Shown: positions 1-64,000 of the stretch, one piece after another
How the letters are laid out: each line of letters starts with the position of its first letter
Position numbering within the stretch: the stretch's first letter is position 1
From: Caenibius sp. WL
Lineage (GTDB): Bacteria; Pseudomonadota; Alphaproteobacteria; Sphingomonadales; Sphingomonadaceae
Length of the DNA: 64,000 nt
Assembly (NCBI RefSeq): GCF_019803445.1
Contig: NZ_CP081844.1
Location: 570,501-634,500 of the forward strand
Reading direction: 5' to 3'
Translations under genes and position numbers: made by a program
The notes under the pieces: generated by a model
The model's input: only the letters and a program-made list of their open reading frames with translations
Told to the model about the DNA's origin: nothing
The model's database searches: none

Positions 1-836
1 GCGAGGCGGAACAGGCCCGCCGCCTTGGTGCCGGCGAAATAGCCGACCGCGAGCAGCGGCCCGTTACGGATCGCCGCGTCCACCGTGGCGGTGGCGAAAG
101 TGATGAGGAAGAAACGGACGATCCCGAGGTTTTCGTGCAGCGCCCGCCGCCAGTCGCGCATCACCCGCCAGTTGATCGCTTCGGGGGCGAGACGGCGCGC
201 CAGCAGCCAGTAGAGCAGCGCTTCGATGAGATCGATCACCGCCCAGGCGATCAGGAAACGAATAAGGCTGGGTTCGGTGAGCCAGATGGCGACGGCGGCG
301 ATCAGCCGGCCGATCGGCACCACCGCTTCGACATATGTCGCCGCATCGAACCGGTCGAGCGCGCGCACGATGCCGGTCGGAGCCGAGACCAGCGCCCATA
401 TCGCCGCGACGTTGAACCAGAACGCGGTCTGGACCAGATCGGGATTGATATCCAGCGCGTCGCTGAACTGGAAGAACACCACCCAGGCGATCAGTGTCCC
501 GGTGATCGCGCCGAGAATATCGAGCAATCCGCACAAGGCGCTGAGGCGGCCGAAAGCGCCCCAATCCTTGTTGTGGACGTATTCCGCGCCATAGCGCACC
601 ACGATCCGCCAGGTCTGGAACCCGGCCAGCGCCACAAGCGCCTGCGATGTGCCGAAAATCAGCGAAAAGTGGCCGAAACCCTTGATCCCGAGCGTACGGG
701 TGAGAATCGCCAGATAGAGCAGGCTGCAAATCGCACCAAACCCTTTGCCCCCCAACAGCCAGACGGTGTTGGTGAGCATGCGGCCCAGCAGGGATTGGGG
801 CATTGGTCGCGAGCGGGCCTTCGGCGGCATTGCCAT
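1..836 (-). CDS. Polysaccharide flippase (Wzx/oligosaccharide flippase family), 3' part outside window
   Basis: This is the N-terminal ~278 residues of a multi-pass inner-membrane protein; the gene continues beyond base 1. Translated on the minus strand it reads as alternating hydrophobic helices, beginning near NTVWLLGGKGFGAICSLLYL and followed by a TRTLGIKGFGHFSLIF-type stretch. That N-terminus is typical of MATE/MVF-superfamily flippases that move lipid-linked oligosaccharides across the inner membrane. Three in-frame ATGs are possible starts (836, 830 and 803). I give the longest; an AAAGG lies just before 836, and homology would begin near 803. The gene is divergent from the nucleotidyltransferase at 1019, so it may share a promoter region with the envelope island. 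A lipid or teichoic-acid exporter of the same fold is an alternative. Confidence 0.75.
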   Translation of the reverse strand, partial: MAMPPKARSRPMPQSLLGRMLTNTVWLLGGKGFGAICSLLYLAILTRTLGIKGFGHFSLIFGTSQALVALAGFQTWRIVVRYGAEYVHNKDWGAFGRLSALCGLLDILGAITGTLIAWVVFFQFSDALDINPDLVQTAFWFNVAAIWALVSAPTGIVRALDRFDAATYVEAVVPIGRLIAAVAIWLTEPSLIRFLIAWAVIDLIEALLYWLLARRLAPEAINWRVMRDWRRALHENLGIVRFFLITFATATVDAAIRNGPLLAVGYFAGTKAAGLFRL

Positions 837-982
837 AGCCTTTGGACGACGCGCCGGTTTTGCGCAAGCGGCATCGGCAGGGGAGGGGGCAGGGAGGGGC
901 AAGGGTGGCCCGCTGTCGGACAGGAAGGCAGGGACGGCGAAGCCGATAAACCGTGAGCTGTGCGCGGCGAAAACATATTCGC

Positions 983-1011
983 TTCATTCCGGGCCGATCA
1001 CGCACTAGAGC
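983..1011 (+). promoter_or_regulatory. Possible core promoter TTCATT-N17-TAGAGC
   Basis: A TTCATT at 983-988 and a TAGAGC at 1006-1011 are spaced by 17 bases, immediately before the nucleotidyltransferase ATG at 1019. If used, transcription would start almost at the ATG, giving a leaderless or nearly leaderless mRNA. The same CTAGAGC string recurs upstream of thrS and between rnd and ung. This is pattern matching only. Confidence 0.25.
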
Positions 1012-1018
1012 AACGGCG

Positions 1019-1765
1019 ATGATTGAACACGCCATACTGCTCAGCGCCGGGCAAGGCTCGCGCATGTTGCCGCTCACGGTTGACCGACCCAAATGCCTGA
1101 TCGAGTTTTCGGGCCGCTCCCTGTTGGCCTGGCAGATAGAGATGCTGGCGCGGGGGGGCGTGCGCCGGATCGACGTGGTGACCGGCTTCATGACCGATAT
1201 GGTCGATGAGGCGATCGCTGCGATCGATGATCCCCGGGTGGAGATCCGCACCCGTTTCAATCCGTTCTACAAAGTGGCCGACAATCTCGGGTCATGCTGG
1301 ATCGCACGCGAGGCAATGCACGGCGATTTCCTGATTCTCAACGGCGATACCCTGGTGTCGGACGAGATTGTGGCCAAAGTGCAGGAAGACAACGGCTGGC
1401 CGATCGCGGTGACGGTGGATGTCAAGGACAGCTACGACAGCGACGATATGAAAGTGGCCCGCGAAGGCGAACGGTTGATCCGCATCGGCAAAACGCTGAG
1501 CGCGGAAGAAACCAATGCCGAATCGATCGGTTTCCTTGCTTTCCGCCGGGAAGGCGCGGCGCTGTTCCGTGAAGCAGTGCGCGCTGCGATGCGCACGCCT
1601 GAAGGGGTGCAGCACTGGTATCTCAAAGTGATCGACAGTCTGGCACCCACCGGAAAAGTGGGCACGGTGGCGATTGAGGGGCTGGGCTGGGCCGAAGTCG
1701 ATTTCCTTAACGATATCGAGATCGCAACCGGTCTGACCGATCAGTGGGCCGCCGCCGCAGGCTGA
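1019..1765 (+). CDS. Sugar/polyol-phosphate nucleotidyltransferase (IPCT/LicC-like)
   Basis: A 248-residue NTP_transferase. The nucleotide-binding signature AGQGSRMLPLT lies at residues 10-20 with PK at 24-25, and the metal-binding NGD sits at 108-110. The segment around residues 81-94 (NPFYKVADNLGSCW) and the C-terminal EVDFLNDIEIA resemble phosphocholine (LicC) and inositol-1-phosphate cytidylyltransferases more than hexose-1-phosphate enzymes. By inference it makes a CDP-polyol or another NDP-headgroup for the neighbouring CDP-alcohol phosphotransferase (3339-4475). The ATG at 1019 is chosen because the signature starts directly after it; the open frame extends upstream without homology. 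The last 25 bases overlap, tail to tail, the glycosyltransferase at 1741-2898. Substrate is not determinable from sequence. Confidence 0.8.
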   Translation: MIEHAILLSAGQGSRMLPLTVDRPKCLIEFSGRSLLAWQIEMLARGGVRRIDVVTGFMTDMVDEAIAAIDDPRVEIRTRFNPFYKVADNLGSCWIAREAMHGDFLILNGDTLVSDEIVAKVQEDNGWPIAVTVDVKDSYDSDDMKVAREGERLIRIGKTLSAEETNAESIGFLAFRREGAALFREAVRAAMRTPEGVQHWYLKVIDSLAPTGKVGTVAIEGLGWAEVDFLNDIEIATGLTDQWAAAAG

Positions 1766-2898
1766 TCGGCGTCCGCCAGTTCGGCGAACAGCCGCGCGTA
1801 GGCGTCCAGCGTCTTGCCGATGTCGAAATCCTGCACTCTCGTGCTGGGCTCTATCCGGGTTGCCGGATCGCACTGGCGCAGGATCGCCTCGGCCATAGCG
1901 TCCGCATCCGCAGGATCGACCAGCACGCCATAGCGCCCGTCATCGACCACTTCGGCGGCATTGCCCGCCGTGCGCGATGCGACCACCGGAGTCCCGCAGG
2001 CCATCGCTTCCAGCAGGACATTGGCCGATCCTTCCCAGAAGGAAGGCAGGACCAGCGCCGTGGCGCGGGCGATATAGGGGAACGGATTGGCCACCCGGCC
2101 AACGAAATCGAGCGCGCCGGTCAGACCCAGCGAAGCGGCCAACTGCTCAAGCTCCGCTCGTTTCTCGGGTGAGCCGCCACCCAGCAGGATCAGCCGCAGG
2201 TCCCGCGTCTGGCGGGCCCGGGCGAGCGCACGGAGCAAAGTGGGGAAATTCTTCTGTTGCACCAGCCGGCCCACGGCGATCAGCACCGGAATATCTTCAT
2301 CGAACCACGGATGGCCGGCAGGGGCATCCTTCTGCGCGGCGACCGCTGCCAGCGGCACGCCGTTGCGGATGACCATCGCCTTGCCCTTGCGCAATGCGCG
2401 GCTCAGCACCGCTTCCCGGGCGAGGTTGGGCGAAACCAGTACCAGCTTTGCCGCATCGCGGGCGATCCATCCCGCGACCAATCGCCGCCGGAGCGCGCCG
2501 GGCAGCGCGCTGAGATTGCCCGATTTGTGTGCCAGATCGTTGCTGATGCGATAGACGCGCAGCGGCCGTTCCAGCCCCCGCGTGGCGAGCAGGCATGGCA
2601 GATGCGCGTGATTGCCTGCCGAAAGCAGGATGTCGGGCGGATTGTCCCTTATCAGCGCGCGCAGACGGGGAACGGCCCGGATCAAGGCTCGTGAACGCCG
2701 GGCGCGGGTTTCCTTGCCGGTCAGCAGGACATCGCGTGCGATCCCTTCCGCCGCGCTGGCCAGATCGCCCCCTTCGTGTCCCAGCAGCAGGCGCACCCGC
2801 CACCCGGCCACTTCCTGCATATGGTGGGCGATGGCCAGCGCGTTGCGGACGACGCCGGTGGCGGAAAGATCATGAACGAAAATAGCGATGGAAGGCAT
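1741..2898 (-). CDS. GT-B glycosyltransferase, family 4
   Basis: A 385-residue retaining glycosyltransferase. The C-terminal Glyco_trans_1 domain shows AVGRLVQQKNFPTLL near residues 208-222 and the E-x7-E donor-binding motif (E289...E297, in WEGSANVLLEAM), followed by GTPVVAS. No transmembrane segments are evident, so it should act at the cytoplasmic face. It is the last gene of a minus-strand operon (CDP-alcohol phosphotransferase, HIT protein, this gene), 15 bases after the HIT stop codon. From context it may glycosylate the lipid or glycan intermediate made by the island. Donor and acceptor cannot be read from the sequence. Confidence 0.88.
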   Translation of the reverse strand: MPSIAIFVHDLSATGVVRNALAIAHHMQEVAGWRVRLLLGHEGGDLASAAEGIARDVLLTGKETRARRSRALIRAVPRLRALIRDNPPDILLSAGNHAHLPCLLATRGLERPLRVYRISNDLAHKSGNLSALPGALRRRLVAGWIARDAAKLVLVSPNLAREAVLSRALRKGKAMVIRNGVPLAAVAAQKDAPAGHPWFDEDIPVLIAVGRLVQQKNFPTLLRALARARQTRDLRLILLGGGSPEKRAELEQLAASLGLTGALDFVGRVANPFPYIARATALVLPSFWEGSANVLLEAMACGTPVVASRTAGNAAEVVDDGRYGVLVDPADADAMAEAILRQCDPATRIEPSTRVQDFDIGKTLDAYARLFAELADADQPAAAAH

Positions 2899-2913
2899 AC
2901 CCGGACTCTGGAA

Positions 2914-3342
2914 TCAGCCGAAACAGGCGGCGATCTCCTCCCGCAGACGGGCCTTTTCCTCCTGATCGAGAGCGACGGCCTGACCGAGATCGGGAACCTT
3001 GGGCCATCCCGCATCGGTGAAAGTGCGCCCGTTCCATTCGCGCGCGCCGTCATAGCGTGGGATGACATGGAAATGGACGTGCGGATCGACCATCATCAGC
3101 ATCAGATAGTTGATCCTGGCGTAATTCACGAACTGGCCGAGCCCGGATTCGATAGCCTGTGTGATCGGCGCGAGTTCGGCATGGGCGGGGGTGGGCAGAT
3201 CGCCGAACGCCGTCGCATCCGATTTGGCGGCCAGCACCAGACTGCCGAGCGTGGGCTGGGCGGGGCGCAGCAGCACCACCCAGTGATCGAATTCGCGGAT
3301 CAGCGTGTCAGGATAGCCGAAAGTGCGGATTGTCTCGTTCAT
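2914..3342 (-). CDS. HIT-family nucleotide hydrolase/transferase
   Basis: A 142-residue HIT-domain protein. The histidine triad H-x-H-x-H is at residues 88-92 (PHVHFHVIP), preceded by ARINYLMLMM. HIT enzymes hydrolyse or transfer nucleoside monophosphates from dinucleotides, nucleotide sugars or acyl-adenylates. Its start codon overlaps the stop of the CDP-alcohol phosphotransferase (ATGA at 3339-3342), which indicates translational coupling and a shared task. It might recycle a nucleotide by-product or hydrolyse a CDP-alcohol. That role is inference. Confidence 0.88.
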   Translation of the reverse strand: MNETIRTFGYPDTLIREFDHWVVLLRPAQPTLGSLVLAAKSDATAFGDLPTPAHAELAPITQAIESGLGQFVNYARINYLMLMMVDPHVHFHVIPRYDGAREWNGRTFTDAGWPKVPDLGQAVALDQEEKARLREEIAACFG

Positions 3343-4475
3343 GCTTTCCCTTCTGCCAGCCAGGACGTGATCGTGCCACCCCGGGCGACGAAAATGCGGG
3401 CATGGATCAACTGCACCAGATGCACCGCGCAGCTCAGCACTGTCCACCATGCAACCGCGATGATGCCGAGATCGGGGCGGGAAAACAGCATGGATACGAA
3501 CAGGATCACCATGTTCGGGTTGCGGCGGGCGGTGATCAGGCGGAACTGGCTGTCGAATTTGCGCCAGACGTGGATATGCAGCCCGTCGAACGAGCGAATG
3601 AAGATTCCTTCGATCAGCCGCTGGACGATATAGCCGCCCTGAATCGCGCCCTGCACCCACCAGAAGGTGGTGGTGTCGAGCGCCAGCCCCCAGTAGACCA
3701 GTCCGGTTGCCCAGAACCACCACCAGAAGGGGGGATGGACCAGATCGATTCCGTGGTCGAAAATGTTCCCCCACCAGCTTGAGGTGATCGTGCAGCGGGC
3801 CAGTTTGCCGTCTACCGTGTCGAGCACCATGAAGCCCAGCCCCATCGCCATGCCTTCCCAATAGCGGCCATAAGCGAAAGCGAACGTGGCAGCCACGCAG
3901 AGGAACGCCCCCAGCGCTGTCACCATGTTCGGCGTGATGCCGCACTTCGCGGCGAGCCGGGTCAGCACCAGAGCCCATTCGGGCCACAGGTACTTGGTCA
4001 GGATATCCGTGACACCCTTGTAAGCCCCGAAATAGCTGGCGCGTTCGGCCTGCCGCACGCTTTGCGGAGTCAGGGCCATCAGGAATGGCGTCTCCCGCTT
4101 GCGGAGCTGCTTGTTCGTGATGGTGGGCTTGTCCTCAAACGCCAGCACGGTGGCATCGCCGGTTGTATTCAGCGGGCCCCCCCCGTCGATCGCCCGGCGG
4201 ATCGCCGCCGCCTCTTCCGCCGTGCGGGCGTGGGCCAGCGCCGGGACACCGCCCAGCGTCAGCACCAGGCCGGGGTTTTCCGCCACGTGGCGGAACCATG
4301 CCGGATCGAACGCGACATTGGCATTGGCGATGACGACAGGGGCGATATCGTCATCCCGCAGCCCCGCCGCCCGGGCAAGACGCCGGGTGCGTTCGGCCAT
4401 CGTCAGGCCCCACAGCGGGGTCGGGTTGTTGCCAACAGTCTCGCTGCCCGGTTTGGAGTGATTGTCGGTGTTCAT
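3339..4475 (-). CDS. CDP-alcohol phosphotransferase with extra N-terminal domain
   Basis: A 378-residue membrane enzyme. The complete CDP-alcohol phosphotransferase motif is present: D219-x2-D222-G223-x2-A226-R227-x8-G236-x3-D240-x3-D244, in a series of C-terminal hydrophobic helices. Such enzymes transfer a phospho-alcohol from a CDP-alcohol to a second alcohol (phosphatidylinositol, -glycerol, di-inositol phosphate and others). Residues 1-~165 are extra compared with a minimal ~200-residue enzyme. The linker KRETPFLMALTPQSVRQAER followed by ITPNMVT is like that of bifunctional inositol-phosphate cytidylyltransferase/DIPP synthases, but no NTase signature is left in the N-terminal part. The ATG at 4475 is preferred over an upstream in-frame start at 4604. 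It is first in an operon with the HIT and glycosyltransferase genes and divergent from the lipid kinase. Confidence 0.88.
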   Translation of the reverse strand: MNTDNHSKPGSETVGNNPTPLWGLTMAERTRRLARAAGLRDDDIAPVVIANANVAFDPAWFRHVAENPGLVLTLGGVPALAHARTAEEAAAIRRAIDGGGPLNTTGDATVLAFEDKPTITNKQLRKRETPFLMALTPQSVRQAERASYFGAYKGVTDILTKYLWPEWALVLTRLAAKCGITPNMVTALGAFLCVAATFAFAYGRYWEGMAMGLGFMVLDTVDGKLARCTITSSWWGNIFDHGIDLVHPPFWWWFWATGLVYWGLALDTTTFWWVQGAIQGGYIVQRLIEGIFIRSFDGLHIHVWRKFDSQFRLITARRNPNMVILFVSMLFSRPDLGIIAVAWWTVLSCAVHLVQLIHARIFVARGGTITSWLAEGKA

Positions 4476-4606
4476 TGTGTGCCAGCCGGCCCCATGATTG
4501 TTTGCAGTCCGACTAAGGCCTGGCGTGGGCGATGACAATGGGATGGCAACAGACTGCGTCTGATAAGGTAAGTGGACGGATTTTAGAAAAGTTCCTGAAT
4601 CCAATA

Positions 4607-4619
4607 GGATAGTCTATCC
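4607..4619. promoter_or_regulatory. Operator-like dyad GGATAG-T-CTATCC
   Basis: This is a perfect 6+1+6 inverted repeat near the middle of the 229-base AT-rich spacer (4476-4704) between the two divergent envelope-island operons. Its symmetry and placement fit a dimeric repressor or activator site. No regulator gene lies next to it. Confidence 0.4.
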
Positions 4620-4658
4620 CATGAGTTGGCGGCTATCGCAAAAAGCCGTTTCGTGTAA

Positions 4659-4674
4659 AAAAACGGTAGTTTTT
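4659..4674. promoter_or_regulatory. AT-rich dyad AAAAAC-GGTA-GTTTTT
   Basis: A second perfect inverted repeat in the same divergent spacer, about 30-45 bases before the lipid-kinase start at 4705. It could be a protein-binding site or an mRNA leader hairpin. It stands out against the GC-rich surroundings. Confidence 0.35.
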
Positions 4675-4704
4675 CGCGCCTGCAACATCGATATAGCGCG
4701 CCTG

Positions 4705-5751
4705 ATGGAAGGATCGATCTACCAGTTCGACGGCAGGTCGCGGTCGATGGCCGCCCGATCCGGCGCGCCGGTCGCGGTCGTGCACCCGCGCGTACCGCCC
4801 GCCCTGCGTGACGTGCCGCTGGTCGGAGTGATCCGCAATCCGCGCAGTCATCGCAACAAGGGCCACCTGCCCGAACTGGATGGCCAGCCCAATATCCTGA
4901 CCGCCAGCCCGCCGACTCGCAGCGAACTGGCCCGCGTGCTCAGCGGTTTTGCCGAGCGCGGCATCGATCTGCTTGCGGTCGACGGCGGGGATGGCACCGT
5001 CCGCGATGTGCTCACCTGTGGCGCCGCAGCTTTTGGCGATCATTGGCCGCGCCTGATCGTTCTGCCCAAAGGCAAGACCAACGCGCTGGCGGTCGATCTC
5101 GGGCTGCCCAACCATTGGGCCCTGTCCGACGCATTGATCGCGGCAGTGGATGGGCACCTTGTCGAACGACGTCCGATCTTGGTCGAACAGGCCGATGGGC
5201 AGGGTGTGCCGGTGCTCGGCTATGTCTTTGGCGCGGGCATTTTCACCACCGCCACGCAAGACGGGCAGACCGCACACAAGCTGGGGGCGTTCAACAGCTT
5301 CGCCGTGGCGCTGACGGCTGTCGCGGGTGTGTTTCAGGCGTTGTTCGGCCTCGGTGCATCGCCGTGGCGCACCGCCACCGGCATGCGTATCTATGACGCG
5401 GCGGATGGCAGCGAAGTCCCGCATTCGGGCCATGGGCGGCGCGATCAGCGCTATGCGATGGCCTTTTCCACGCTGAAACGCTTTCCGGCGGGGCTCAATC
5501 CTTTCGGCCGGCCCCGGCCGGGCATTCGCTATGCGCTGCTCGATGCGCCGCTGCGGCGGGTGGTCGCGCTCGTGCCCGGATTGCTGATGGGCTGGGATCG
5601 CCCCGCTTTTCAGAAGCTGGGCGTGCATCGCGGCGCGGTGGACGAGGCGCTGGTGGATCTGGATGGCAGCTTCATTCTCGATGGCGAAGCCTTTCCCGCG
5701 GGGCGTTATCGCTTGCGCCTCGGCCCGAAGATCCAGTTCGTCGCCCCCTGA
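4705..5751 (+). CDS. Diacylglycerol/ceramide-kinase-type lipid kinase
   Basis: A 348-residue DAGK-catalytic-domain protein. The glycine-rich ATP loop GGDGT is at residues 94-98, preceded by NPRSHRNKG at 45-53. PKGKTNALA at 121-129 matches the PxGTxN-type segment of YegS/DgkB/sphingosine-kinase relatives. It should phosphorylate a lipid hydroxyl (diacylglycerol, ceramide or similar) at the membrane. The ATG at 4705 has a weak ribosome site; starts at 4621 and 4747 are alternatives. Ten bases separate it from the Tam41-like gene. Kinase followed by a CTP-transferase fold is the order expected for making a CDP-activated lipid. The lipid substrate is unknown. Confidence 0.8.
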   Translation: MEGSIYQFDGRSRSMAARSGAPVAVVHPRVPPALRDVPLVGVIRNPRSHRNKGHLPELDGQPNILTASPPTRSELARVLSGFAERGIDLLAVDGGDGTVRDVLTCGAAAFGDHWPRLIVLPKGKTNALAVDLGLPNHWALSDALIAAVDGHLVERRPILVEQADGQGVPVLGYVFGAGIFTTATQDGQTAHKLGAFNSFAVALTAVAGVFQALFGLGASPWRTATGMRIYDAADGSEVPHSGHGRRDQRYAMAFSTLKRFPAGLNPFGRPRPGIRYALLDAPLRRVVALVPGLLMGWDRPAFQKLGVHRGAVDEALVDLDGSFILDGEAFPAGRYRLRLGPKIQFVAP

Positions 5752-5760
5752 TCGCCAGCG

Positions 5761-6690
5761 ATGGGGTCACCCGTTTCCGATAGCCCTGCATCGCCCGGCG
5801 CGCTGAAGGCGAGAGTCGCCGCCAGCCTCGATGCGCCGATGGCTCCGCTGGTGCGCGCCTATGCAACCAAGCTGGCGGAAGCAGCCGGGGCGCAGGCCGT
5901 GTTGTTTTACGGTTCGAACCTGCGCACGGGCGAACTGGAAGGTGTGCTCGATTTCTACGTTCTTCTGCCCGGCCCGCGGGAAAGCGGAATTTGGCCCCGG
6001 GTCAGCTATCACGAGTGGGAGCATGATGGGCAGGTGCTTCGGGCCAAAGTGGCCACGATGCATCTGGCGACGTTCCACGCCGCCGCGTCTGGCGATCTGC
6101 TCGACACCACGATCTGGGCCCGCTTCGTTCAGCCCTGCGCTCTGGCCTGGGTGCGGGACGAGGCGGCGCGCGCAGGGGTGATCGATGCCATCGCCGCCGC
6201 GATCGTCACCGCCACGCGGCTGGCGGTGGCGCTGGGGCCGCAGACCGGGGTAGCGGAAGATTTCTGGCGGGCGCTGTTCCGCGCGACTTACAAAGCGGAA
6301 TTCCGGGTGGAAAAGCCGGGGCGGGAAGATACCATTCTCGCCGCCAACCGCGCCCATTTCGATGGTCTGCTGTCGGTGGCACTGGAAGCCGCGAACATCC
6401 CCTGCACGCGCGTGGGCGCGCAGCTCGCCCCGCTGATGAAAGGTGGGGAGCGCAACCGTATCCGCCGCTGGTGGTCGCGGCGGCGGCGGTTGGGCAAGCC
6501 TTACAATCTGGCGCGGCTGGTCCGCGCGACTGCGACGTTCGATGGGGCCGCGCGCTACGCCGCGTGGAAAGTGGAACGGCATACCGGTGTCGCGGTCGCG
6601 GTGACGCCGTGGCGGGAGAAGCATCCGCTGCTGGCTGCGCCCGGGGTGTTGTGGCGCGTCTGGCGCGAACGGCGCAAGCAGCAGGCATGA
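5761..6690 (+). CDS. Tam41-like nucleotidyltransferase-fold protein (putative CDP-lipid synthase)
   Basis: A 309-residue protein that most annotators would leave hypothetical. Motif order resembles Tam41/Mmp37, the mitochondrial CTP:phosphatidate cytidylyltransferase. YGS is at residues 50-52 after a hydrophobic strand (AVLFYGS), LDF at 63-65 on the next strand, then a KVATMHLATF segment. RFVQP at 121-125 parallels the R-x-Q-K/R-P stretch of Tam41. YKAEFRVE at 177-184 parallels the Y-x-x-D-F-R segment. The order and spacing were judged from memory of the family, not from an alignment. The inferred role is CTP-dependent activation of the phospholipid made by the kinase upstream. Its stop overlaps the start of the next gene (ATGA). 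A different polymerase-beta-fold function remains possible. Confidence 0.6.
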   Translation: MGSPVSDSPASPGALKARVAASLDAPMAPLVRAYATKLAEAAGAQAVLFYGSNLRTGELEGVLDFYVLLPGPRESGIWPRVSYHEWEHDGQVLRAKVATMHLATFHAAASGDLLDTTIWARFVQPCALAWVRDEAARAGVIDAIAAAIVTATRLAVALGPQTGVAEDFWRALFRATYKAEFRVEKPGREDTILAANRAHFDGLLSVALEAANIPCTRVGAQLAPLMKGGERNRIRRWWSRRRRLGKPYNLARLVRATATFDGAARYAAWKVERHTGVAVAVTPWREKHPLLAAPGVLWRVWRERRKQQA

Positions 6691-7454
6691 GCATGCCCAT
6701 CCCGGTGCCATCGGCGCTTATTCTGGCCGGATCGCGCCCCGGCGCGCCCGATCCGGTGGCGCAGGCCGAAGGTGTGGCGCACAAGGCGCTGGTGCTGGTC
6801 GACGGCGCGCCACTGCTGACGCGGGTCCATGCCGCTCTGCGCGCGGCCGGGGTGGAACGGGTCGCGGTGGCGGCCGATGCGCCGGAGGTGGTGGCGCTGG
6901 CCGAGCGGCTGGGGGCGGAAGTGATCCCGCCCGAAAGCGGGCCGAGCGGCAGCGTAGCCCGCGCATTCAGCCATCTGGGTGCGCCCATGCTTGTCACCAC
7001 CGCCGATCATGCGCTGCTGCAGCCCGAATGGGTGCGGCAATTCATTGAAGATAGCCCGGTCGATGCCGATGTCGCGCTGTTGCTGGCGCGGCGCGATGCG
7101 GTCGAGCGGGCGGTGCCCGAAACGCGCCGCACCTGGCTGCGCTTTGCCGACGGGCAATGGTCGGGCTGCAATCTGTTTCTGCTGGCGAGCCCGGACGCCC
7201 GCCACGCCATTGCCACCTGGCGGGATGTGGAAGCCAACCGCAAGAAGCCGTGGCGTATCGCGGCAAAGCTCGGCCCGCGCGTCCTGTGGGATTATCTGCG
7301 GGGCACGCTGACGCTGGGTGAAGCCGTGGCAAGGCTGGGGCGGCGGATCGGTATCCGCGCGGCGATGGTGCCGGCGCGGGACGGCCTGGCCGCTGTCGAT
7401 GTCGACAAGGTTGCCGATCTGGCGCTGGTGCGATCGGTGGCCGCCAGGCGTTAG
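6687..7454 (+). CDS. MobA-like NTP transferase, variant signature
   Basis: A 255-residue protein of the NTP_transf_3 type. It starts with a Rossmann-like SALILAGSRPG (residues 9-19), then HKALVLVDG (32-40), and has TTADHALL near 104-111 where related enzymes keep a metal-binding aspartate. The usual GxGxR...PK signature is altered: an insertion separates the glycine turn from the lysine. It is third in the kinase/Tam41-like operon, with a 4-base overlap upstream. It may make the activated head group, distinct from that of the enzyme at 1019. Substrate unknown. Confidence 0.7.
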   Translation: MSMPIPVPSALILAGSRPGAPDPVAQAEGVAHKALVLVDGAPLLTRVHAALRAAGVERVAVAADAPEVVALAERLGAEVIPPESGPSGSVARAFSHLGAPMLVTTADHALLQPEWVRQFIEDSPVDADVALLLARRDAVERAVPETRRTWLRFADGQWSGCNLFLLASPDARHAIATWRDVEANRKKPWRIAAKLGPRVLWDYLRGTLTLGEAVARLGRRIGIRAAMVPARDGLAAVDVDKVADLALVRSVAARR

Positions 7455-7482
7455 CCGCCAGTCCGGCCGCCGCAGTCCGGCG

Positions 7483-7974
7483 TTACATGTAGCGCATGGT
7501 GATGGTGATGGGGGTTACACCCCCCCCCACATCCACTCCGACTCTTTTGTAGCTCGGCTTGCCGAGATTGAAGATGTTGATGCTGGGGTTGTTCGACATG
7601 GCCCCGCCATCGGTGCGGATATCGGTCTTGCCGTTGTCGTTCACGTCGTGGCGCACGGCGATGCCATAGGTTCCGGCCGCCGGAAGAGGGACGCAGAACG
7701 CCATCGTGCCGTTGCGGGCGGGGGCTTCGATGCGGTTGATCCAGCGCCCCTTGGTCAGCCATTCGGCCTGGGTGGCGCGATAACTCTGGACACGCACGGT
7801 GCCGCTGGCCGAGCGGATGCCCGACACGGTCACTTTGATGGCGGGCCCGGAATTGCCATCGCAATGGCGCATGTTGTTGGCAATTTCCTGCCGGTAGGGG
7901 GTGGCGGAGGCGGGCAGTGCCAGCATGCTGGCAATTGACAGCGCCAATGCGGAAGTCGTCAGCAATTTGTGCAT
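7483..7974 (-). CDS. Secreted DUF2141 protein
   Basis: A 163-residue exported protein. Residues 1-24 form a signal peptide ending ALPASA. The mature part fits DUF2141: a GIRSASGTVRVQSY strand, then AVRHDVNDNGKTD and a C-terminal strand run. The acidic DVNDNGKTD turn suggests metal-ion binding, which is inference. It converges with the NTP transferase ending at 7454 and diverges from rpe. DUF2141 proteins have no established function. Confidence 0.85.
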   Translation of the reverse strand: MHKLLTTSALALSIASMLALPASATPYRQEIANNMRHCDGNSGPAIKVTVSGIRSASGTVRVQSYRATQAEWLTKGRWINRIEAPARNGTMAFCVPLPAAGTYGIAVRHDVNDNGKTDIRTDGGAMSNNPSINIFNLGKPSYKRVGVDVGGGVTPITITMRYM

Positions 7975-8090
7975 TCGCTTTGCATCTCCTTTCCGACGGA
8001 CCGTGTAGGGATTGGGCCATGAATACCCAGTGAATTGGCGGCTGCGCGCCGTTCAGGTGCATATCTTGTGTGGAAAACGCCCTGTCTCGT

Positions 8091-8106
8091 CCTTGTGGAC
8101 ACAAGG
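8091..8106. promoter_or_regulatory. Operator-like dyad CCTTGTG-GA-CACAAGG
   Basis: A perfect 7+2+7 inverted repeat between the divergent DUF2141 and rpe genes, ending 26 bases before the rpe ATG. A partial copy (CTTGTG) occurs about 25 bases upstream. The 2-base centre argues for a DNA-binding site rather than an RNA hairpin. Confidence 0.4.
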
Positions 8107-8132
8107 GCTGGTGGATAGGGCAATAGGCCATA

Positions 8133-8801
8133 ATGGCCACCATTCCTCTGATCTCCCCATCGATCCTGTCCGCCGACTTCGCACGGCTGGGCGAAGAAGT
8201 CCGCGCGATCGACGAAGCGGGCGCCGACTGGATTCACGTGGACGTGATGGATGGCCATTTCGTGCCGAATCTGACTATCGGCCCCGACGTGGTGAAAGCC
8301 ATCCGATCATGGTCGGACAAACCGTTCGACGTGCACCTGATGATTTCGCCGGTGGATGCCTATCTCGAAGCGTTCGCGCAAGCGGGCGCGGATATCATCA
8401 CCGTTCACCCCGAAGCGGGTCCGCATATCCACCGCACGGTGCAAGCGATCAAAGGGCTGGGCAAGAAGGCGGGGGTTTCCCTCAATCCCGGCACCCCGGC
8501 CAAGATGCTCGACTATCTGATCGACGAGATCGATCTGGTGCTGGTGATGAGTGTCAACCCCGGTTTTGGCGGGCAGAGCTTTATCGCCAGCCAGCTTCGC
8601 AAGATCGAAGCCGTGCGCAAGATGATCGACAAGTCGGGCCGCGCCATTCATCTCGAAGTCGATGGCGGGGTCAATCCGGAAACGGCGCGGCAATGCGTCG
8701 ATGCCGGGGCCGATGTGCTGGTCGCCGGATCGGCGGCGTTCAAGGGTGGGCCGGATCACTACGCCCCCAACATCGCTGCGCTGAAAGGTGGCCGTGAATG
8801 A
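8133..8801 (+). CDS. rpe: Ribulose-phosphate 3-epimerase
   Basis: A 222-residue TIM-barrel enzyme that interconverts ribulose-5-phosphate and xylulose-5-phosphate in the pentose phosphate pathway. Family blocks are intact: [11 protein letters not shown] at the N-terminus, [12 protein letters not shown] with the metal/catalytic residues, [12 protein letters not shown], and [10 protein letters not shown] followed by GSAAF at the phosphate site. Length is normal. The stop overlaps the heparinase-like gene by four bases (ATGA), a gene order common in sphingomonads. Confidence 0.97.
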
Positions 8802-10696
8802 CCGAGACCGCGGCGCAGAACGGGTCGGCGCTGCACCGCGATGATGTGACGGGCGACCCTGTGCCGCCCGCTGATGAAACCGCACCGGCAACCCTGCCTG
8901 CCGCCCCTGGGGCAGAGGCGGTCTTGCCCGAATTGCCCCCCACGCCCCCCCATGAACCGCGCGGCACGCTGATCGAACCGGGCCGGGCGCTGGCACTGGC
9001 CGAATTCGCTCCGGTGCCGCTGGGCGCGGGCGAGAGGCTGGTGCGCTTCGCCTATCGGCTGGGGGTGCCGGGGACGGCACTGGCTTCACCGTTTCGCAAG
9101 CCCGCAAGAATCCGCCTGCTGGCGACAGTGGAAAGCCCGCTGGTCGGCGATCGGCAGGCGGGCGTCGCATTGCGGGCGGGACATTTCCTGGTGCACGGGG
9201 TCAAGGCGCCTATCGCGCAGATGGATTTCACCCCCAGCGCCAAACTGACTCCGCCATTCGAACACACGGTCCACGGCTTTTCCTGGCTGGCCGATCTTGC
9301 CGCCTCCGCGCCGCGCGAACAGTGTACCGCCACGGCGGAACGCATTCTGGCTGCCTGGCTGGAAGCCAATCCCCGCCCGGGCAAGGGCCCCGCGTGGAAA
9401 GTCGGCAATGCCGGGCACAGGCTGCTGAACTGGTTCGTCTATGCGCCCCTGCTGTTGTCGGGACCGGACAAGGCGCTGCGTACCCGGACATTGGCAGCCA
9501 TGGCCAAAACGGCGCGCTGGCTCGATCGCAATATCGGCAAGGCGGACGACCGGCTGGCCGAAGTGGCGGGCTGGGCGGCGATTACCGCGGCGGGCGTGTT
9601 GCTGCCCGATGGCGGTCCGCGGCGGCTGTTCGGCGAATCCGGTCTCGTCCATGCGCTGGGCGATCTTGTGGGCGATGATGGCGGTGTTCTGTCGCGCAGC
9701 CCGCTCGACCAGATGGAAGCGATCGGCCTGCTGGTCGAACTCAGCGCCTGCTACCGCGCGATCCGCCGTCCGCCGCCGCAGGCGGTGGAAGCGATGCTGG
9801 CCATGCTGGTGCCGCCGCTGCTGGCGCTGGTGCATGGCGATGGCGCGCTGGGCAACTGGCAGGGTTCGGGTGCCGTATGGCCGGATCGCATCGCCGCTCT
9901 GATTGAGGCGAGCGGGGTACGCACCCGGCCGCTGCGCGAAGTGCGCCAGTGGGGCTATCAGCGGGTTTCGGCGGGCAAGGCGCTGCTGCAGTTCGACACT
10001 GCCCCGCCGCCGCTGGCGCGCCATACGCGCGCGGGCTGCGCCTCCACTCTGGCGTTCGAATTTTCCCATGGCGAACAGCGCCTGATCGTCAACTGCGGCG
10101 GCGCGGCGTTTGCCGGGGGACAGATCCCGGTGCGGATCGAACAGGGCCTGCGCGCCACCGCCGCCCATTCCACGCTGGTGCTGGATGATGTGAATTCCAC
10201 CGCCGTGCTGATCAACGGCAAGCTGGGCGGCGGCGTAGGCGAAGTCGAAGTGGATCGCCGTACGCTGGAACTGGAAGGCGCCGGGGCGACCCGGATCGAA
10301 GCCAGCCACGATGGCTATGTCGCGCGTTATGGCCTGATTCACCGCCGTATTCTGATCCTGCGCGACGATGGCAGCGAATTGCGCGGCGAAGACGTGCTGG
10401 TGCCCGAAGGGCGCAAGGGCAAGCGGGGCAAGATCGGCTTCGCCGTCCGTTTCCATGTCGGGCCGGGGGTGGAACTGGGCCTGTCGGAAAACTGCAACGG
10501 GGCCGGGCTGGCCCTGCCCGATGGCAGCTATTGGCAATTTGCCGTCGTCGGCGTAGATGGCGTCGAACTTTCAATCGAGGAAAGCCTTTGGTCGGACGGC
10601 AGCGGCAGGCCGCAGCCGATCCAGCAACTGGTCATATCCGGAATGGTGTCACGCGGCGGCGGGAGTTTCTCGTGGCTGCTCAAGAAAATGGGGTAA
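8798..10696 (+). CDS. Heparinase II/III family protein
   Basis: A 632-residue protein: a helical N-terminal region with [13 protein letters not shown] near residue 200, and a beta-rich C-terminal half with [17 protein letters not shown] and [14 protein letters not shown], typical of heparinase II/III-like lyases (PF07940). The first ~60 residues are low-complexity Ala/Pro. The family eliminates uronic-acid-containing polysaccharides, but chromosomal alphaproteobacterial copies beside purH have no proven substrate, and no signal peptide is evident. It is translationally coupled to rpe and lies 7 bases before purH. An envelope-glycan role is inference. Confidence 0.85.
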
Positions 10697-10703
10697 TACC
10701 GCG

Positions 10704-12293
10704 ATGGCGGAAATCACGATCAAGCGGGCACTGCTCTCGGTGTCCGACAAGAGCGGCTTGGTTGAACTGGGGCAGGGCCTGGCGCGGCTGGGCGTGGAAC
10801 TGGTATCCACCGGCGGCACGGCCAAGGCGCTGCGCGATGCCGGGCTTGCCGTGAAAGACGTGTCGGACCTCACCGGTTTTCCCGAAATGATGGATGGCCG
10901 GGTCAAGACGCTGCACCCGATGGTCCATGGCGGGCTGCTGGCCGTTCGTGACAATCCGGAACATGCGCAGGCGATGGCCGATCACGCCATCGGTGCGATC
11001 GATCTCGTCGTCGTCAATCTCTATCCCTTCCAGCAGACCGTGGCCAAAGGGGCGGAACGCGATGAAGTGATCGAGAATATCGATATCGGGGGCCCCTCGA
11101 TGGTTCGCTCCGCCGCGAAGAACCACGCATTTGTCACCATCATCACCGATCCGGCGGACTATGCGGCGCTGCTCGGCCAGTTGGGTGAGAAAGGCGGGGC
11201 GACCACGCTCGATTTCCGTAAAGCCATGGCGGCCAAGGCATTCGCTGCCACGGCGGCTTACGATTCGGCAATCAGCCAGTGGTTCGCACGCGTCGATCAG
11301 GGGGAAAAGTTCCCCGCCCGTCGTGCAGTGGCCAGCCGTCTGGTCAGCACGCTGCGCTATGGCGAAAATCCGCATCAGGAAGCCGCGCTCTATGTACCGG
11401 AAACGCTGCATGGCACCGGGATCGCGCAGGCCGAACAGATTCAGGGCAAGGAACTGTCCTACAACAATTACAACGATGCCGCGGCGGCCCTGGAGCTGGC
11501 GGCGGAATTCGCCGGTGGCGATCCGGCGGTGGTGATCGTGAAGCATGCCAATCCCTGCGGCGTGGCTCAGCGCGGCACGCTGCTCGAAGCGTGGCAGGAT
11601 GCGCTGGCGTGCGATTCGGTCTCGGCGTTCGGCGGGATCGTGGCCACCAACGTTCCGCTCGATGGTCCGACGGCGGAAGCGATCTGCGAAATCTTCACCG
11701 AAGTCGTCGTCGCGCCCGGTGCGGACGAAGCGGCGCGGGCGGCGTTCGCCCGCAAGAAGAACCTGCGCCTGATGATCACCGATGGCCTGCCCGATCCGCG
11801 CCGTCCGGGGATGAGCGAAGTGGTGATTGCGGGCGGCCTGCTGGTGCAGGACCGTGATAACGGCTTTGTCACCCCCGACATGCTCAAAGTGGTGACGCAG
11901 CGTGCGCCCACCGAACAGGAACTCAAGGACTGCCTGTTCGCCTGGACTGTGGCCAAGCATGTGAAGTCGAACGCGATCGTTTATGCCCGGGACGGGGCGA
12001 CCGCCGGAATCGGCGCGGGGCAGATGAACCGCCGCGACAGTGCCCGCATCGCCGCGATCAAGGCGCGTGAAGCGGCCGAGCAGTACGGTTGGGACGCACC
12101 GCGCACCACGGGCAGCGCGGTCGCTTCGGATGCTTTCTTCCCCTTCGCTGACGGCCTCTTGGCTGCGGTGGAAGCCGGGGCGACGGCCGTGATCCAGCCG
12201 GGTGGCTCGATCCGGGACGAGGAAGTGATCAAGGCGGCGGATGAAGCCGGCCTTGCCATGGTTTTCACCGGGATGCGTCACTTCCGCCACTGA
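10704..12293 (+). CDS. purH: Bifunctional AICAR transformylase/IMP cyclohydrolase
   Basis: A 529-residue enzyme of the last two steps of purine synthesis. The N-terminal MGS-like cyclohydrolase domain contains [13 protein letters not shown] and [14 protein letters not shown]. The C-terminal transformylase carries [13 protein letters not shown] and the KHANPCG catalytic motif, and it ends GMRHFRH. ATG 10704 is chosen over an open upstream extension because the conserved [13 protein letters not shown] follows it. A strong hairpin lies just downstream (12312-12347). Confidence 0.98.
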
Positions 12294-12311
12294 TATCATC
12301 GCAACGAATCA

Positions 12312-12347
12312 GCGCTTGCGGGCGGATGAACGCCCGCCCGCAAGCGC
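12312..12347 (+). terminator. 13-bp hairpin downstream of purH
   Basis: Arms 12312-12324 (GCGCTTGCGGGCG) and 12335-12347 are perfectly complementary around a 10-base loop, 18 bases after the purH stop. No T-run follows, so it may be a 3'-end stabilising hairpin or a factor-dependent terminator rather than a classical intrinsic one. Confidence 0.55.
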
Positions 12348-12430
12348 GTTCAGCGGCAGGTCAGCCGCCCGGGGGCATCTCGGGCGCCTGCCGCCCGCGG
12401 GCGGCGCAGCAGCACAATGGATTGGATGCC

Positions 12431-12541
12431 ATGTTTGGAACCAGAAACGACCTCTATCGCAATTTCGGCATCGGCTTCGTGCTGGGTGCGGTGATCGTGG
12501 CGGTGCATTTCTTCGCGGCTGCGCCGGGTCTCACGCTCTGA
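12431..12541 (+). CDS. Small single-pass membrane protein, 36 residues
   Basis: In the 379-base gap between purH and the Fur-type gene, a 36-codon frame starts at ATG 12431. It encodes a charged N-terminus (MFGTRNDLYRNF) followed by one hydrophobic helix (GIGFVLGAVIVAVHFFAAA). The charge-then-helix pattern is typical of small membrane proteins. The ribosome site is weak and the frame also runs upstream without further support. The rest of the gap holds only the purH hairpin. Function unknown; it could be a chance frame. Confidence 0.4.
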   Translation: MFGTRNDLYRNFGIGFVLGAVIVAVHFFAAAPGLTL

Positions 12542-12672
12542 TGCTGGGGCGGTCCGCTCGCAAAAGCGGCCCCTCATCGATGCCGTCGCAATAGCGAACA
12601 GGCGCTTCGCCGCACATTATCGTGCCCGCCGGTCATCGGTTGATTGCCCCCCGCCATTGGCATGCCTATGTT

Positions 12673-13143
12673 ATGGCCATGCAGGGCCACCATCATCACA
12701 GCGAAGTTTCCGGCGACAGGTTGATCGATGTCGCGCGTGCGGTTTTGACCGACGCCGGTGAACAATGGACGGATATGCGCGCGGACGTGTTCCGCGCGCT
12801 GGCTGACGGTGCGCGTCCGGTATCCGCATACGATATTGCCGAAGACCTGTCCGCCCGGCGCGGCAAACGGGTGGCGGCCAACAGCGTCTATCGCATTCTC
12901 GATCTTTTCGTGCGGACCAATCTCGCCAATCGTCTTGAAAGCGCCAATGCCTATCTCGCCAACGTCCACCCCGGCTGCCGCCACGATTGCATTTTCCTGA
13001 TCTGCGACAAGTGCGGGCAGGCGACCCACGTCGATGACGACGGGTTGACCGGCGCCCTGCGCAACGCGGGCCAGCGTGCCGGTTTTGCCGATGTGCGGCC
13101 CGTGGTCGAATTGCGGGGGCTGTGCAATGCCTGTGCGGGCTGA
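12673..13143 (+). CDS. Fur-family metalloregulator, Zur-like
   Basis: A 156-residue Fur-superfamily repressor. A winged-helix N-terminal domain (TDMRADVFRALADG, then ANSVYRILDLFV) is followed by a dimerisation domain with two structural-zinc Cys pairs: CDKC near the middle and CNAC at the C-terminus. A DCIFLICDKCG arrangement is closer to Zur than to iron-sensing Fur. Near the start is MQGHHHH, whose histidines may be incidental. ATG 12673 or 12679 could serve; longer upstream frames lack homology. No zinc transporter lies nearby to confirm the metal. Confidence 0.83.
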   Translation: MAMQGHHHHSEVSGDRLIDVARAVLTDAGEQWTDMRADVFRALADGARPVSAYDIAEDLSARRGKRVAANSVYRILDLFVRTNLANRLESANAYLANVHPGCRHDCIFLICDKCGQATHVDDDGLTGALRNAGQRAGFADVRPVVELRGLCNACAG

Positions 13144-13200
13144 TTGCGCAGGCGTGACTGTTCATCGACAGGTCCGGTTTTGCAGTGTAAGCGCCCCGCG

Positions 13201-15123
13201 ATGACCGATAATCCGGCAACGCCCCTGCTTGATCGTGTGCATGTCCCCGCGGATTTGCGGCAGCTCGAACCCGCGCAATTGCGGCAGCTCGCGGATGAAC
13301 TGCGGGTGGAAATGATCGCTGCCGTCGGTCAGACCGGCGGGCATCTGGGCTCTGGCCTGGGTGTCGTCGAACTGACGGTGGCGCTGCACTATGTCTTCAA
13401 CACACCGGAAGACCGGCTGGTGTGGGATGTCGGCCACCAGGCCTATCCGCACAAGATCATCACCGGGCGGCGTGACCGGATTCGCACGATTCGCCAGGGC
13501 GGCGGCCTGTCCGGCTTCACCAAGCGCAGCGAAAGCGAATACGATCCTTTCGGCACCGCGCATTCGTCCACTTCGATTTCGGCGGCCATCGGCTTCGCCG
13601 TGGCCAACCAGCTTTCGAACCAGCCGGGCAAGGCGATTGCGGTGATCGGCGACGGCGCGATGAGTGCGGGCATGGCCTATGAGGCGATGAACAACGCCGA
13701 AGCGGCGGGCAATCGGCTGGTCGTCATTCTGAACGACAACGATATGTCGATCGCCCCGCCGGTCGGCGGGCTGTCGGCCTATCTCGCGCGGCTGGTTTCC
13801 AGCGGGCGCTTCCTCGGCCTGCGCGAACTGGCGAAGAAATTCGCGCGCCGCCTGCCGCGTCCGCTGCACGAAGCGGCACGCAAGACCGATGAATTCGCGC
13901 GCGGCATGGCGATGGGCGGCACCCTGTTCGAGGAACTGGGCTTCTACTACGTTGGCCCGATCGACGGGCACGATCTCGATGCCCTGATCCCGGTGTTGCA
14001 GAACGTGCGGGATGCCGCTGAAGGGCCGATTCTCGTCCATGTCGTGACGCAGAAGGGCAAGGGCTATGCCCCGGCCGAAGCGGCGGAGGACAAGTATCAC
14101 GGTGTCCAGAAATTCGACGTCATCACCGGCGAACAGAAGAAGAGCAACGGCGGCCCGCCTGCTTATCAGAATGTGTTCGGTGAAACGCTGGCTAAACTGG
14201 CGGACAGCGATCCCCGGATTTGCGCCATCACCGCCGCGATGCCCACCGGCACCGGGGTGGACAAGTTCGCGCAGGCGCATCCTGACCGCACGTTCGATGT
14301 GGGGATTGCCGAACAGCACGCGGTGACTTTTGCCGCCGGGCTCGCCGCACAGGGGCTGCGTCCGTTTGCGGCGATCTATTCCACTTTCCTCCAGCGCGCG
14401 TTCGATCAGGTGGTGCACGATGTCTGCATCCAGAACCTGCCGGTGCGCTTCGCGATCGACCGGGCCGGGCTGGTGGGCGCGGACGGCGCCACGCACGCGG
14501 GCAGTTTCGATATCACCTACCTCGCCACGTTGCCCAACATGGTCGTGATGGCCCCGGCGGACGAGGCGGAACTGGCGCATATGACCTATACTGCGGCGGA
14601 ATACGATGCGGGGCCGATCGCCTTCCGCTATCCGCGCGGCGCGGGGGTGGGGGTGCCGTTGCCCGAAACGCCCGAACTGTTGCCGATCGGCAAGGGCCGG
14701 ATCGTGCGCGAAGGAGGCAAGATCGCGCTCCTTTCACTCGGCACTCGTCTGGCGGAAAGCCTGAAAGCGGCCGACCAACTGGAAGCCCGGGGGCTGCCGA
14801 CCACGGTTGCCGACCTGCGCTTTGCCAAGCCGCTCGATTCCGATCTGATCCGCCGGCTGATGACCACGCATGATGTGGTGGTGACAGTGGAGGAAGGCAG
14901 CATCGGCGGGCTTGGCGCCCATGTGCTGACCTTGGCGAGCGACGAAGGGCTGACCGACGGCGGGCTCAAAATCCGCACCATGCGCCTGCCCGATGTGTTC
15001 CAGGATCACGACACGCCCGACAACCAGTATGACGAAGCGGGGCTCAACGCGCCGCAGATCGTCGATACGGTGCTCAAGGCGCTGCGCCACAACAGCGCCG
15101 GGGTGGAAGAAGCGCGGGCTTGA
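13201..15123 (+). CDS. dxs: 1-deoxy-D-xylulose-5-phosphate synthase
   Basis: A 640-residue thiamine-diphosphate enzyme that condenses pyruvate and glyceraldehyde-3-phosphate, the entry to the MEP isoprenoid pathway. Signatures: [28 protein letters not shown], the ThDP-binding [16 protein letters not shown], and the transketolase-like [15 protein letters not shown] with the catalytic Glu. Length is standard. ATG 13201 follows 57 bases after the Fur-type stop. It supplies precursors for carotenoids, quinones and undecaprenyl carriers. Confidence 0.98.
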
Positions 15124-15135
15124 TTGACGGCCCGT

Positions 15136-15152
15136 GCAAGGCGCTGCCTTGC
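15136..15152. terminator. Short hairpin between convergent dxs and POT transporter
   Basis: GCAAGGC (15136-15142) pairs with GCCTTGC (15146-15152) around a 3-base loop, 12 bases after the dxs stop and in front of the convergent transporter stop. There is no T-run on the plus side. A bidirectional stop is plausible but weak. Confidence 0.35.
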
Positions 15153-15173
15153 GGTGCCCCCAGATTCTGCCGT

Positions 15174-16754
15174 TCAGGACTGCCGGGTCGCGGGGTGGAT
15201 GCCCGCCGCTTGCGCTTCGCCTGCCTCTTCTTCTCCCGCTAGCGAATCGTCACGCAGCGTGTCGAGATGCATCAGCCGGGTGATCAGCGGCGCGATCACC
15301 AGCATGGCGACGCCTACCGCCATGGCGATCCAGCCGACCTGGCTATAGACGTCGAGCACCACCTGTTGCGCTGCCCCCGCGCTGCTGGCGCGTTCCGAGC
15401 CGGTGGCCGCCGCGATCAGGCCCGAAGTGAAATTGCCCGCGGCCGAAGCAAAGAACCACGCCCCCATGATCAGCGAAGTCATCTGCGCGGGCGACAGGCG
15501 GTTCATGGCTGACAGCCCCACGGGCGACAGGCACAGTTCGCCGGTGGTGTGCAGCAGATAGATCAGGAAAATAAACAGGACCGCCGTCTTGGCCCCTTCA
15601 CCGCCCATGGTTGCGCCCGTGACCAGCACAAGGAAGCCTGCGCCGAGCTGGATGGTGGCGAGGCCGAATTTCGCGGCGGTGGACGGTTCGCGGCCACGCT
15701 TCGCCAGCCAGGTCCACAGCGCGGCGAACACCGGACCGAGAGTGATGATGTAGATCGAATTGATCGACTGGAACATGCTGGCCGGAACCCCGGCCCGGTC
15801 CACATAACGGTCGGTGTAGAGGTTGAGGCTGGACCCGGCCTGTTCGAACAGCGCCCAGAACAGGATCGAGCCGATCATCAGGTAGGTGGCGGCGAATATA
15901 CGGTCGCGTTCGTGCGGAGTCAGACGGGTGATCGCCACGAACAGGACATAGGCGATCAGGACCGCGCCCGAAATCGCCAGCAGCCAGCCAACCATGTCCT
16001 GGTACTGGATCATCGCCCAGACCGCGGCGACCGCCACGAAGCTGACGGCATAGATCAGCCATTCGAACCGGATTCCCGCATGGCGCCGGGCCAGCCGTGC
16101 CGGATCGGGCGCTTCGCCCCGGCCGAGCAGCCATGGCTTACCCACAGCGAACACGATCAGCCCGACCAGCATGCCGATGCCTGCCAAACCGAAGCCGTAG
16201 GACCAGCTGTATTTCTGGCCGACGTAGCCGCACAGCAGTGCGCCCATCATCGCCCCCAGGTTAATGCCCATGTAGAAGATAGTGTAAGCGCCATCGCGGC
16301 GCTTGTCGGTCAGTTCGTAAAGCTGTCCGACCATCACCGAGATATTGGCCTTGAGGAAGCCGGAACCGACGATGATGAAGGAAAGCGCGAGCCAGAACAG
16401 GTTGAGCGCCGCGCTGCCCTGGCCGCCATCGCCTTCGAAGCCCATCAGGAAATGGCCGAACGTCAGCAGGACCGCGCCGAACAGCACGGCCTTGCGCTGG
16501 CCGAGATAGCGATCCGCCAGATATCCGCCGAGCACCGGCGTGATATAGACCAGCGCGGTGTAGGCGCCGTAGATGACGCCGCTTTCCCCGTCCGAAAACA
16601 GCCAGTGCTGGGTCAGATAGAAAATCAGCAGGGCGCGCATGCCGTAATAGGAGAAACGCTCCCACATTTCGGCAAAGAACAACATGAACAGGCCCTTTGG
16701 GTGCCCGAGGAAAGTCCCCAATGCATCCCCGCTTTGCGCGTATCGGGTTGTCAT
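15174..16754 (-). CDS. Proton-dependent oligopeptide transporter (POT/PTR2)
   Basis: A 526-residue major-facilitator protein with about 14 hydrophobic segments. The POT motif ExxERFxYYG is present near residue 29 (EMWERFSYYG). FYMGINLGAMMG and the second PTR2 signature GELCLSPVGLSAMNR are also intact. It should import di- and tripeptides with protons across the inner membrane. The C-terminal ~25 residues are hydrophilic and acidic. It is transcribed alone, convergent with dxs and divergent from ihfB. Confidence 0.95.
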   Translation of the reverse strand: MTTRYAQSGDALGTFLGHPKGLFMLFFAEMWERFSYYGMRALLIFYLTQHWLFSDGESGVIYGAYTALVYITPVLGGYLADRYLGQRKAVLFGAVLLTFGHFLMGFEGDGGQGSAALNLFWLALSFIIVGSGFLKANISVMVGQLYELTDKRRDGAYTIFYMGINLGAMMGALLCGYVGQKYSWSYGFGLAGIGMLVGLIVFAVGKPWLLGRGEAPDPARLARRHAGIRFEWLIYAVSFVAVAAVWAMIQYQDMVGWLLAISGAVLIAYVLFVAITRLTPHERDRIFAATYLMIGSILFWALFEQAGSSLNLYTDRYVDRAGVPASMFQSINSIYIITLGPVFAALWTWLAKRGREPSTAAKFGLATIQLGAGFLVLVTGATMGGEGAKTAVLFIFLIYLLHTTGELCLSPVGLSAMNRLSPAQMTSLIMGAWFFASAAGNFTSGLIAAATGSERASSAGAAQQVVLDVYSQVGWIAMAVGVAMLVIAPLITRLMHLDTLRDDSLAGEEEAGEAQAAGIHPATRQS

Positions 16755-17001
16755 GTTCGCGCTTACCTTCCCTGCCAGTTGTCCCGCACGGCAGACTAGA
16801 CGAAAGCAGAGCGCTGTGAAGCGCTGTTCTTTACGTAAGCAAGTCTTTCCGCGTGCAAATTATTTCATGCAGGCAATTGCGCATGGACTGTTCCTCTGGC
16901 AGTGTCGTGCCCCGGTCGCGGGTCGCGGCCCGCGAAAAACGGATTGGGGAAAAACGCCAAACAGGAGCCCCGATCCGATTGCGCAGTCGTGGAGGATTGC
17001 G

Positions 17002-17286
17002 ATGATCAGGTCTGAATTGGTGGAAGCTCTGGCTCAGGACAATCCTGAGCTAAGGGCCGAAGAGGTTGAACAAGTGGTTCACGTCTTCTTCGATGAGATT
17101 GCACAACGTTTGGCCGAAGGCGGCCGGGTGGAACTGCGCGGTTTCGGGGCGTTTTCGACCCGTGACCGCGAAGCGCGCAAGGGCCGCAATCCCCGTACCG
17201 GCACATCGGTCGATGTTCCGGCCAAGCGGGTGCCCTATTTCAAGGCAGGCAAGGAAATACGGGAACGCCTCAATCCCGATGATTGA
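17002..17286 (+). CDS. ihfB: Integration host factor beta subunit
   Basis: A 94-residue DNABII protein. MIRSELVEAL at the start, then the beta-arm region GRVELRGFGAFSTRDR and the DNA-contacting RNPRTG, identify the IHF-beta branch rather than HU. It bends DNA as a heterodimer with IHF-alpha. The start is set by a strong GGAGG at 16992-16996. The 247-base upstream spacer contains a CGCGGG...CCCGCG hairpin around 16917-16934. Length is typical. Confidence 0.95.
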   Translation: MIRSELVEALAQDNPELRAEEVEQVVHVFFDEIAQRLAEGGRVELRGFGAFSTRDREARKGRNPRTGTSVDVPAKRVPYFKAGKEIRERLNPDD

Positions 17287-17502
17287 TCGGGGGAGGCGAG
17301 TGCGCGGAATTTCCAGGGCCTGAACCGCCTGTGGCGGGTGTTGTCGGCGGTGCACCGGTAGGGGCGCCGCCGATTGCGTCCGGCCGCTCTGGGATAGCGG
17401 TCACGGCAGGAGGGGACCTTCTCGTATGCAGTCCATCCCGGTTTAGGCGTTGCGGCGCGGCGCACGGCGGGCTAGCCGGGCAAGGCCGCAAGGCGAAGCA
17501 GT

Positions 17503-17587
17503 GCGGGCGTGGCGGAATGGTAGACGCCGGGGACTTAAAATCCCCTGTCCTTTGGACGTGCGGGTTCGAGTCCCGCCGCCCGCACCA
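17503..17587 (+). tRNA. tRNA-Leu (anticodon UAA)
   Basis: The 85-base sequence folds as a class II tRNA. Acceptor arm GCGGGCG (17503-17509) pairs with CGCCCGC (17577-17583), with encoded ACCA at 17584-17587. Anticodon stem GGGGA/TCCCC (17529-17533, 17541-17545) has loop CTTAAAA and anticodon TAA at 17536-17538. A long variable arm (around TGTCCTTTGGACG) and the GGTTCGAGTCC T-arm are present. It reads UUA and UUG, rare codons in this GC-rich genome. Confidence 0.97.
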
Positions 17588-17629
17588 GGGTTCGCCGGGG
17601 CAGGAGGCTTCCGGGCGAAGGACACGACG

Positions 17630-19021
17630 ATGAGCGCAAACACGGCACAATCGGCATCGGCAGCCTACGATGGCCTGCGGGCCCTGTTCGGCGACCGGTT
17701 CAGCACCGCTGCGGCCGTGCGCGAACATCATGGCCGCGCGGAAACCTTCTTTCCCGCGATGCTGCCCGATGCGGTGATCTTCCCCCATTCGACGGAGGAA
17801 GTCGCCGCCGCCGTCAGGCATTGCGCGGCGCATGCCATCCCCATTGTTCCCTATGGTGTCGGCACTTCGCTCGAAGGCAATTTTCTTGCCGCGCAGGGCG
17901 GGGTGTGCGTCGATCTGTCGCAAATGCAGCGGCTGCTGCGGGTGAGCGAGGAAGATCTCGATTGTACCGTCGAAGCAGGTGTCACGCGCAAGCAGCTTAA
18001 CGAGGAACTGCGCCATACCGGGCTGTTCTTCCCCATCGATCCCGGCGCGGATGCGACGCTGGGCGGCATGGCGGCCACCCGCGCATCGGGCACCAATGCG
18101 GTGCGGTACGGCACGATGCGGCAGAACGTGCTGGGGCTGACGGTGGTGCTGCCCGATGGGCGGATCATCCGCACTGGCAGCCGCGCCCGCAAGTCCGCCG
18201 CCGGATATGATCTCAGCGGCCTGTTCATCGGCTCGGAAGGGACGCTCGGCATTATCACCGAAGTGACTCTGCGCCTCTATGGTCAGCCTGAAGCGATTTC
18301 TTCGGGGGTGTGCGAATTCGCCACTTTGCGCGGGGCGGTGGATACGGTGATCCAGACGATCCAGATGGGCATTCCCGTCGCCCGGATCGAACTGGTGGAC
18401 GAATTGCAAATTCGCGCGGTCAATCGCTATTCGAAAACCGATCTGGCCGAATGCCCGACCTTGTTCCTCGAATTCCACGGTACTCCGGCCGGGGTCGCTG
18501 AACAGTCGACCCAGTTCGGGGAGATCGCCGCGGCGCATGGCGGGGGCGGGTTCCGCTGGACCACCAATACGGAGGAACGCACCGCCCTGTGGGATGCGCG
18601 GCACAAGGCCTATTATGCCGATCTCGCGCTCAAACCGGGCGGCACGGCGCTTTCCACCGATGTCTGCGTGCCGATTTCCAGCCTGTGCGATTGCATCACG
18701 GAAACCCGCGCGGCGGTGGACGCAAGCGGGATTATCGGCCCCATCGTGGGCCATGTCGGGGATGGCAATTTTCATGTCGTGATGGTGTTCGATCCCGATT
18801 CGGCGGATGAAGTGGCGCGGGCCAAGGCGCTGTCCGAACGGATTGTCGAACTGGCGCTGGCCCATGGCGGCACATGTACCGGCGAACACGGCATCGGGAT
18901 CGGCAAGAAAGGTTATCTCATCGCGGAACATGGCGAAGATGCGGTGGATCTGATGCGGGCGATCAAGCGGGCGATCGATCCGGCAGGGATCATGAATCCC
19001 GGCAAGATCTTCGATCTCTGA
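17630..19021 (+). CDS. FAD-linked oxidase (D-lactate/glycolate dehydrogenase family)
   Basis: A 463-residue GlcD/Dld-type flavoprotein. The FAD-binding PP-loop is near residue 75 (PYGVGTSLEGNF), with DPGADATLGGMAATRASGTN and FIGSEGTLGIITE following. The C-terminal oxidase domain carries GHVGDGNFH and the substrate-site GEHGIGIGKKGYL. It oxidises a 2-hydroxy acid and passes electrons to a carrier or the quinone pool. The start at 17630 is 43 bases after the tRNA-Leu gene, so the two may be co-transcribed. Which hydroxy acid is used cannot be told. Confidence 0.9.
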   Translation: MSANTAQSASAAYDGLRALFGDRFSTAAAVREHHGRAETFFPAMLPDAVIFPHSTEEVAAAVRHCAAHAIPIVPYGVGTSLEGNFLAAQGGVCVDLSQMQRLLRVSEEDLDCTVEAGVTRKQLNEELRHTGLFFPIDPGADATLGGMAATRASGTNAVRYGTMRQNVLGLTVVLPDGRIIRTGSRARKSAAGYDLSGLFIGSEGTLGIITEVTLRLYGQPEAISSGVCEFATLRGAVDTVIQTIQMGIPVARIELVDELQIRAVNRYSKTDLAECPTLFLEFHGTPAGVAEQSTQFGEIAAAHGGGGFRWTTNTEERTALWDARHKAYYADLALKPGGTALSTDVCVPISSLCDCITETRAAVDASGIIGPIVGHVGDGNFHVVMVFDPDSADEVARAKALSERIVELALAHGGTCTGEHGIGIGKKGYLIAEHGEDAVDLMRAIKRAIDPAGIMNPGKIFDL

Positions 19022-19119
19022 CTGGAAGAGCGCAAGGCAGCGCCCTTTCGTACCGCCTGTCGAGCGTGGCTCCGGCAAAATAGCGCAAACTCGTCCCCGG
19101 CGGATTCCATGGGGGTGGT

Positions 19120-19134
19120 TTAGGGAGCTGTTAA
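19120..19134 (+). promoter_or_regulatory. CtrA-like site TTAG-N7-TTAA
   Basis: TTAG at 19120-19123 and TTAA at 19131-19134 are separated by exactly seven bases. This is one mismatch from the alphaproteobacterial CtrA consensus TTAA-N7-TTAA. It lies 75 bases before the PilZ gene. CtrA controls motility and signalling genes in many relatives, so the pairing makes sense but is unproven. Confidence 0.35.
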
Positions 19135-19208
19135 CCCCGCCAGAGCCATAAGCAGGGCTGGAATGGACGGCTCGCGGCAGCTCGGCGTCCGTATGACGGA
19201 GTAGCGAT

Positions 19209-19874
19209 GTGAGCGTGACAGGAGCGCCAGACAGCGGGGCCACCGCCGGCGAAAGGCTGGCGATGGACAGTCGCCGCGATCCGCGTTTCACGCTCCTGTT
19301 CCGGGCCGCGAAGCTGGTGGCGCCCAGCGGCGAATACCTGTGCATCCTGCGCGATGCCTCGGTCAGCGGCGTTCGTGCGCAATTGTTTCATGCCTTGCCG
19401 CCCCATCAACATTTCGTGCTGGAGATGCCCAACGGCGATCGCCATGCCATCGAAGCGGTGTGGGAACACGATGGCTATGCCGGGTTCCGGTTCGCCCAGC
19501 CGATCGATCTGGCGCGGCTGATCGGTGATTCGGGACCTTATCCCAAGCGCCCGGTGCGCCTCGCGGTCGATGTCCCGGTGACGGTTGCAGGCCTGGGCGA
19601 ACCAGCATCGGCGATGATCCGCAATTTTTCGCAGCATGGCATGCGGATTGATTGCACGGCGCGTTTCGCGATTGACCAGCGGGTGCGGATCGCTTCGGAA
19701 TTGCTGCCCGAACTTAACGGGCGCGTGCGCTGGCGCAAGGACAACGCCTATGGTCTGGTGCTCGACCGGACGTTCCGGTTCGAGGAGCTGGCCCAACTCG
19801 TCTGGGCGCTGCATACGATTGGCGGCGCGGAGGCCGAAGGCCGCCCCGCGCAGAACGGCGAACAGATCACCTGA
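19209..19874 (+). CDS. Tandem PilZ-domain protein, candidate c-di-GMP receptor
   Basis: A 221-residue soluble protein with two PilZ-like units. The first has the complete c-di-GMP signature: RxxxR at residues 22-26 and DxSxxG at 49-54 (DASVSG). The second has NxSxxG at 139-144 (NFSQHG), but lysine replaces the first arginine (K113...R117), so it may bind weakly or not at all. GTG 19209 is the open-frame start; an ATG at 19263 just before the RxxxR motif is an alternative. The downstream ABC exporter is convergent. A possible CtrA site lies upstream. Confidence 0.82.
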   Translation: MSVTGAPDSGATAGERLAMDSRRDPRFTLLFRAAKLVAPSGEYLCILRDASVSGVRAQLFHALPPHQHFVLEMPNGDRHAIEAVWEHDGYAGFRFAQPIDLARLIGDSGPYPKRPVRLAVDVPVTVAGLGEPASAMIRNFSQHGMRIDCTARFAIDQRVRIASELLPELNGRVRWRKDNAYGLVLDRTFRFEELAQLVWALHTIGGAEAEGRPAQNGEQIT

Positions 19875-19889
19875 TTTTCGCCCGGATGC

Positions 19890-21110
19890 TCAGGGCCCGG
19901 AGGGGCGTGCCCGCCAGCGGGCCAGCGCGGCCCACGGCCTGACGCGCGACCCACCCGATTTCATCACCCGGCGGCGGAACAGCGTGGCCCCGCCGCGGAC
20001 AAGCATCGCCACGACCAGCATCTGCCACACCAGCGCCAGCACATGCGGCCACACATGCGGATCGCGCGCGGCCCGGGCGATCATGGCGAAAGGCGAACTG
20101 AACGGGAAAACCATGGCCGCCAGTTCCGCCCAGCCGCCCGGCTGGGACAGCGCATAAGTGGCGAAGAAGAACACCATGAGCTGCATCATGGTGACGGGCA
20201 TGGAAAGCGTCTGCACATCGCGCACCGTGCTGGCGAGAGCGCCCACGGTGAGGAAAATCGAGCCGAGCAGCAGGTAGGCCATGGCGAAATAGGCGGTTCC
20301 CAGCGCAAAGAACAGTGGCCAGCCCACCGCGGGCCCCGGCAGAATGAGCAGAGCCTTGCCCGCCAGTACGGCCAGACCCAGCCCGGCGGCGCCCCAGATT
20401 GCAATGGCGACCAGCGACACCGCCAGCATGGCGAACAGCTTGCCCAGGAATACCGCGTCTATCGGGATGGCGGCGGCGAGAATCTCGATGATCTTGTTGC
20501 TCTTTTCCTCCACCAGATTGGACAGAACCATGCCCGCCAGCAGCATGGTGAGCATGAACATCAGCGTTTGCGCCGCCTGTGCCGTGCGAATGCGGCCGTT
20601 GGCTTCACGGGCCGTGCTGGTGCTGACCGAGGTCAGCGCAACCGCAGGGAACAGGGGCTTGCCGTTATGTGCGGCCTGCGCGGCGATGATCGCCACAGGC
20701 CCTTTCCAGTCTTCGATGGCTTCTGCCGGTCCGGTCAGCACCGGGGCTTGCACCGTTCCGCTGACGATGGCTGTCCAGCGTGTGCCGGGGCGCGCCAGTT
20801 CCGCCTGCGGATCGCGCACCGGGCGGTCGAGCGGGACGATGGTGGGCAGGATGCTGCCCAGCCGGGGCACGACCGCTTCATGCGCGGCGATAAAGGCCTC
20901 GCGGTCGGGCGATGCCATGGCGATGGCGATCACCGGACGCCCGGTTTCGGCCAGACTGCCGCCGAGAGCCCCGGCCGTGGCGATCACCGCCACCGGGAAC
21001 AGTGGGCCGAGCAGAAAGAAGAAGAATGCGCGGCTGAACAGCACCGCCACGAAATCGCGCCGGGCGATGACCAGTGCAGCCTGAAACAATGACAGACGGG
21101 CGGCGGTCAC
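19890..21110 (-). CDS. ABC-2 type permease, NatB-like
   Basis: A 406-residue membrane protein of the ABC2_membrane_3 type: one N-terminal helix, a large extracytoplasmic domain, then about five to six hydrophobic segments. NLVEEKSNKIIEIL near the domain boundary is a hallmark of NatB-like permeases. Start GTG 21110 overlaps the stop of the ATP-binding gene (GTGA), so subunits are coupled. The exported substrate is unknown; sodium, drugs and lipids are all used by relatives. The frame extends well upstream inside the ATPase gene without homology. Confidence 0.88.
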   Translation of the reverse strand: MTAARLSLFQAALVIARRDFVAVLFSRAFFFFLLGPLFPVAVIATAGALGGSLAETGRPVIAIAMASPDREAFIAAHEAVVPRLGSILPTIVPLDRPVRDPQAELARPGTRWTAIVSGTVQAPVLTGPAEAIEDWKGPVAIIAAQAAHNGKPLFPAVALTSVSTSTAREANGRIRTAQAAQTLMFMLTMLLAGMVLSNLVEEKSNKIIEILAAAIPIDAVFLGKLFAMLAVSLVAIAIWGAAGLGLAVLAGKALLILPGPAVGWPLFFALGTAYFAMAYLLLGSIFLTVGALASTVRDVQTLSMPVTMMQLMVFFFATYALSQPGGWAELAAMVFPFSSPFAMIARAARDPHVWPHVLALVWQMLVVAMLVRGGATLFRRRVMKSGGSRVRPWAALARWRARPSGP

Positions 21111-22105
21111 GAAGAGATATCCTCTGCCTGTTCGCTGTCGAGCGCGCGAGCGGCGGCCTCCCCCGCGATGGCGACGAAGGCATCGTGCAGGCCCGCCCGC
21201 TCGATCGAGAGCGAAAGAATGCCCGCCTCGCTCGCGATAAGCTGGCGCAGCAGCGGTTCGATCCCATCGGGGGGCAGGGCGAAATGCCACACGGTGCTGC
21301 CCCCCGGTGCCACTTCCTGCTGCGCCCCCTGGGGAAGGGCTTGCCGCCACGGGCCATCGGGCACGCGCGTTTCCAGCCGCACTTGCGGCGGAATGCGGTC
21401 GCGCGCGACATCGACGGCCCCGGCGAAAGGCACTTTGCCCCCGGCGATGATGGCGATCCGTTCGCACAGCCGTTCGGCATGGGCGATGACATGCGTGGAA
21501 AAGATCACTGTGGTGCCGTCTTCGGCCAGCGTGCGTATCATCCGCTCCAGCTTGCCCTGATTGAGCGCGTCGAGACCCGAAAACGGTTCGTCGAACACCA
21601 CCAGCCGGGGCCGATGCACCAGCGACCCCAGCAATTGCACGGTTTGCGCCATGCCCTTGGACAGGTGGCGGATCTGCTTGTCGGCCGCATGGCCCAGACC
21701 GTGGCGATCCAGCAATTCGTGGCCGCGCCTGCGCCCTTCCTTCAGCGGCAGCCCGCGCAGCGCGCCCATGAAAGCGATCGCTTCCACCGCTTTCATCGTT
21801 GGATACAGCCCGCGTTCTTCCGGCAGATACCCGATCAGCCGGGCGATTTCATGTGGCCGGTCATGGCCGAACAAGCGCCGCACCCCGGCATCCGGATCGA
21901 TAATCCCCAGCAGCATTCGCAGTGTCGTGGTCTTGCCCGCGCCGTTTGGGCCGAGAATACCGTAGATCGCGCCTTCGGGCACCGAAATGTCGATCCCGTC
22001 GACCGCCAGCGTCTCGCCGAAGCGCTTGACCAGTCCGCGCGCCTCTATTGCCAGGGGGGCTTGCGTATTGCCGCGGGAAACCTGTTCGCCTAGCTCCATC
22101 TTCAT
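21107..22105 (-). CDS. ABC transporter ATP-binding protein, NatA-like
   Basis: A 332-residue ATPase. Walker A GPNGAGKTT is at residues 52-60, then YLPEERGLYP, signature LSKGM in place of LSGGQ (usual for NatA-type exporters), Walker B LVVFDEP with the D-loop SGLD, and the H-loop STHV. A C-terminal ~100-residue domain follows, as in DUF4162-bearing exporters. It energises the overlapping permease gene. It is divergent from queG with only 44 bases between. A second ATG two codons in could also start it. Confidence 0.93.
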   Translation of the reverse strand: MKMELGEQVSRGNTQAPLAIEARGLVKRFGETLAVDGIDISVPEGAIYGILGPNGAGKTTTLRMLLGIIDPDAGVRRLFGHDRPHEIARLIGYLPEERGLYPTMKAVEAIAFMGALRGLPLKEGRRRGHELLDRHGLGHAADKQIRHLSKGMAQTVQLLGSLVHRPRLVVFDEPFSGLDALNQGKLERMIRTLAEDGTTVIFSTHVIAHAERLCERIAIIAGGKVPFAGAVDVARDRIPPQVRLETRVPDGPWRQALPQGAQQEVAPGGSTVWHFALPPDGIEPLLRQLIASEAGILSLSIERAGLHDAFVAIAGEAAARALDSEQAEDISS

Positions 22106-22149
22106 GCTTGTCCCATATCGCCGGGGAATGAAAAGAGGGCATAGGAAGT

Positions 22150-23226
22150 TTGGTTAACACTGCGGCCATTGCCGACCTCAAGCGCCGTTTCATCGCCGAG
22201 GCGGAGCGGGAAGGGTTCGTTGCCGTCGGCTTCGCTCCGGCGGTGGACGATCCCGTGCGCGGGGAACGGCTCGATGCGTGGCTGGCGGCGGGTTTCCATG
22301 GCGAAATGGCATGGATGGCGGACCGTGCCGATGTGCGGCGCGGCCCCGAAGCGATGTGGCCCGAAGCGCGCAGCGTGATCGCGCTGGGCATGAGCTATGC
22401 CCCGGCGAGCGATCCGATGGCTCTGGCCGCCGCGCCGGACCGGGCGCGCATTTCGGTTTATGCGCAGGGGGCCGATTATCACGATGTGATGAAGAAGGCG
22501 CTCAAGCGGCTGGCGCGCTGGCTGGTGGCCGAAGGGGTGAAAGCCGGGCTGGGTGAGGCTCGGCTAAAGCTGTTCGTCGACACCGCGCCGGTGATGGAAA
22601 AGCCGTTGGCCGCACAGGCCGGGCTGGGCTGGCAGGGCAAGCACACCAATCTGGTCAGCCGCACGCACGGGAGCTGGCTGTTCCTGGGGGCGATTTACAG
22701 CGAAATCCCCTTTCCGCCCGACGCGCCGCATACCGATCGCTGCGGTTCGTGCGACGCCTGCCAGCAGGCCTGCCCGACGGAGGCTTTCGTGGGGCCCTAC
22801 CGGCTCGATGCGCGGCGCTGCATCAGCTATCTGACTATCGAACTGAAAGGACCGATTCCGGAGGAGTTCCGCAAGGCGATCGGCAACCATATTTATGGCT
22901 GCGACGATTGTCTGGCGGCCTGCCCATGGAACAAGTTCGCCGCCAGCGCGGCGCGCAACCGGGCATTCCTGCCGCGTGCCGAACTGGTGGCCCCACGCCT
23001 AGCCGAATTGCTGGCGCTGGACGACGCGGGGTTCCGCGCGCTGTTTTCCGGATCCCCGATCAAGCGGATCGGGCGCGACCGGTTCGTGCGCAACTGCCTG
23101 ATCGCGGCGGGTAACAGCGGCGATCAGGCGCTGAGCGCACCGGTGCGCGCCTTGCTGGACGATGCAGACCCGGTGGTGGCCGAAGCCGCCCGCTGGGCGC
23201 TGGATCAGCTTACACCATGTCCTTGA
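22150..23226 (+). CDS. queG: Epoxyqueuosine reductase
   Basis: A 358-residue iron-sulfur and cobalamin enzyme that reduces epoxyqueuosine to queuosine in the wobble position of tRNAs. Two [4Fe-4S] motifs are clear: [12 protein letters not shown] and [10 protein letters not shown]. The preceding [12 protein letters not shown] is characteristic, and a HEAT-like C-terminus (ARWALDQL) is present. The start is a TTG at 22150, with AGGAAG immediately upstream and tightly spaced. No ATG is available before the conserved FVAVGFAPA. The last 17 bases overlap the convergent reductase gene. Confidence 0.95.
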
Positions 23227-24436
23227 GCGGAGTGGCCGCATCGGCCAGCAGATCGGGGGCGATGGCCGCGCCCGCTTCCACCAGCTTGCGGCCCTGGACG
23301 TAGTCCTTCATCGCGTTGACGCAATCGAGAGCGATGATCTTGCCGCCTTTAAGATAGACGACCGAGAAACTGCGGGTGGCCGGATCGCCGCGCAGCACCG
23401 TCTGGTCATGCCCGATGGACAGGCCCGCCGTCTGCAGCTTGAGATCGAACTGGTTGGACCAGAACCACGGCAGCGCGTGATAAGGTTGCGCATCGCCCAT
23501 GATATGCTTGGCCGCGGTGTTGGCCATGTCATTGGCGTTCTGGACCGATTCGAGGCGGATCACCGCGTTGCCCGCAAAAGCGTTGGCATGGGCCGCGCAG
23601 TCGCCGATGGCATAGATATCGGGCAGGGACGTGCGGCAGAATTCGTCCACATCCACGCCGTTGGCGCCCGCCGCGCCCGCCGTGATCAGTGGGGCGACAG
23701 CCGGAACGATGCCGATGCCCACCACCACCATGTCGGCCGGGATGACTTCGCCGCTGGCGAGCCTGGCCCCGGTAACACGGCCATCCTTGCCTTCGAGGCT
23801 GTCCAGCGCGACTTCGAGCCGCAGGTCGACGCCCTTGGCGAGGTGTTCGTTCTGGTAGAATTCGGACAGTTGTTCGCCCGCCACGCGCGCCAGCACGCGC
23901 GGCAGCGCCTCGAGCAGAGTGACATGGCAGCCCAGCTTGGTCAGCACGGCGGCCGCTTCCAGGCCGATATAGCCGCCACCGATGACGACGATGTTCTTCG
24001 CGCCGCCATCCAGTTCGGCCATCATGCGATCGACATCGGCGCGGTCGCGCACCCCGTGGACCCCGGCCAGATCGCCGCCCGGCAGCGGCAATCGGCGCGG
24101 ATCGCCGCCTGCGGCCCAGATCAGCTTGCCGTATTCGACGGTGCCGCCATCGGCCAGCGTCAGCGTGTGCGCGGCGGGATCGACCGCGGTGACCGTTGCG
24201 CCGAGGCGCAAATCCACACCCTTGTCCGCCCAGAACTGCGGCGGGCGGATGTAGATGCGTTCGAATTCCTTGTCGCGGGCGAGATATTCCTTGGACAGGG
24301 GCGGGCGTTCATAAGGCGGCTCGCTGTCGCGCCCGATCATCAGAATCGAGCCTTCGAATTTGTTCTGCCTGAGCGCGATGGCGGCCTGTGCCCCGCCATG
24401 ACCCGCGCCAACGATCACGATATCTGCCTTGTCCAT
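23210..24436 (-). CDS. FAD-dependent NAD(P)H:ferredoxin/rubredoxin reductase
   Basis: A 408-residue two-dinucleotide-fold flavoprotein. The FAD motif GAGHGG starts at residue 10. The NAD-binding [19 protein letters not shown] is central. YAIGDCAAH near residue 280 binds the flavin. The C-terminal QGRKLVEAG and the RSFSVVYL stretch match the reductase components of cytochrome P450 and dioxygenase systems. No ferredoxin, P450 or oxygenase gene lies in the window, so its partner is elsewhere. ATG 24436 is preferred to an upstream TTG (24499). Confidence 0.9.
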
Positions 24437-24499
24437 GGCAGGTGAGTTGGCGGAAATGGCCGCGCCGTCAAGCCCCGATGCAGCGTGTGTCCCGATCAA

Positions 24500-25486
24500 T
24501 CAGGCGGAAAGTGCATCCCAGGTCAATTTTATCCCATGCCGGCGGGCGGCGGGATCGAACGTGGCGCCCGAAATGATCAGTTCGTCCACCTGCGTCCGGT
24601 CGAGGAAACGGCCCACCGCCGCGCGCACGGTGGCCGGGCTGCCCACGGCCGCGGCCTGCCCGACATGGGCCAGCATTGCCTGTGCCTGCATCGGCAGGCT
24701 TTCGCGGTAATCGGGGATCGGCGGCAGGATCTTGCCCGGCTGGCCGGTGCGCAGGGCGACATACATCTGTTCCTGCGAACTGGCCAGAATCTGCGCCTCG
24801 CGGTCGGTTTCGGCGGTGAACACGGTCATTCCCGCCATGACATGCGGCTTGTCCCACCGTTCGGACGGCTGGAACCGTTCGCGATAGAGCGTCAGCGCTG
24901 CATCGAGATGATCCGGCGCGAAATGGCTGGCGAAGGCATAGGGCATGCCCAGTTGCGCGGCGAGTTGTGCGCCGTAGAGGCTGGAGCCGAGCATCCACAT
25001 CTCGATCCCGCTGGCCCCCCAGCCCGGATTGGGCTTGAGCGCAACTTCTGCCTGCCCATCGAAATAGATGCGCAGGTCCATCACGTCTTGCGGGAAATAT
25101 TCGGCCGCCTGCCCGATGTTCTTGCGCATGGCGTTGGCGATTCGCCCGTCCGCCCCGGGCGCGCGGCCCAGGCCGAGATCGATTCGCCCGGGAAACAGCG
25201 CATCCAGCGTGCCGAACTGTTCGGCGATCACGAACGGATTGTGATTGGGCAGCATGATCCCGCCCGAACCGATGCGGATGGTCGTGGTGGCATGGCCGAT
25301 ATGCGCCAGCACGACCGAGGTCGCCGCCCCGCCGATCCCATCCATCGCGTGATGTTCGGCGATCCAGAACCGGGCATAGCCCGCATCTTCCGCCGCTTTT
25401 GCCAGTTCGGCGCTGGCCAGCATCGCATCGCGCGGCGTGCTGCCTTCGCTGACCGGCACGGTGTCGAGTACGGAAATGGGGATCAT
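24500..25486 (-). CDS. Luciferase-like (LLM-class) flavin monooxygenase
   Basis: A 328-residue TIM-barrel protein of the bacterial luciferase superfamily. Features are FWIAEHHAM near residue 42, GSGGIMLPNHNPFVIAEQFGTLDALFPG, and DLGLGRAPGAD, as in the YhbW/MsnO8 group that uses FMNH2 or F420. It oxidises an unknown organic substrate. Its start overlaps the TPR gene stop (ATGA, 25483-25486), making it the third gene of a coupled operon with a hydrolase. The three together suggest a small catabolic or maintenance unit. That is inference. Confidence 0.9.
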   Translation of the reverse strand: MIPISVLDTVPVSEGSTPRDAMLASAELAKAAEDAGYARFWIAEHHAMDGIGGAATSVVLAHIGHATTTIRIGSGGIMLPNHNPFVIAEQFGTLDALFPGRIDLGLGRAPGADGRIANAMRKNIGQAAEYFPQDVMDLRIYFDGQAEVALKPNPGWGASGIEMWMLGSSLYGAQLAAQLGMPYAFASHFAPDHLDAALTLYRERFQPSERWDKPHVMAGMTVFTAETDREAQILASSQEQMYVALRTGQPGKILPPIPDYRESLPMQAQAMLAHVGQAAAVGSPATVRAAVGRFLDRTQVDELIISGATFDPAARRHGIKLTWDALSA

Positions 25487-26337
25487 GGCGTGTCCAGTTG
25501 GGCGATATAGGATTGGGCGGTCTGCGCTTCGGGGCTGGATGGATCGGCATCGATCACCGATTTCCAGCTTTTGCGCGCAGCCTGTTCGTTGCCGGACAGC
25601 ATGGCGATCACGCCCGCTTCCAGCCCGATTTCGAGATCGACCGGGCGCAGTTCGGCGGCCTTTTCGATGTAGCCTTGCGCCGCGGGCAGGCGGTTTTCGC
25701 GCCGGGCGAGCGTGGCCGACAACAGCCAGGCTTCGGCATTGTTGGGCACATTCTTGCGCGCGATGGCCAGCGCTTCGCCGGTTTCCGGCAGGCGGCCGAG
25801 ATTGGCCAGTGCGCGGGCCCGATCCACTTCGATTCCGCCGGTCAGCGTGGCATCGCCCGCGCTGGCGGCATCGGCGCGCGCCAGATCGAGCGCGGTCAGC
25901 GCGGCGTCGTAGCGTTCGTCGACCATGGCGGCGTTACCCGCCATTGCCGCAAGGCGCGCCCGTTGCAGGGTTTCGCCGGGCGCCAGCGCTTCGCGGGCCT
26001 GGAGGAAAGCATATTCCGCTTCGTCCCAACTGCCGGACTGCCCCAGCGCCGCGCCGAGGCACTGATAGGGAAATGCCTTGGCCGCGCCCTTGCTGGCAGA
26101 AAGCCAGTCGCCCGCCTGCTTGATCGCTTCGGCAGGCTTGGTCTGTGCCAGATGGAGGCAGGTCTGCAATTCGTCGGGCGTGCCGGGTGGCATCGCGGCG
26201 GGCGGCGTTTCCGCCGGTTGTTTTTTCGGCTGGCGGGCAACCGGGCGGTCCGAAGGCGGCAGGCCGGAGACATCGGGCGGAGTCAGCGCCACGGGGCTGG
26301 CATGGACGAACAGGGGGAGAAGCAGGGAGGCGATCAT
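25483..26337 (-). CDS. TPR-repeat protein
   Basis: A 284-residue protein with a short hydrophobic N-terminus (MIASLLLPLFVHA) that may be a signal peptide. A Pro-rich linker follows, and then helical tetratricopeptide-like repeats (for example NAEAWLLSATLARRENRLPAAQGYIEKA). It probably scaffolds protein contacts in the periplasm or at the membrane. ATG 26337 overlaps the hydrolase stop by four bases, and its own stop overlaps the monooxygenase start. No specific family is recognised. Confidence 0.8.
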   Translation of the reverse strand: MIASLLLPLFVHASPVALTPPDVSGLPPSDRPVARQPKKQPAETPPAAMPPGTPDELQTCLHLAQTKPAEAIKQAGDWLSASKGAAKAFPYQCLGAALGQSGSWDEAEYAFLQAREALAPGETLQRARLAAMAGNAAMVDERYDAALTALDLARADAASAGDATLTGGIEVDRARALANLGRLPETGEALAIARKNVPNNAEAWLLSATLARRENRLPAAQGYIEKAAELRPVDLEIGLEAGVIAMLSGNEQAARKSWKSVIDADPSSPEAQTAQSYIAQLDTP

Positions 26338-27086
26338 GGGTGGGGCATTCCGGGCAGGGCCGCGACAGTCCGCAGGATCAGGTCGATATCGGAATCGCGG
26401 GAAAAGCGGTGTTCGCCATCCTTGACCAGCACGACCTGCACATCGGGTGAACGCAATGCGCTTGCCGTGCGCAGGGCGATTTCCCACGGCACATCGCCAT
26501 CGCACTGGCCATGGAGCAGCCGCACCGGGCATGCAACCGGGATAGCGGTGTCCAACTGGCGCAGGCGTTGCCCATCCTGCCAGAATCCGGGGTGTGTTGG
26601 CGTGGGATCGGGACCGTAGGGATTGTCTTCATAGACGGTTTGTCCGGCGGCAAGCCGCGCCTTGTCCGCCTCGCTGGTGCCCCATTCGGTGAAATCGGGT
26701 GCGGCGGCGATGCCGACAAGGCCCGCCAGCCGCCCACCCAGTTCGCGCCCGACCAGCAGCATTAGCCACCCGCCCATGGAGGAGCCGACCAGGACCACCG
26801 GCGCCGTATTGCCAAGGGTAAGCGCGATCAGCGCCAGCACTTCGCCGCGCCAGCGCGAAAGCGTGCCGTCGGCGAAATCGCCGCTGCTTTCACCGCAGCC
26901 CGAATAGTCGAGCAGCAGGCAGGCCTGCCCGCGCTCGCGCGCCCAGTCGAACAGCGCGGTCGCCTTGCCGCCTGCCATGTCGGACATGTAGCCGGGCAGG
27001 AACACCAGCGCCGGGCCGCTGCCCGGGGTGAAGCGATAGGCGAGGCGGCACCCGTCTGGCAGGGCATGAAATTGCGTGTCGGTCAT
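26334..27086 (-). CDS. Alpha/beta hydrolase
   Basis: A 250-residue serine hydrolase. The nucleophile elbow GSSMGG sits near residues 101-106, the early strand VFLPGYMSDMAG near 29-40, and a late DGEHRF supplies the histidine. The arrangement resembles ABHD10/BEM46-type carboxylesterases or acyl-protein thioesterases. No signal peptide is seen. It is first in a three-gene coupled operon and diverges from thrS. Substrate unknown. Confidence 0.88.
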   Translation of the reverse strand: MTDTQFHALPDGCRLAYRFTPGSGPALVFLPGYMSDMAGGKATALFDWARERGQACLLLDYSGCGESSGDFADGTLSRWRGEVLALIALTLGNTAPVVLVGSSMGGWLMLLVGRELGGRLAGLVGIAAAPDFTEWGTSEADKARLAAGQTVYEDNPYGPDPTPTHPGFWQDGQRLRQLDTAIPVACPVRLLHGQCDGDVPWEIALRTASALRSPDVQVVLVKDGEHRFSRDSDIDLILRTVAALPGMPHP

Positions 27087-27388
27087 TGTCTGCCATCATG
27101 GGGATGGCCCGCGCGGCAGGCAAGGCCCACCCTCTCAGGCCGTGCGTGACTCCGCCCTTTGCGCCTGCTAGAGCGCCGTGCATGGCGCATAGACGCGATA
27201 CAGGCGGCACGACGACTACCTCCACTCTGTGGGGGCGGTTGCGCGCGGCCTGAGCAGCGCGGCGGCCGCCCCGGTCCGGGCGGCAAAGCGTCGGCTTCCC
27301 GAATCGGCTTCCTTCCGGCGACGCGAACTCTTCCGGTGCGCGGCGGCTTGTGCCATGGCGCGCCACACAGCGAATTGAGACGAGTGCG
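27087..27388. promoter_or_regulatory. 302-base spacer before thrS with promoter-like and hairpin elements
   Basis: No convincing gene is present in this divergent spacer. A GTGACT (27146-27151) and TAGAGC (27169-27174) pair with 17-base spacing would give thrS a leader of roughly 210 bases. Within that leader GCCGCCC (27265-27271) pairs with GGGCGGC (27278-27284). A leader of this length could carry translational control, as thrS leaders do in enteric bacteria, but no tRNA-like mimic was recognised. Confidence 0.3.
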
Positions 27389-29380
27389 ATGAGCGAACTT
27401 CTGAAGATCAGCCTGCCCGATGGTTCCGTGCGCGAAATGCCGCAGGGTTCGACTCCCGCCGATGTCGCCGCCGCGATCGGGCCGGGCCTTGCCAAGGCCG
27501 CTCTTGCCGCGCGGATCGATGGCGAACTGGTCGATCTTTCCCGCCCTTTCGCGGGCGATGCGCAACTGGCGCTGGTGACGAGCCGGGACGAGGCCGACGC
27601 GCTGGAACTGGCGCGGCACGATTATGCCCACGTTCTGGCCGAAGCGGTGCAGGCACTGTTCCCCGGCACGCAGATCACGTTCGGCCCGGCGACGGATGAC
27701 GGATTCTATTACGATTTCGCGCCGAAAGATCGCCCTTTCACCGACGAAGACCTGCCTGCCATCGAAGCGAAAATGCGTGAGATCATCGCCGCCGACAAGC
27801 CGCTGACACGCGAAGTGGTGGCGCGCGATGCGCTGATCGCCCAGTGGCAGGCGGCGGGCGAAACGTTCAAGGCCGAATGGGCCGCCGAACTTCCCGCGGG
27901 CGAGGAGTTGACGGTCTATCATTCGGGTGGCGACTGGTACGACATGTGCCGCGGCCCGCACCTGCCCTCCACCGGCAAGCTCGATCCCAGGGCGTTCAAG
28001 CTCACCCGCGTATCGGGCGCCTATTGGCGCGGCGATCAGAAGAATGCCATGCTCAGCCGCATCTACGGCACCGGCTGGCTCAACAAGAAGCAGCTCGACG
28101 AACACCTCCACCGGCTGGAGGAAGCGGCCAAGCGCGATCATCGCAAGCTCGGCACGGAAATGGACCTGTTTCATCTCCAGCAGGAAGCGCACGGCAGCGT
28201 GTTCTGGCATCCCAAGGGCTACGTGATCTGGCGCGAACTGGAAGCCTACATGCGCCGGGCGATCGACGGCGCGGGCTACAAGGAGGTCAAGACCCCGCAG
28301 GTGATGGACGCGCGCCAGTGGGAACAATCGGGCCACTGGGGCAAATACCGCGAAAACATGTTCGTGATCCCCGACGAAGTGCCCAATGTCGAGGATGAAG
28401 GGCCGATCATCTCGGGCGATGCCGAATGGATGGCGCTGAAGCCGATGAACTGCCCGGCGCACGTGTTGATCTTCCGCCAGGGCATCAAGTCCTATCGCGA
28501 TCTGCCGCTGCGCATTTATGAGAATGGCTGCTGCCACCGCAACGAACCGCACGGCGCGCTGCACGGGCTGATGCGCGTGCGCCAGTTCACGCAGGACGAT
28601 GCGCATATCTTCTGCCGCGAAGACCAGATCGTGGCCGAAGTGCAGGCGTTCTGCGAACTGGCCGACCGGATCTACAAGCATTTCGGCTTCACATATTCGA
28701 TCAAGCTGGCGCTGCGCCCTGAAAAGCGCTTCGGCACCGAGGCAATGTGGGATCAGGCGGAAACCGAACTGCGCGATGCCGTGGTGCGCGCGGGGCTGGC
28801 GACGGCGGAATACGGCTGGGAAGAACTGCCCGGCGAAGGCGCGTTCTATGCGCCCAAGCTGGAATGGCACCTGACCGACGCCATCGGCCGCACCTGGCAG
28901 GTCGGCACGATCCAGTCGGACCGCGTGCTGCCCGAACGGCTCGATGCCTCGTACGTGGCCGAGGACGGCGAACGCCATCGCCCGGTCATGCTGCACCGCG
29001 CGATCTTTGGCTCCTACGAACGGTTCATCGGCATTCTGATCGAACATTTCGCGGGCAAGCTGCCGGTGTGGCTGGCTCCGGTGCAGGCGGTGGTGGCGAC
29101 TATCGTTTCCGATGCGGACGATTACGCGAAGGACGCCGTGGCCAAGCTGCGCGCGGCGGGCATCCGCGTCGAATCCGATCTGCGCAACGAAAAGATCAAC
29201 TACAAGGTGCGCGAACACTCGGTGGCGAAAGTCCCGCATCTGCTGGTGGTCGGCAAGCGCGAGGCTGAGGAAGGCACCGTTGCGATGCGCACGCTGGGTG
29301 AGCAGCACCAGAAAGTGATGAGCCTCGACGAAGCCATTGCCCTGCTGAAGGCGGAAGCGACCCCGCCCGATTTGCGATGA
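27389..29380 (+). CDS. thrS: Threonyl-tRNA synthetase
   Basis: A 663-residue class II synthetase with a TGS domain ([21 protein letters not shown]), an editing/SAD domain ([15 protein letters not shown]), a catalytic core ([21 protein letters not shown], then [23 protein letters not shown]), and an anticodon-binding domain (VRVE-type and [13 protein letters not shown]). Core length and motifs are complete. It charges tRNA-Thr and edits Ser-tRNA-Thr. ATG 27389 is chosen over a short in-frame extension. The stop overlaps the GNAT gene by four bases. Confidence 0.98.
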
Positions 29381-29811
29381 TCATCCGGCGGGGAACCGCC
29401 GCCGATCGGCCGCGCGCGCTGCAAATCTGGCGCGATGCGGTGGATGCGACGCACGGTTTCCTGACGCCGCAAGACCGCGCGGAAATCGACGGCATGGTGC
29501 AGCAATTCTTCGCCGAGGCGGAGCTATGGCTGGTCGATGGCGAAGATGGCCGCGCGGCGGGCTTTCTCATCATGGATGGGGATATGATCGATGCGCTGTT
29601 CGTCGATCCGGCGGTCCATGGACGCGGCTATGGCACGGCGCTGTTGAACCATGCGCTGACTCTGGCGCCCGAAGCATTGGTGGATGCCAGCGAGCAGGCG
29701 ACCAATGCCCTGCCGTTCTACGAAGCGCGCGGTTTCGTGCGGATCGGCCGTTCGGAAACCGATCCGCAGGGTCGGCCCTATCCGCTGATCCACCTGCGTT
29801 ATACGGGTTAA
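29377..29811 (+). CDS. GNAT acetyltransferase (YjaB-like)
   Basis: A 144-residue GCN5-related N-acetyltransferase. [19 protein letters not shown] holds the strand-4/motif-A region with the acetyl-CoA-binding [21 protein letters not shown] is the family C-terminal signature. The ATGA overlap with thrS implies co-expression. Relatives acetylate small molecules or protein N-termini; the substrate here is unknown. Confidence 0.9.
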
Positions 29812-29880
29812 AAGGCAGCGCAGCCCATTGATCGGTTCGTGTGACGGCAAGCACCACGGTGCGCAGTAGCAGGTGACTGC

Positions 29881-29954
29881 TTCGTCATTCCCGCGAAAGC
29901 GGGAATCCATTTGCAGCGGCGGAACTGGCTTCCCGCTTTCGCGGGAATGACGAA
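29881..29954. repeat. Inverted pair of REP-like 25-bp elements
   Basis: The 25-base element at 29881-29905 recurs as its exact reverse complement at 29930-29954, 24 bases apart. Each copy is itself a hairpin (first copy ATTCCCGC-GAAA-GCGGGAAT, 29887-29906). The paired layout is that of a bacterial interspersed mosaic (BIME). It fills most of the 229-base gap between the GNAT gene and agmatine deiminase, which are convergent, so it may also end transcription from both sides. Confidence 0.85.
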
Positions 29955-30040
29955 AGTCATTTGTTCCAGTGGGTTAAACGTCAACTCGGTTCAGCATGAC
30001 GGGAAAAGAGGCGCTTTACAACTCGCCATGATGCGGATCA

Positions 30041-31036
30041 TCAGCCCGTAGCGCTTGGCATCTGCTGGCTGGCGCAGTGAAAACCACCGCCGCCCGCCAG
30101 CACCGCATCGCCGGGCAGGCCGATCACGTCGCGATCGGGGAACAGCGCGGCAATCGCGGCCACGCCATCGGCATCATGGGGCGAGCCGAACGTGGGCACG
30201 ACGACCAGGCGGGTGGTGATCGTGAAATTCATGTAGCTCGCCGGCTCGACGCGGCCATCCGTTTCGATCCGGCCGGGTGACGGCACATCGCGCACCGTAA
30301 CCCCGAAAGCCTGCGCCCGCGCGCGGGCATCGGCGTAGATCGCGGCATTGGGATCGTCCGCCCCGGTCGCCACGGGCAGGGCCAGCGTGTTCGGCGCGAC
30401 GAAGCGGGCAAGATTGTCGACATGGCCATCGGTATGGTCGTTGATCAGCCCATCGCCCAACCATAGCACGCGGGTAAAGTTCAGGTCGCGGGCCAGCCGC
30501 TCCTCGATCTCCGCGCGGGACAGGTGCGGATTGCGGTTGGGGTTCAGCAGGCACTGTTCGGTCGTGGCGACGAGGCCGGTGCCGTCACCATCGATCGCGC
30601 CGCCTTCGAGAATCCAGTCGGCCACGGTCACGTCCAGCCCGGCGTTCTGCGCCAGTTCGGCGCCGATTTCCTTATCCCCGTCCATCAGGTACTTTTCGCC
30701 CCAGCCGTTGAAGCCGAAGCGCCGCGCCACGCGCGCGCCGGCGCCGCCATGCACCACCAGCGGCCCGGTGTCGCGCAGCCAGACATCGCCATAACGCCGC
30801 CGTTCCAGCGTGACTTTGCCGCTGACGAGACTGCGCGCACGGGCCTCGTTCGCTGCATCGCGCACCAGCAGGCGGACCTCTTGCCCGCTTTCGGCCACGG
30901 CGCTGGCGAAAGCGGCGATCTGTTCCTGCGCACCGGGCAGCGAGGCGGGCCATTCCTGCGGATCGTGCGGGAAGCCGATCCACAGCCAATCCTGCGGCGC
31001 CCATTCGGGCGGCATGCGAAACATGATGTCGTTCAT
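30041..31036 (-). CDS. aguA: Agmatine deiminase
   Basis: A 331-residue pentein-fold enzyme converting agmatine to N-carbamoylputrescine in polyamine synthesis. Family blocks: GDVWLRDTGP, WILEGGAIDGDGTG, NDHTDGHVDNLARF with the catalytic His/Asp. The nucleophile Cys321 lies in GGGGFHCASQQ, where the more usual sequence is GGGNIHC. It lies 13 bases after the M28 peptidase stop, so the two are probably one transcript. The partner hydrolase aguB is not in the window. Confidence 0.95.
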   Translation of the reverse strand: MNDIMFRMPPEWAPQDWLWIGFPHDPQEWPASLPGAQEQIAAFASAVAESGQEVRLLVRDAANEARARSLVSGKVTLERRRYGDVWLRDTGPLVVHGGAGARVARRFGFNGWGEKYLMDGDKEIGAELAQNAGLDVTVADWILEGGAIDGDGTGLVATTEQCLLNPNRNPHLSRAEIEERLARDLNFTRVLWLGDGLINDHTDGHVDNLARFVAPNTLALPVATGADDPNAAIYADARARAQAFGVTVRDVPSPGRIETDGRVEPASYMNFTITTRLVVVPTFGSPHDADGVAAIAALFPDRDVIGLPGDAVLAGGGGFHCASQQMPSATG

Positions 31037-31049
31037 TGCGTGTCCTGTG

Positions 31050-32753
<1,704 letters not shown>

Positions 32754-32860
32754 CGGGCGGGCGTTCCTTGCGCGGGGTTCGCGCTGTAGTGACAGAGGCT
32801 CGCGCCGCCGACAAGCGCCGCCCTCTTGCTCTTGCGCGCGCCGTGGGGCAGGCGGTGCAG

Positions 32861-35596
32861 ATGAGCGCAGACAGGGACGCAGATTGGCAGGGGGCGATAG
32901 CGCGGGCACGGGCGTATTCCCCGTTCCTCACGCTGGGACTGGATCGGCAGCCGGAACTTGCGGCCCTGCTCGCCGCCGGGCAGGTGGAGGAGGCGCTGGC
33001 CTATACCGCGCAGGCGGGCAGCGGCGCAGACGATCCGGCGGTGGCCCTGCGGCTGGAGCGCTGGGCGCTCGCCACGGCGCTCGGCATCGGCGATCTTGCG
33101 GGGAGCTTCTCGCTCACTGACGTGATGGCGCGGTTGTCGGGCTTTGCCGACCGCGCGCTCGATGTGGCGATTGCGGCGGCGATTCGCGAACGCGCGCCTG
33201 ATAGCGATCCGGCGGGGTTCTTCGCCATTGCGCTGGGCAAGCATGGCGCGGGCGAACTCAATTACAGTTCCGATATCGACCCGATCCTGATCTACGATCC
33301 CGAAGCGCTGCCCCGGCGGGAACGGGACGAACCCGGCGAAGCGGCGCAGCGCGTGGCGCGCCGCGTGGTCGAAATGCTCTCGCACATGACGGCGGATGGC
33401 TATGTCTTCCGGGTCGATCTGCGGCTGCGCCCGGCTTCCGAAGTCTCGCCGCTGGCGATTTCGCTCGGTGCGGCGCTGACGCATTACGAATCCTCCGCGC
33501 TGGCGTGGGAACGCGCGGCGTTCATCCGCGCCCGTTCGGCCGCCGGGGACGTGCCGATGGGGGAGGATTTCCTCGCCGCCATTCGCCCGTTCGTCTGGCG
33601 CAAGAGCCTCGATTTCGGGGCGATTGAAGAGATCGGGCGGCTGATCGGGCGGATTCGCGGACATTATGGCGGGCCGACAGTGCCCGGCCCCGGCTTCGAT
33701 CTGAAGCGCGGGCGCGGCGGCATTCGCGAAGTCGAATTCTTCGCCCAGACGCACCAGTTGATCCACGGCGGGCGGCGCCCTTCACTGCGCCAGCGCGGCA
33801 CGCGGGCGACGCTGGATGCGCTGGCGGCGGAAGGGATTATCGCGGCCGAGGATGCGCGCCTGCTGGGCGAAAGCTACGATCGGCTGCGCGTGGTCGAACA
33901 CCGGTTGCAGATGGTGTCCGATCATCAGGTGCACAATTTGCCCAAGGATGCGGCGGCCATCGACGGCGTGGCGCGGCTGGACGGATTGCCCGATGGCGCG
34001 GCGCTTCTGGCGGAACTGGCCGACATCACCGACACGGTCGGGCGGCGATTCGATGCCCTGCTCGAACAGACGGGGCAGAGCGCGGTGGTGGGCGGCGCCG
34101 CACCGGTTGCCGAAGGCGCGCCGCCTGCGCTCGCCGGGCAGCTTGGCCATCTGGGCTTCGCCAATCCGGAAGAGGTTGCGGAACGGGTGCTGGGCTGGAC
34201 CGACGGGCGCATCCGCGCCCTGCGCAGCGATGCCGCGCGCGCGGCCTTCGCCGCGATCGAACCGGCTCTGCTGGCCGCGCTGGCATCCGCCCCCGATCCC
34301 GAAGCGGCCTTGCTGCGTTGGGAAACCTTTCTGGTTAAATTACCCACAGGTGTGAACCTGTTTCGCCTTCTGGAGGCGCGGCCGGGGCTGTTCGAACAGG
34401 TCGTCAGCATTCTCACGCTGGCTCCGCCCTTGGCTGAGGAACTCGTCCGGCGTCCCGATCTGCTCGATGCGCTGATCGACACCACCGCGCTCGATCTGCC
34501 CGGAACGGTGGCGGAACTGGCGGAGCGGATGGCCCGCTGCGACGATGGCGGCGATTATCAGGCGCGGCTGGATCGGGTGCGCCGGGTGGTCGGCGAAGTG
34601 CGCTTTGCCCTAGGCGTGCAACTGATCGAAGCGGCGCACGATCCACTGGAAATCGCCGAGGCGCTGGCGCGCACGGCGGAGGCGGCGCTGCATGTCTGCG
34701 CGGATGCCGCGTGCGAGGAATTCGCCGCGACGCACGGGCGGGTGTCCGGCTCCAGCCTGCTGGTGATGGGGCTGGGCCGGTTCGGCGGGGGGGCGCTGAC
34801 GCATGCTTCCGATCTCGATATCGTTTATCTGTTCACCGACGGGGCCGGCGGTGAATCCGATGGCCGCCGCCCGCTGGGGGCGACTCTCTATTTCAACCGG
34901 CTGGCCCAGCGCGTCAGCGCCGCGCTCAGCGTGCCGACGGCGGAAGGGGCGCTCTACGAAGTCGACACGCGCCTGCGGCCGCAGGGCGCGCAGGGGCCGC
35001 TGGCCGTCAGCCTCGAAAGCTTCGCCCGCTATCAGCGGGAAGACGCCTGGACCTGGGAACACATGGCGCTGGCCCGCGCTCGCCCGCTCTATGGTTCCGA
35101 CGCAGGCAAAGCGCAGCTTTCGGAAATCGTCCGCAGCGTGCTGGCCCGGGATCGCGACCCGGCCAAGCTGAAACACGATGTGCTGACCATGCGCAGCGAA
35201 ATGGCGGCGCACAAGCAGCCGAAAGGCGCGCTTGACGCCAAGCTGGCGCGCGGTGGGCTGGTCGATGTGGAATTTCTGATCCACTATCTGCAACTGCGCG
35301 ATCATCTGGGTTTTTCGCCCGATCTGTTCGGCGCGCGCGATGCCCTGATCGCGGCGAGGCTGCTTCCGCCCGAACTGGCGGAGGCGCACCGGTTCATGAC
35401 CCGGCTGCTGATCAGTTCGCGGCTGCTGGCCCCGGACGCCGCGATGCCCCCGCCCGCCGCCGCTGCGGCGCTTGCGCGCAATTGCGGCTGCGGCGATGAA
35501 GCGGAATTGCTGACCCGACTGACCGAGGCGCGCCGCTGTGTGGCGGGCGCCTGGCACGATACTTTTGGCGAGACACTGGAGATTGACGATGCATAA
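32861..35596 (+). CDS. glnE: Glutamine synthetase adenylyltransferase/adenylyl-removing enzyme
   Basis: A 911-residue bifunctional regulator that adenylylates and de-adenylylates glutamine synthetase in response to PII signalling. Two nucleotidyltransferase domains are seen: LGKHGAGELNYSSDIDPI in the N-terminal half (adenylyl removal), and MGLGRFGGGALTHASDLDI in the C-terminal half (adenylylation). ATG 32861 follows a GGGGCAGG-type ribosome site; an upstream TTG/GTG extension exists. It is divergent from the M28 peptidase and overlaps bcp by eight bases. It connects to gltBD elsewhere in the window in nitrogen control. Confidence 0.95.
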   Translation: MSADRDADWQGAIARARAYSPFLTLGLDRQPELAALLAAGQVEEALAYTAQAGSGADDPAVALRLERWALATALGIGDLAGSFSLTDVMARLSGFADRALDVAIAAAIRERAPDSDPAGFFAIALGKHGAGELNYSSDIDPILIYDPEALPRRERDEPGEAAQRVARRVVEMLSHMTADGYVFRVDLRLRPASEVSPLAISLGAALTHYESSALAWERAAFIRARSAAGDVPMGEDFLAAIRPFVWRKSLDFGAIEEIGRLIGRIRGHYGGPTVPGPGFDLKRGRGGIREVEFFAQTHQLIHGGRRPSLRQRGTRATLDALAAEGIIAAEDARLLGESYDRLRVVEHRLQMVSDHQVHNLPKDAAAIDGVARLDGLPDGAALLAELADITDTVGRRFDALLEQTGQSAVVGGAAPVAEGAPPALAGQLGHLGFANPEEVAERVLGWTDGRIRALRSDAARAAFAAIEPALLAALASAPDPEAALLRWETFLVKLPTGVNLFRLLEARPGLFEQVVSILTLAPPLAEELVRRPDLLDALIDTTALDLPGTVAELAERMARCDDGGDYQARLDRVRRVVGEVRFALGVQLIEAAHDPLEIAEALARTAEAALHVCADAACEEFAATHGRVSGSSLLVMGLGRFGGGALTHASDLDIVYLFTDGAGGESDGRRPLGATLYFNRLAQRVSAALSVPTAEGALYEVDTRLRPQGAQGPLAVSLESFARYQREDAWTWEHMALARARPLYGSDAGKAQLSEIVRSVLARDRDPAKLKHDVLTMRSEMAAHKQPKGALDAKLARGGLVDVEFLIHYLQLRDHLGFSPDLFGARDALIAARLLPPELAEAHRFMTRLLISSRLLAPDAAMPPPAAAAALARNCGCGDEAELLTRLTEARRCVAGAWHDTFGETLEIDDA

Positions 35597-36062
35597 CCGC
35601 CCCGATGTTGGCGATGGGATGCCCGACGTGGCGCTGGAAAAACCCGCAGGCGGCACGGTGAAACCGTCCGATTTCCGGGGGCAGCCGCTGGTGGTGTTCT
35701 TCTATCCCAAGGACGATACGCCCGGTTGCACCACCGAGAACAAGGATTTCAGCGAACTGGCGGGCGATTTCGCCAAGACCGGTGTCGCGCTGTTGGGGGT
35801 GAGCAAGGACCTGCCCGCCAAGCATCAGAAATTCATCGCCAAGCACGGTCTGGCGGCCCCGCTGGCCTCCGATTCGGTAGAAAATGGCCTGGCCGATGCG
35901 CTGGGCATCTGGGTCGAAAAGAACATGTACGGACGCACCTACATGGGCATGGAACGGACAACCTATCTGCTCGATGGCGAAGGCCGGATCGCGCGCGTCT
36001 GGCGCAAAGTGAAAGTCAAAGGCCACGCCGCCGAAGTGCTGGAAGCGGCCAAGGCGTTGTAA
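35589..36062 (+). CDS. bcp: Thioredoxin-dependent peroxiredoxin, Bcp group, one-Cys form
   Basis: A 157-residue peroxiredoxin. The peroxidatic Cys47 is in KDDTPGCTTENKDF. The resolving Cys that many Bcp proteins have five residues later (as in CTxEAC) is absent, replaced by asparagine-lysine, and no other Cys is visible. It should therefore work as a one-Cys enzyme needing an external thiol. It reduces organic hydroperoxides in the cytoplasm. The start lies inside the glnE 3' end (8-base overlap). Confidence 0.93.
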   Translation: MHNRPDVGDGMPDVALEKPAGGTVKPSDFRGQPLVVFFYPKDDTPGCTTENKDFSELAGDFAKTGVALLGVSKDLPAKHQKFIAKHGLAAPLASDSVENGLADALGIWVEKNMYGRTYMGMERTTYLLDGEGRIARVWRKVKVKGHAAEVLEAAKAL

Positions 36063-36082
36063 TCCGTATTCAGGCCGGTTGC

Positions 36083-36880
36083 ATGCCCGGTTCCGTTGCC
36101 GCCGCGATCCGTTCGGCGCTGCTCACCGCCGATCCCTGTCGCAAGGTCATGGCCGCGCGGGCGGTGGCGCGCGACTGGCGGCTGGGGCGGCTGGAATGGG
36201 CGTTCGACGCGGCCATGCCCGATGTCCCGGCGCGGCCCGAACGGCCGGAACTGCTCTCGCCGGGCCGCATGCCCAAACGCCGCAAGGGCGGATCGGAACG
36301 GGGGCGGATCGCCCTGTGGCACGCGCTCGCCCATATCGAATTCGTCGCTATCGACCTCGCGCTCGACATGGCGGGGCGGTTCGGCGGGGAAATGGGGCAG
36401 GCGTTCGTCGGCGATTTTCTCGCGGTCGCGGCGGACGAGGCGATGCATTTCGCCATTCTGCAACGCCATTTGCGCAGGTTCGGCAGCACATATGGCGCGC
36501 TGCCCGCGCACGATGGCCTGTGGGAAGCCGCGTACGAAACGCGGCACGATGTCGCCGCGCGCCTTGCCGTGGTGCCGATGGTGCTCGAAGCGCGGGGGCT
36601 GGATGTCACCCCGGCCACGCTTGCACGGGTTCAGGCGGCGGGCGATCTGGCGGGTACGCGGATCCTGCAACGAATCCTTGACGATGAAATTCGTCACGTC
36701 CGGATCGGAACAACTCATTTCGTCGCGCATTGTCAGAACGAGGGCAAAACAGCGGAAATCCGCTGGAAAGAACTCGTGAATCAGTACTTTCGGGGCCGCG
36801 TTAAGCCACCGTTCAACGACTCGGCGCGCCTCGCAGCCGGTTTGTCGCGGGAATTCTACGGCGCCATTGCCTGTCCTTAA
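36083..36880 (+). CDS. DUF455 ferritin-like protein
   Basis: A 265-residue helical protein of the DUF455 family. Ferritin-like metal ligands are suggested by HALAHIEFVAIDLALD, DEAMHF and DDEIRHVRIG, i.e. E/H pairs on consecutive helices that could hold a di-iron centre. Function is not established for the family. It begins 20 bases after bcp, consistent with an oxidative-stress or metal-related unit, which is inference from context. ATG 36083 is the first start after the bcp stop. Confidence 0.82.
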   Translation: MPGSVAAAIRSALLTADPCRKVMAARAVARDWRLGRLEWAFDAAMPDVPARPERPELLSPGRMPKRRKGGSERGRIALWHALAHIEFVAIDLALDMAGRFGGEMGQAFVGDFLAVAADEAMHFAILQRHLRRFGSTYGALPAHDGLWEAAYETRHDVAARLAVVPMVLEARGLDVTPATLARVQAAGDLAGTRILQRILDDEIRHVRIGTTHFVAHCQNEGKTAEIRWKELVNQYFRGRVKPPFNDSARLAAGLSREFYGAIACP

Positions 36881-37024
36881 TCTTTACCCTTAGAACCGCT
36901 GGAAGAGACGGCGGGAGGGATACCGAACGTTCTCTGAAATGGCATGAGGGCCCGTGTTCGGGTTCGAATACGGGATAATTGCGGCATCGTAACGGTGCCG
37001 GAAAAAGAGGACGTTGCGTCAAAT

Positions 37025-37672
37025 ATGGTTCGCCAGGTCGCAAAGAAGCTCGCTTCCGCCCTTACGATTCTTGGCGGTGGATTGATGATGATGGCCGCGA
37101 TGCCGGCCCATGCATCGGATGAAGCCGCCGTCAACGATGGCGACACCCAGTTCCGCCAGCTTTTCGCAAGCTGGAAAGATCTGGACTCCGCCGCTCCCGG
37201 CAACCGTCAGCCCGCCGTTGCCGTCCCCTCGCGCATGCCGGTCGATGGCGTGCGGCTGAGCAGCGAATACGGCATGCGCACGCACCCCGTGCTGGGCGGC
37301 CGCCGCGCGCACAAGGGTGTCGATCTTGCAGGCCCCACCGGTACGCCGGTCTATGCCACCGCCGATGGCACCGTTTCCATGGCGCAGTGGTTCAGCAGCT
37401 ACGGCAACTATATCCAGCTCGAACACGGCGCTGGCCTGGAAACCCGCTACGGCCACCTTTCGGGCTACACCGTGAAAGCGGGCCAGAAAGTCCGCAAGGG
37501 CGATCTGATCGGCTATATCGGTTCGACCGGCCGTTCCACCGGCCCGCATCTGCACTACGAAGTCCGCGTGGCGGGCGTTGCGGTCAACCCGATCCCCTAC
37601 ATGGTCGAAACCACCGCCCAGCAGGCTTTTGCTCTCGCTCGCGGGGAAGGTGGCAAGGGCGGCCCCGAATAA
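37025..37672 (+). CDS. Secreted M23 (LytM) peptidoglycan endopeptidase
   Basis: A 215-residue exported protein. The signal peptide is residues 1-30, ending MPAHA. The catalytic LytM domain has H96-x3-D100 (HKGVD) and the H175-x-H177 motif (HLHYEV), and the zinc-binding set looks complete, so it should be an active DD-endopeptidase cutting peptide cross-links. No LysM domain or coiled coil is seen. ATG 37025 places the signal peptide at the N-terminus; the open frame extends to 36944. A hairpin terminator follows at 37700-37720. Confidence 0.93.
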   Translation: MVRQVAKKLASALTILGGGLMMMAAMPAHASDEAAVNDGDTQFRQLFASWKDLDSAAPGNRQPAVAVPSRMPVDGVRLSSEYGMRTHPVLGGRRAHKGVDLAGPTGTPVYATADGTVSMAQWFSSYGNYIQLEHGAGLETRYGHLSGYTVKAGQKVRKGDLIGYIGSTGRSTGPHLHYEVRVAGVAVNPIPYMVETTAQQAFALARGEGGKGGPE

Positions 37673-37699
37673 GCCTTTCCAGCAATTTGCACCACACGC

Positions 37700-37720
37700 G
37701 GCCCGGGTTGATCCCGGGCC
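37700..37720 (+). terminator. Intrinsic-terminator-like hairpin after the M23 gene
   Basis: GGCCCGGG (37700-37707), loop TTGAT, CCCGGGCC (37713-37720), then TTGTCGTTTG. The 8-bp GC stem with a moderately T-rich tail, 27 bases after the stop codon, fits a terminator. The convergent galU gene lies beyond. Confidence 0.65.
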
Positions 37721-37788
37721 TTGTCGTTTGTGGGTGGCGTTGTTTTGCCGGTGCAGGCGGATAGGAACAGGGGGCTGGAGCAGTCCCC

Positions 37789-37817
37789 GTTCGGCCTGAG
37801 CCCGTCGAAGGCCGAAC
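37789..37817. repeat. Small palindromic extragenic repeat
   Basis: GTTCGGCC (37789-37796) and GGCCGAAC (37810-37817) flank TGAGCCCGTCGAA. Repeats of the form (T/C)TCG-x-CCTGAGCC-x-GTCGAAGG are common between alphaproteobacterial genes. Only one copy is in this window; it lies in the 252-base gap between the convergent M23 and galU genes. Confidence 0.65.
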
Positions 37818-37924
37818 GCAGCGGGTAGCCTGTTGCCCTAGTCGCCCTTGCAGTGCGCATCAGGCTGAGCGCGCGGGCGGTTTCTGCACGGGGGCTCGGT
37901 TTGCCCCGCGATCGGGTAGCGGTG

Positions 37925-38812
37925 TTATTCGCGCAACAGCCGCTGCGCCATGGCGCGCACGTCTGTGCCCATATCCTCCCGTTCGAGCGCCAGCGCCAGG
38001 GTCGCTTCGACGAAGCCGAGTTTGCTGCCGCAATCGAAGCGCCTCCCGGCAAAAGTCACCGCGTGGAACGGCTGGGTGCCGATCATCCGGGCCATGGCGT
38101 CGGTCAGCTGAATTTCGCCGCCCGCGCCCTTTTCCTGATTTTCCAGCGTGCGCATCACTTCGGGTTGCAGGATATAACGGCCCGAAATGATCTTGTTCGA
38201 AGGGGCCTGCTCAATCGGAGGTTTCTCGATCAGCCCTTTGACTTCGGTCAGCCGCCCGTCGAACCCCGGCAGGGCCGCGCCCGGGTCGATCACGCCATAG
38301 GACGACACGTCCTCGCGCGGGACTTCGAGCACGCTGATCAGATTGCCGCCGACATCGTCATAGGCATCGACCATCTGCTTCATGCAGCCGGGCGATCCGA
38401 TCATCAGTTCGTCGGGCAGGAAAATGGCGAACGGTTCGTCGCCCACGATGGCGCGGGCGCACCAGATCGCGTGGCCCAGGCCCAGCGGCACCTGCTGGCG
38501 CACGGCGATGATATGGCCCGGCACGGCGTGTGTCGGCTCCAGAATGGCCAGCGCCTTTTCCCGCTCGCGCAGAGTGGCTTCGAGTTCGAAAGCGATATCG
38601 AAATGATCGATGATCGCCGTCTTGCCTCGCCCGGTGACGAAGATCATCTGTTCGATCCCCGCTTCGCGCGCTTCGTCCACCGCGTACTGGATCAGCGGCC
38701 GGTCCACGATCGGCAACATTTCCTTGGGGACGACCTTGGTCGCCGGGAGGAAGCGGGTGCCGAGGCCCGCGACCGGGAAAACAGCTTTTTTGATGGGTTT
38801 GCGTTTCGTCAT
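37925..38812 (-). CDS. galU: UTP-glucose-1-phosphate uridylyltransferase
   Basis: A 295-residue sugar nucleotidyltransferase making UDP-glucose for polysaccharides and glycolipids. The signature FPVAGLGTRFLPATKVVPKE begins near residue 12, followed by DRPLIQYAVDEA. LPDELMIG and VRQQVPLGLGHA are also characteristic, and the length is standard. It is divergent from murA with 84 bases between. It likely feeds the glycan loci at both ends of the window. Confidence 0.97.
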   Translation of the reverse strand: MTKRKPIKKAVFPVAGLGTRFLPATKVVPKEMLPIVDRPLIQYAVDEAREAGIEQMIFVTGRGKTAIIDHFDIAFELEATLREREKALAILEPTHAVPGHIIAVRQQVPLGLGHAIWCARAIVGDEPFAIFLPDELMIGSPGCMKQMVDAYDDVGGNLISVLEVPREDVSSYGVIDPGAALPGFDGRLTEVKGLIEKPPIEQAPSNKIISGRYILQPEVMRTLENQEKGAGGEIQLTDAMARMIGTQPFHAVTFAGRRFDCGSKLGFVEATLALALEREDMGTDVRAMAQRLLRE

Positions 38813-38896
38813 GCCGTGTCCGGTTATGGAGAGACAATGGCGCAGGTCAACCGCGCACTGCCTTGCTCCGACGCGAAATCGCGCTAAACGCCATAC

Positions 38897-40180
38897 ATGG
38901 ACAAGATCATCATCGAAGGCGGCAAGCGCCTGTCAGGCACGATCCCGGTTTCCGGGGCCAAGAATGCCGCTCTCACTCTGCTGCCCTGTGCGCTGCTCAC
39001 CGAAGAGCCGCTGACGCTGCGCAATCTGCCGCGGCTTGCCGATATCGACGGATTCCAGCATCTGATGACGCAGTTCGGCGTGTCCACCGCCATCGCGGGC
39101 GGGCGGCCGGAAGATTTCGGCCGGGTGATGACCTTGCAGGCCACGCGGCTGACTTCCACCACCGCGCCTTACGATCTCGTGCGCAAGATGCGTGCTTCGA
39201 TCCTCGTGCTCGGTCCGTTGCTGGCGCGCGGGGGCGAAGCCACGGTTTCGCTGCCGGGCGGCTGCGCCATCGGCAACCGCCCGATCGATCTGCATCTCAA
39301 GGCGCTGGAAGCGCTGGGCGCGCAGATCGAACTGGCGGCGGGCTATGTCCGGGCGATCGCGCCCGATGGCGGGTTGCCGGGCGGGCATTACAGTTTCCCG
39401 GTGGTTTCGGTCGGGGCGACGGAGAACGCGCTGATGGCCGCTGCCCTGGCGCGGGGCAAAAGCACATTCCACAATGCCGCGCGCGAGCCCGAAATCGTCG
39501 ATCTGTGCCGCCTGCTGGTGGCGATGGGGGCCGAAATCGAAGGGATCGGCACATCGGAACTGACCGTGCACGGCGTCACCCGCCTGCACGGGGCGACCTA
39601 TCGCGTGATGTCCGACCGGATCGAAGCAGGCAGCTATGCCTGCGCGGCGGCGATCACGGGCGGCGATATCACGCTGACCGGGGCCAATTTCGAGGAAATG
39701 GACGCGACGGTGCAGGCGCTGCGCAGCGCGGGGGTGACAGTGGAGGAAAGCGCGGGCGGCATGCGCGTCTATGCCGATGGCCCGCTGCGCCCGGTCACGT
39801 TGTCCACCGCGCCCTATCCCGGCTTCGCCACCGATATGCAGGCACAGCTCATGGCCTTGCTCTGCCGCGCCGAAGGCACCAGCGTGCTGACCGAAACGAT
39901 TTTCGAAAACCGCTATATGCACGTGCCTGAACTGAACCGCATGGGCGCGCATATCGAAACATCGGGGCGCACGGCGATCGTCCACGGGGTTGAGCGGCTG
40001 ACCGGCGCCGAAGTCATGGCGACCGATCTGCGCGCTTCGATGAGCCTGGTGATCGCCGGGCTTGCGGCCGAAGGGCAGACGCAGGTGCACCGCCTCTATC
40101 ACCTCGATCGCGGGTATGAGCGGCTGGAGGAAAAGCTTTCGCTGCTGGGCGCCAATGTGGAGCGTGTCGGCGGCGATTGA
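38897..40180 (+). CDS. murA: UDP-N-acetylglucosamine 1-carboxyvinyltransferase
   Basis: A 427-residue enzyme of the first committed step of peptidoglycan synthesis. The N-terminal [16 protein letters not shown] and the catalytic loop [14 protein letters not shown], with Cys123 as the nucleophile, predict fosfomycin sensitivity. [16 protein letters not shown] is near the C-terminus. Length is typical. It is transcribed away from galU. Confidence 0.97.
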
Positions 40181-40234
40181 GCCGGACCTTCCTGCGCTCT
40201 CGTTCGTTGGAACAGCAGGCAAAGGAGGTTGGCC

Positions 40235-40486
40235 ATGGGTTTGTTCAAGCTGATTGCCGCGGCCGCCGCGGGAATCGTCGGCTATCGTGTGGTCACGGGC
40301 AACAAGGGCAAGGGGCGCCCGGGGCAGGCCGCGTTCGCACCGGGCCAGACCGACAGTGAGAATTTCGCCCAGGTGCGCGACGCGGGACCCGAAGCGATGC
40401 GCGACCCGGCGCGCCGCCCTTGGAGCCGGACCGACGAGCGTTCGGACGAAAGTTTCCCCGCCAGCGACCCGCCGGGCAGCTACTGA
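40235..40486 (+). CDS. Small protein with FPASDPP tail
   Basis: An 83-residue protein with a hydrophobic N-terminal segment (MGLFKLIAAAAAGIVGYRVV), then a polar region ending SDESFPASDPPGSY. The ESFPASDPP string recurs in several small alphaproteobacterial proteins of unknown role. The start is fixed by AAAGGAGG at 40221-40228. It lies 54 bases after murA and its last 7 bases overlap the convergent ribbon-helix-helix gene. It is probably membrane-associated. Confidence 0.8.
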   Translation: MGLFKLIAAAAAGIVGYRVVTGNKGKGRPGQAAFAPGQTDSENFAQVRDAGPEAMRDPARRPWSRTDERSDESFPASDPPGSY

Positions 40487-40734
40487 TCCCCATCCGTTGG
40501 CGGCAGGAGCATCTGCCGGAACAGCCAGATTCGCACCGCTCCGGCCAGGCCGGGAGGGGTCTCGGCCTGAATCCGTTCGGCATCGATCTGCGCCACCAAT
40601 GCGTTCAGCGGCAGATCCAGCTGCGCCGCGGCCTGCCGGAGCAGGTCCCAGAACAGCGGTTCGAGGCTGATCGAGGTCTTGTGCCCGGCAATTTCGACCG
40701 AGCGTTTGACCGGCGGATGATAGGATATGTCCAT
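40480..40734 (-). CDS. Ribbon-helix-helix domain protein
   Basis: An 84-residue protein matching the RHH_4 type: a short strand (KRSVEIAGHKTSISLE) followed by two helices (PLFWDLLRQAAAQL and LNALVAQIDAERI). The family is common in alphaproteobacteria. Relatives are small DNA-binding or membrane-process regulators. It is downstream of the acetoacetyl-CoA reductase gene with a 67-base gap, both on the minus strand, so it may be co-transcribed with it. Confidence 0.85.
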   Translation of the reverse strand: MDISYHPPVKRSVEIAGHKTSISLEPLFWDLLRQAAAQLDLPLNALVAQIDAERIQAETPPGLAGAVRIWLFRQMLLPPTDGDQ

Positions 40735-40801
40735 GGGGCGGTTGCGATAAACGGCAGGGCCGCAAGTGCCGGGATCGTGCCCGGCACTCGGGGCCTCTCA
40801 T

Positions 40802-41524
40802 TCAGTACATGTGCTGCCCGCCGTTGATCGACATCGTCGACCCGGTGACGAACGTGGCGTCGTCGCAGGTGAAGAATGTCACCCCGCGGGCGATTTCATG
40901 CGCATTGCCGAGACGCCCGACCGGGATCTTGGCGACGATCTTTTCCAGCACCGCCTCCGGCACGGCGGCGACCATGTCGGTGTCGATATAGCCCGGCGCG
41001 ATGGCGTTGACGGTTATGCCGAATTTCGCCCCTTCCTGCGCCAGCGCCTTGGTGAAGCCATGGATGCCCGATTTGGCGGCGGCATAGTTGACCTGCCCGT
41101 ATTGCCCGGCCTGGCCGTTGACGGAGCCGATGTTGACCACGCGGCCCCATCCGCGCTCGCGCATGCCGGGGAATGTCGCCTTGGCCATGTTGAAGCAGCC
41201 GCCCAGATTGATCCGGATCACTTCGTTCCAGTCTTCCCAGGTCATCTTGTGGAGCACGCCGTCCCGCGTGACCCCGGCGTTGTTCACCACGATGTCGATC
41301 GGGCCGATTTCTTCCGCCACTCTCTGGCATCCGGCCATCGTGGCCTCATGATCGCCTACATCCCATTTGTAGGCTGGAATACCGGTTCGCTCGGTAAACG
41401 CGCGGGCCTTTTCCTCGTTGCCCGCGTAGTTGGCCACTACGCTGCGTCCCTGCGCCTGAAGCGCGAGACAGATGCCTTCGCCGATGCCGCGTGTGCCGCC
41501 TGTAACGATAGCTACCTTAGTCAT
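40802..41524 (-). CDS. phbB: Acetoacetyl-CoA reductase
   Basis: A 240-residue short-chain dehydrogenase. The NADP motif TGGTRGIG begins at residue 8, NNAG and GVTRDG are central, and the catalytic Tyr/Lys are in VNYAAAKSG. The GQVNYAAAKSGIHGFTKALAQE stretch fits PhaB, which makes 3-hydroxybutyryl-CoA for polyhydroxyalkanoate. No phaA or phaC lies nearby. A FabG-type role cannot be excluded. ATG 41524 is used, not the upstream extension. Confidence 0.88.
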   Translation of the reverse strand: MTKVAIVTGGTRGIGEGICLALQAQGRSVVANYAGNEEKARAFTERTGIPAYKWDVGDHEATMAGCQRVAEEIGPIDIVVNNAGVTRDGVLHKMTWEDWNEVIRINLGGCFNMAKATFPGMRERGWGRVVNIGSVNGQAGQYGQVNYAAAKSGIHGFTKALAQEGAKFGITVNAIAPGYIDTDMVAAVPEAVLEKIVAKIPVGRLGNAHEIARGVTFFTCDDATFVTGSTMSINGGQHMY

Positions 41525-41653
41525 TTTAGGCACTCCCCTCTTCGTTTTGCGAACAGAGGGAGAGTAGCAAAGCCTTATGGCGCAGCAAGCGCGCAATGGC
41601 CGGATGGGATAGCTTTTTTGCGCAAGTTGGCCCGATCGGTAATCAGACGGGGA

Positions 41654-42430
41654 TCAGAAGCGGAACTGCGTGCCGAGATAGACGGCCTGGCTGTCCTGCG
41701 TGCCATCGGTCAGCGGGCCGAGGCGATCGCGTTCCTGCGAATAGCGCACGCCCGCGGTCACATCGAGATTGCGGGTCAGGCGGTAGCTGCCGCCCACATC
41801 GAGTCGCTGCCCGGTGACGGCATCCAGCGTGCGCGGTGCGCGCCCGGCGTTGCCCTTTTCTTCCATTTCGATGTGCGCGCTGAACCGGCTCGGCTTCCCG
41901 GCCGCTTCCGATTTGCCCGGCTTGAACGTGGACAGATCGGGCATATCGAGCTTGCGCAGTTCGACCGGCGGCAGAAGCGGCTGGGCGAAGCTGCGATAAT
42001 CGCGTGCCATGCCGAGATCGTAGCGGGCCGGGGTGATCAGCATCATGCTGCCGAGGCCGGGCTTGCCCTGAACCGCGTTGATCGCCGAACGGACGGAAAT
42101 GGCGCGGGCCACCCTGTCATCGATGCGGACGGCGACGGTGACCGAACGGCCCGGCCGGTTGGCGGCCCCTGCCGGCGTGAAACGCATCATCCGCGCGGCG
42201 GCGGCATCGTTGCCGCGTTCGGCAATCAGCTTGGCAAGGCGGGGATCGACCGAAGCGGGAGTGAACGAGGCGAAGCTGCCGCTGGCGATCACGCTGACGG
42301 CCGAACCCGCCTTGGGGGCGCCGCCGAGAGCGAGACCGGTGTTCGGAGCCGCCAGGGCAATGCCGAGAGCCGCACACACCACGGCTGCGGAAATTCCGCC
42401 CCGTAGTCTGATTTTGCGTGCCCTGTTCAT
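41654..42430 (-). CDS. Exported protein with C-terminal beta-barrel-like end, unknown
   Basis: A 258-residue protein. The N-terminal MNRARKIRLRGG... followed by a hydrophobic stretch ending ALA is a signal peptide of about 35 residues. The last ~50 residues alternate polar and hydrophobic (GGSYRLTRNLDVTAGVRYS), and the protein ends QFRF. A terminal Phe is the usual outer-membrane beta-barrel signal. The middle part is not recognised. Likely an outer-membrane or periplasmic protein. ATG 42430 is favoured because the signal peptide follows; the frame itself is open much further upstream. Confidence 0.72.
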   Translation of the reverse strand: MNRARKIRLRGGISAAVVCAALGIALAAPNTGLALGGAPKAGSAVSVIASGSFASFTPASVDPRLAKLIAERGNDAAAARMMRFTPAGAANRPGRSVTVAVRIDDRVARAISVRSAINAVQGKPGLGSMMLITPARYDLGMARDYRSFAQPLLPPVELRKLDMPDLSTFKPGKSEAAGKPSRFSAHIEMEEKGNAGRAPRTLDAVTGQRLDVGGSYRLTRNLDVTAGVRYSQERDRLGPLTDGTQDSQAVYLGTQFRF

Positions 42431-42826
42431 AATCCCTTGACGTCTTTCTCTTGCGCCTCTTCCAAAGGGCGCACTCCCCGGTGAACCGTTGCGCAGGCCG
42501 CCGACTCGGCAAATCCCATGCGTGGAAACGGTTCCTGAAGTTTCACAATAGAGTATTTTGCACGCAATTCCACCCTCGCGACGCCCTGATGCGTGCCTTT
42601 TTGCGAACTGTTGCAAGCGGCACACAGAATGGCGGGGCGCGCATCGGGCCGGTTGCGGTGGCCGGGCCGGTTTGCGGCCCGCCGATCCTGCAGCCCGCCG
42701 ATTTTGCAGGCCGGACGCGCGGTGGGGCCTTGCCGCCGCACGCCTGTGGTTTATAGAGGCAACCCATGACAGGCTGAAGCCCTTTCGCGGCTCCAGCCTC
42801 ACCCTATTCGGAACGGGAACACGGTC
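42431..42826. promoter_or_regulatory. 396-base divergent spacer with a promoter candidate at 42730-42757
   Basis: No gene is supported here. TTGCCG (42730-42735), 16 bases, then TATAGA (42752-42757) gives a plausible sigma-70 promoter for the DUF3576-leuS-lptE-holA operon, with a leader of about 60 bases. The left third is less GC-rich (GAGTATTTTGCACG around 42551) and may hold the promoter of the minus-strand gene. Confidence 0.4.
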
Positions 42827-43297
42827 TTGAATATTGCCAGCAGCACCTCCAGCACCCATTTCGCCCGCCGCGCGGGCCAGGCCCTGCTCGTTGCGGCCGC
42901 GCTCGCCAGCCTCGCGGCGTGCGGCAAGAAGGAACGCCCCCGGGCCGATATCGCTGCGGCGCAGGTCAACACGATCGGCGTCAACGCCTATCTGTGGAAG
43001 GCCAGCCTGGAAACGCTGTCCTTCATGCCTCTGCTCCAGACCGACAGCAACGGCGGTGTGATCGTGACCGACTGGTACGCCAACCCGCGCAACCCGGCGG
43101 AGCGGATGAAGATTTCCGTCACCATTCTCGACCAGCAACTGCGTGCCGACGCGCTGCGCGTGGCGGCCAGCCGCCAGGTGGCCGTGGGCGGCGGAACGTG
43201 GGTGGAAGCCCCGGTGGAAGCCGCCACGATCCAGAAACTGGAAGACATCATCCTGACCAAGGCGCGTGAACTGCGGCGGTCGGCCATCGCGGGCTGA
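42827..43297 (+). CDS. DUF3576 lipoprotein
   Basis: A 156-residue envelope protein. The signal peptide ends in the lipobox LAAC with Cys32, so it should be lipidated. The mature part (IGVNAYLWKASLETLSFMPL, then TDWYANP) is typical of DUF3576, an alphaproteobacterial family usually found before leuS and lptE. The start is TTG 42827, as no suitable ATG exists. It is 20 bases before leuS. Its position with lptE suggests a role in outer-membrane assembly, which is inference. Confidence 0.88.
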   Translation: MNIASSTSSTHFARRAGQALLVAAALASLAACGKKERPRADIAAAQVNTIGVNAYLWKASLETLSFMPLLQTDSNGGVIVTDWYANPRNPAERMKISVTILDQQLRADALRVAASRQVAVGGGTWVEAPVEAATIQKLEDIILTKARELRRSAIAG

Positions 43298-43317
43298 CCG
43301 CGCGGACATAAGGATCC

Positions 43318-45843
43318 ATGAGCGAAAACCGTTTTGACCCGTCGCAGGCCGACGGGCGTTGGCAGCATGCCTGGGAAGCAGCGCAAAGCTTCAAGGCCGA
43401 CAGCAACAGCCCCAAGCCGAAGAGCTACGTGCTCGAGATGTTCCCCTATCCTTCGGGGCGCATCCATATCGGCCACGTGCGCAATTACACCATGGGCGAC
43501 GTGCTGGCCCGCTACAAGCGGATGCGCGGCTACGAAGTGCTGCACCCGATGGGCTGGGACGCGTTCGGCATGCCGGCGGAAAACGCCGCCATGGAAAAGG
43601 GCGTGCATCCCGGCGGCTGGACGCGCGAAAACATCGCCAACATGAAAGCGCAGTTGAAGCGACTCGGCTTCGCGCTCGACTGGAGCCGCGAAATCGCGAC
43701 GTGCGAGCCCGACTATTACGGGCAGGAACAGGCGCTGTTCCTCGATCTCTATGCCGCCGGGCTGGTCTATCGCAAGGAAAGCGCGGTCAACTGGGACCCG
43801 GTCGACCAGACGGTGCTGGCCAACGAACAGGTGATCGACGGGCGCGGCTGGCGTTCGGGCGCGCTGGTCGAAAAGCGCAAGCTCAGCCAGTGGTTCCTCA
43901 AGATCACCGATTTCGCGCAGGACCTGCTCGACGGGCTGGGCAACCTCGAAAACTGGCCGGACAAGGTCAAGCTGATGCAGGAAAACTGGATCGGCAAGAG
44001 CCAGGGGCTGCAGTTCCGTTTCACGCTCTCGAACGGCGAGCCGCTGGAAGTCTATACCACGCGGCCCGACACGATTTTCGGCGCGAGCTTCGTGGCGGTC
44101 GCGGCCGATCATCCGATCGCGCAGGGCGTGGCGGCCGGCAATCCGGCGGCGGCGGACTTCATCGCGCTGTGCAAGCAGGGCGGGACCACCGCGGCGGAAC
44201 TGGAAACGGCGGACAAGCTGGGCTTCGACACCGGGATCATCGCGAAACACCCGTTCACCGGGGTCGATCTGCCGCTCTACATCGCCAATTTCGTGCTGAT
44301 GGATTACGGCACCGGCGCGATCATGGCCGTGCCCGGGCATGACCAGCGCGATTTCGATTTCGCCACCAAGTACGGCCTGCCGATCCTGCGGGTGGTGGCC
44401 GAAAGCGCCGCCGAAGCGGACAAGCCTTTCGCGGGCGAAGCCGAAGCGGGCGACGGGGTGATCGTCAATTCCGGCTTCATCGACGGGATGAGCGTGGCCC
44501 AGGCCAAGGCCGCGATCATCGGCCGCGCCGAAAGCGAAGGCTGGGGCCAGGGCAAGACGGTGTGGCGCTTGCGCGACTGGGGCGTTTCGCGCCAGCGCTA
44601 TTGGGGCACGCCGATCCCGTTCATCCATTGCGGCGCCTGCGGCATCGTGCCGGTGCCCAAGGACCAACTGCCGGTCGTCCTGCCCGAGGATGTCGATTTC
44701 GCGACTCCGGGCAACCCGCTGCTGCGCCATCCCACGTGGAAGCATGTCGATTGCCCGACCTGCGGCGGCAAGGCGGAACGGGAAACCGACACGCTCGACA
44801 CGTTCGTCGACAGTTCGTGGTATTTCCTGCGCTTCGCCAGCCAGCCGGCGGACCGTCCGTTCGATCCGGAAGAACTGGCCAAGTGGCTGCCGGTGGAACA
44901 GTATATCGGCGGGATCGAACACGCGATCCTGCACTTGCTGTACGCCCGGTTCTGGACCCGCGCATTGCAGCATATCGGCAAGATCGGCTTTGCCGAGCCG
45001 TTCGCCAGCTTGTTCACGCAAGGGATGGTCACGCACGAAACCTATTCGCGGGTCGATGCGCAGAACGGCCAGCCGGTCTATTTCAGCCCGGCGGAAGTCG
45101 ATCGCGGTGGCGATGGCGCGGTGCTGGTGGCCGATGGCGCGCCGGTGGAAATCGGCCGCGTGATCAAGATGTCCAAGTCGAAGAAGAACGTCGTCGACCC
45201 GGATGAGATCGTGGCCCGCTACGGCGCCGATGCGGTGCGCTGGTTCATGCTGTCGGACAGCCCGCCGGAGCGCGACCTGCCGTGGTCCGAAGCCGGAATC
45301 GAAGGTTGCGCCCGGTTCGTCCAGCGCCTGTGGCGGCTGTTCGGCCTCTATGACACGGCCGCCAGCGGCGAGGATAAGGCGCTCGACCGCAAGACGCACC
45401 AGACAGTGGCGGCGGTGGCCGAGGATATCGAGGCGCTGTCGTTCAACAAGGCGGTGGCGCGGATTTACGAACTGGCTTCGGCCATCGACAAGGCCGCCCC
45501 TTCGGCCAGCCGTTCGGCGGCGATCCGCACGATCCTGCTGCTCGCTTCGCCGATGATGCCGCATCTGGCGGAAGAAGCCTGGGCGCAGGCCGGGCACGCG
45601 GGGCTGGTGGCCGATGCCGCATGGCCCGAAGTCGATCCCGCGCTGCTGGTGGAAGACGAAGTGACTATCGCGGTGCAGGTCAAAGGCAAGCTGCGCGATA
45701 CGCTGACCGTGGCCAAGGGCCTGCCGCAGCCGGAGCTGGAGGCGCTTGCGCTCGCATCCGAGAAAGTGCAGCGTAGCCTCGATGGAGCCCAAGTGCGCAA
45801 GGTGATCGTGGTGCCTGATCGACTGGTCAATATCGTCGCATGA
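43318..45843 (+). CDS. leuS: Leucyl-tRNA synthetase
   Basis: An 841-residue class I synthetase. HIGH motif at residues 50-53 (in [11 protein letters not shown]), an editing domain in the middle, the catalytic KMSKS near residue 618 (IKMSKSKKN), and a zinc-like Cys pattern (CGACG, CPTCGG) near 440-485. It charges all tRNA-Leu species, including the tRNA-Leu(UAA) at 17503. It is coupled to lptE by a four-base overlap. Confidence 0.98.
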
Positions 45844-46355
45844 CGCGGGGCGCCGCCTTGCTCATGGTTCTGGGCTGTGCCGCGCTGTCGGCCTGCGGCC
45901 TGCAACCGATGTATGCGGGCGGCGGCCAAGGCGCGATTGCGCGCGGTCTGGCGAGTATCGAAGTCGCCCCGATCGAAGGCCGCGCGGGCTGGCTGATGCG
46001 CAATGCCTTGCGCGACAAGCTGGCCCCCGGCGGTGCCAACGCGGGCGGTGCGCGCTATGTCCTCAATGTCAGGCTGGATGAACAGCTGACCGGCCTTGGC
46101 CTGCTGCGCGACGATACGATCAGCCGCGAAAGCTTCGTCCTGCGCGCCCGCTATCAACTCGTCGATACGGCGACAGGGCAGACCGTGCTCGACAGCACTT
46201 CGGGCTCCGACGCGGGAATCGATGTGGTCAGTTCCGAATACGCGGTGATCGCGGCGGAGCAGACGGCGCGCGAAAACCTCGTCGGCGAAGTGGCCGACCG
46301 GATCGTGACCAATGTCGCCCTGCGGATGAAAGCGCTCGAACAGGCCGCCCCGTGA
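45840..46355 (+). CDS. lptE: LPS-assembly lipoprotein LptE
   Basis: A 171-residue outer-membrane lipoprotein. The signal peptide ends at Cys19 (LSACG), directly followed by GLQPMYAGG, the usual LptE start. It plugs the LptD barrel and helps insert LPS. ATG overlaps the leuS stop, and its own stop overlaps holA. Together with lptC and lptA near 51 kb it shows an LPS-type transport system; sphingomonads often make glycosphingolipids instead, so the cargo could differ. Confidence 0.92.
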
Positions 46356-47398
46356 AGGCGACTCAGCGCGATTTTGCCGCCACCGCGCCCAAGGCGGTGC
46401 GGCAATGCGGCGTGTTCTTCTTCTGCGGGCAGGATGAAGCCGGGGCATCGGCGGCGGCGAGCAAGATCGCGGCGATGCTCGACGATCCGGGTGAACGGGT
46501 CGAACTGCCGGGCGCGGAACTGCGCCGCGATCCGGTGCGGCTGGGGGATGAGGCGCGCTCCACCTCGCTGTTCGGCGGCAACCGCCATATCCTGATTCGC
46601 GCGGCGGGCGACGAAGCGCATGATGCGCTGAAAATCCTGCTCGAAACCAAGGATGCGGGCGATGGCGCGGCCTGCCCGGTGCTGGTGGTGGCCAGTTCGG
46701 CCACGGACAAATCGCGCACGGCCAAGCTGCTGGAAGGGCGCGATGATTGCCTGGTGGCGATGTTCTACCCCCCTGATCTTGCCTCCGTCACCGCTTCGGT
46801 GCGGCAGATGGCCGATGCGGCGGGGGTGCGGCTGGGCGGCGATCTGGCCGAACGCATCGCCCGCGCCGCCGGGCTGGATGTGCGGCTGGCGCAATCGGAA
46901 GTGACCAAGTTGGCGCTCTATCTCGATGCCAGCGCGCAGGCGCCGCGCACCGCCGATGCCGAAGCGCTCGACGCCATCGGCGCGAAGACCGAGGAAGACG
47001 GCTTCACGCCGCTGGTCAACGCGGTGCTTTCGGGCGAGACCGGGCGACTGCCGGGCGAATTGAAGCGGATGCGCGATCTTTCGCTCAATCCGGTGGGGCT
47101 GCTGCTGGCGTTCGAACGGCGCACGGCCCAGCTGGCCGCGTTGGCGGCGAAACTGGGGCCGGGCGGCGATGTGGCCGCGCTGCTGGAAAGCGAAACCCGC
47201 GCCCGGCGGATTTTCTTCCGCGACAAACGCGATTTGGCGGTGCAGCTGCGCCGCTGGCAGGGGCGGCGGCTGGAACGGTTGGTGCAGCGGCTGATGGCGC
47301 TGCATCGCGCGCTCCTGTCCAACAACCAGGCGGCCGAAGTGCTGCTGGCGCAGGAACTGGCCGAAATCGCCCGCGCCGCCGCCGCCGACAAACGCTGA
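46352..47398 (+). CDS. holA: DNA polymerase III delta subunit
   Basis: A 348-residue clamp-loader subunit that opens the beta clamp. It begins with a VFFFCGQDEAG-type strand, has LFGGNRHILIRAAGDEA and LVVASSATDKSRTAKLLEG, and ends in helical LSNNQAAEVLLAQELAEIARAA. Start GTG 46352 overlaps the lptE stop (GTGA). Last gene of the DUF3576-leuS-lptE-holA operon. Confidence 0.93.
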   Translation: MKATQRDFAATAPKAVRQCGVFFFCGQDEAGASAAASKIAAMLDDPGERVELPGAELRRDPVRLGDEARSTSLFGGNRHILIRAAGDEAHDALKILLETKDAGDGAACPVLVVASSATDKSRTAKLLEGRDDCLVAMFYPPDLASVTASVRQMADAAGVRLGGDLAERIARAAGLDVRLAQSEVTKLALYLDASAQAPRTADAEALDAIGAKTEEDGFTPLVNAVLSGETGRLPGELKRMRDLSLNPVGLLLAFERRTAQLAALAAKLGPGGDVAALLESETRARRIFFRDKRDLAVQLRRWQGRRLERLVQRLMALHRALLSNNQAAEVLLAQELAEIARAAAADKR

Positions 47399-47417
47399 AG
47401 CGGGCCTGGCGGGGTGA

Positions 47418-47441
47418 GGCGGGGACCGGGCAGGCCCCGCC
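47418..47441. terminator. GC-rich hairpin between holA and the tailspike-like gene
   Basis: GGCGGGG (47418-47424) pairs with CCCCGCC (47435-47441) around a 10-base loop, 20 bases after holA and just before the convergent gene's stop. No T-run follows. It could separate the two converging transcripts. Confidence 0.4.
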
Positions 47442-47446
47442 CCCAT

Positions 47447-49975
47447 TTACCGGGCGAACAGGCGGACGGTGCCCGCATCGAAATACCCCGCGCCCACGGC
47501 GATCCGGATCGCGGCGATTCCGCCGGAAACACGCCATGCGGCATTGGCGTTGGTGATCGCCTGCCCCGGCGCGGACAGGATATTGCCGACCGAAACCAGA
47601 ATCATGCCGCTTTCGCCGGTGAACAGCGGCACCTGCACCGCCCCGTGCCATGACGCGGTGGAGGGAGCGGAGGTGCCCAGCGCGGTGGGCGCGGCGAAAG
47701 TGCTGCCATCCGCCGACAGCGCGATCGACAGATTGGTATTGGCGGTGTGGTCGTGGCTGAGCCCTTCGATGGCCAGCAGCAGATCGCTGTAGCCCGCCGC
47801 AGGGGCGGTGAGATCGATGGCGGATACACCGCCGGGGCTGACGGTATCCACCAGCATCCACCCCGCCGAACCGCCGCCCCCGCCGCCCGTGGCGGAGAGG
47901 GCGCCGCCCGCAAGGCTGAGCCCGCTGCCCAGCGCCAGCCAGTCCACCGCGTTTGCGCCGGTGTTCCAGAACGGAATGCGCGCGCCATCGGGCACGGGCA
48001 GGTTCGCCCCGGCGAGCAGGCCAAACGGGGGCTTCCCGGTGATCGCATCCCATTCGGGCGGCGGCAGCCGCGCCGGATCGATCGTGCCGCTGGCAATGCG
48101 CGAAGCGGGCAGCGCGGGGATGCGGGCGGGCGCGATTTCCCCCGCTTCGCTGCCGCAGGACGTGGCCGGACGCCACAACCCATCGGCCGCGTCATAACGC
48201 AGGGCGAGTTCGTCCCCCGCGTGGCGCAGTTCGATGGGGCCGCTCAGTGCGAGCCCCGCATCGCCGGGGGACAGGCGCAGGATTGCGTCACCCTCGCCCG
48301 TGCCACCGCCATGCCGCAGGCGCACGATCTGCCCTTCGGCATGCCCATGCGCCTGCCCGAAAGCGAGAGCGACCGTGCCCGCCCCGTCCGGCGTGATCGT
48401 CTGGACGGGATTGACCGGCTCCAGCGTCAGCGTGGCGCCGGGCATGGCGCTGTGTTCGTCCCCGCCCTGCGCCGTTCCGCCCGGCAGAGGCGTGAACCGG
48501 GCGGCGGGCGCAATGAACGGCGCATCGGCCAGCGCCGTGGCGCGGACATAGCGCATGGCGGTACAGACCCCCGCCGAAAGGCGGACGGTGGCCGGATCGA
48601 TCCGCCCGCCGAGCGCGAAGACGGCGTTCCACTCCGCATTCCCCAGCGCGCCGGGCCAGCGGTGCGCGGAAACGACGTGGACGGCGATCTGCGCCGGGGC
48701 GGGGGCCGCGCTGCTGGCCGGGCCGGTCAGCGTCACCGCGTCGGCGCCGTCCGCTTCTGCCAGCCACGCGGTCAGCGTGAGCGCGATCTGCCGTGGCCCC
48801 ACTTCCCCCGCAAGGCCGAGGATAAGCGGCGCATCGATCGTGGTCAGATCGCCCTCCACCCATGATCCGATGCGGCATTGGCCAATGCGCTCGGCGGTGC
48901 AGCGTTCCAGCCGGGTGAACGCGCCCGTACCGGCAACGGACAGCCGCGCGGCATCGGCGAACAGGCAGTGGGCGAATGTGTGGCCTGACCCTGCGGTGAT
49001 CGCAACCGCTTCCGCCGCCGGGCCGAAGCGGCAATGGCCGGCGTGCAACTGGCCATGAGCGCTTTCGTGGCGCAGCGCCGCCCCACCGGCGATGTGGAAA
49101 TGGCAGCGTTCCAGCCGCTGGGTGAGCGGCCCGGCGGGATCGGCGCGGTAGAGATCGCCGCGAAACCCGGCGATCTCCACTCCGATCAGTGTGACCTGCG
49201 CCTGCGCCTGCGCCGCGCCGTCCAGCCACAGGCCGTGATCGGTGGGATCGTAAGCGTCTTCTCCCGGTTCGGCCGGGGCGATTTCGCGCCCACCCAGCAG
49301 GTGAATGCTGTCAATCACCAGTGTGCCCGGCACTGCGCCGCGCACCCGGATGCCCCCGCCCCGCCACAGCGCATCGGGGCCGGTCGATTGCGCCGTCGCT
49401 TTCACCGGCTGGCCGCCCGCGCCCATCGGGCCGCCATCATGGGCGCGGAAATGGAGATGGCTGTCGCCGCAGGCGGAGCGCAGGACCAGCGATGCGGTGA
49501 TCACCAGCGGATGCCCGTCCAGCGCGGCGGTGGCGTCGGCCGGGCTGGTCCGCTGCGGCGCGCGGATGCTGTAATGGCGCTGTTCCAGCCGCACTTCGCC
49601 GATGGCCATCGCGGCGGCATAGTCCAGCGCGGCCTGCAAGGCGGGCCGGTCATCCCACGTATGGTCCAGCGCGGGGTCGCCGCACGCGCCGCATTGTTCG
49701 GCGCTGATCGCGCCGCCTTGCGGCAGCAGGCGGAAAATGCGCCCATCCGCCGCCGCGAAAGCGCAGGCCGGATGCGCGGCGAGCAAGGCCGCGTCGCACG
49801 CCGCATCGTGGGCATAGAGCGCCGCGCCCTTGCCGGCCGCGTGATGGCCGCTGGTGTGGAGATGCAGCACGCCGGGTGGGATCGCGGCGCCTGCCAGCGC
49901 GGCGAACGGGCCGGTGCGCCACGGGGCGAGCGCCTGCACGGCAAGGCCGCGCGCGGTGAGATCGAGCGCGCTCAT
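47447..49975 (-). CDS. Tailspike-like protein (phage tail fibre / parallel beta-helix)
   Basis: An 842-residue protein unlike its neighbours. Around residues 100-150, DHTWDDRPALQAALDYA then RHYSI resembles the start of pectate-lyase-type beta-helices used in phage tailspikes. The following ~350 residues are short strand repeats (for example LVIDSIHLLGG, TLIGVEIAGF, CRFGPAAEAV). Later WDAITGKPPFG and a Gly-rich linker (GGGGGG) precede a C-terminal head domain with LDLLLAIEGLSHDH-like strands, a common phage-fibre end. Start ATG 49975 overlaps the partner gene's stop. No other phage genes lie near. It could bind or digest surface glycan, possibly as a relic or a domesticated adhesin. Confidence 0.75.
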   Translation of the reverse strand: MSALDLTARGLAVQALAPWRTGPFAALAGAAIPPGVLHLHTSGHHAAGKGAALYAHDAACDAALLAAHPACAFAAADGRIFRLLPQGGAISAEQCGACGDPALDHTWDDRPALQAALDYAAAMAIGEVRLEQRHYSIRAPQRTSPADATAALDGHPLVITASLVLRSACGDSHLHFRAHDGGPMGAGGQPVKATAQSTGPDALWRGGGIRVRGAVPGTLVIDSIHLLGGREIAPAEPGEDAYDPTDHGLWLDGAAQAQAQVTLIGVEIAGFRGDLYRADPAGPLTQRLERCHFHIAGGAALRHESAHGQLHAGHCRFGPAAEAVAITAGSGHTFAHCLFADAARLSVAGTGAFTRLERCTAERIGQCRIGSWVEGDLTTIDAPLILGLAGEVGPRQIALTLTAWLAEADGADAVTLTGPASSAAPAPAQIAVHVVSAHRWPGALGNAEWNAVFALGGRIDPATVRLSAGVCTAMRYVRATALADAPFIAPAARFTPLPGGTAQGGDEHSAMPGATLTLEPVNPVQTITPDGAGTVALAFGQAHGHAEGQIVRLRHGGGTGEGDAILRLSPGDAGLALSGPIELRHAGDELALRYDAADGLWRPATSCGSEAGEIAPARIPALPASRIASGTIDPARLPPPEWDAITGKPPFGLLAGANLPVPDGARIPFWNTGANAVDWLALGSGLSLAGGALSATGGGGGGSAGWMLVDTVSPGGVSAIDLTAPAAGYSDLLLAIEGLSHDHTANTNLSIALSADGSTFAAPTALGTSAPSTASWHGAVQVPLFTGESGMILVSVGNILSAPGQAITNANAAWRVSGGIAAIRIAVGAGYFDAGTVRLFAR

Positions 49976-50415
49976 TGCGCGATCCGATAGTGCAGGGTGC
50001 CCGCCGTGACCGCGATGGCGAGGTAAAGCCCCGCCCCGGCTTCGCTTTCGGCCCACACGGCCTCGCAGGCGTTGGCGGTGAAGCGCGCCCAGGCCGCGCC
50101 CCCGGCGGTGACCGGCAGGCGCGGCTCATCCGGCCCGGCGGCGCGTTCGAGCTGCACCGTGCCCGTCCATTCGCCCCAGAGGGCAAGAATCACCGGCGCG
50201 GCGGATCGGGGCGTGAACGGCCCGGCCAGCAGCGCGCCCGTGGCGCTGCCCGTCAGCGGCGCGGCGCCGGGGCCTGTCGGGACATCGTTCATGATTTGTA
50301 CCGGCAATGGGGCGGTTGGCGCGACCAGCGCCAGATCGCCGCTCTGCCCGGCATAGCCGAGAGCGAAAGCGGGGGCGAACCCGGCGGGGACCGAAATCGG
50401 ATAGGGAGGGGACAT
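49972..50415 (-). CDS. Phage-type beta-sandwich protein, partner of the tailspike-like gene
   Basis: A 147-residue protein. The second half has the pattern G-x-W-x-G-T-V-x-L-x-R (GEWTGTVQLERA), then an aromatic FTAN strand, E-x-G-x-G-LYLAI and a final GTLHYRIAQ. This arrangement recurs in small tail-associated proteins of alphaproteobacterial prophages. The first half (PISVPAGFAPAFALGY) is not recognised. It overlaps the tailspike gene by four bases and lies 216 bases downstream of lptA, same strand. Start ATG 50415. Confidence 0.7.
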   Translation of the reverse strand: MSPPYPISVPAGFAPAFALGYAGQSGDLALVAPTAPLPVQIMNDVPTGPGAAPLTGSATGALLAGPFTPRSAAPVILALWGEWTGTVQLERAAGPDEPRLPVTAGGAAWARFTANACEAVWAESEAGAGLYLAIAVTAGTLHYRIAQ

Positions 50416-50631
50416 GATCGGATCCTTGCGTTGCGGCGAAAGACCCGAATCCAGCTACACATGCCGGGGGATGTAGGAAAATGGTTTTTGCAGCGCGCCT
50501 GGATCGGACGCACGTGCTGTTTGCGGCGGCGATGCAGGGGCGTTGTGGCGGCCCTTCGCCGGGCGTGTCAGTTAATCAACTGTATCTCTTGGCAAAAAAC
50601 GGGTGCGATTTGCCCCGTTTTGGGCGTTCGT

Positions 50632-51168
50632 TCACCGGGCGACGGAGAACGAGCCACTGACCCGCCCGTTGTTCGCCCCGCCGCCGGCCCCGCCCTTGCC
50701 GTCCACCGTCGACACGCCGGAATTGAGATCGATCACCATCCGCTGCCCGTTCAGGGTGTCGGTCCCCCGCCGCAGCGCGACATTGCCGACCAGCGTGATC
50801 GTGCGGTTGTTGAAATCGTAGATCCCGACATTGCCCCGCGCCGTTTCGGCCCCGCGCGCGACATTGACTCCGCCGGTGGCGGTGATCCGCTGGATCTGCA
50901 GCGATCCGGCATTGCTGTATTCGACCATCGTCCGCGCCGCTTTCAGCCGCAGGTCCGCCTGCGTGATATCGACATTGCCCGACAGGACGACGCGATCCTG
51001 CCGGTCCTGCAATTCGATCCGGTCGGCGGCGTAATTGACCGGCGCTTTCGAATTGTGCCCTTTGAACGCCTGTGCATAGAGTTGCATCCCGCCCATTGCC
51101 GTCAGCGTGAGGACGAACCCGGCCGTGGCATAACGGAGGGAAGTCAGTGCGTGGCGCGTCAGCTTCAT
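50632..51168 (-). CDS. lptA: Lipid/LPS periplasmic bridge protein LptA
   Basis: A 178-residue OstA-domain protein. The signal peptide is followed by NYAADRIELQDRQDRVVLSGNV, the typical LptA repeat of short strands that forms the periplasmic bridge. A Gly-rich end (KGGAGGGANNG) closes it. ATG 51168 overlaps the lptC stop. The ATPase gene lptB, usually next in related genomes, is not seen within the window downstream; the phage-type genes occupy that position. Confidence 0.93.
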   Translation of the reverse strand: MKLTRHALTSLRYATAGFVLTLTAMGGMQLYAQAFKGHNSKAPVNYAADRIELQDRQDRVVLSGNVDITQADLRLKAARTMVEYSNAGSLQIQRITATGGVNVARGAETARGNVGIYDFNNRTITLVGNVALRRGTDTLNGQRMVIDLNSGVSTVDGKGGAGGGANNGRVSGSFSVAR

Positions 51169-51812
51169 TGCGGCATCCTCAACTTGCCCGGAATCATTTG
51201 CAGGCGCGCATTGCCGTAAAGCGCAACGGTGCGTTCGCCAAGATCGGCCGAAATATGATCGGCACTGAACGTGCCGGATGGAATGGTTCCCTCGACTTTG
51301 CCCTGGCCCGTCAGCTTGCGGGTGCCGAGATCGATCGCGACATCGCGCGCGATCATGCGATAGCCGTCCGAAGCGGTAAAGCTGACCGGGCCATCGACGT
51401 TGACCACGTCGCTGCGGATATCGTAGCGGCCGTTGCCCGCCGAAATGACGCCGGGCCCCTCCGCCAGGAGGATGCGCGCCTTGAGATCTTCCATGCGCAC
51501 CACGCCTTCGGCCGAACTGCGCTGCACCGCATGGCCCGCGGTCAGCGAGAACGGCCGCCCGCGATTGTCGATGCCGCGGTACATGGCATTGTCCACCCGC
51601 AACCGGTCGCGGATCATCGCCACTTCGTTCCGGTCGAGCAGGAAGCTGATATCGCCGCGCGGGGTGAACGGCAGCAACACCATCAGCGCCACTAGCACGC
51701 CGATCACGGCGGGCAGCACCTTGGTCAGCAGCGCCACCAGGCGATCGTGCGAGCCGCCGGGGGCGGCCCTTTCACGCCTGCTGTTGCGGATGCTGTCGGC
51801 CTGTGTGCTCAT
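51165..51812 (-). CDS. lptC: LPS export protein LptC
   Basis: A 215-residue inner-membrane protein with one N-terminal helix (LTKVLPAVIGVLVALMVLLPF) and a periplasmic LptC domain with FSLTAGHAVQRS and DGPVSFTASDGYRM. It passes lipid from the LptBFG complex to LptA. It starts at ATG 51812, 19 bases after rnd, and overlaps lptA. Order rnd-lptC-lptA is standard in alphaproteobacteria. Confidence 0.92.
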   Translation of the reverse strand: MSTQADSIRNSRRERAAPGGSHDRLVALLTKVLPAVIGVLVALMVLLPFTPRGDISFLLDRNEVAMIRDRLRVDNAMYRGIDNRGRPFSLTAGHAVQRSSAEGVVRMEDLKARILLAEGPGVISAGNGRYDIRSDVVNVDGPVSFTASDGYRMIARDVAIDLGTRKLTGQGKVEGTIPSGTFSADHISADLGERTVALYGNARLQMIPGKLRMPQ

Positions 51813-51831
51813 CGGCGGCGGGCTGCGCTGG

Positions 51832-52449
51832 TCACTCGTGACTGAAGATATCGTGTTCCGGCCAACCGGCCAGATCGAGCAGGGCGCGGGCCGGAAGGAA
51901 ATCGTAGCATGCCTGTGCAATCGCCAGGCGCCCTTCGCGTTCCAGCCGCTGGACGAACACGGTGTGAAGCTGGTGGAGATAGCGCACGTCGGACGCGGCA
52001 TATTCGCGCTGCGCCTCGGTCAGTTCGGGGGCGCCCCAGTCGCTCGATTGCTGCTGCTTGGAAATGTCCTTGCCCAGCAGTTCGCTGACGATGTTCTTCA
52101 GCCCGTGGCGGTCGGTATAAGTCCGGGTCAGCTTGCTGGCGATCTTGGTGCAGAAGACGGGGGCGGCCATCACTCCCAGATAGTGCTGGATCGCCGCCAG
52201 ATCAAATCGGGCGAAATGATAGAGCTTGATCCGTGCCGGATCGGCCAGCACCGCCTTGAGATTGGGCGCGTCATACGTGCTGTTGACGCCGAAGCGGACG
52301 AGATGCTCGTCGCCCTGCCCGTCGCTGATCTGGACCACGCACAACCGGTCGCGCGGGGTGATCAGACCCATGGTTTCGGTATCGACAGCAACCGGGCCCG
52401 GCGCAAGCACGCCTGCGGGCAGGTCTTCTTCATGAAAATAGACAGCCAT
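51832..52449 (-). CDS. rnd: Ribonuclease D-like 3'-5' exonuclease
   Basis: A 205-residue DEDDy exonuclease: D23-x-E25 in VAVDTETMGL, FARFDLAAIQHYLGV for motif II, and Y-x3-D in EYAASDVRYLHQL for motif III. The HRDC domain of full-length RNase D is absent, as in the short form seen next to lptC in relatives. It trims tRNA and other RNA 3' ends. First gene of the rnd-lptC-lptA operon and divergent from ung. Confidence 0.9.
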   Translation of the reverse strand: MAVYFHEEDLPAGVLAPGPVAVDTETMGLITPRDRLCVVQISDGQGDEHLVRFGVNSTYDAPNLKAVLADPARIKLYHFARFDLAAIQHYLGVMAAPVFCTKIASKLTRTYTDRHGLKNIVSELLGKDISKQQQSSDWGAPELTEAQREYAASDVRYLHQLHTVFVQRLEREGRLAIAQACYDFLPARALLDLAGWPEHDIFSHE

Positions 52450-52457
52450 TCGCGTTC

Positions 52458-52567
52458 CCTAGAGCGATTGCCGGCCGAATGGAAACACCCGGCGACCGGC
52501 CGATCACGGCAAAACAACATGCCCGGGGCATCATGGGTGGTGCACGCAGGGGCCTGATCGCTCTAGG
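52458..52567. promoter_or_regulatory. 11-bp inverted repeats in the rnd/ung divergent spacer
   Basis: CCTAGAGCGAT at 52458-52468 is repeated as its exact reverse complement at 52557-52567, 88 bases apart, inside the 182-base spacer. CTAG is rare in such genomes, so a paired copy is unusual. Each may be a promoter core for one direction, or the pair may bind one regulator. Confidence 0.4.
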
Positions 52568-52631
52568 CTTATCTGTGCACGAGCGAAAGCCCCGGCTGGC
52601 ATGGATGCGCACAAGCGATTACGCAGAGGGG

Positions 52632-53315
52632 ATGAGCGATGCAGTCCCCCCCAGTTGGCAAGCCGTGTTGCACCCTGTTCTGACCACGCCCGAAGCGCGC
52701 CGTCTGGGCGGCTGGCTGAAAGCGGAAGAGGACGCAGGGAAACAGGTGTTCCCGCCCCGGGGCCAACGTCTGCGGGCGCTGGAGCTGACTCCGCTCGACA
52801 GCGTGAAAGTGGTGATTCTGGGGCAGGACCCTTACCACGGGCCGGGGCAGGCTCACGGGCTGAGCTTTTCCGTGCCGCAGGGGGTGAGGCAGCCGCCCTC
52901 GCTGGTCAACATCTTCAAGGAATTGCAGAGCGATCTGGGCATCGCGCCGCCCGCCCACGGCAATCTGGAAGCCTGGGCGCAGCAGGGCGTGCTGCTGCTC
53001 AACAATTCGCTGACAGTGGAATCGGGGCAAGCCGCATCGCACGCCGGGCGCGGCTGGGATGCGATCACCGATGCGGTGGTGGCGGCGGTGGCCGCGCGGG
53101 AAGAACCGACGGTGTTCATCCTCTGGGGCAGCCATGCGCAGGCCAAGGCCGCGCGTATTTCCGAACTGCGGGAAGGCAGCCGCCATCTGATCCTGCGTTC
53201 GCCCCATCCCAGCCCGCTGTCGTCGCACCGCGGGTTCTTCGGCTCCCGCCCGTTCAGCAAGGCGAACGCTTTCCTCGAAGAACACGGCCGGGGGGCGATC
53301 GACTGGCGGCTGTGA
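52632..53315 (+). CDS. ung: Uracil-DNA glycosylase
   Basis: A 227-residue family-1 enzyme that removes uracil from DNA. The catalytic water-activating GQDPYHGPGQAHG, the LLLNNSLTV strand, and the DNA-intercalation loop HPSPLSSHRGFFG are intact. ATG 52632 has an AGAGGGG ribosome site directly before it; ATG 52605 in frame is an alternative. Divergent from rnd. Confidence 0.96.
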   Translation: MSDAVPPSWQAVLHPVLTTPEARRLGGWLKAEEDAGKQVFPPRGQRLRALELTPLDSVKVVILGQDPYHGPGQAHGLSFSVPQGVRQPPSLVNIFKELQSDLGIAPPAHGNLEAWAQQGVLLLNNSLTVESGQAASHAGRGWDAITDAVVAAVAAREEPTVFILWGSHAQAKAARISELREGSRHLILRSPHPSPLSSHRGFFGSRPFSKANAFLEEHGRGAIDWRL

Positions 53316-53331
53316 TCCGCCGCCGGAACGA

Positions 53332-53982
53332 TCAGCGCGGCTTCGCCCGGCGGAAGCGTATCTGCCCGCGTTCCCTGACGAGCGTGAGCGTTTCTCCTGC
53401 GATCACCCCAAAAGTCCCCGTCAGGTCGACCCGCCCGAGATCGTTGGGCACGAGATGGAAATGCAGCGCCGTGGCGCCAGGCGCAATCGGATAAGGCGGC
53501 GATTCGATGGCGTGGATCGGCTCGCGCAGTGTGATGGCTTGCGGCGCGGTGCAGGTTTCGGATGCAAAATCCCACCCATACACCTGAGTGTAGCCGTCGA
53601 TCCGGGTGCCATCGGCGCAAGTGATTGTGAAATCGATCCCGGCGAGGCCGCGCCCGTTCGGCAGCGTGACCAGGAGATAGGGGGGCGGTTCCGTGCCGCT
53701 CGCGGCGATGGCCGGGGCCGGGGTGAACCGGGGCGGCACCGGTTTCGGTTCGGTGATCAGAGTGATCGCCCCGTCCCGTTCTTCCCAGCGCCCTTGCGAT
53801 TCCTCGTCCAGCGCCCCGACGGACAGGGCATAGGCATAGCTGCCATCCTCTCGCAGCAGGAGTTCGGCCGCCATTTCATGCCCTTCGTTCCCGGTGTAAA
53901 GGCCCGCCGCCCCCGCTGCCAGCGCGGGAAAGGGCAGGAGAGCGAGAAGGCAGGGCAAGAGATGGCGCAAGGTTCGCTTCAT
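53332..53982 (-). CDS. Exported protein of unknown function
   Basis: A 216-residue protein. The signal peptide MKRTLRHLLPCLLALLPFPALA is clear. A first region (ELLLREDGSYAYALSVGALDEESQGRWE) resembles small beta-barrel or lipocalin-like secreted domains seen beside GxW motifs. A second (DFASETCTAPQAITL) has two possible Cys for a disulfide. No family is recognised. It converges with ung (16-base gap). Confidence 0.72.
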   Translation of the reverse strand: MKRTLRHLLPCLLALLPFPALAAGAAGLYTGNEGHEMAAELLLREDGSYAYALSVGALDEESQGRWEERDGAITLITEPKPVPPRFTPAPAIAASGTEPPPYLLVTLPNGRGLAGIDFTITCADGTRIDGYTQVYGWDFASETCTAPQAITLREPIHAIESPPYPIAPGATALHFHLVPNDLGRVDLTGTFGVIAGETLTLVRERGQIRFRRAKPR

Positions 53983-54053
53983 GATCCGAACCTGCCCGCT
54001 TTCGTGGCATGCTGCCAGCCCGGATCGCGGGCTTTCCGCGCTCCGAATGCAAA

Positions 54054-54077
54054 CAGGGCGGCCATAAGGCCGCCCTG
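54054..54077 (-). terminator. Rho-independent terminator of gltBD
   Basis: On the minus strand CAGGGCGGCC, a TTAT loop and GGCCGCCCTG form a perfect 10-bp stem, followed by TTTGCATT. It starts 34 bases after the gltD stop. The stem strength and partial T-tail make this the best intrinsic terminator in the window. Confidence 0.8.
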
Positions 54078-54110
54078 CGAAAGGTTCGTATTGGCGCGAA
54101 GCCAGCGGGA

Positions 54111-55544
54111 TCAGCGCGGCAGTTCGCTCACGCCCATCAGCGCTTCGTCCACCGCGCGGGCGCACTGGCGGCCTTCGCGGATTGCCCAGACGACAAGGCT
54201 CTGGCCCCGGCGCATGTCGCCGCAGGCATAGACCATATCTTCGCTGGTCTTGTAATCGGCCACATTGGCATCGACATTGCCGCGATCGGTGAGCGCGACG
54301 CCCGACTGATCGATCATGCCGTGCTTGCGCGGTCCGACGAAGCCCATGGCCAGCAGGATGAGATCGGCCTTCAGCGTGAATTCGCTGCCCGGCACTTCTT
54401 CCATCCGGCCGTTGTTCCACTCGACGCGGACGCATTCGAGCGCGGTCACTTCGTTTTCGCCGATCACGCGCTTGGTCAGCACGGCCCAGTCGCGGTCCAC
54501 GCCTTCGTCATGGCTGGACGAGGTGCGCAGCTTGAGCGGCCAATCGGGCCAGGTCAGCGCCTTGTTTTCCTTGATCGGCGGCTTGGGCATGATTTCCAGC
54601 TGCACGACGCTGGCCGCGCCCTGGCGGTTGGAGGTGCCGACGCAGTCGCTGCCGGTGTCGCCGCCGCCGATGACAACGACATGCTTGCCGGTGGCGAGCA
54701 GCGAACCATCGGGAGCCGCAGTCTTTTCATCGTCGCCCGCGTTGCGCTTGTTCTGCTGCGTCAGGAAATCCATCGCGAAATGGACGCCCGGCAGGTCCGC
54801 GCCGGGGATTTGCAGCCCGCGCGGATCTTCCGCGCCGCCGGCCAGAACCACCGCGTCGAAGTTTTCCTTCAGCGACTTGAACGACACGTCCACGCCGACT
54901 TCGGTCGAAGTGCGCACGGTGACGCCTTCGGCCTCCATCTGCTTCTTGCGGCGGTCGATCAGATGCTTTTCCATCTTGAAATCGGGGATGCCGTAGCGCA
55001 GCAGCCCGCCGATCCGGTCGTTCTTCTCGAACAGAGTGACCGAATGGCCCGCGCGTGCAAGCTGCTGGGCGCAGGCCATGCCCGCCGGGCCCGAACCGAT
55101 CACCGCCACCGACTTGCCGGTGCGCCTGGCCGGAACCTGCGGCTCGATCCAACCTTCCTTCCATCCGCGATCGACGATCGCGCATTCGATCGATTTGATC
55201 GTGACCGGCGAATCGATGATGTTCAGCGTGCACGCCGCCTCGCACGGGGCGGGGCAGATGCGGCCGGTGAATTCCGGGAAGTTGTTGGTCGAATGCAGAG
55301 TTTCCAGCGCATCGCGCCAGTCGCCCTCGTATGTCAGGTGGTTCCAGTCCGGGATCATGTTGTTCACCGGACAGCCGTTATGACAGTACGGAATGCCGCA
55401 GTTCATGCAGCGGGCGGCCTGCGTGCGCAGTTCGCCCTCTGCCAGAGGAACGACGAATTCCTTGTAGTTCCGCACCCGTTCCTTGGGATCGAGGTAGCCA
55501 CGGTCGTGCCGTTCGTACTCGAGAAAACCGGTTTCCTTGCCCAT
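54111..55544 (-). CDS. gltD: Glutamate synthase small subunit
   Basis: A 477-residue NADPH-dependent iron-sulfur flavoprotein. Cluster ligands in [17 protein letters not shown] and [14 protein letters not shown], the FAD motif [14 protein letters not shown], and the NADPH motif GGGDTGSDC are intact. It delivers electrons to GltB for glutamate formation from glutamine and 2-oxoglutarate. ATG 55544 is 17 bases after gltB, with which it forms an operon closed by the terminator at 54054-54077. Confidence 0.97.
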
Positions 55545-55561
55545 GTCTTTGAACCTGATCC

Positions 55562-60214
<4,653 letters not shown>

Positions 60215-60328
60215 CCTGTCATAGGCCGGGCGCTGCATCCCCTGCAGCAGCTGATGGCAAAAAATACGCACGAATCACCGCGCCGCGAGGCAGCGAGGGA
60301 GTGCGACGGTTCCCCATGGCGACAGGAG

Positions 60329-60346
60329 CGCGGTTTTGCAACCGCG
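60329..60346 (-). other. Leader hairpin upstream of gltB
   Basis: On the minus strand CGCGGTT-GCAA-AACCGCG forms a 7-bp stem with a GNRA-type tetraloop, about 115 bases before the gltB start. It lies between the 60433 gene's end and gltB, and no T-run follows on the minus strand. It could be a leader-RNA structure or the end of the upstream transcript. Confidence 0.4.
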
Positions 60347-60432
60347 AAGGCAATTTTTCACGTGTTTTTTAGCAGGCGCGGAACAACGATTTGCGGTGCG
60401 AATCACCGCATTTCCCAAGCTTGAACGGGGTT

Positions 60433-61512
60433 TCAGCCGGTGCCGCTGATCCTCTGCAAAGTGGCCAGCGCGTCGCGCAGGGCTTGCTGCGGATTGTTCT
60501 GCCCGGCGCGGTTGTGCCGTTCCGTCGCGATATTGGCGACCGGCGTTTCGGGCATCGGGATCGGGGTGGGCATCGCGGGTGTGTCAGCGGCCTGCGCGGG
60601 CGTGGGCGCAGGCGGCGCGGCATGGTGTGTGTGTGCCCGGGAAGCGAGAAGGGCCTGGGCCAACCGTTCGACCAGTTCGACGATACTGAGATCTTCGAAC
60701 AACCGCTCGCCCAGCGGAGTGCAATGGCCGGAGGGCATAGGGCGGACGGTTTCCGGAACGGGCGCCACCGCGCGTGCCGCGTCTTCCGCTGCGTCGGCGT
60801 GATCAGCAGGAAAGGGCATTGCTGCGGGAGCGGCTGGGAGCGGAGGCTCTGCTTCGGCCGCCGCTGTTGCGGGTGCCTCCGGTTGCGGGGCTGTGGCAGG
60901 TGCGATTGGCTGTTCATCGGTGTGCGATGCGTCCGATAGAGCAAGCTCGTCGCTGGTCAGCGTGTCGGCGGCGATGAAGGATCGGCGGCGGCGCGGCGGC
61001 GGTTCGGCGATCGCTTCGGTTTCGGACGGCTGGGCCGGTTTCCGCGTGAAGCGGGCGATAGCGGCGAGAAGCGAGGCGCGCGGCGGTGCGGGCACGTCGT
61101 TCGTCTCATTCCTTGTTTCGTCCTGAGCGGACAGCGGCTCGCGCGGGGTTCTGCTCCGGCGAACGCGGGTGGTGATGCGGGGCGTGCCTGTATCCGCCCT
61201 GGCGCGGCGCGGTGTCCCGGCGATCATGCGGGCGATCAGCAACCCCACGGCCAGGCCGAGCCCGGCGGCCGCCAAGGCGATCAGCATGCGGGCGGTCATG
61301 CCCAGAGGCGGCGCGGCGGCCGGAACGAGAGCGGGCAGGCCGATCAGGCCCACCACGGTTTCGAGCAACCGCGCCGGCAGCACGAGGCAGGCGAGCCCGA
61401 ACAGCGCGGCAAACCACAGGGCGGCCAAGGCTGCGAAAAGCGGATGGCTGCTGACGGGCGCTTTTGCGGGCTTGCCTCGCCGCGGTTTCGGCATTTTCTG
61501 CGCTCTGGTCAC
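60433..61512 (-). CDS. Membrane-anchored Ala/Pro-rich protein, unknown
   Basis: A 359-residue protein. Two hydrophobic helices lie near the N-terminus (FAALAALWFAALFGLACLVL and MLIALAAAGLGLAVGLLIA). A basic linker (RRARADTG...RVRRSRTPRE) and a long Ala/Pro/Glu-rich tail follow. The C-terminal part carries a conserved-looking helix (SIVELVERLAQALLASRAH) and ends NPQQALRDALATLQ. It looks like an inner-membrane protein with a disordered cytoplasmic arm. GTG 61512 has GGGGAG upstream; ATG 61494 is an alternative. No family recognised. Confidence 0.75.
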   Translation of the reverse strand: MTRAQKMPKPRRGKPAKAPVSSHPLFAALAALWFAALFGLACLVLPARLLETVVGLIGLPALVPAAAPPLGMTARMLIALAAAGLGLAVGLLIARMIAGTPRRARADTGTPRITTRVRRSRTPREPLSAQDETRNETNDVPAPPRASLLAAIARFTRKPAQPSETEAIAEPPPRRRRSFIAADTLTSDELALSDASHTDEQPIAPATAPQPEAPATAAAEAEPPLPAAPAAMPFPADHADAAEDAARAVAPVPETVRPMPSGHCTPLGERLFEDLSIVELVERLAQALLASRAHTHHAAPPAPTPAQAADTPAMPTPIPMPETPVANIATERHNRAGQNNPQQALRDALATLQRISGTG

Positions 61513-61577
61513 GATACTCCCCAATCGCTTTGGCCTTAATCACCCCGGCCATTTCCCGTTTCCGCCGAATCGCCCGG

Positions 61578-62816
61578 TCAGGCGGTGGCGGAGCAGGGCG
61601 GTGCTCCACGATCGGTTAGCAGCGTCTGGTAAACGTCTTCATAACGGCGGACATTCCGCGCCCAGTCATGCCGCTGCCGCACGTGCTGCTGGGCCCGTTC
61701 CCGCAAAGCCGCCCATTCACCGCGCTCGGCCAGCAGCGCACAGAGTGCGGCGGCGCAGTCTTGCGGATTGTCGGGGGCGAACAGCGTGCCGGTTTCCCCG
61801 TGGGTCATCAGTTCGCGGTGGCCGCCGACATCGGATGCTGCCACCAGTTTGCCCTGGACCATGGCTTCCAGCGGCTTGAGCGGCGTGACCAGTTCGGTCA
61901 GGCGGCTGGCCTTGCGCGGATAGGCCATGATGTCGGCCAGCGCATAATAACGTTCAACCTGATCATGCGGCACGCGGCCGACAAAGCGAATCGCTTCCCG
62001 GGCGGGGGAGGCATCCGCTCGCCGCTTGAGCATTTCGGCCATAGGGCCCCCGCCAACCAGCAGCAGCCGCGCATCCGCGTGGCTGGCGAGAATCAGCGGC
62101 ATGGCATCGATCAGATCGTCGATCCCCTCATAATCGTAGAAGCTGCCGATGAAGCCGATCACCGGCCCTTCGCCAAGGCCCAGTTCGCGGGCCAGTGCGG
62201 CGTCGCGCGGGGCGGGGGTGCCGAACAGATCGAGATCGACGCCGTTGGGCATGATCCCGATCCGCCCCGGTTCGAACCCGCGCGCGATCAGATCGTCGCG
62301 CAGGCCATGGCAGATGGTCATCACGCAATCGGCCCCTGCAACCACGCGGTTTTCCAGTGCCCGGGTCAGGCGATACTTGATCGAACCTTCGCGCCCGGTG
62401 CCGTTGCCCACGGCGGCGTCTTCCCAGAAGGCGCGGATCTCGTAAACCAGTGGGATGCCGCGCTTGCGCGCAATCCGCAGCGCAGCCATGCCGTCGAGCG
62501 CGGGGGAATGGGCGTGGAGGATATCGGGTTGCCAGCTATCGCACAGCCTATCGATCGCGGCGGCCAGCAGGGTGATCTCGTTCCATTCCCGCAGCCCCGC
62601 GGGACCTCGCGCCGTGCCCGCCGTCCGATGGAAAGTCAGCCCCTCCACCGTCTCGGGCGCTCCGGCGGCAGGCCGGGGCGCGATATGGCGCAGACCGGTG
62701 ATGCCCCGCACCTCCAGTCCGGCGGCCTGCTGTGCCTTCATGATGGCGCGGGTGCGGAAGGTATAGCCGCTATGCAGCGGGAGCGAGTGATCCAGGATAT
62801 GAAGAATACGCGTCAT
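61578..62816 (-). CDS. Exosortase-A-associated glycosyltransferase (family 4)
   Basis: A 412-residue GT-B enzyme. The opening MTRILHILDHSLPLHSGYTF is the hallmark of the PEP-CTERM/exosortase-A-associated group (TIGR04063). PHSPALDGMAALRIA-like and PYPRKASRLTELVTPLKPLEAMVQGK segments fit the donor site. It should glycosylate an exported glycan or PEP-CTERM protein. It is divergent from the O-ligase. The exosortase itself lies beyond the right edge or elsewhere. Confidence 0.9.
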   Translation of the reverse strand: MTRILHILDHSLPLHSGYTFRTRAIMKAQQAAGLEVRGITGLRHIAPRPAAGAPETVEGLTFHRTAGTARGPAGLREWNEITLLAAAIDRLCDSWQPDILHAHSPALDGMAALRIARKRGIPLVYEIRAFWEDAAVGNGTGREGSIKYRLTRALENRVVAGADCVMTICHGLRDDLIARGFEPGRIGIMPNGVDLDLFGTPAPRDAALARELGLGEGPVIGFIGSFYDYEGIDDLIDAMPLILASHADARLLLVGGGPMAEMLKRRADASPAREAIRFVGRVPHDQVERYYALADIMAYPRKASRLTELVTPLKPLEAMVQGKLVAASDVGGHRELMTHGETGTLFAPDNPQDCAAALCALLAERGEWAALRERAQQHVRQRHDWARNVRRYEDVYQTLLTDRGAPPCSATA

Positions 62817-62908
62817 GGCGTGGCCGGTCTTCTCATGATAACCTTAACGTGCCGTCAACCAGAGGTTGCTAGGCGGTGTCTTCCTGCTGGATACCGGGGA
62901 ATACCCGC

Positions 62909-63076
62909 TTGATCGACTATTTCACCATCGGATTGACGCATGCCCTGCTGGCGCTCGCTGCCTGGCGGCTTATGCTGCGCGGCGATCTGGATAATCCAAT
63001 CGCGCGGCGCAAGCGGCCGGCGCGCCCTGACGGGATAGCGGAAAGCGGCGGCCAGACGGGGCAGGGCGATGCTTGA
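62909..63076 (+). CDS. Small one-helix protein before the O-ligase
   Basis: A frame from TTG 62909 encodes 55 residues: one hydrophobic helix (DYFTIGLTHALLALAAWRLM), then a basic tail (LDNPIARRKRPARPDG). A GGGGAA is upstream. It overlaps the ligase start by eight bases, so coupling is likely. ATG/other starts further up (62876) are less credible. It may be a small membrane partner of the exosortase-A locus; function unknown. Confidence 0.55.
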   Translation: MIDYFTIGLTHALLALAAWRLMLRGDLDNPIARRKRPARPDGIAESGGQTGQGDA

Positions 63077-64000
63077 ACTGGCCTTGCTCGGCTTCTGGGC
63101 CGGGCTGATCGTGCTCGGTTTCAAACGGCCGTTCCTGTGGGTGGTGGCCTATATCTACGTCGACCTGTTCGCGCCGCAGCGGCTCGGTTGGGCTCTGTTG
63201 CCCTCGATTCCCCTGTCGCTGCTAACGTTCGCCGCCGTTTTCGGCGGATGGATCGCGCTGGACAACAAGGTGGGCAGCCGCTTCGGCGCCCGGCAGGGGC
63301 TGTTGCTCGCGCTGCTGCTCTATTGCGCGCTGTCTCTGACCTGGGCCGATTTTCCCGACGCCGCACACGACAAATGGTCCTGGGTATGGAAAGCGATGGT
63401 CTTCGCCATTTTCCTGCCCTTGACGCTGACCACCCGCCTGCGGCTGGAAGCGGTTGCGCTGACGATGGTGCTGACAGTGGGCGCGATCGCGATCAACGGC
63501 GGGATCAAAACACTGGGCGGCGGCGGCGGCTATGGCACGCTCTCGATCTTTTCGGTCAGCGATGACAGCGGGCTTTACGAAGGATCGATTCTGTCCACCG
63601 CGGCGATCTGCATCATTCCGCTGATTCTCTGGCTCAGCCGCAACGGCACGATCTTTCCGCCGGACTGGCGCGTGCGCCTGTTCGCCGGGGCGCTGATTTT
63701 CGCTTGCCTGCTGATACCGGTGGGCACGCAGGCGCGCACCGGGCTGTTGTGTGTTGGCGCGCTGGCGATTTTGCTGCTGCGCAGCGTACGCAACCGGTTT
63801 TTCTATTTCGCTGCTGCCGGGATCGCGCTGATGGTGGCGGTGCCGTTCCTGCCCGACAGCTTCACCGCGCGCATGGAAACGATCAAGGACCATAAAGCCG
63901 ATCAGTCCGCCTCGACCCGGATCGCGGTGTGGAAATGGACGCTGGGTTATGTGAAGGATCACCCTCTGGGCGGCGGATTCGATGCTTATCGCGGGAGCAG
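63069..64000 (+). CDS. Exosortase-A-associated O-glycosylation ligase, 3' end outside window
   Basis: The first ~310 residues of a multi-pass Wzy_C-type protein, the TIGR03097 group (putative O-glycosylation ligase of exosortase-A systems). It opens MLELALLGFWAGLIVLGF. Periplasmic-loop signatures GTLSIFSVSDDSGLYEGS and the STRIAVWKWTLGYVKDHPLGGGFDAY region are present. It would transfer a polymerised glycan to protein or lipid at the periplasmic face. The gene continues past base 64000. Confidence 0.9.
   Translation, partial: MLELALLGFWAGLIVLGFKRPFLWVVAYIYVDLFAPQRLGWALLPSIPLSLLTFAAVFGGWIALDNKVGSRFGARQGLLLALLLYCALSLTWADFPDAAHDKWSWVWKAMVFAIFLPLTLTTRLRLEAVALTMVLTVGAIAINGGIKTLGGGGGYGTLSIFSVSDDSGLYEGSILSTAAICIIPLILWLSRNGTIFPPDWRVRLFAGALIFACLLIPVGTQARTGLLCVGALAILLLRSVRNRFFYFAAAGIALMVAVPFLPDSFTARMETIKDHKADQSASTRIAVWKWTLGYVKDHPLGGGFDAYRGS

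Follow-up and report, generated by a model that had tools for sequence, protein, structure and literature searches.

A gene island of Caenibius sp. WL appears, with a probability of roughly 0.87, to be the sphingomonad cpg cluster for the anionic phosphosphingolipids ceramide phosphoglycerate (CPG) and ceramide diphosphoglycerate (CPG2). The pathway has already been described in Caulobacter and is not new; the island is its sphingomonad version. A preliminary description of this DNA had proposed a CDP-dependent lipid head-group pathway, which the match to the Caulobacter CPG/CPG2 genes bore out, and had pointed to no known pathway with precisely these genes. Without its glycosyltransferase, however, the set is that of Caulobacter CPG2 (PMC11324152, PMC12275187, PMC10331486), and since this literature and the clusters match the gene set, the reading as a new lipid pathway was ruled out. 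The following genes were identified in the window, the whole 64,000-nt stretch of DNA analysed.

1..902, minus strand (start at 902): flippase-like membrane protein, Polysacc_synt (PF01943, E 4.7e-11), CC_1166 counterpart
1019..1765, plus strand: putative CpgD-type CTP:phosphoglycerate cytidylyltransferase (CC_1152 type; Pfam NTP_transferase)
1741..2898, minus strand: family-4 glycosyltransferase (GT4), accessory (PF13692, E 2.3e-36)
2914..3342, minus strand: HIT-family hydrolase, counterpart of the CC_1157-position gene (PF01230; motif HVHFHVI)
3339..4475, minus strand: CpgA-type CDP-alcohol phosphotransferase (CC_1159 type; PF01066 CDP-OH_P_transf, motif intact)
4705..5751, plus strand: CpgB-type ceramide kinase (CC_1160 type; PF00781 DAGK_cat, GGDG)
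5761..6690, plus strand: CpgC (CC_1161 type), Tam41-fold nucleotidyltransferase, candidate CDP-ceramide synthase (no Pfam match)
6687..7454, plus strand: CC_1153-type CofC/MobA-like nucleotidyltransferase (PF12804 NTP_transf_3, E 1.1e-16)

The island ORFs were uninterrupted, each closing with a stop at the coordinates given. Open frames, Pfam matches and catalytic motifs thus agreed with the parts list of the preliminary description, including the DAG/ceramide-type kinase, the phosphotransferase with its intact motif (DTVDGKLAR...GNIFDHGID) and the flippase at the island edge. The flippase gene is cut by the edge of the window and ends 504 bases beyond it (complete gene, L005:7496-8902); it adjoined the island in three genomes of the genus, which are all those whose loci extend that far. 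Two divergent, translationally coupled operons had been proposed. Coupling was supported by 4-base overlaps between the HIT and phosphotransferase genes (3339-3342) and between cpgC and the nucleotidyltransferase gene (6687-6690), but there are four transcription units rather than two. The minus-strand flippase diverges from the plus-strand nucleotidyltransferase 1019, and the minus-strand GT4-HIT-phosphotransferase unit from the plus-strand kinase-CpgC-nucleotidyltransferase unit, while nucleotidyltransferase 1019 and GT4 are convergent with a 25-base overlap.

All island genes except GT4 matched the C. crescentus phosphosphingolipid genes CC_1152-CC_1168: the 1019 protein corresponds to CpgD, the CDP-alcohol phosphotransferase to CpgA, the kinase to CpgB, the 5761 protein to CpgC, the 6687 nucleotidyltransferase to CC_1153, the flippase to CC_1166 and the HIT protein to the CC_1157 position. 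A profile scan of genome contigs with a narrower CpgC alignment returned Dongia, Kordiimonas, Hyphomonas, Hellea and others; C. vibrioides was not among these returns, and the Caulobacterales genomes were therefore reached by a separate genome search. In our alignments the C. crescentus proteins were represented by clusters from this order whose gene arrangement is the published one. In these clusters all seven counterparts lay together (27-60% identity), in the order CpgD-CC_1153-CerS-LptG2-LptF2-HIT-metallophosphoesterase-CpgA-CpgB-CpgC-Spt-ACP-ACS-flippase, which agrees with that published for C. crescentus. The orthologs required for CPG, CpgB and CpgC, were present as adjacent genes (37-40% and 49-52% identity), as were those required for CPG2, namely CpgA, CpgD and CC_1153 (42-43%, 50-52% and 55-56%). 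The corresponding values were 52-60% for the HIT protein and 27-28% for the flippase. Work by others in Caulobacter has demonstrated the reactions of CpgB and CpgD and has shown genetically that CpgA, CpgC and CC_1153 are required, and orthologs in Sphingomonas wittichii have already been reported (PMC11324152). From these genes, Caenibius sp. WL is predicted to make CPG and CPG2.

In the proposed scheme the kinase (CpgB) would act as a ceramide kinase and CpgC, as a Tam41-fold CTP transferase, would most likely convert ceramide-1-phosphate to CDP-ceramide, which would combine with glycerate to give CPG. Nucleotidyltransferase 1019 (CpgD) would form CDP-glycerate from CTP and phosphoglycerate, and CpgA would transfer phosphoglycerate from CDP-glycerate onto CPG to yield CPG2. 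The CC_1153-type nucleotidyltransferase would be needed alongside CpgC, CpgD and CpgA. The flippase and the Lpt-like LptF2/G2, whose genes adjoin that of ceramide synthase at another place in the genome, would move the lipid outward.

Comparison of the 1019 protein with the published CpgD residues for catalysis and for contacts with CTP and glycerate (PMC13228409) showed 9 of 11 to be identical, including Arg16, Lys26, Asp112, Met147, Lys161 and Trp201; the CpgD crystal structures themselves were not found among the PDB matches. The two differences were T88A, at a backbone contact, and T93S, which keeps the hydroxyl. These departures count to some extent against the CPG/CPG2 reading. In a rival view, the same enzymes would attach another head group, either phosphoinositol or a different phospho-alcohol, to ceramide-1-phosphate, and GT4 might glycosylate it. 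The cytidylyltransferase family uses several phospho-alcohols (PMC12275187), one genome (G057) carried a diverged CpgD of 34% identity, and the best NCBIfam matches of CpgA were inositol-phosphate transferases. These matches, however, fell far below cut-off, and both glycerate contacts of CpgD, Met147 and Lys161, are kept in the 1019 protein with unchanged spacing, the overall identity being about 50%. GT4 sits in the CpgA operon in Caenibius and in genome G414, but it was absent from the islands of G412 and G413, that is, from two of the four genus genomes. This absence weakens the earlier suggestion that the lipid may be glycosylated and rules out GT4 as a general pathway component. We consider another head group improbable and favour phosphoglycerate. 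CpgA adjoins the kinase and CpgC in Caulobacter-type clusters. A further CDP-alcohol transferase, the fourth of the genome (L004), was considered as a candidate for the missing CPG condensing enzyme, but could not be placed at that step.

The kinase contained GGDG, lacked CxxxCxxC and scored far below cut-off with the YegS/DagK NCBIfam models; its tentative assignment to the CpgB clade was made from identity and from its neighbourhood, since at nearly all loci it adjoins CpgC. Sequence searches with the 5761 protein gave no Pfam, NCBIfam or Tam41 PDB match and no PDB relative, so that its placement with Tam41 comes from fold comparison only. The AlphaFold2 model (pLDDT 91.7) had Tam41 CDP-DAG synthases as its four best PDB matches in Foldseek (probability 1.00; 6ig4, 6ig2 and 7ecd, E 2.4e-7 to 1.4e-5), in line with the earlier proposal of a Tam41-like protein. 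The modelled fold points to CDP-ceramide synthesis as the most likely reaction of CpgC. Since the fold is that of CDP-DAG synthases and CpgB phosphorylates diacylglycerol in vitro (PMC10331486), a glycerolipid pathway can be drawn instead, running from phosphatidic acid through CDP-diacylglycerol to a new phospholipid by way of the CDP-alcohol phosphotransferase. Deletion of cpgB, however, leaves phosphatidic acid levels unchanged in Caulobacter (PMC10331486), CpgC and the kinase adjoin spt in 55 of 75 genomes (spt within 6 kb of CpgC), and in Caulobacterales they cluster with cerS, acp and lptF2/G2. We regard this glycerolipid route as very improbable, the in vitro activity of CpgB being what still leaves it some room. 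Ceramide is the likely substrate, because spt (G000:C1:67878-69020, 52% identity) and cerS (C1:3356288-3357427, with LptF2/G2 adjoining) were found elsewhere in the same genome; the preliminary description had named ceramide-phosphate as a plausible substrate. The genome-wide search for ceramide genes covered these two.

The island genes were kept in the genus genomes, and the majority of them clustered together in Hyphomonas johnsonii (L126), another Hyphomonas sp. (L121) and Roseovarius (L117 and L118). Because these genes also sit together in genomes of other families, orders and classes, the clustering is far beyond chance; together with co-occurrence over 121 genomes of the order, this confirmed that the genes travel together. 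CpgC and the 6687-type nucleotidyltransferase co-occurred perfectly (75/75), and CpgA, CpgD and HIT formed a nested set within the CpgC genomes. The core thus consists of CpgB, CpgC and the CC_1153 type, and CpgA, CpgD and HIT make up an extension nested within it. HIT was present in 15 of 16 CpgA genomes and in none of the 105 others. Its PF01230 score was 24.6 bits (cut-off, 21.5), with the HxHxHxx motif present; the best NCBIfam match of the 6687 nucleotidyltransferase was CofC, below cut-off. The literature calls CC_1157 'probably unrelated' to the pathway. From the strict co-occurrence, we put at even odds that HIT is a dedicated CPG2-branch component and that the CC_1153 type is a core gene alongside CpgB and CpgC instead of serving CPG2 synthesis only. 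HIT would probably cleave a nucleotidyl by-product or intermediate of this branch. If true, both placements would alter the published scheme; the possible assignment of HIT is the only point that is new, and mildly so.

With CPG2, Caulobacter is viable without LPS, and polymyxin sensitivity is affected. The chemistry of the pathway is not yet complete: what CpgA, CpgC and CC_1153 do has so far been deduced. Our comparison yields a fold-based candidate reaction for CpgC and the core/extension split, with HIT and a TagF-like protein as candidate additional components. The latter is encoded in several related clusters, and no such gene was found in the 64,000-nt window. Because UDP-GlcNAc 2-epimerases rank above TagF in comparisons of its model (GT-B fold), the TagF label comes from weak sequence matches only. 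TagD/TagF teichoic acid polymerisation likewise transfers a CDP-activated three-carbon unit onto a membrane acceptor, although the fold of CpgD differs from that of CTP:glycerol-3-phosphate cytidylyltransferases (PMC13228409).

The 5761 protein shares with the mitochondrial/bacterial Tam41 CDP-DAG synthases the fold and the GS...D nucleotidyltransferase motif, but only 9-13% identity and no sequence-profile match, and its likely substrate is ceramide-1-phosphate rather than phosphatidic acid. Compared with the C. crescentus cluster CC_1152-CC_1168 (cpgA-D; CCNA_01210, CCNA_01217-01219), the island has counterparts of CpgA-D, CC_1153, CC_1166 and the CC_1157-position HIT, whereas its gene order differs, GT4 is extra, and neither the ceramide genes nor LptF2/G2 are part of it, being encoded at other genomic sites. 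The CC_1158 metallophosphoesterase, partly required in Caulobacter, was not found within the island and is also missing from S. wittichii (PMC11324152) and H. neptunium. S. wittichii and Zymomonas mobilis, of the same order as Caenibius, likewise have phosphosphingolipid genes apart from the ceramide genes, and CC_1158 is absent from both (PMC11324152, Fig. 7). For their orthologs that study gives 6 and 10 separate regions, respectively, whereas Caenibius has seven in one island.

Reading of the open reading frames together with Pfam matches revealed eight intact genes at 1-7454 of the window, which spans C1:570501-634500 of a 3.49 Mb genome (G000), so the gene set observed in the preliminary description is sound:

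first gene of the region 1-7454, minus strand: flippase
1019-1765, plus strand: nucleotidyltransferase (NTase), CpgD type
1741-2898, minus strand: family-4 glycosyltransferase (GT4)
2914-3342, minus strand: HIT protein
3339-4475, minus strand: CDP-alcohol phosphotransferase, CpgA type
4705-5751, plus strand: lipid kinase, CpgB type
5761-6690, plus strand: Tam41-fold protein, CpgC type
6687-7454, plus strand: NTase, CC_1153 type

Judged by translation and, for DUF2141, by a PF09912 match, a hydroxyacylglutathione-hydrolase-like gene flanks the island on one side, and a DUF2141 gene and a ribulose-phosphate-epimerase-like gene on the other; these neighbours look unrelated to it. A fourth CDP-alcohol phosphotransferase of the source genome was observed beside a phosphotriesterase-like gene (L004:1360-2085), and NCBIfam gave it no assignment.

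The phosphosphingolipid pathway of Caulobacter crescentus has already been described: CC_1160 (CpgB) is a ceramide kinase, CC_1161 (CpgC) has a CDP-DAG-synthase domain and CC_1159 (CpgA) one of the CDP-alcohol type, CC_1153 resembles CofC, CDP-glycerate is the product of CC_1152 (CpgD), CC_1166 is a potential flippase, and lipid export is thought to run via LptC2/F2/G2 (PMC11324152, PMC12275187). S. wittichii and Z. mobilis were reported to have scattered orthologs and to lack CC_1158 (PMC11324152).

Comparison of the 1019 protein with 11 CpgD residues drawn from PMC13228409 and PMC12275187 showed that 9 were kept, including both glycerate contacts (Met147, Lys161); the differences were T88A, a backbone contact, and T93S, where the hydroxyl is retained. 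A diverged CpgD (34% identity) was seen in the island of another genome (G057, L068:4682-5410), which is complete except for HIT. The residue at its position 90 differs and the Met147/Lys161 spacing is retained by eye; it is possibly a substrate variant. No family match was found for the 5761 protein. The top PDB matches of its AlphaFold2 model, built from 20 orthologs (pLDDT 91.7), were Tam41 structures (6ig4, 6ig2 and 7ecd, E 2.4e-7 to 1.4e-5), which bears out the Tam41-like call made earlier from sequence alone. CTP-dependent activation of ceramide-1-phosphate would thus be the best reading of CpgC, a step whose mechanism the literature has not yet settled.

Co-occurrence was scored in 121 genomes of the Sphingomonadales (GTDB sense), with Fisher values that disregard ancestry and are to be taken as descriptive. 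CpgC was present in 75 genomes, all of which carry the 6687-type NTase as well (1e-32); the one other genome with this NTase is 64% complete. Within-genus contrasts in g2, g3, g13 and g14 showed the two jointly present or jointly absent, so common ancestry alone does not explain their co-occurrence. CpgA occurred in 16 genomes, each of which also has CpgD, and CpgD is present in G002 besides; all of these lie inside the CpgC set. The 59 CpgC genomes without CpgA also carry the CC_1153-type NTase. HIT was detected in 15/16 CpgA genomes and 0/105 others (3e-18), and tracks CpgA even when the genes lie far apart (G105, G115) or on separate contigs (G010, G017). Hence these patterns define a core of CpgB, CpgC and the CC_1153 type, with CpgA, CpgD and HIT as an extension nested in it. 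The constant place of the CC_1153 type in the core does not fit easily with the continued production of ceramide phosphoglycerate (CPG) by a Caulobacter CC_1153 deletion. Both the link of HIT to CpgA and the division into core and extension add usefully to a pathway that is still unfinished.

The source genome carries spt (C1:67878-69020, 52% identity) and cerS (C1:3356288-3357427), the latter adjoined by LptF2- and LptG2-like genes (28-29% identity). Since spt was found in 113 and cerS in 114 of the 121 genomes, ceramide would be made with or without the cpg genes. In 55 of the 75 CpgC genomes spt lies within 6 kb of CpgC, and in 39 of them within 500 bases.

CpgA is kept in 4/4 genomes of the genus. 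G414 has the entire island, GT4 included (68-92% identity). The island of G412 lacks GT4 and has an asparagine-synthase-like amidotransferase and a GMC-type oxidoreductase-like gene between kinase and CpgA (L205:5806-9359), suggesting head-group variation. In G413, where a short contig cuts the island, CpgA, HIT, CpgD and flippase are visible, with no GT4 between HIT and CpgD. GT4 is thus an accessory gene.

In several families of alphaproteobacteria the cpg clusters include a TagF-like protein (Glyphos_transf-like, GT-B fold), seen at eleven loci:

L060:14346-15473
L068:5407-6519
L117:15882-17054
L186:10912-12051
further loci: L069, L118, L187, L188, L192, L197, L198

Neither the window nor the Caulobacter set contains the gene, and a literature search on these clusters found no mention of it. 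Pfam Glyphos_transf scored slightly below cut-off on one of two such proteins and did not match the other; the sole PDB match of the profile was the TagF-like polymerase Cps3D (E 7e-4), and the GT-B fold of the predicted structure does not point to TagF in particular. That it extends phosphoglycerate chains is speculation.

Named records with most of the gene set belong to Hyphomonas, Hellea and Roseovarius. In the order of Hyphomonas johnsonii, HIT was found in 10/100 genomes, 9 of which were read (G308, whose cluster is L126, was left out). CpgC lay inside the stretch in 8/9; the ninth (L174) ends at a contig end and contains HIT and the CC_1153 and CpgD types. A second CpgA-like CDP-alcohol phosphotransferase (30-32% to the window protein) was observed in the same cluster at L078-L082 (Dongia and relatives), L059, L073 and L120, and is a candidate for the missing CPG condensing enzyme.

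Three stretches (L171, L172, L175), whose genomes are probably Caulobacter-like judging from gene order and CpgD residue numbering, hold homologs of the window proteins together in a cluster of ~16 kb: CpgD (50-51% identity), CC_1153 type (55%), HIT (52-60%), CpgA (42-43%), CpgB (37-40%), CpgC (49-51%) and flippase (27-28%). The CpgD of L175 matched all 11/11 published residues in place. The order in L172, CpgD, CC_1153, CerS, LptG2, LptF2, HIT, metallophosphoesterase, CpgA, CpgB, CpgC, Spt, ACP, acyl-CoA synthetase, flippase, is the published C. crescentus order CC_1152 to CC_1166, and the HIT gene therefore occupies the CC_1157 place. High cofitness was not seen for CC_1157 mutants, which argues against an essential HIT role. 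The literature and these matching clusters identify the island genes, GT4 apart, with the known C. crescentus phosphosphingolipid set; the island, proposed in the preliminary description as a candidate new CDP-dependent head-group pathway, is very probably a further case of that known pathway.
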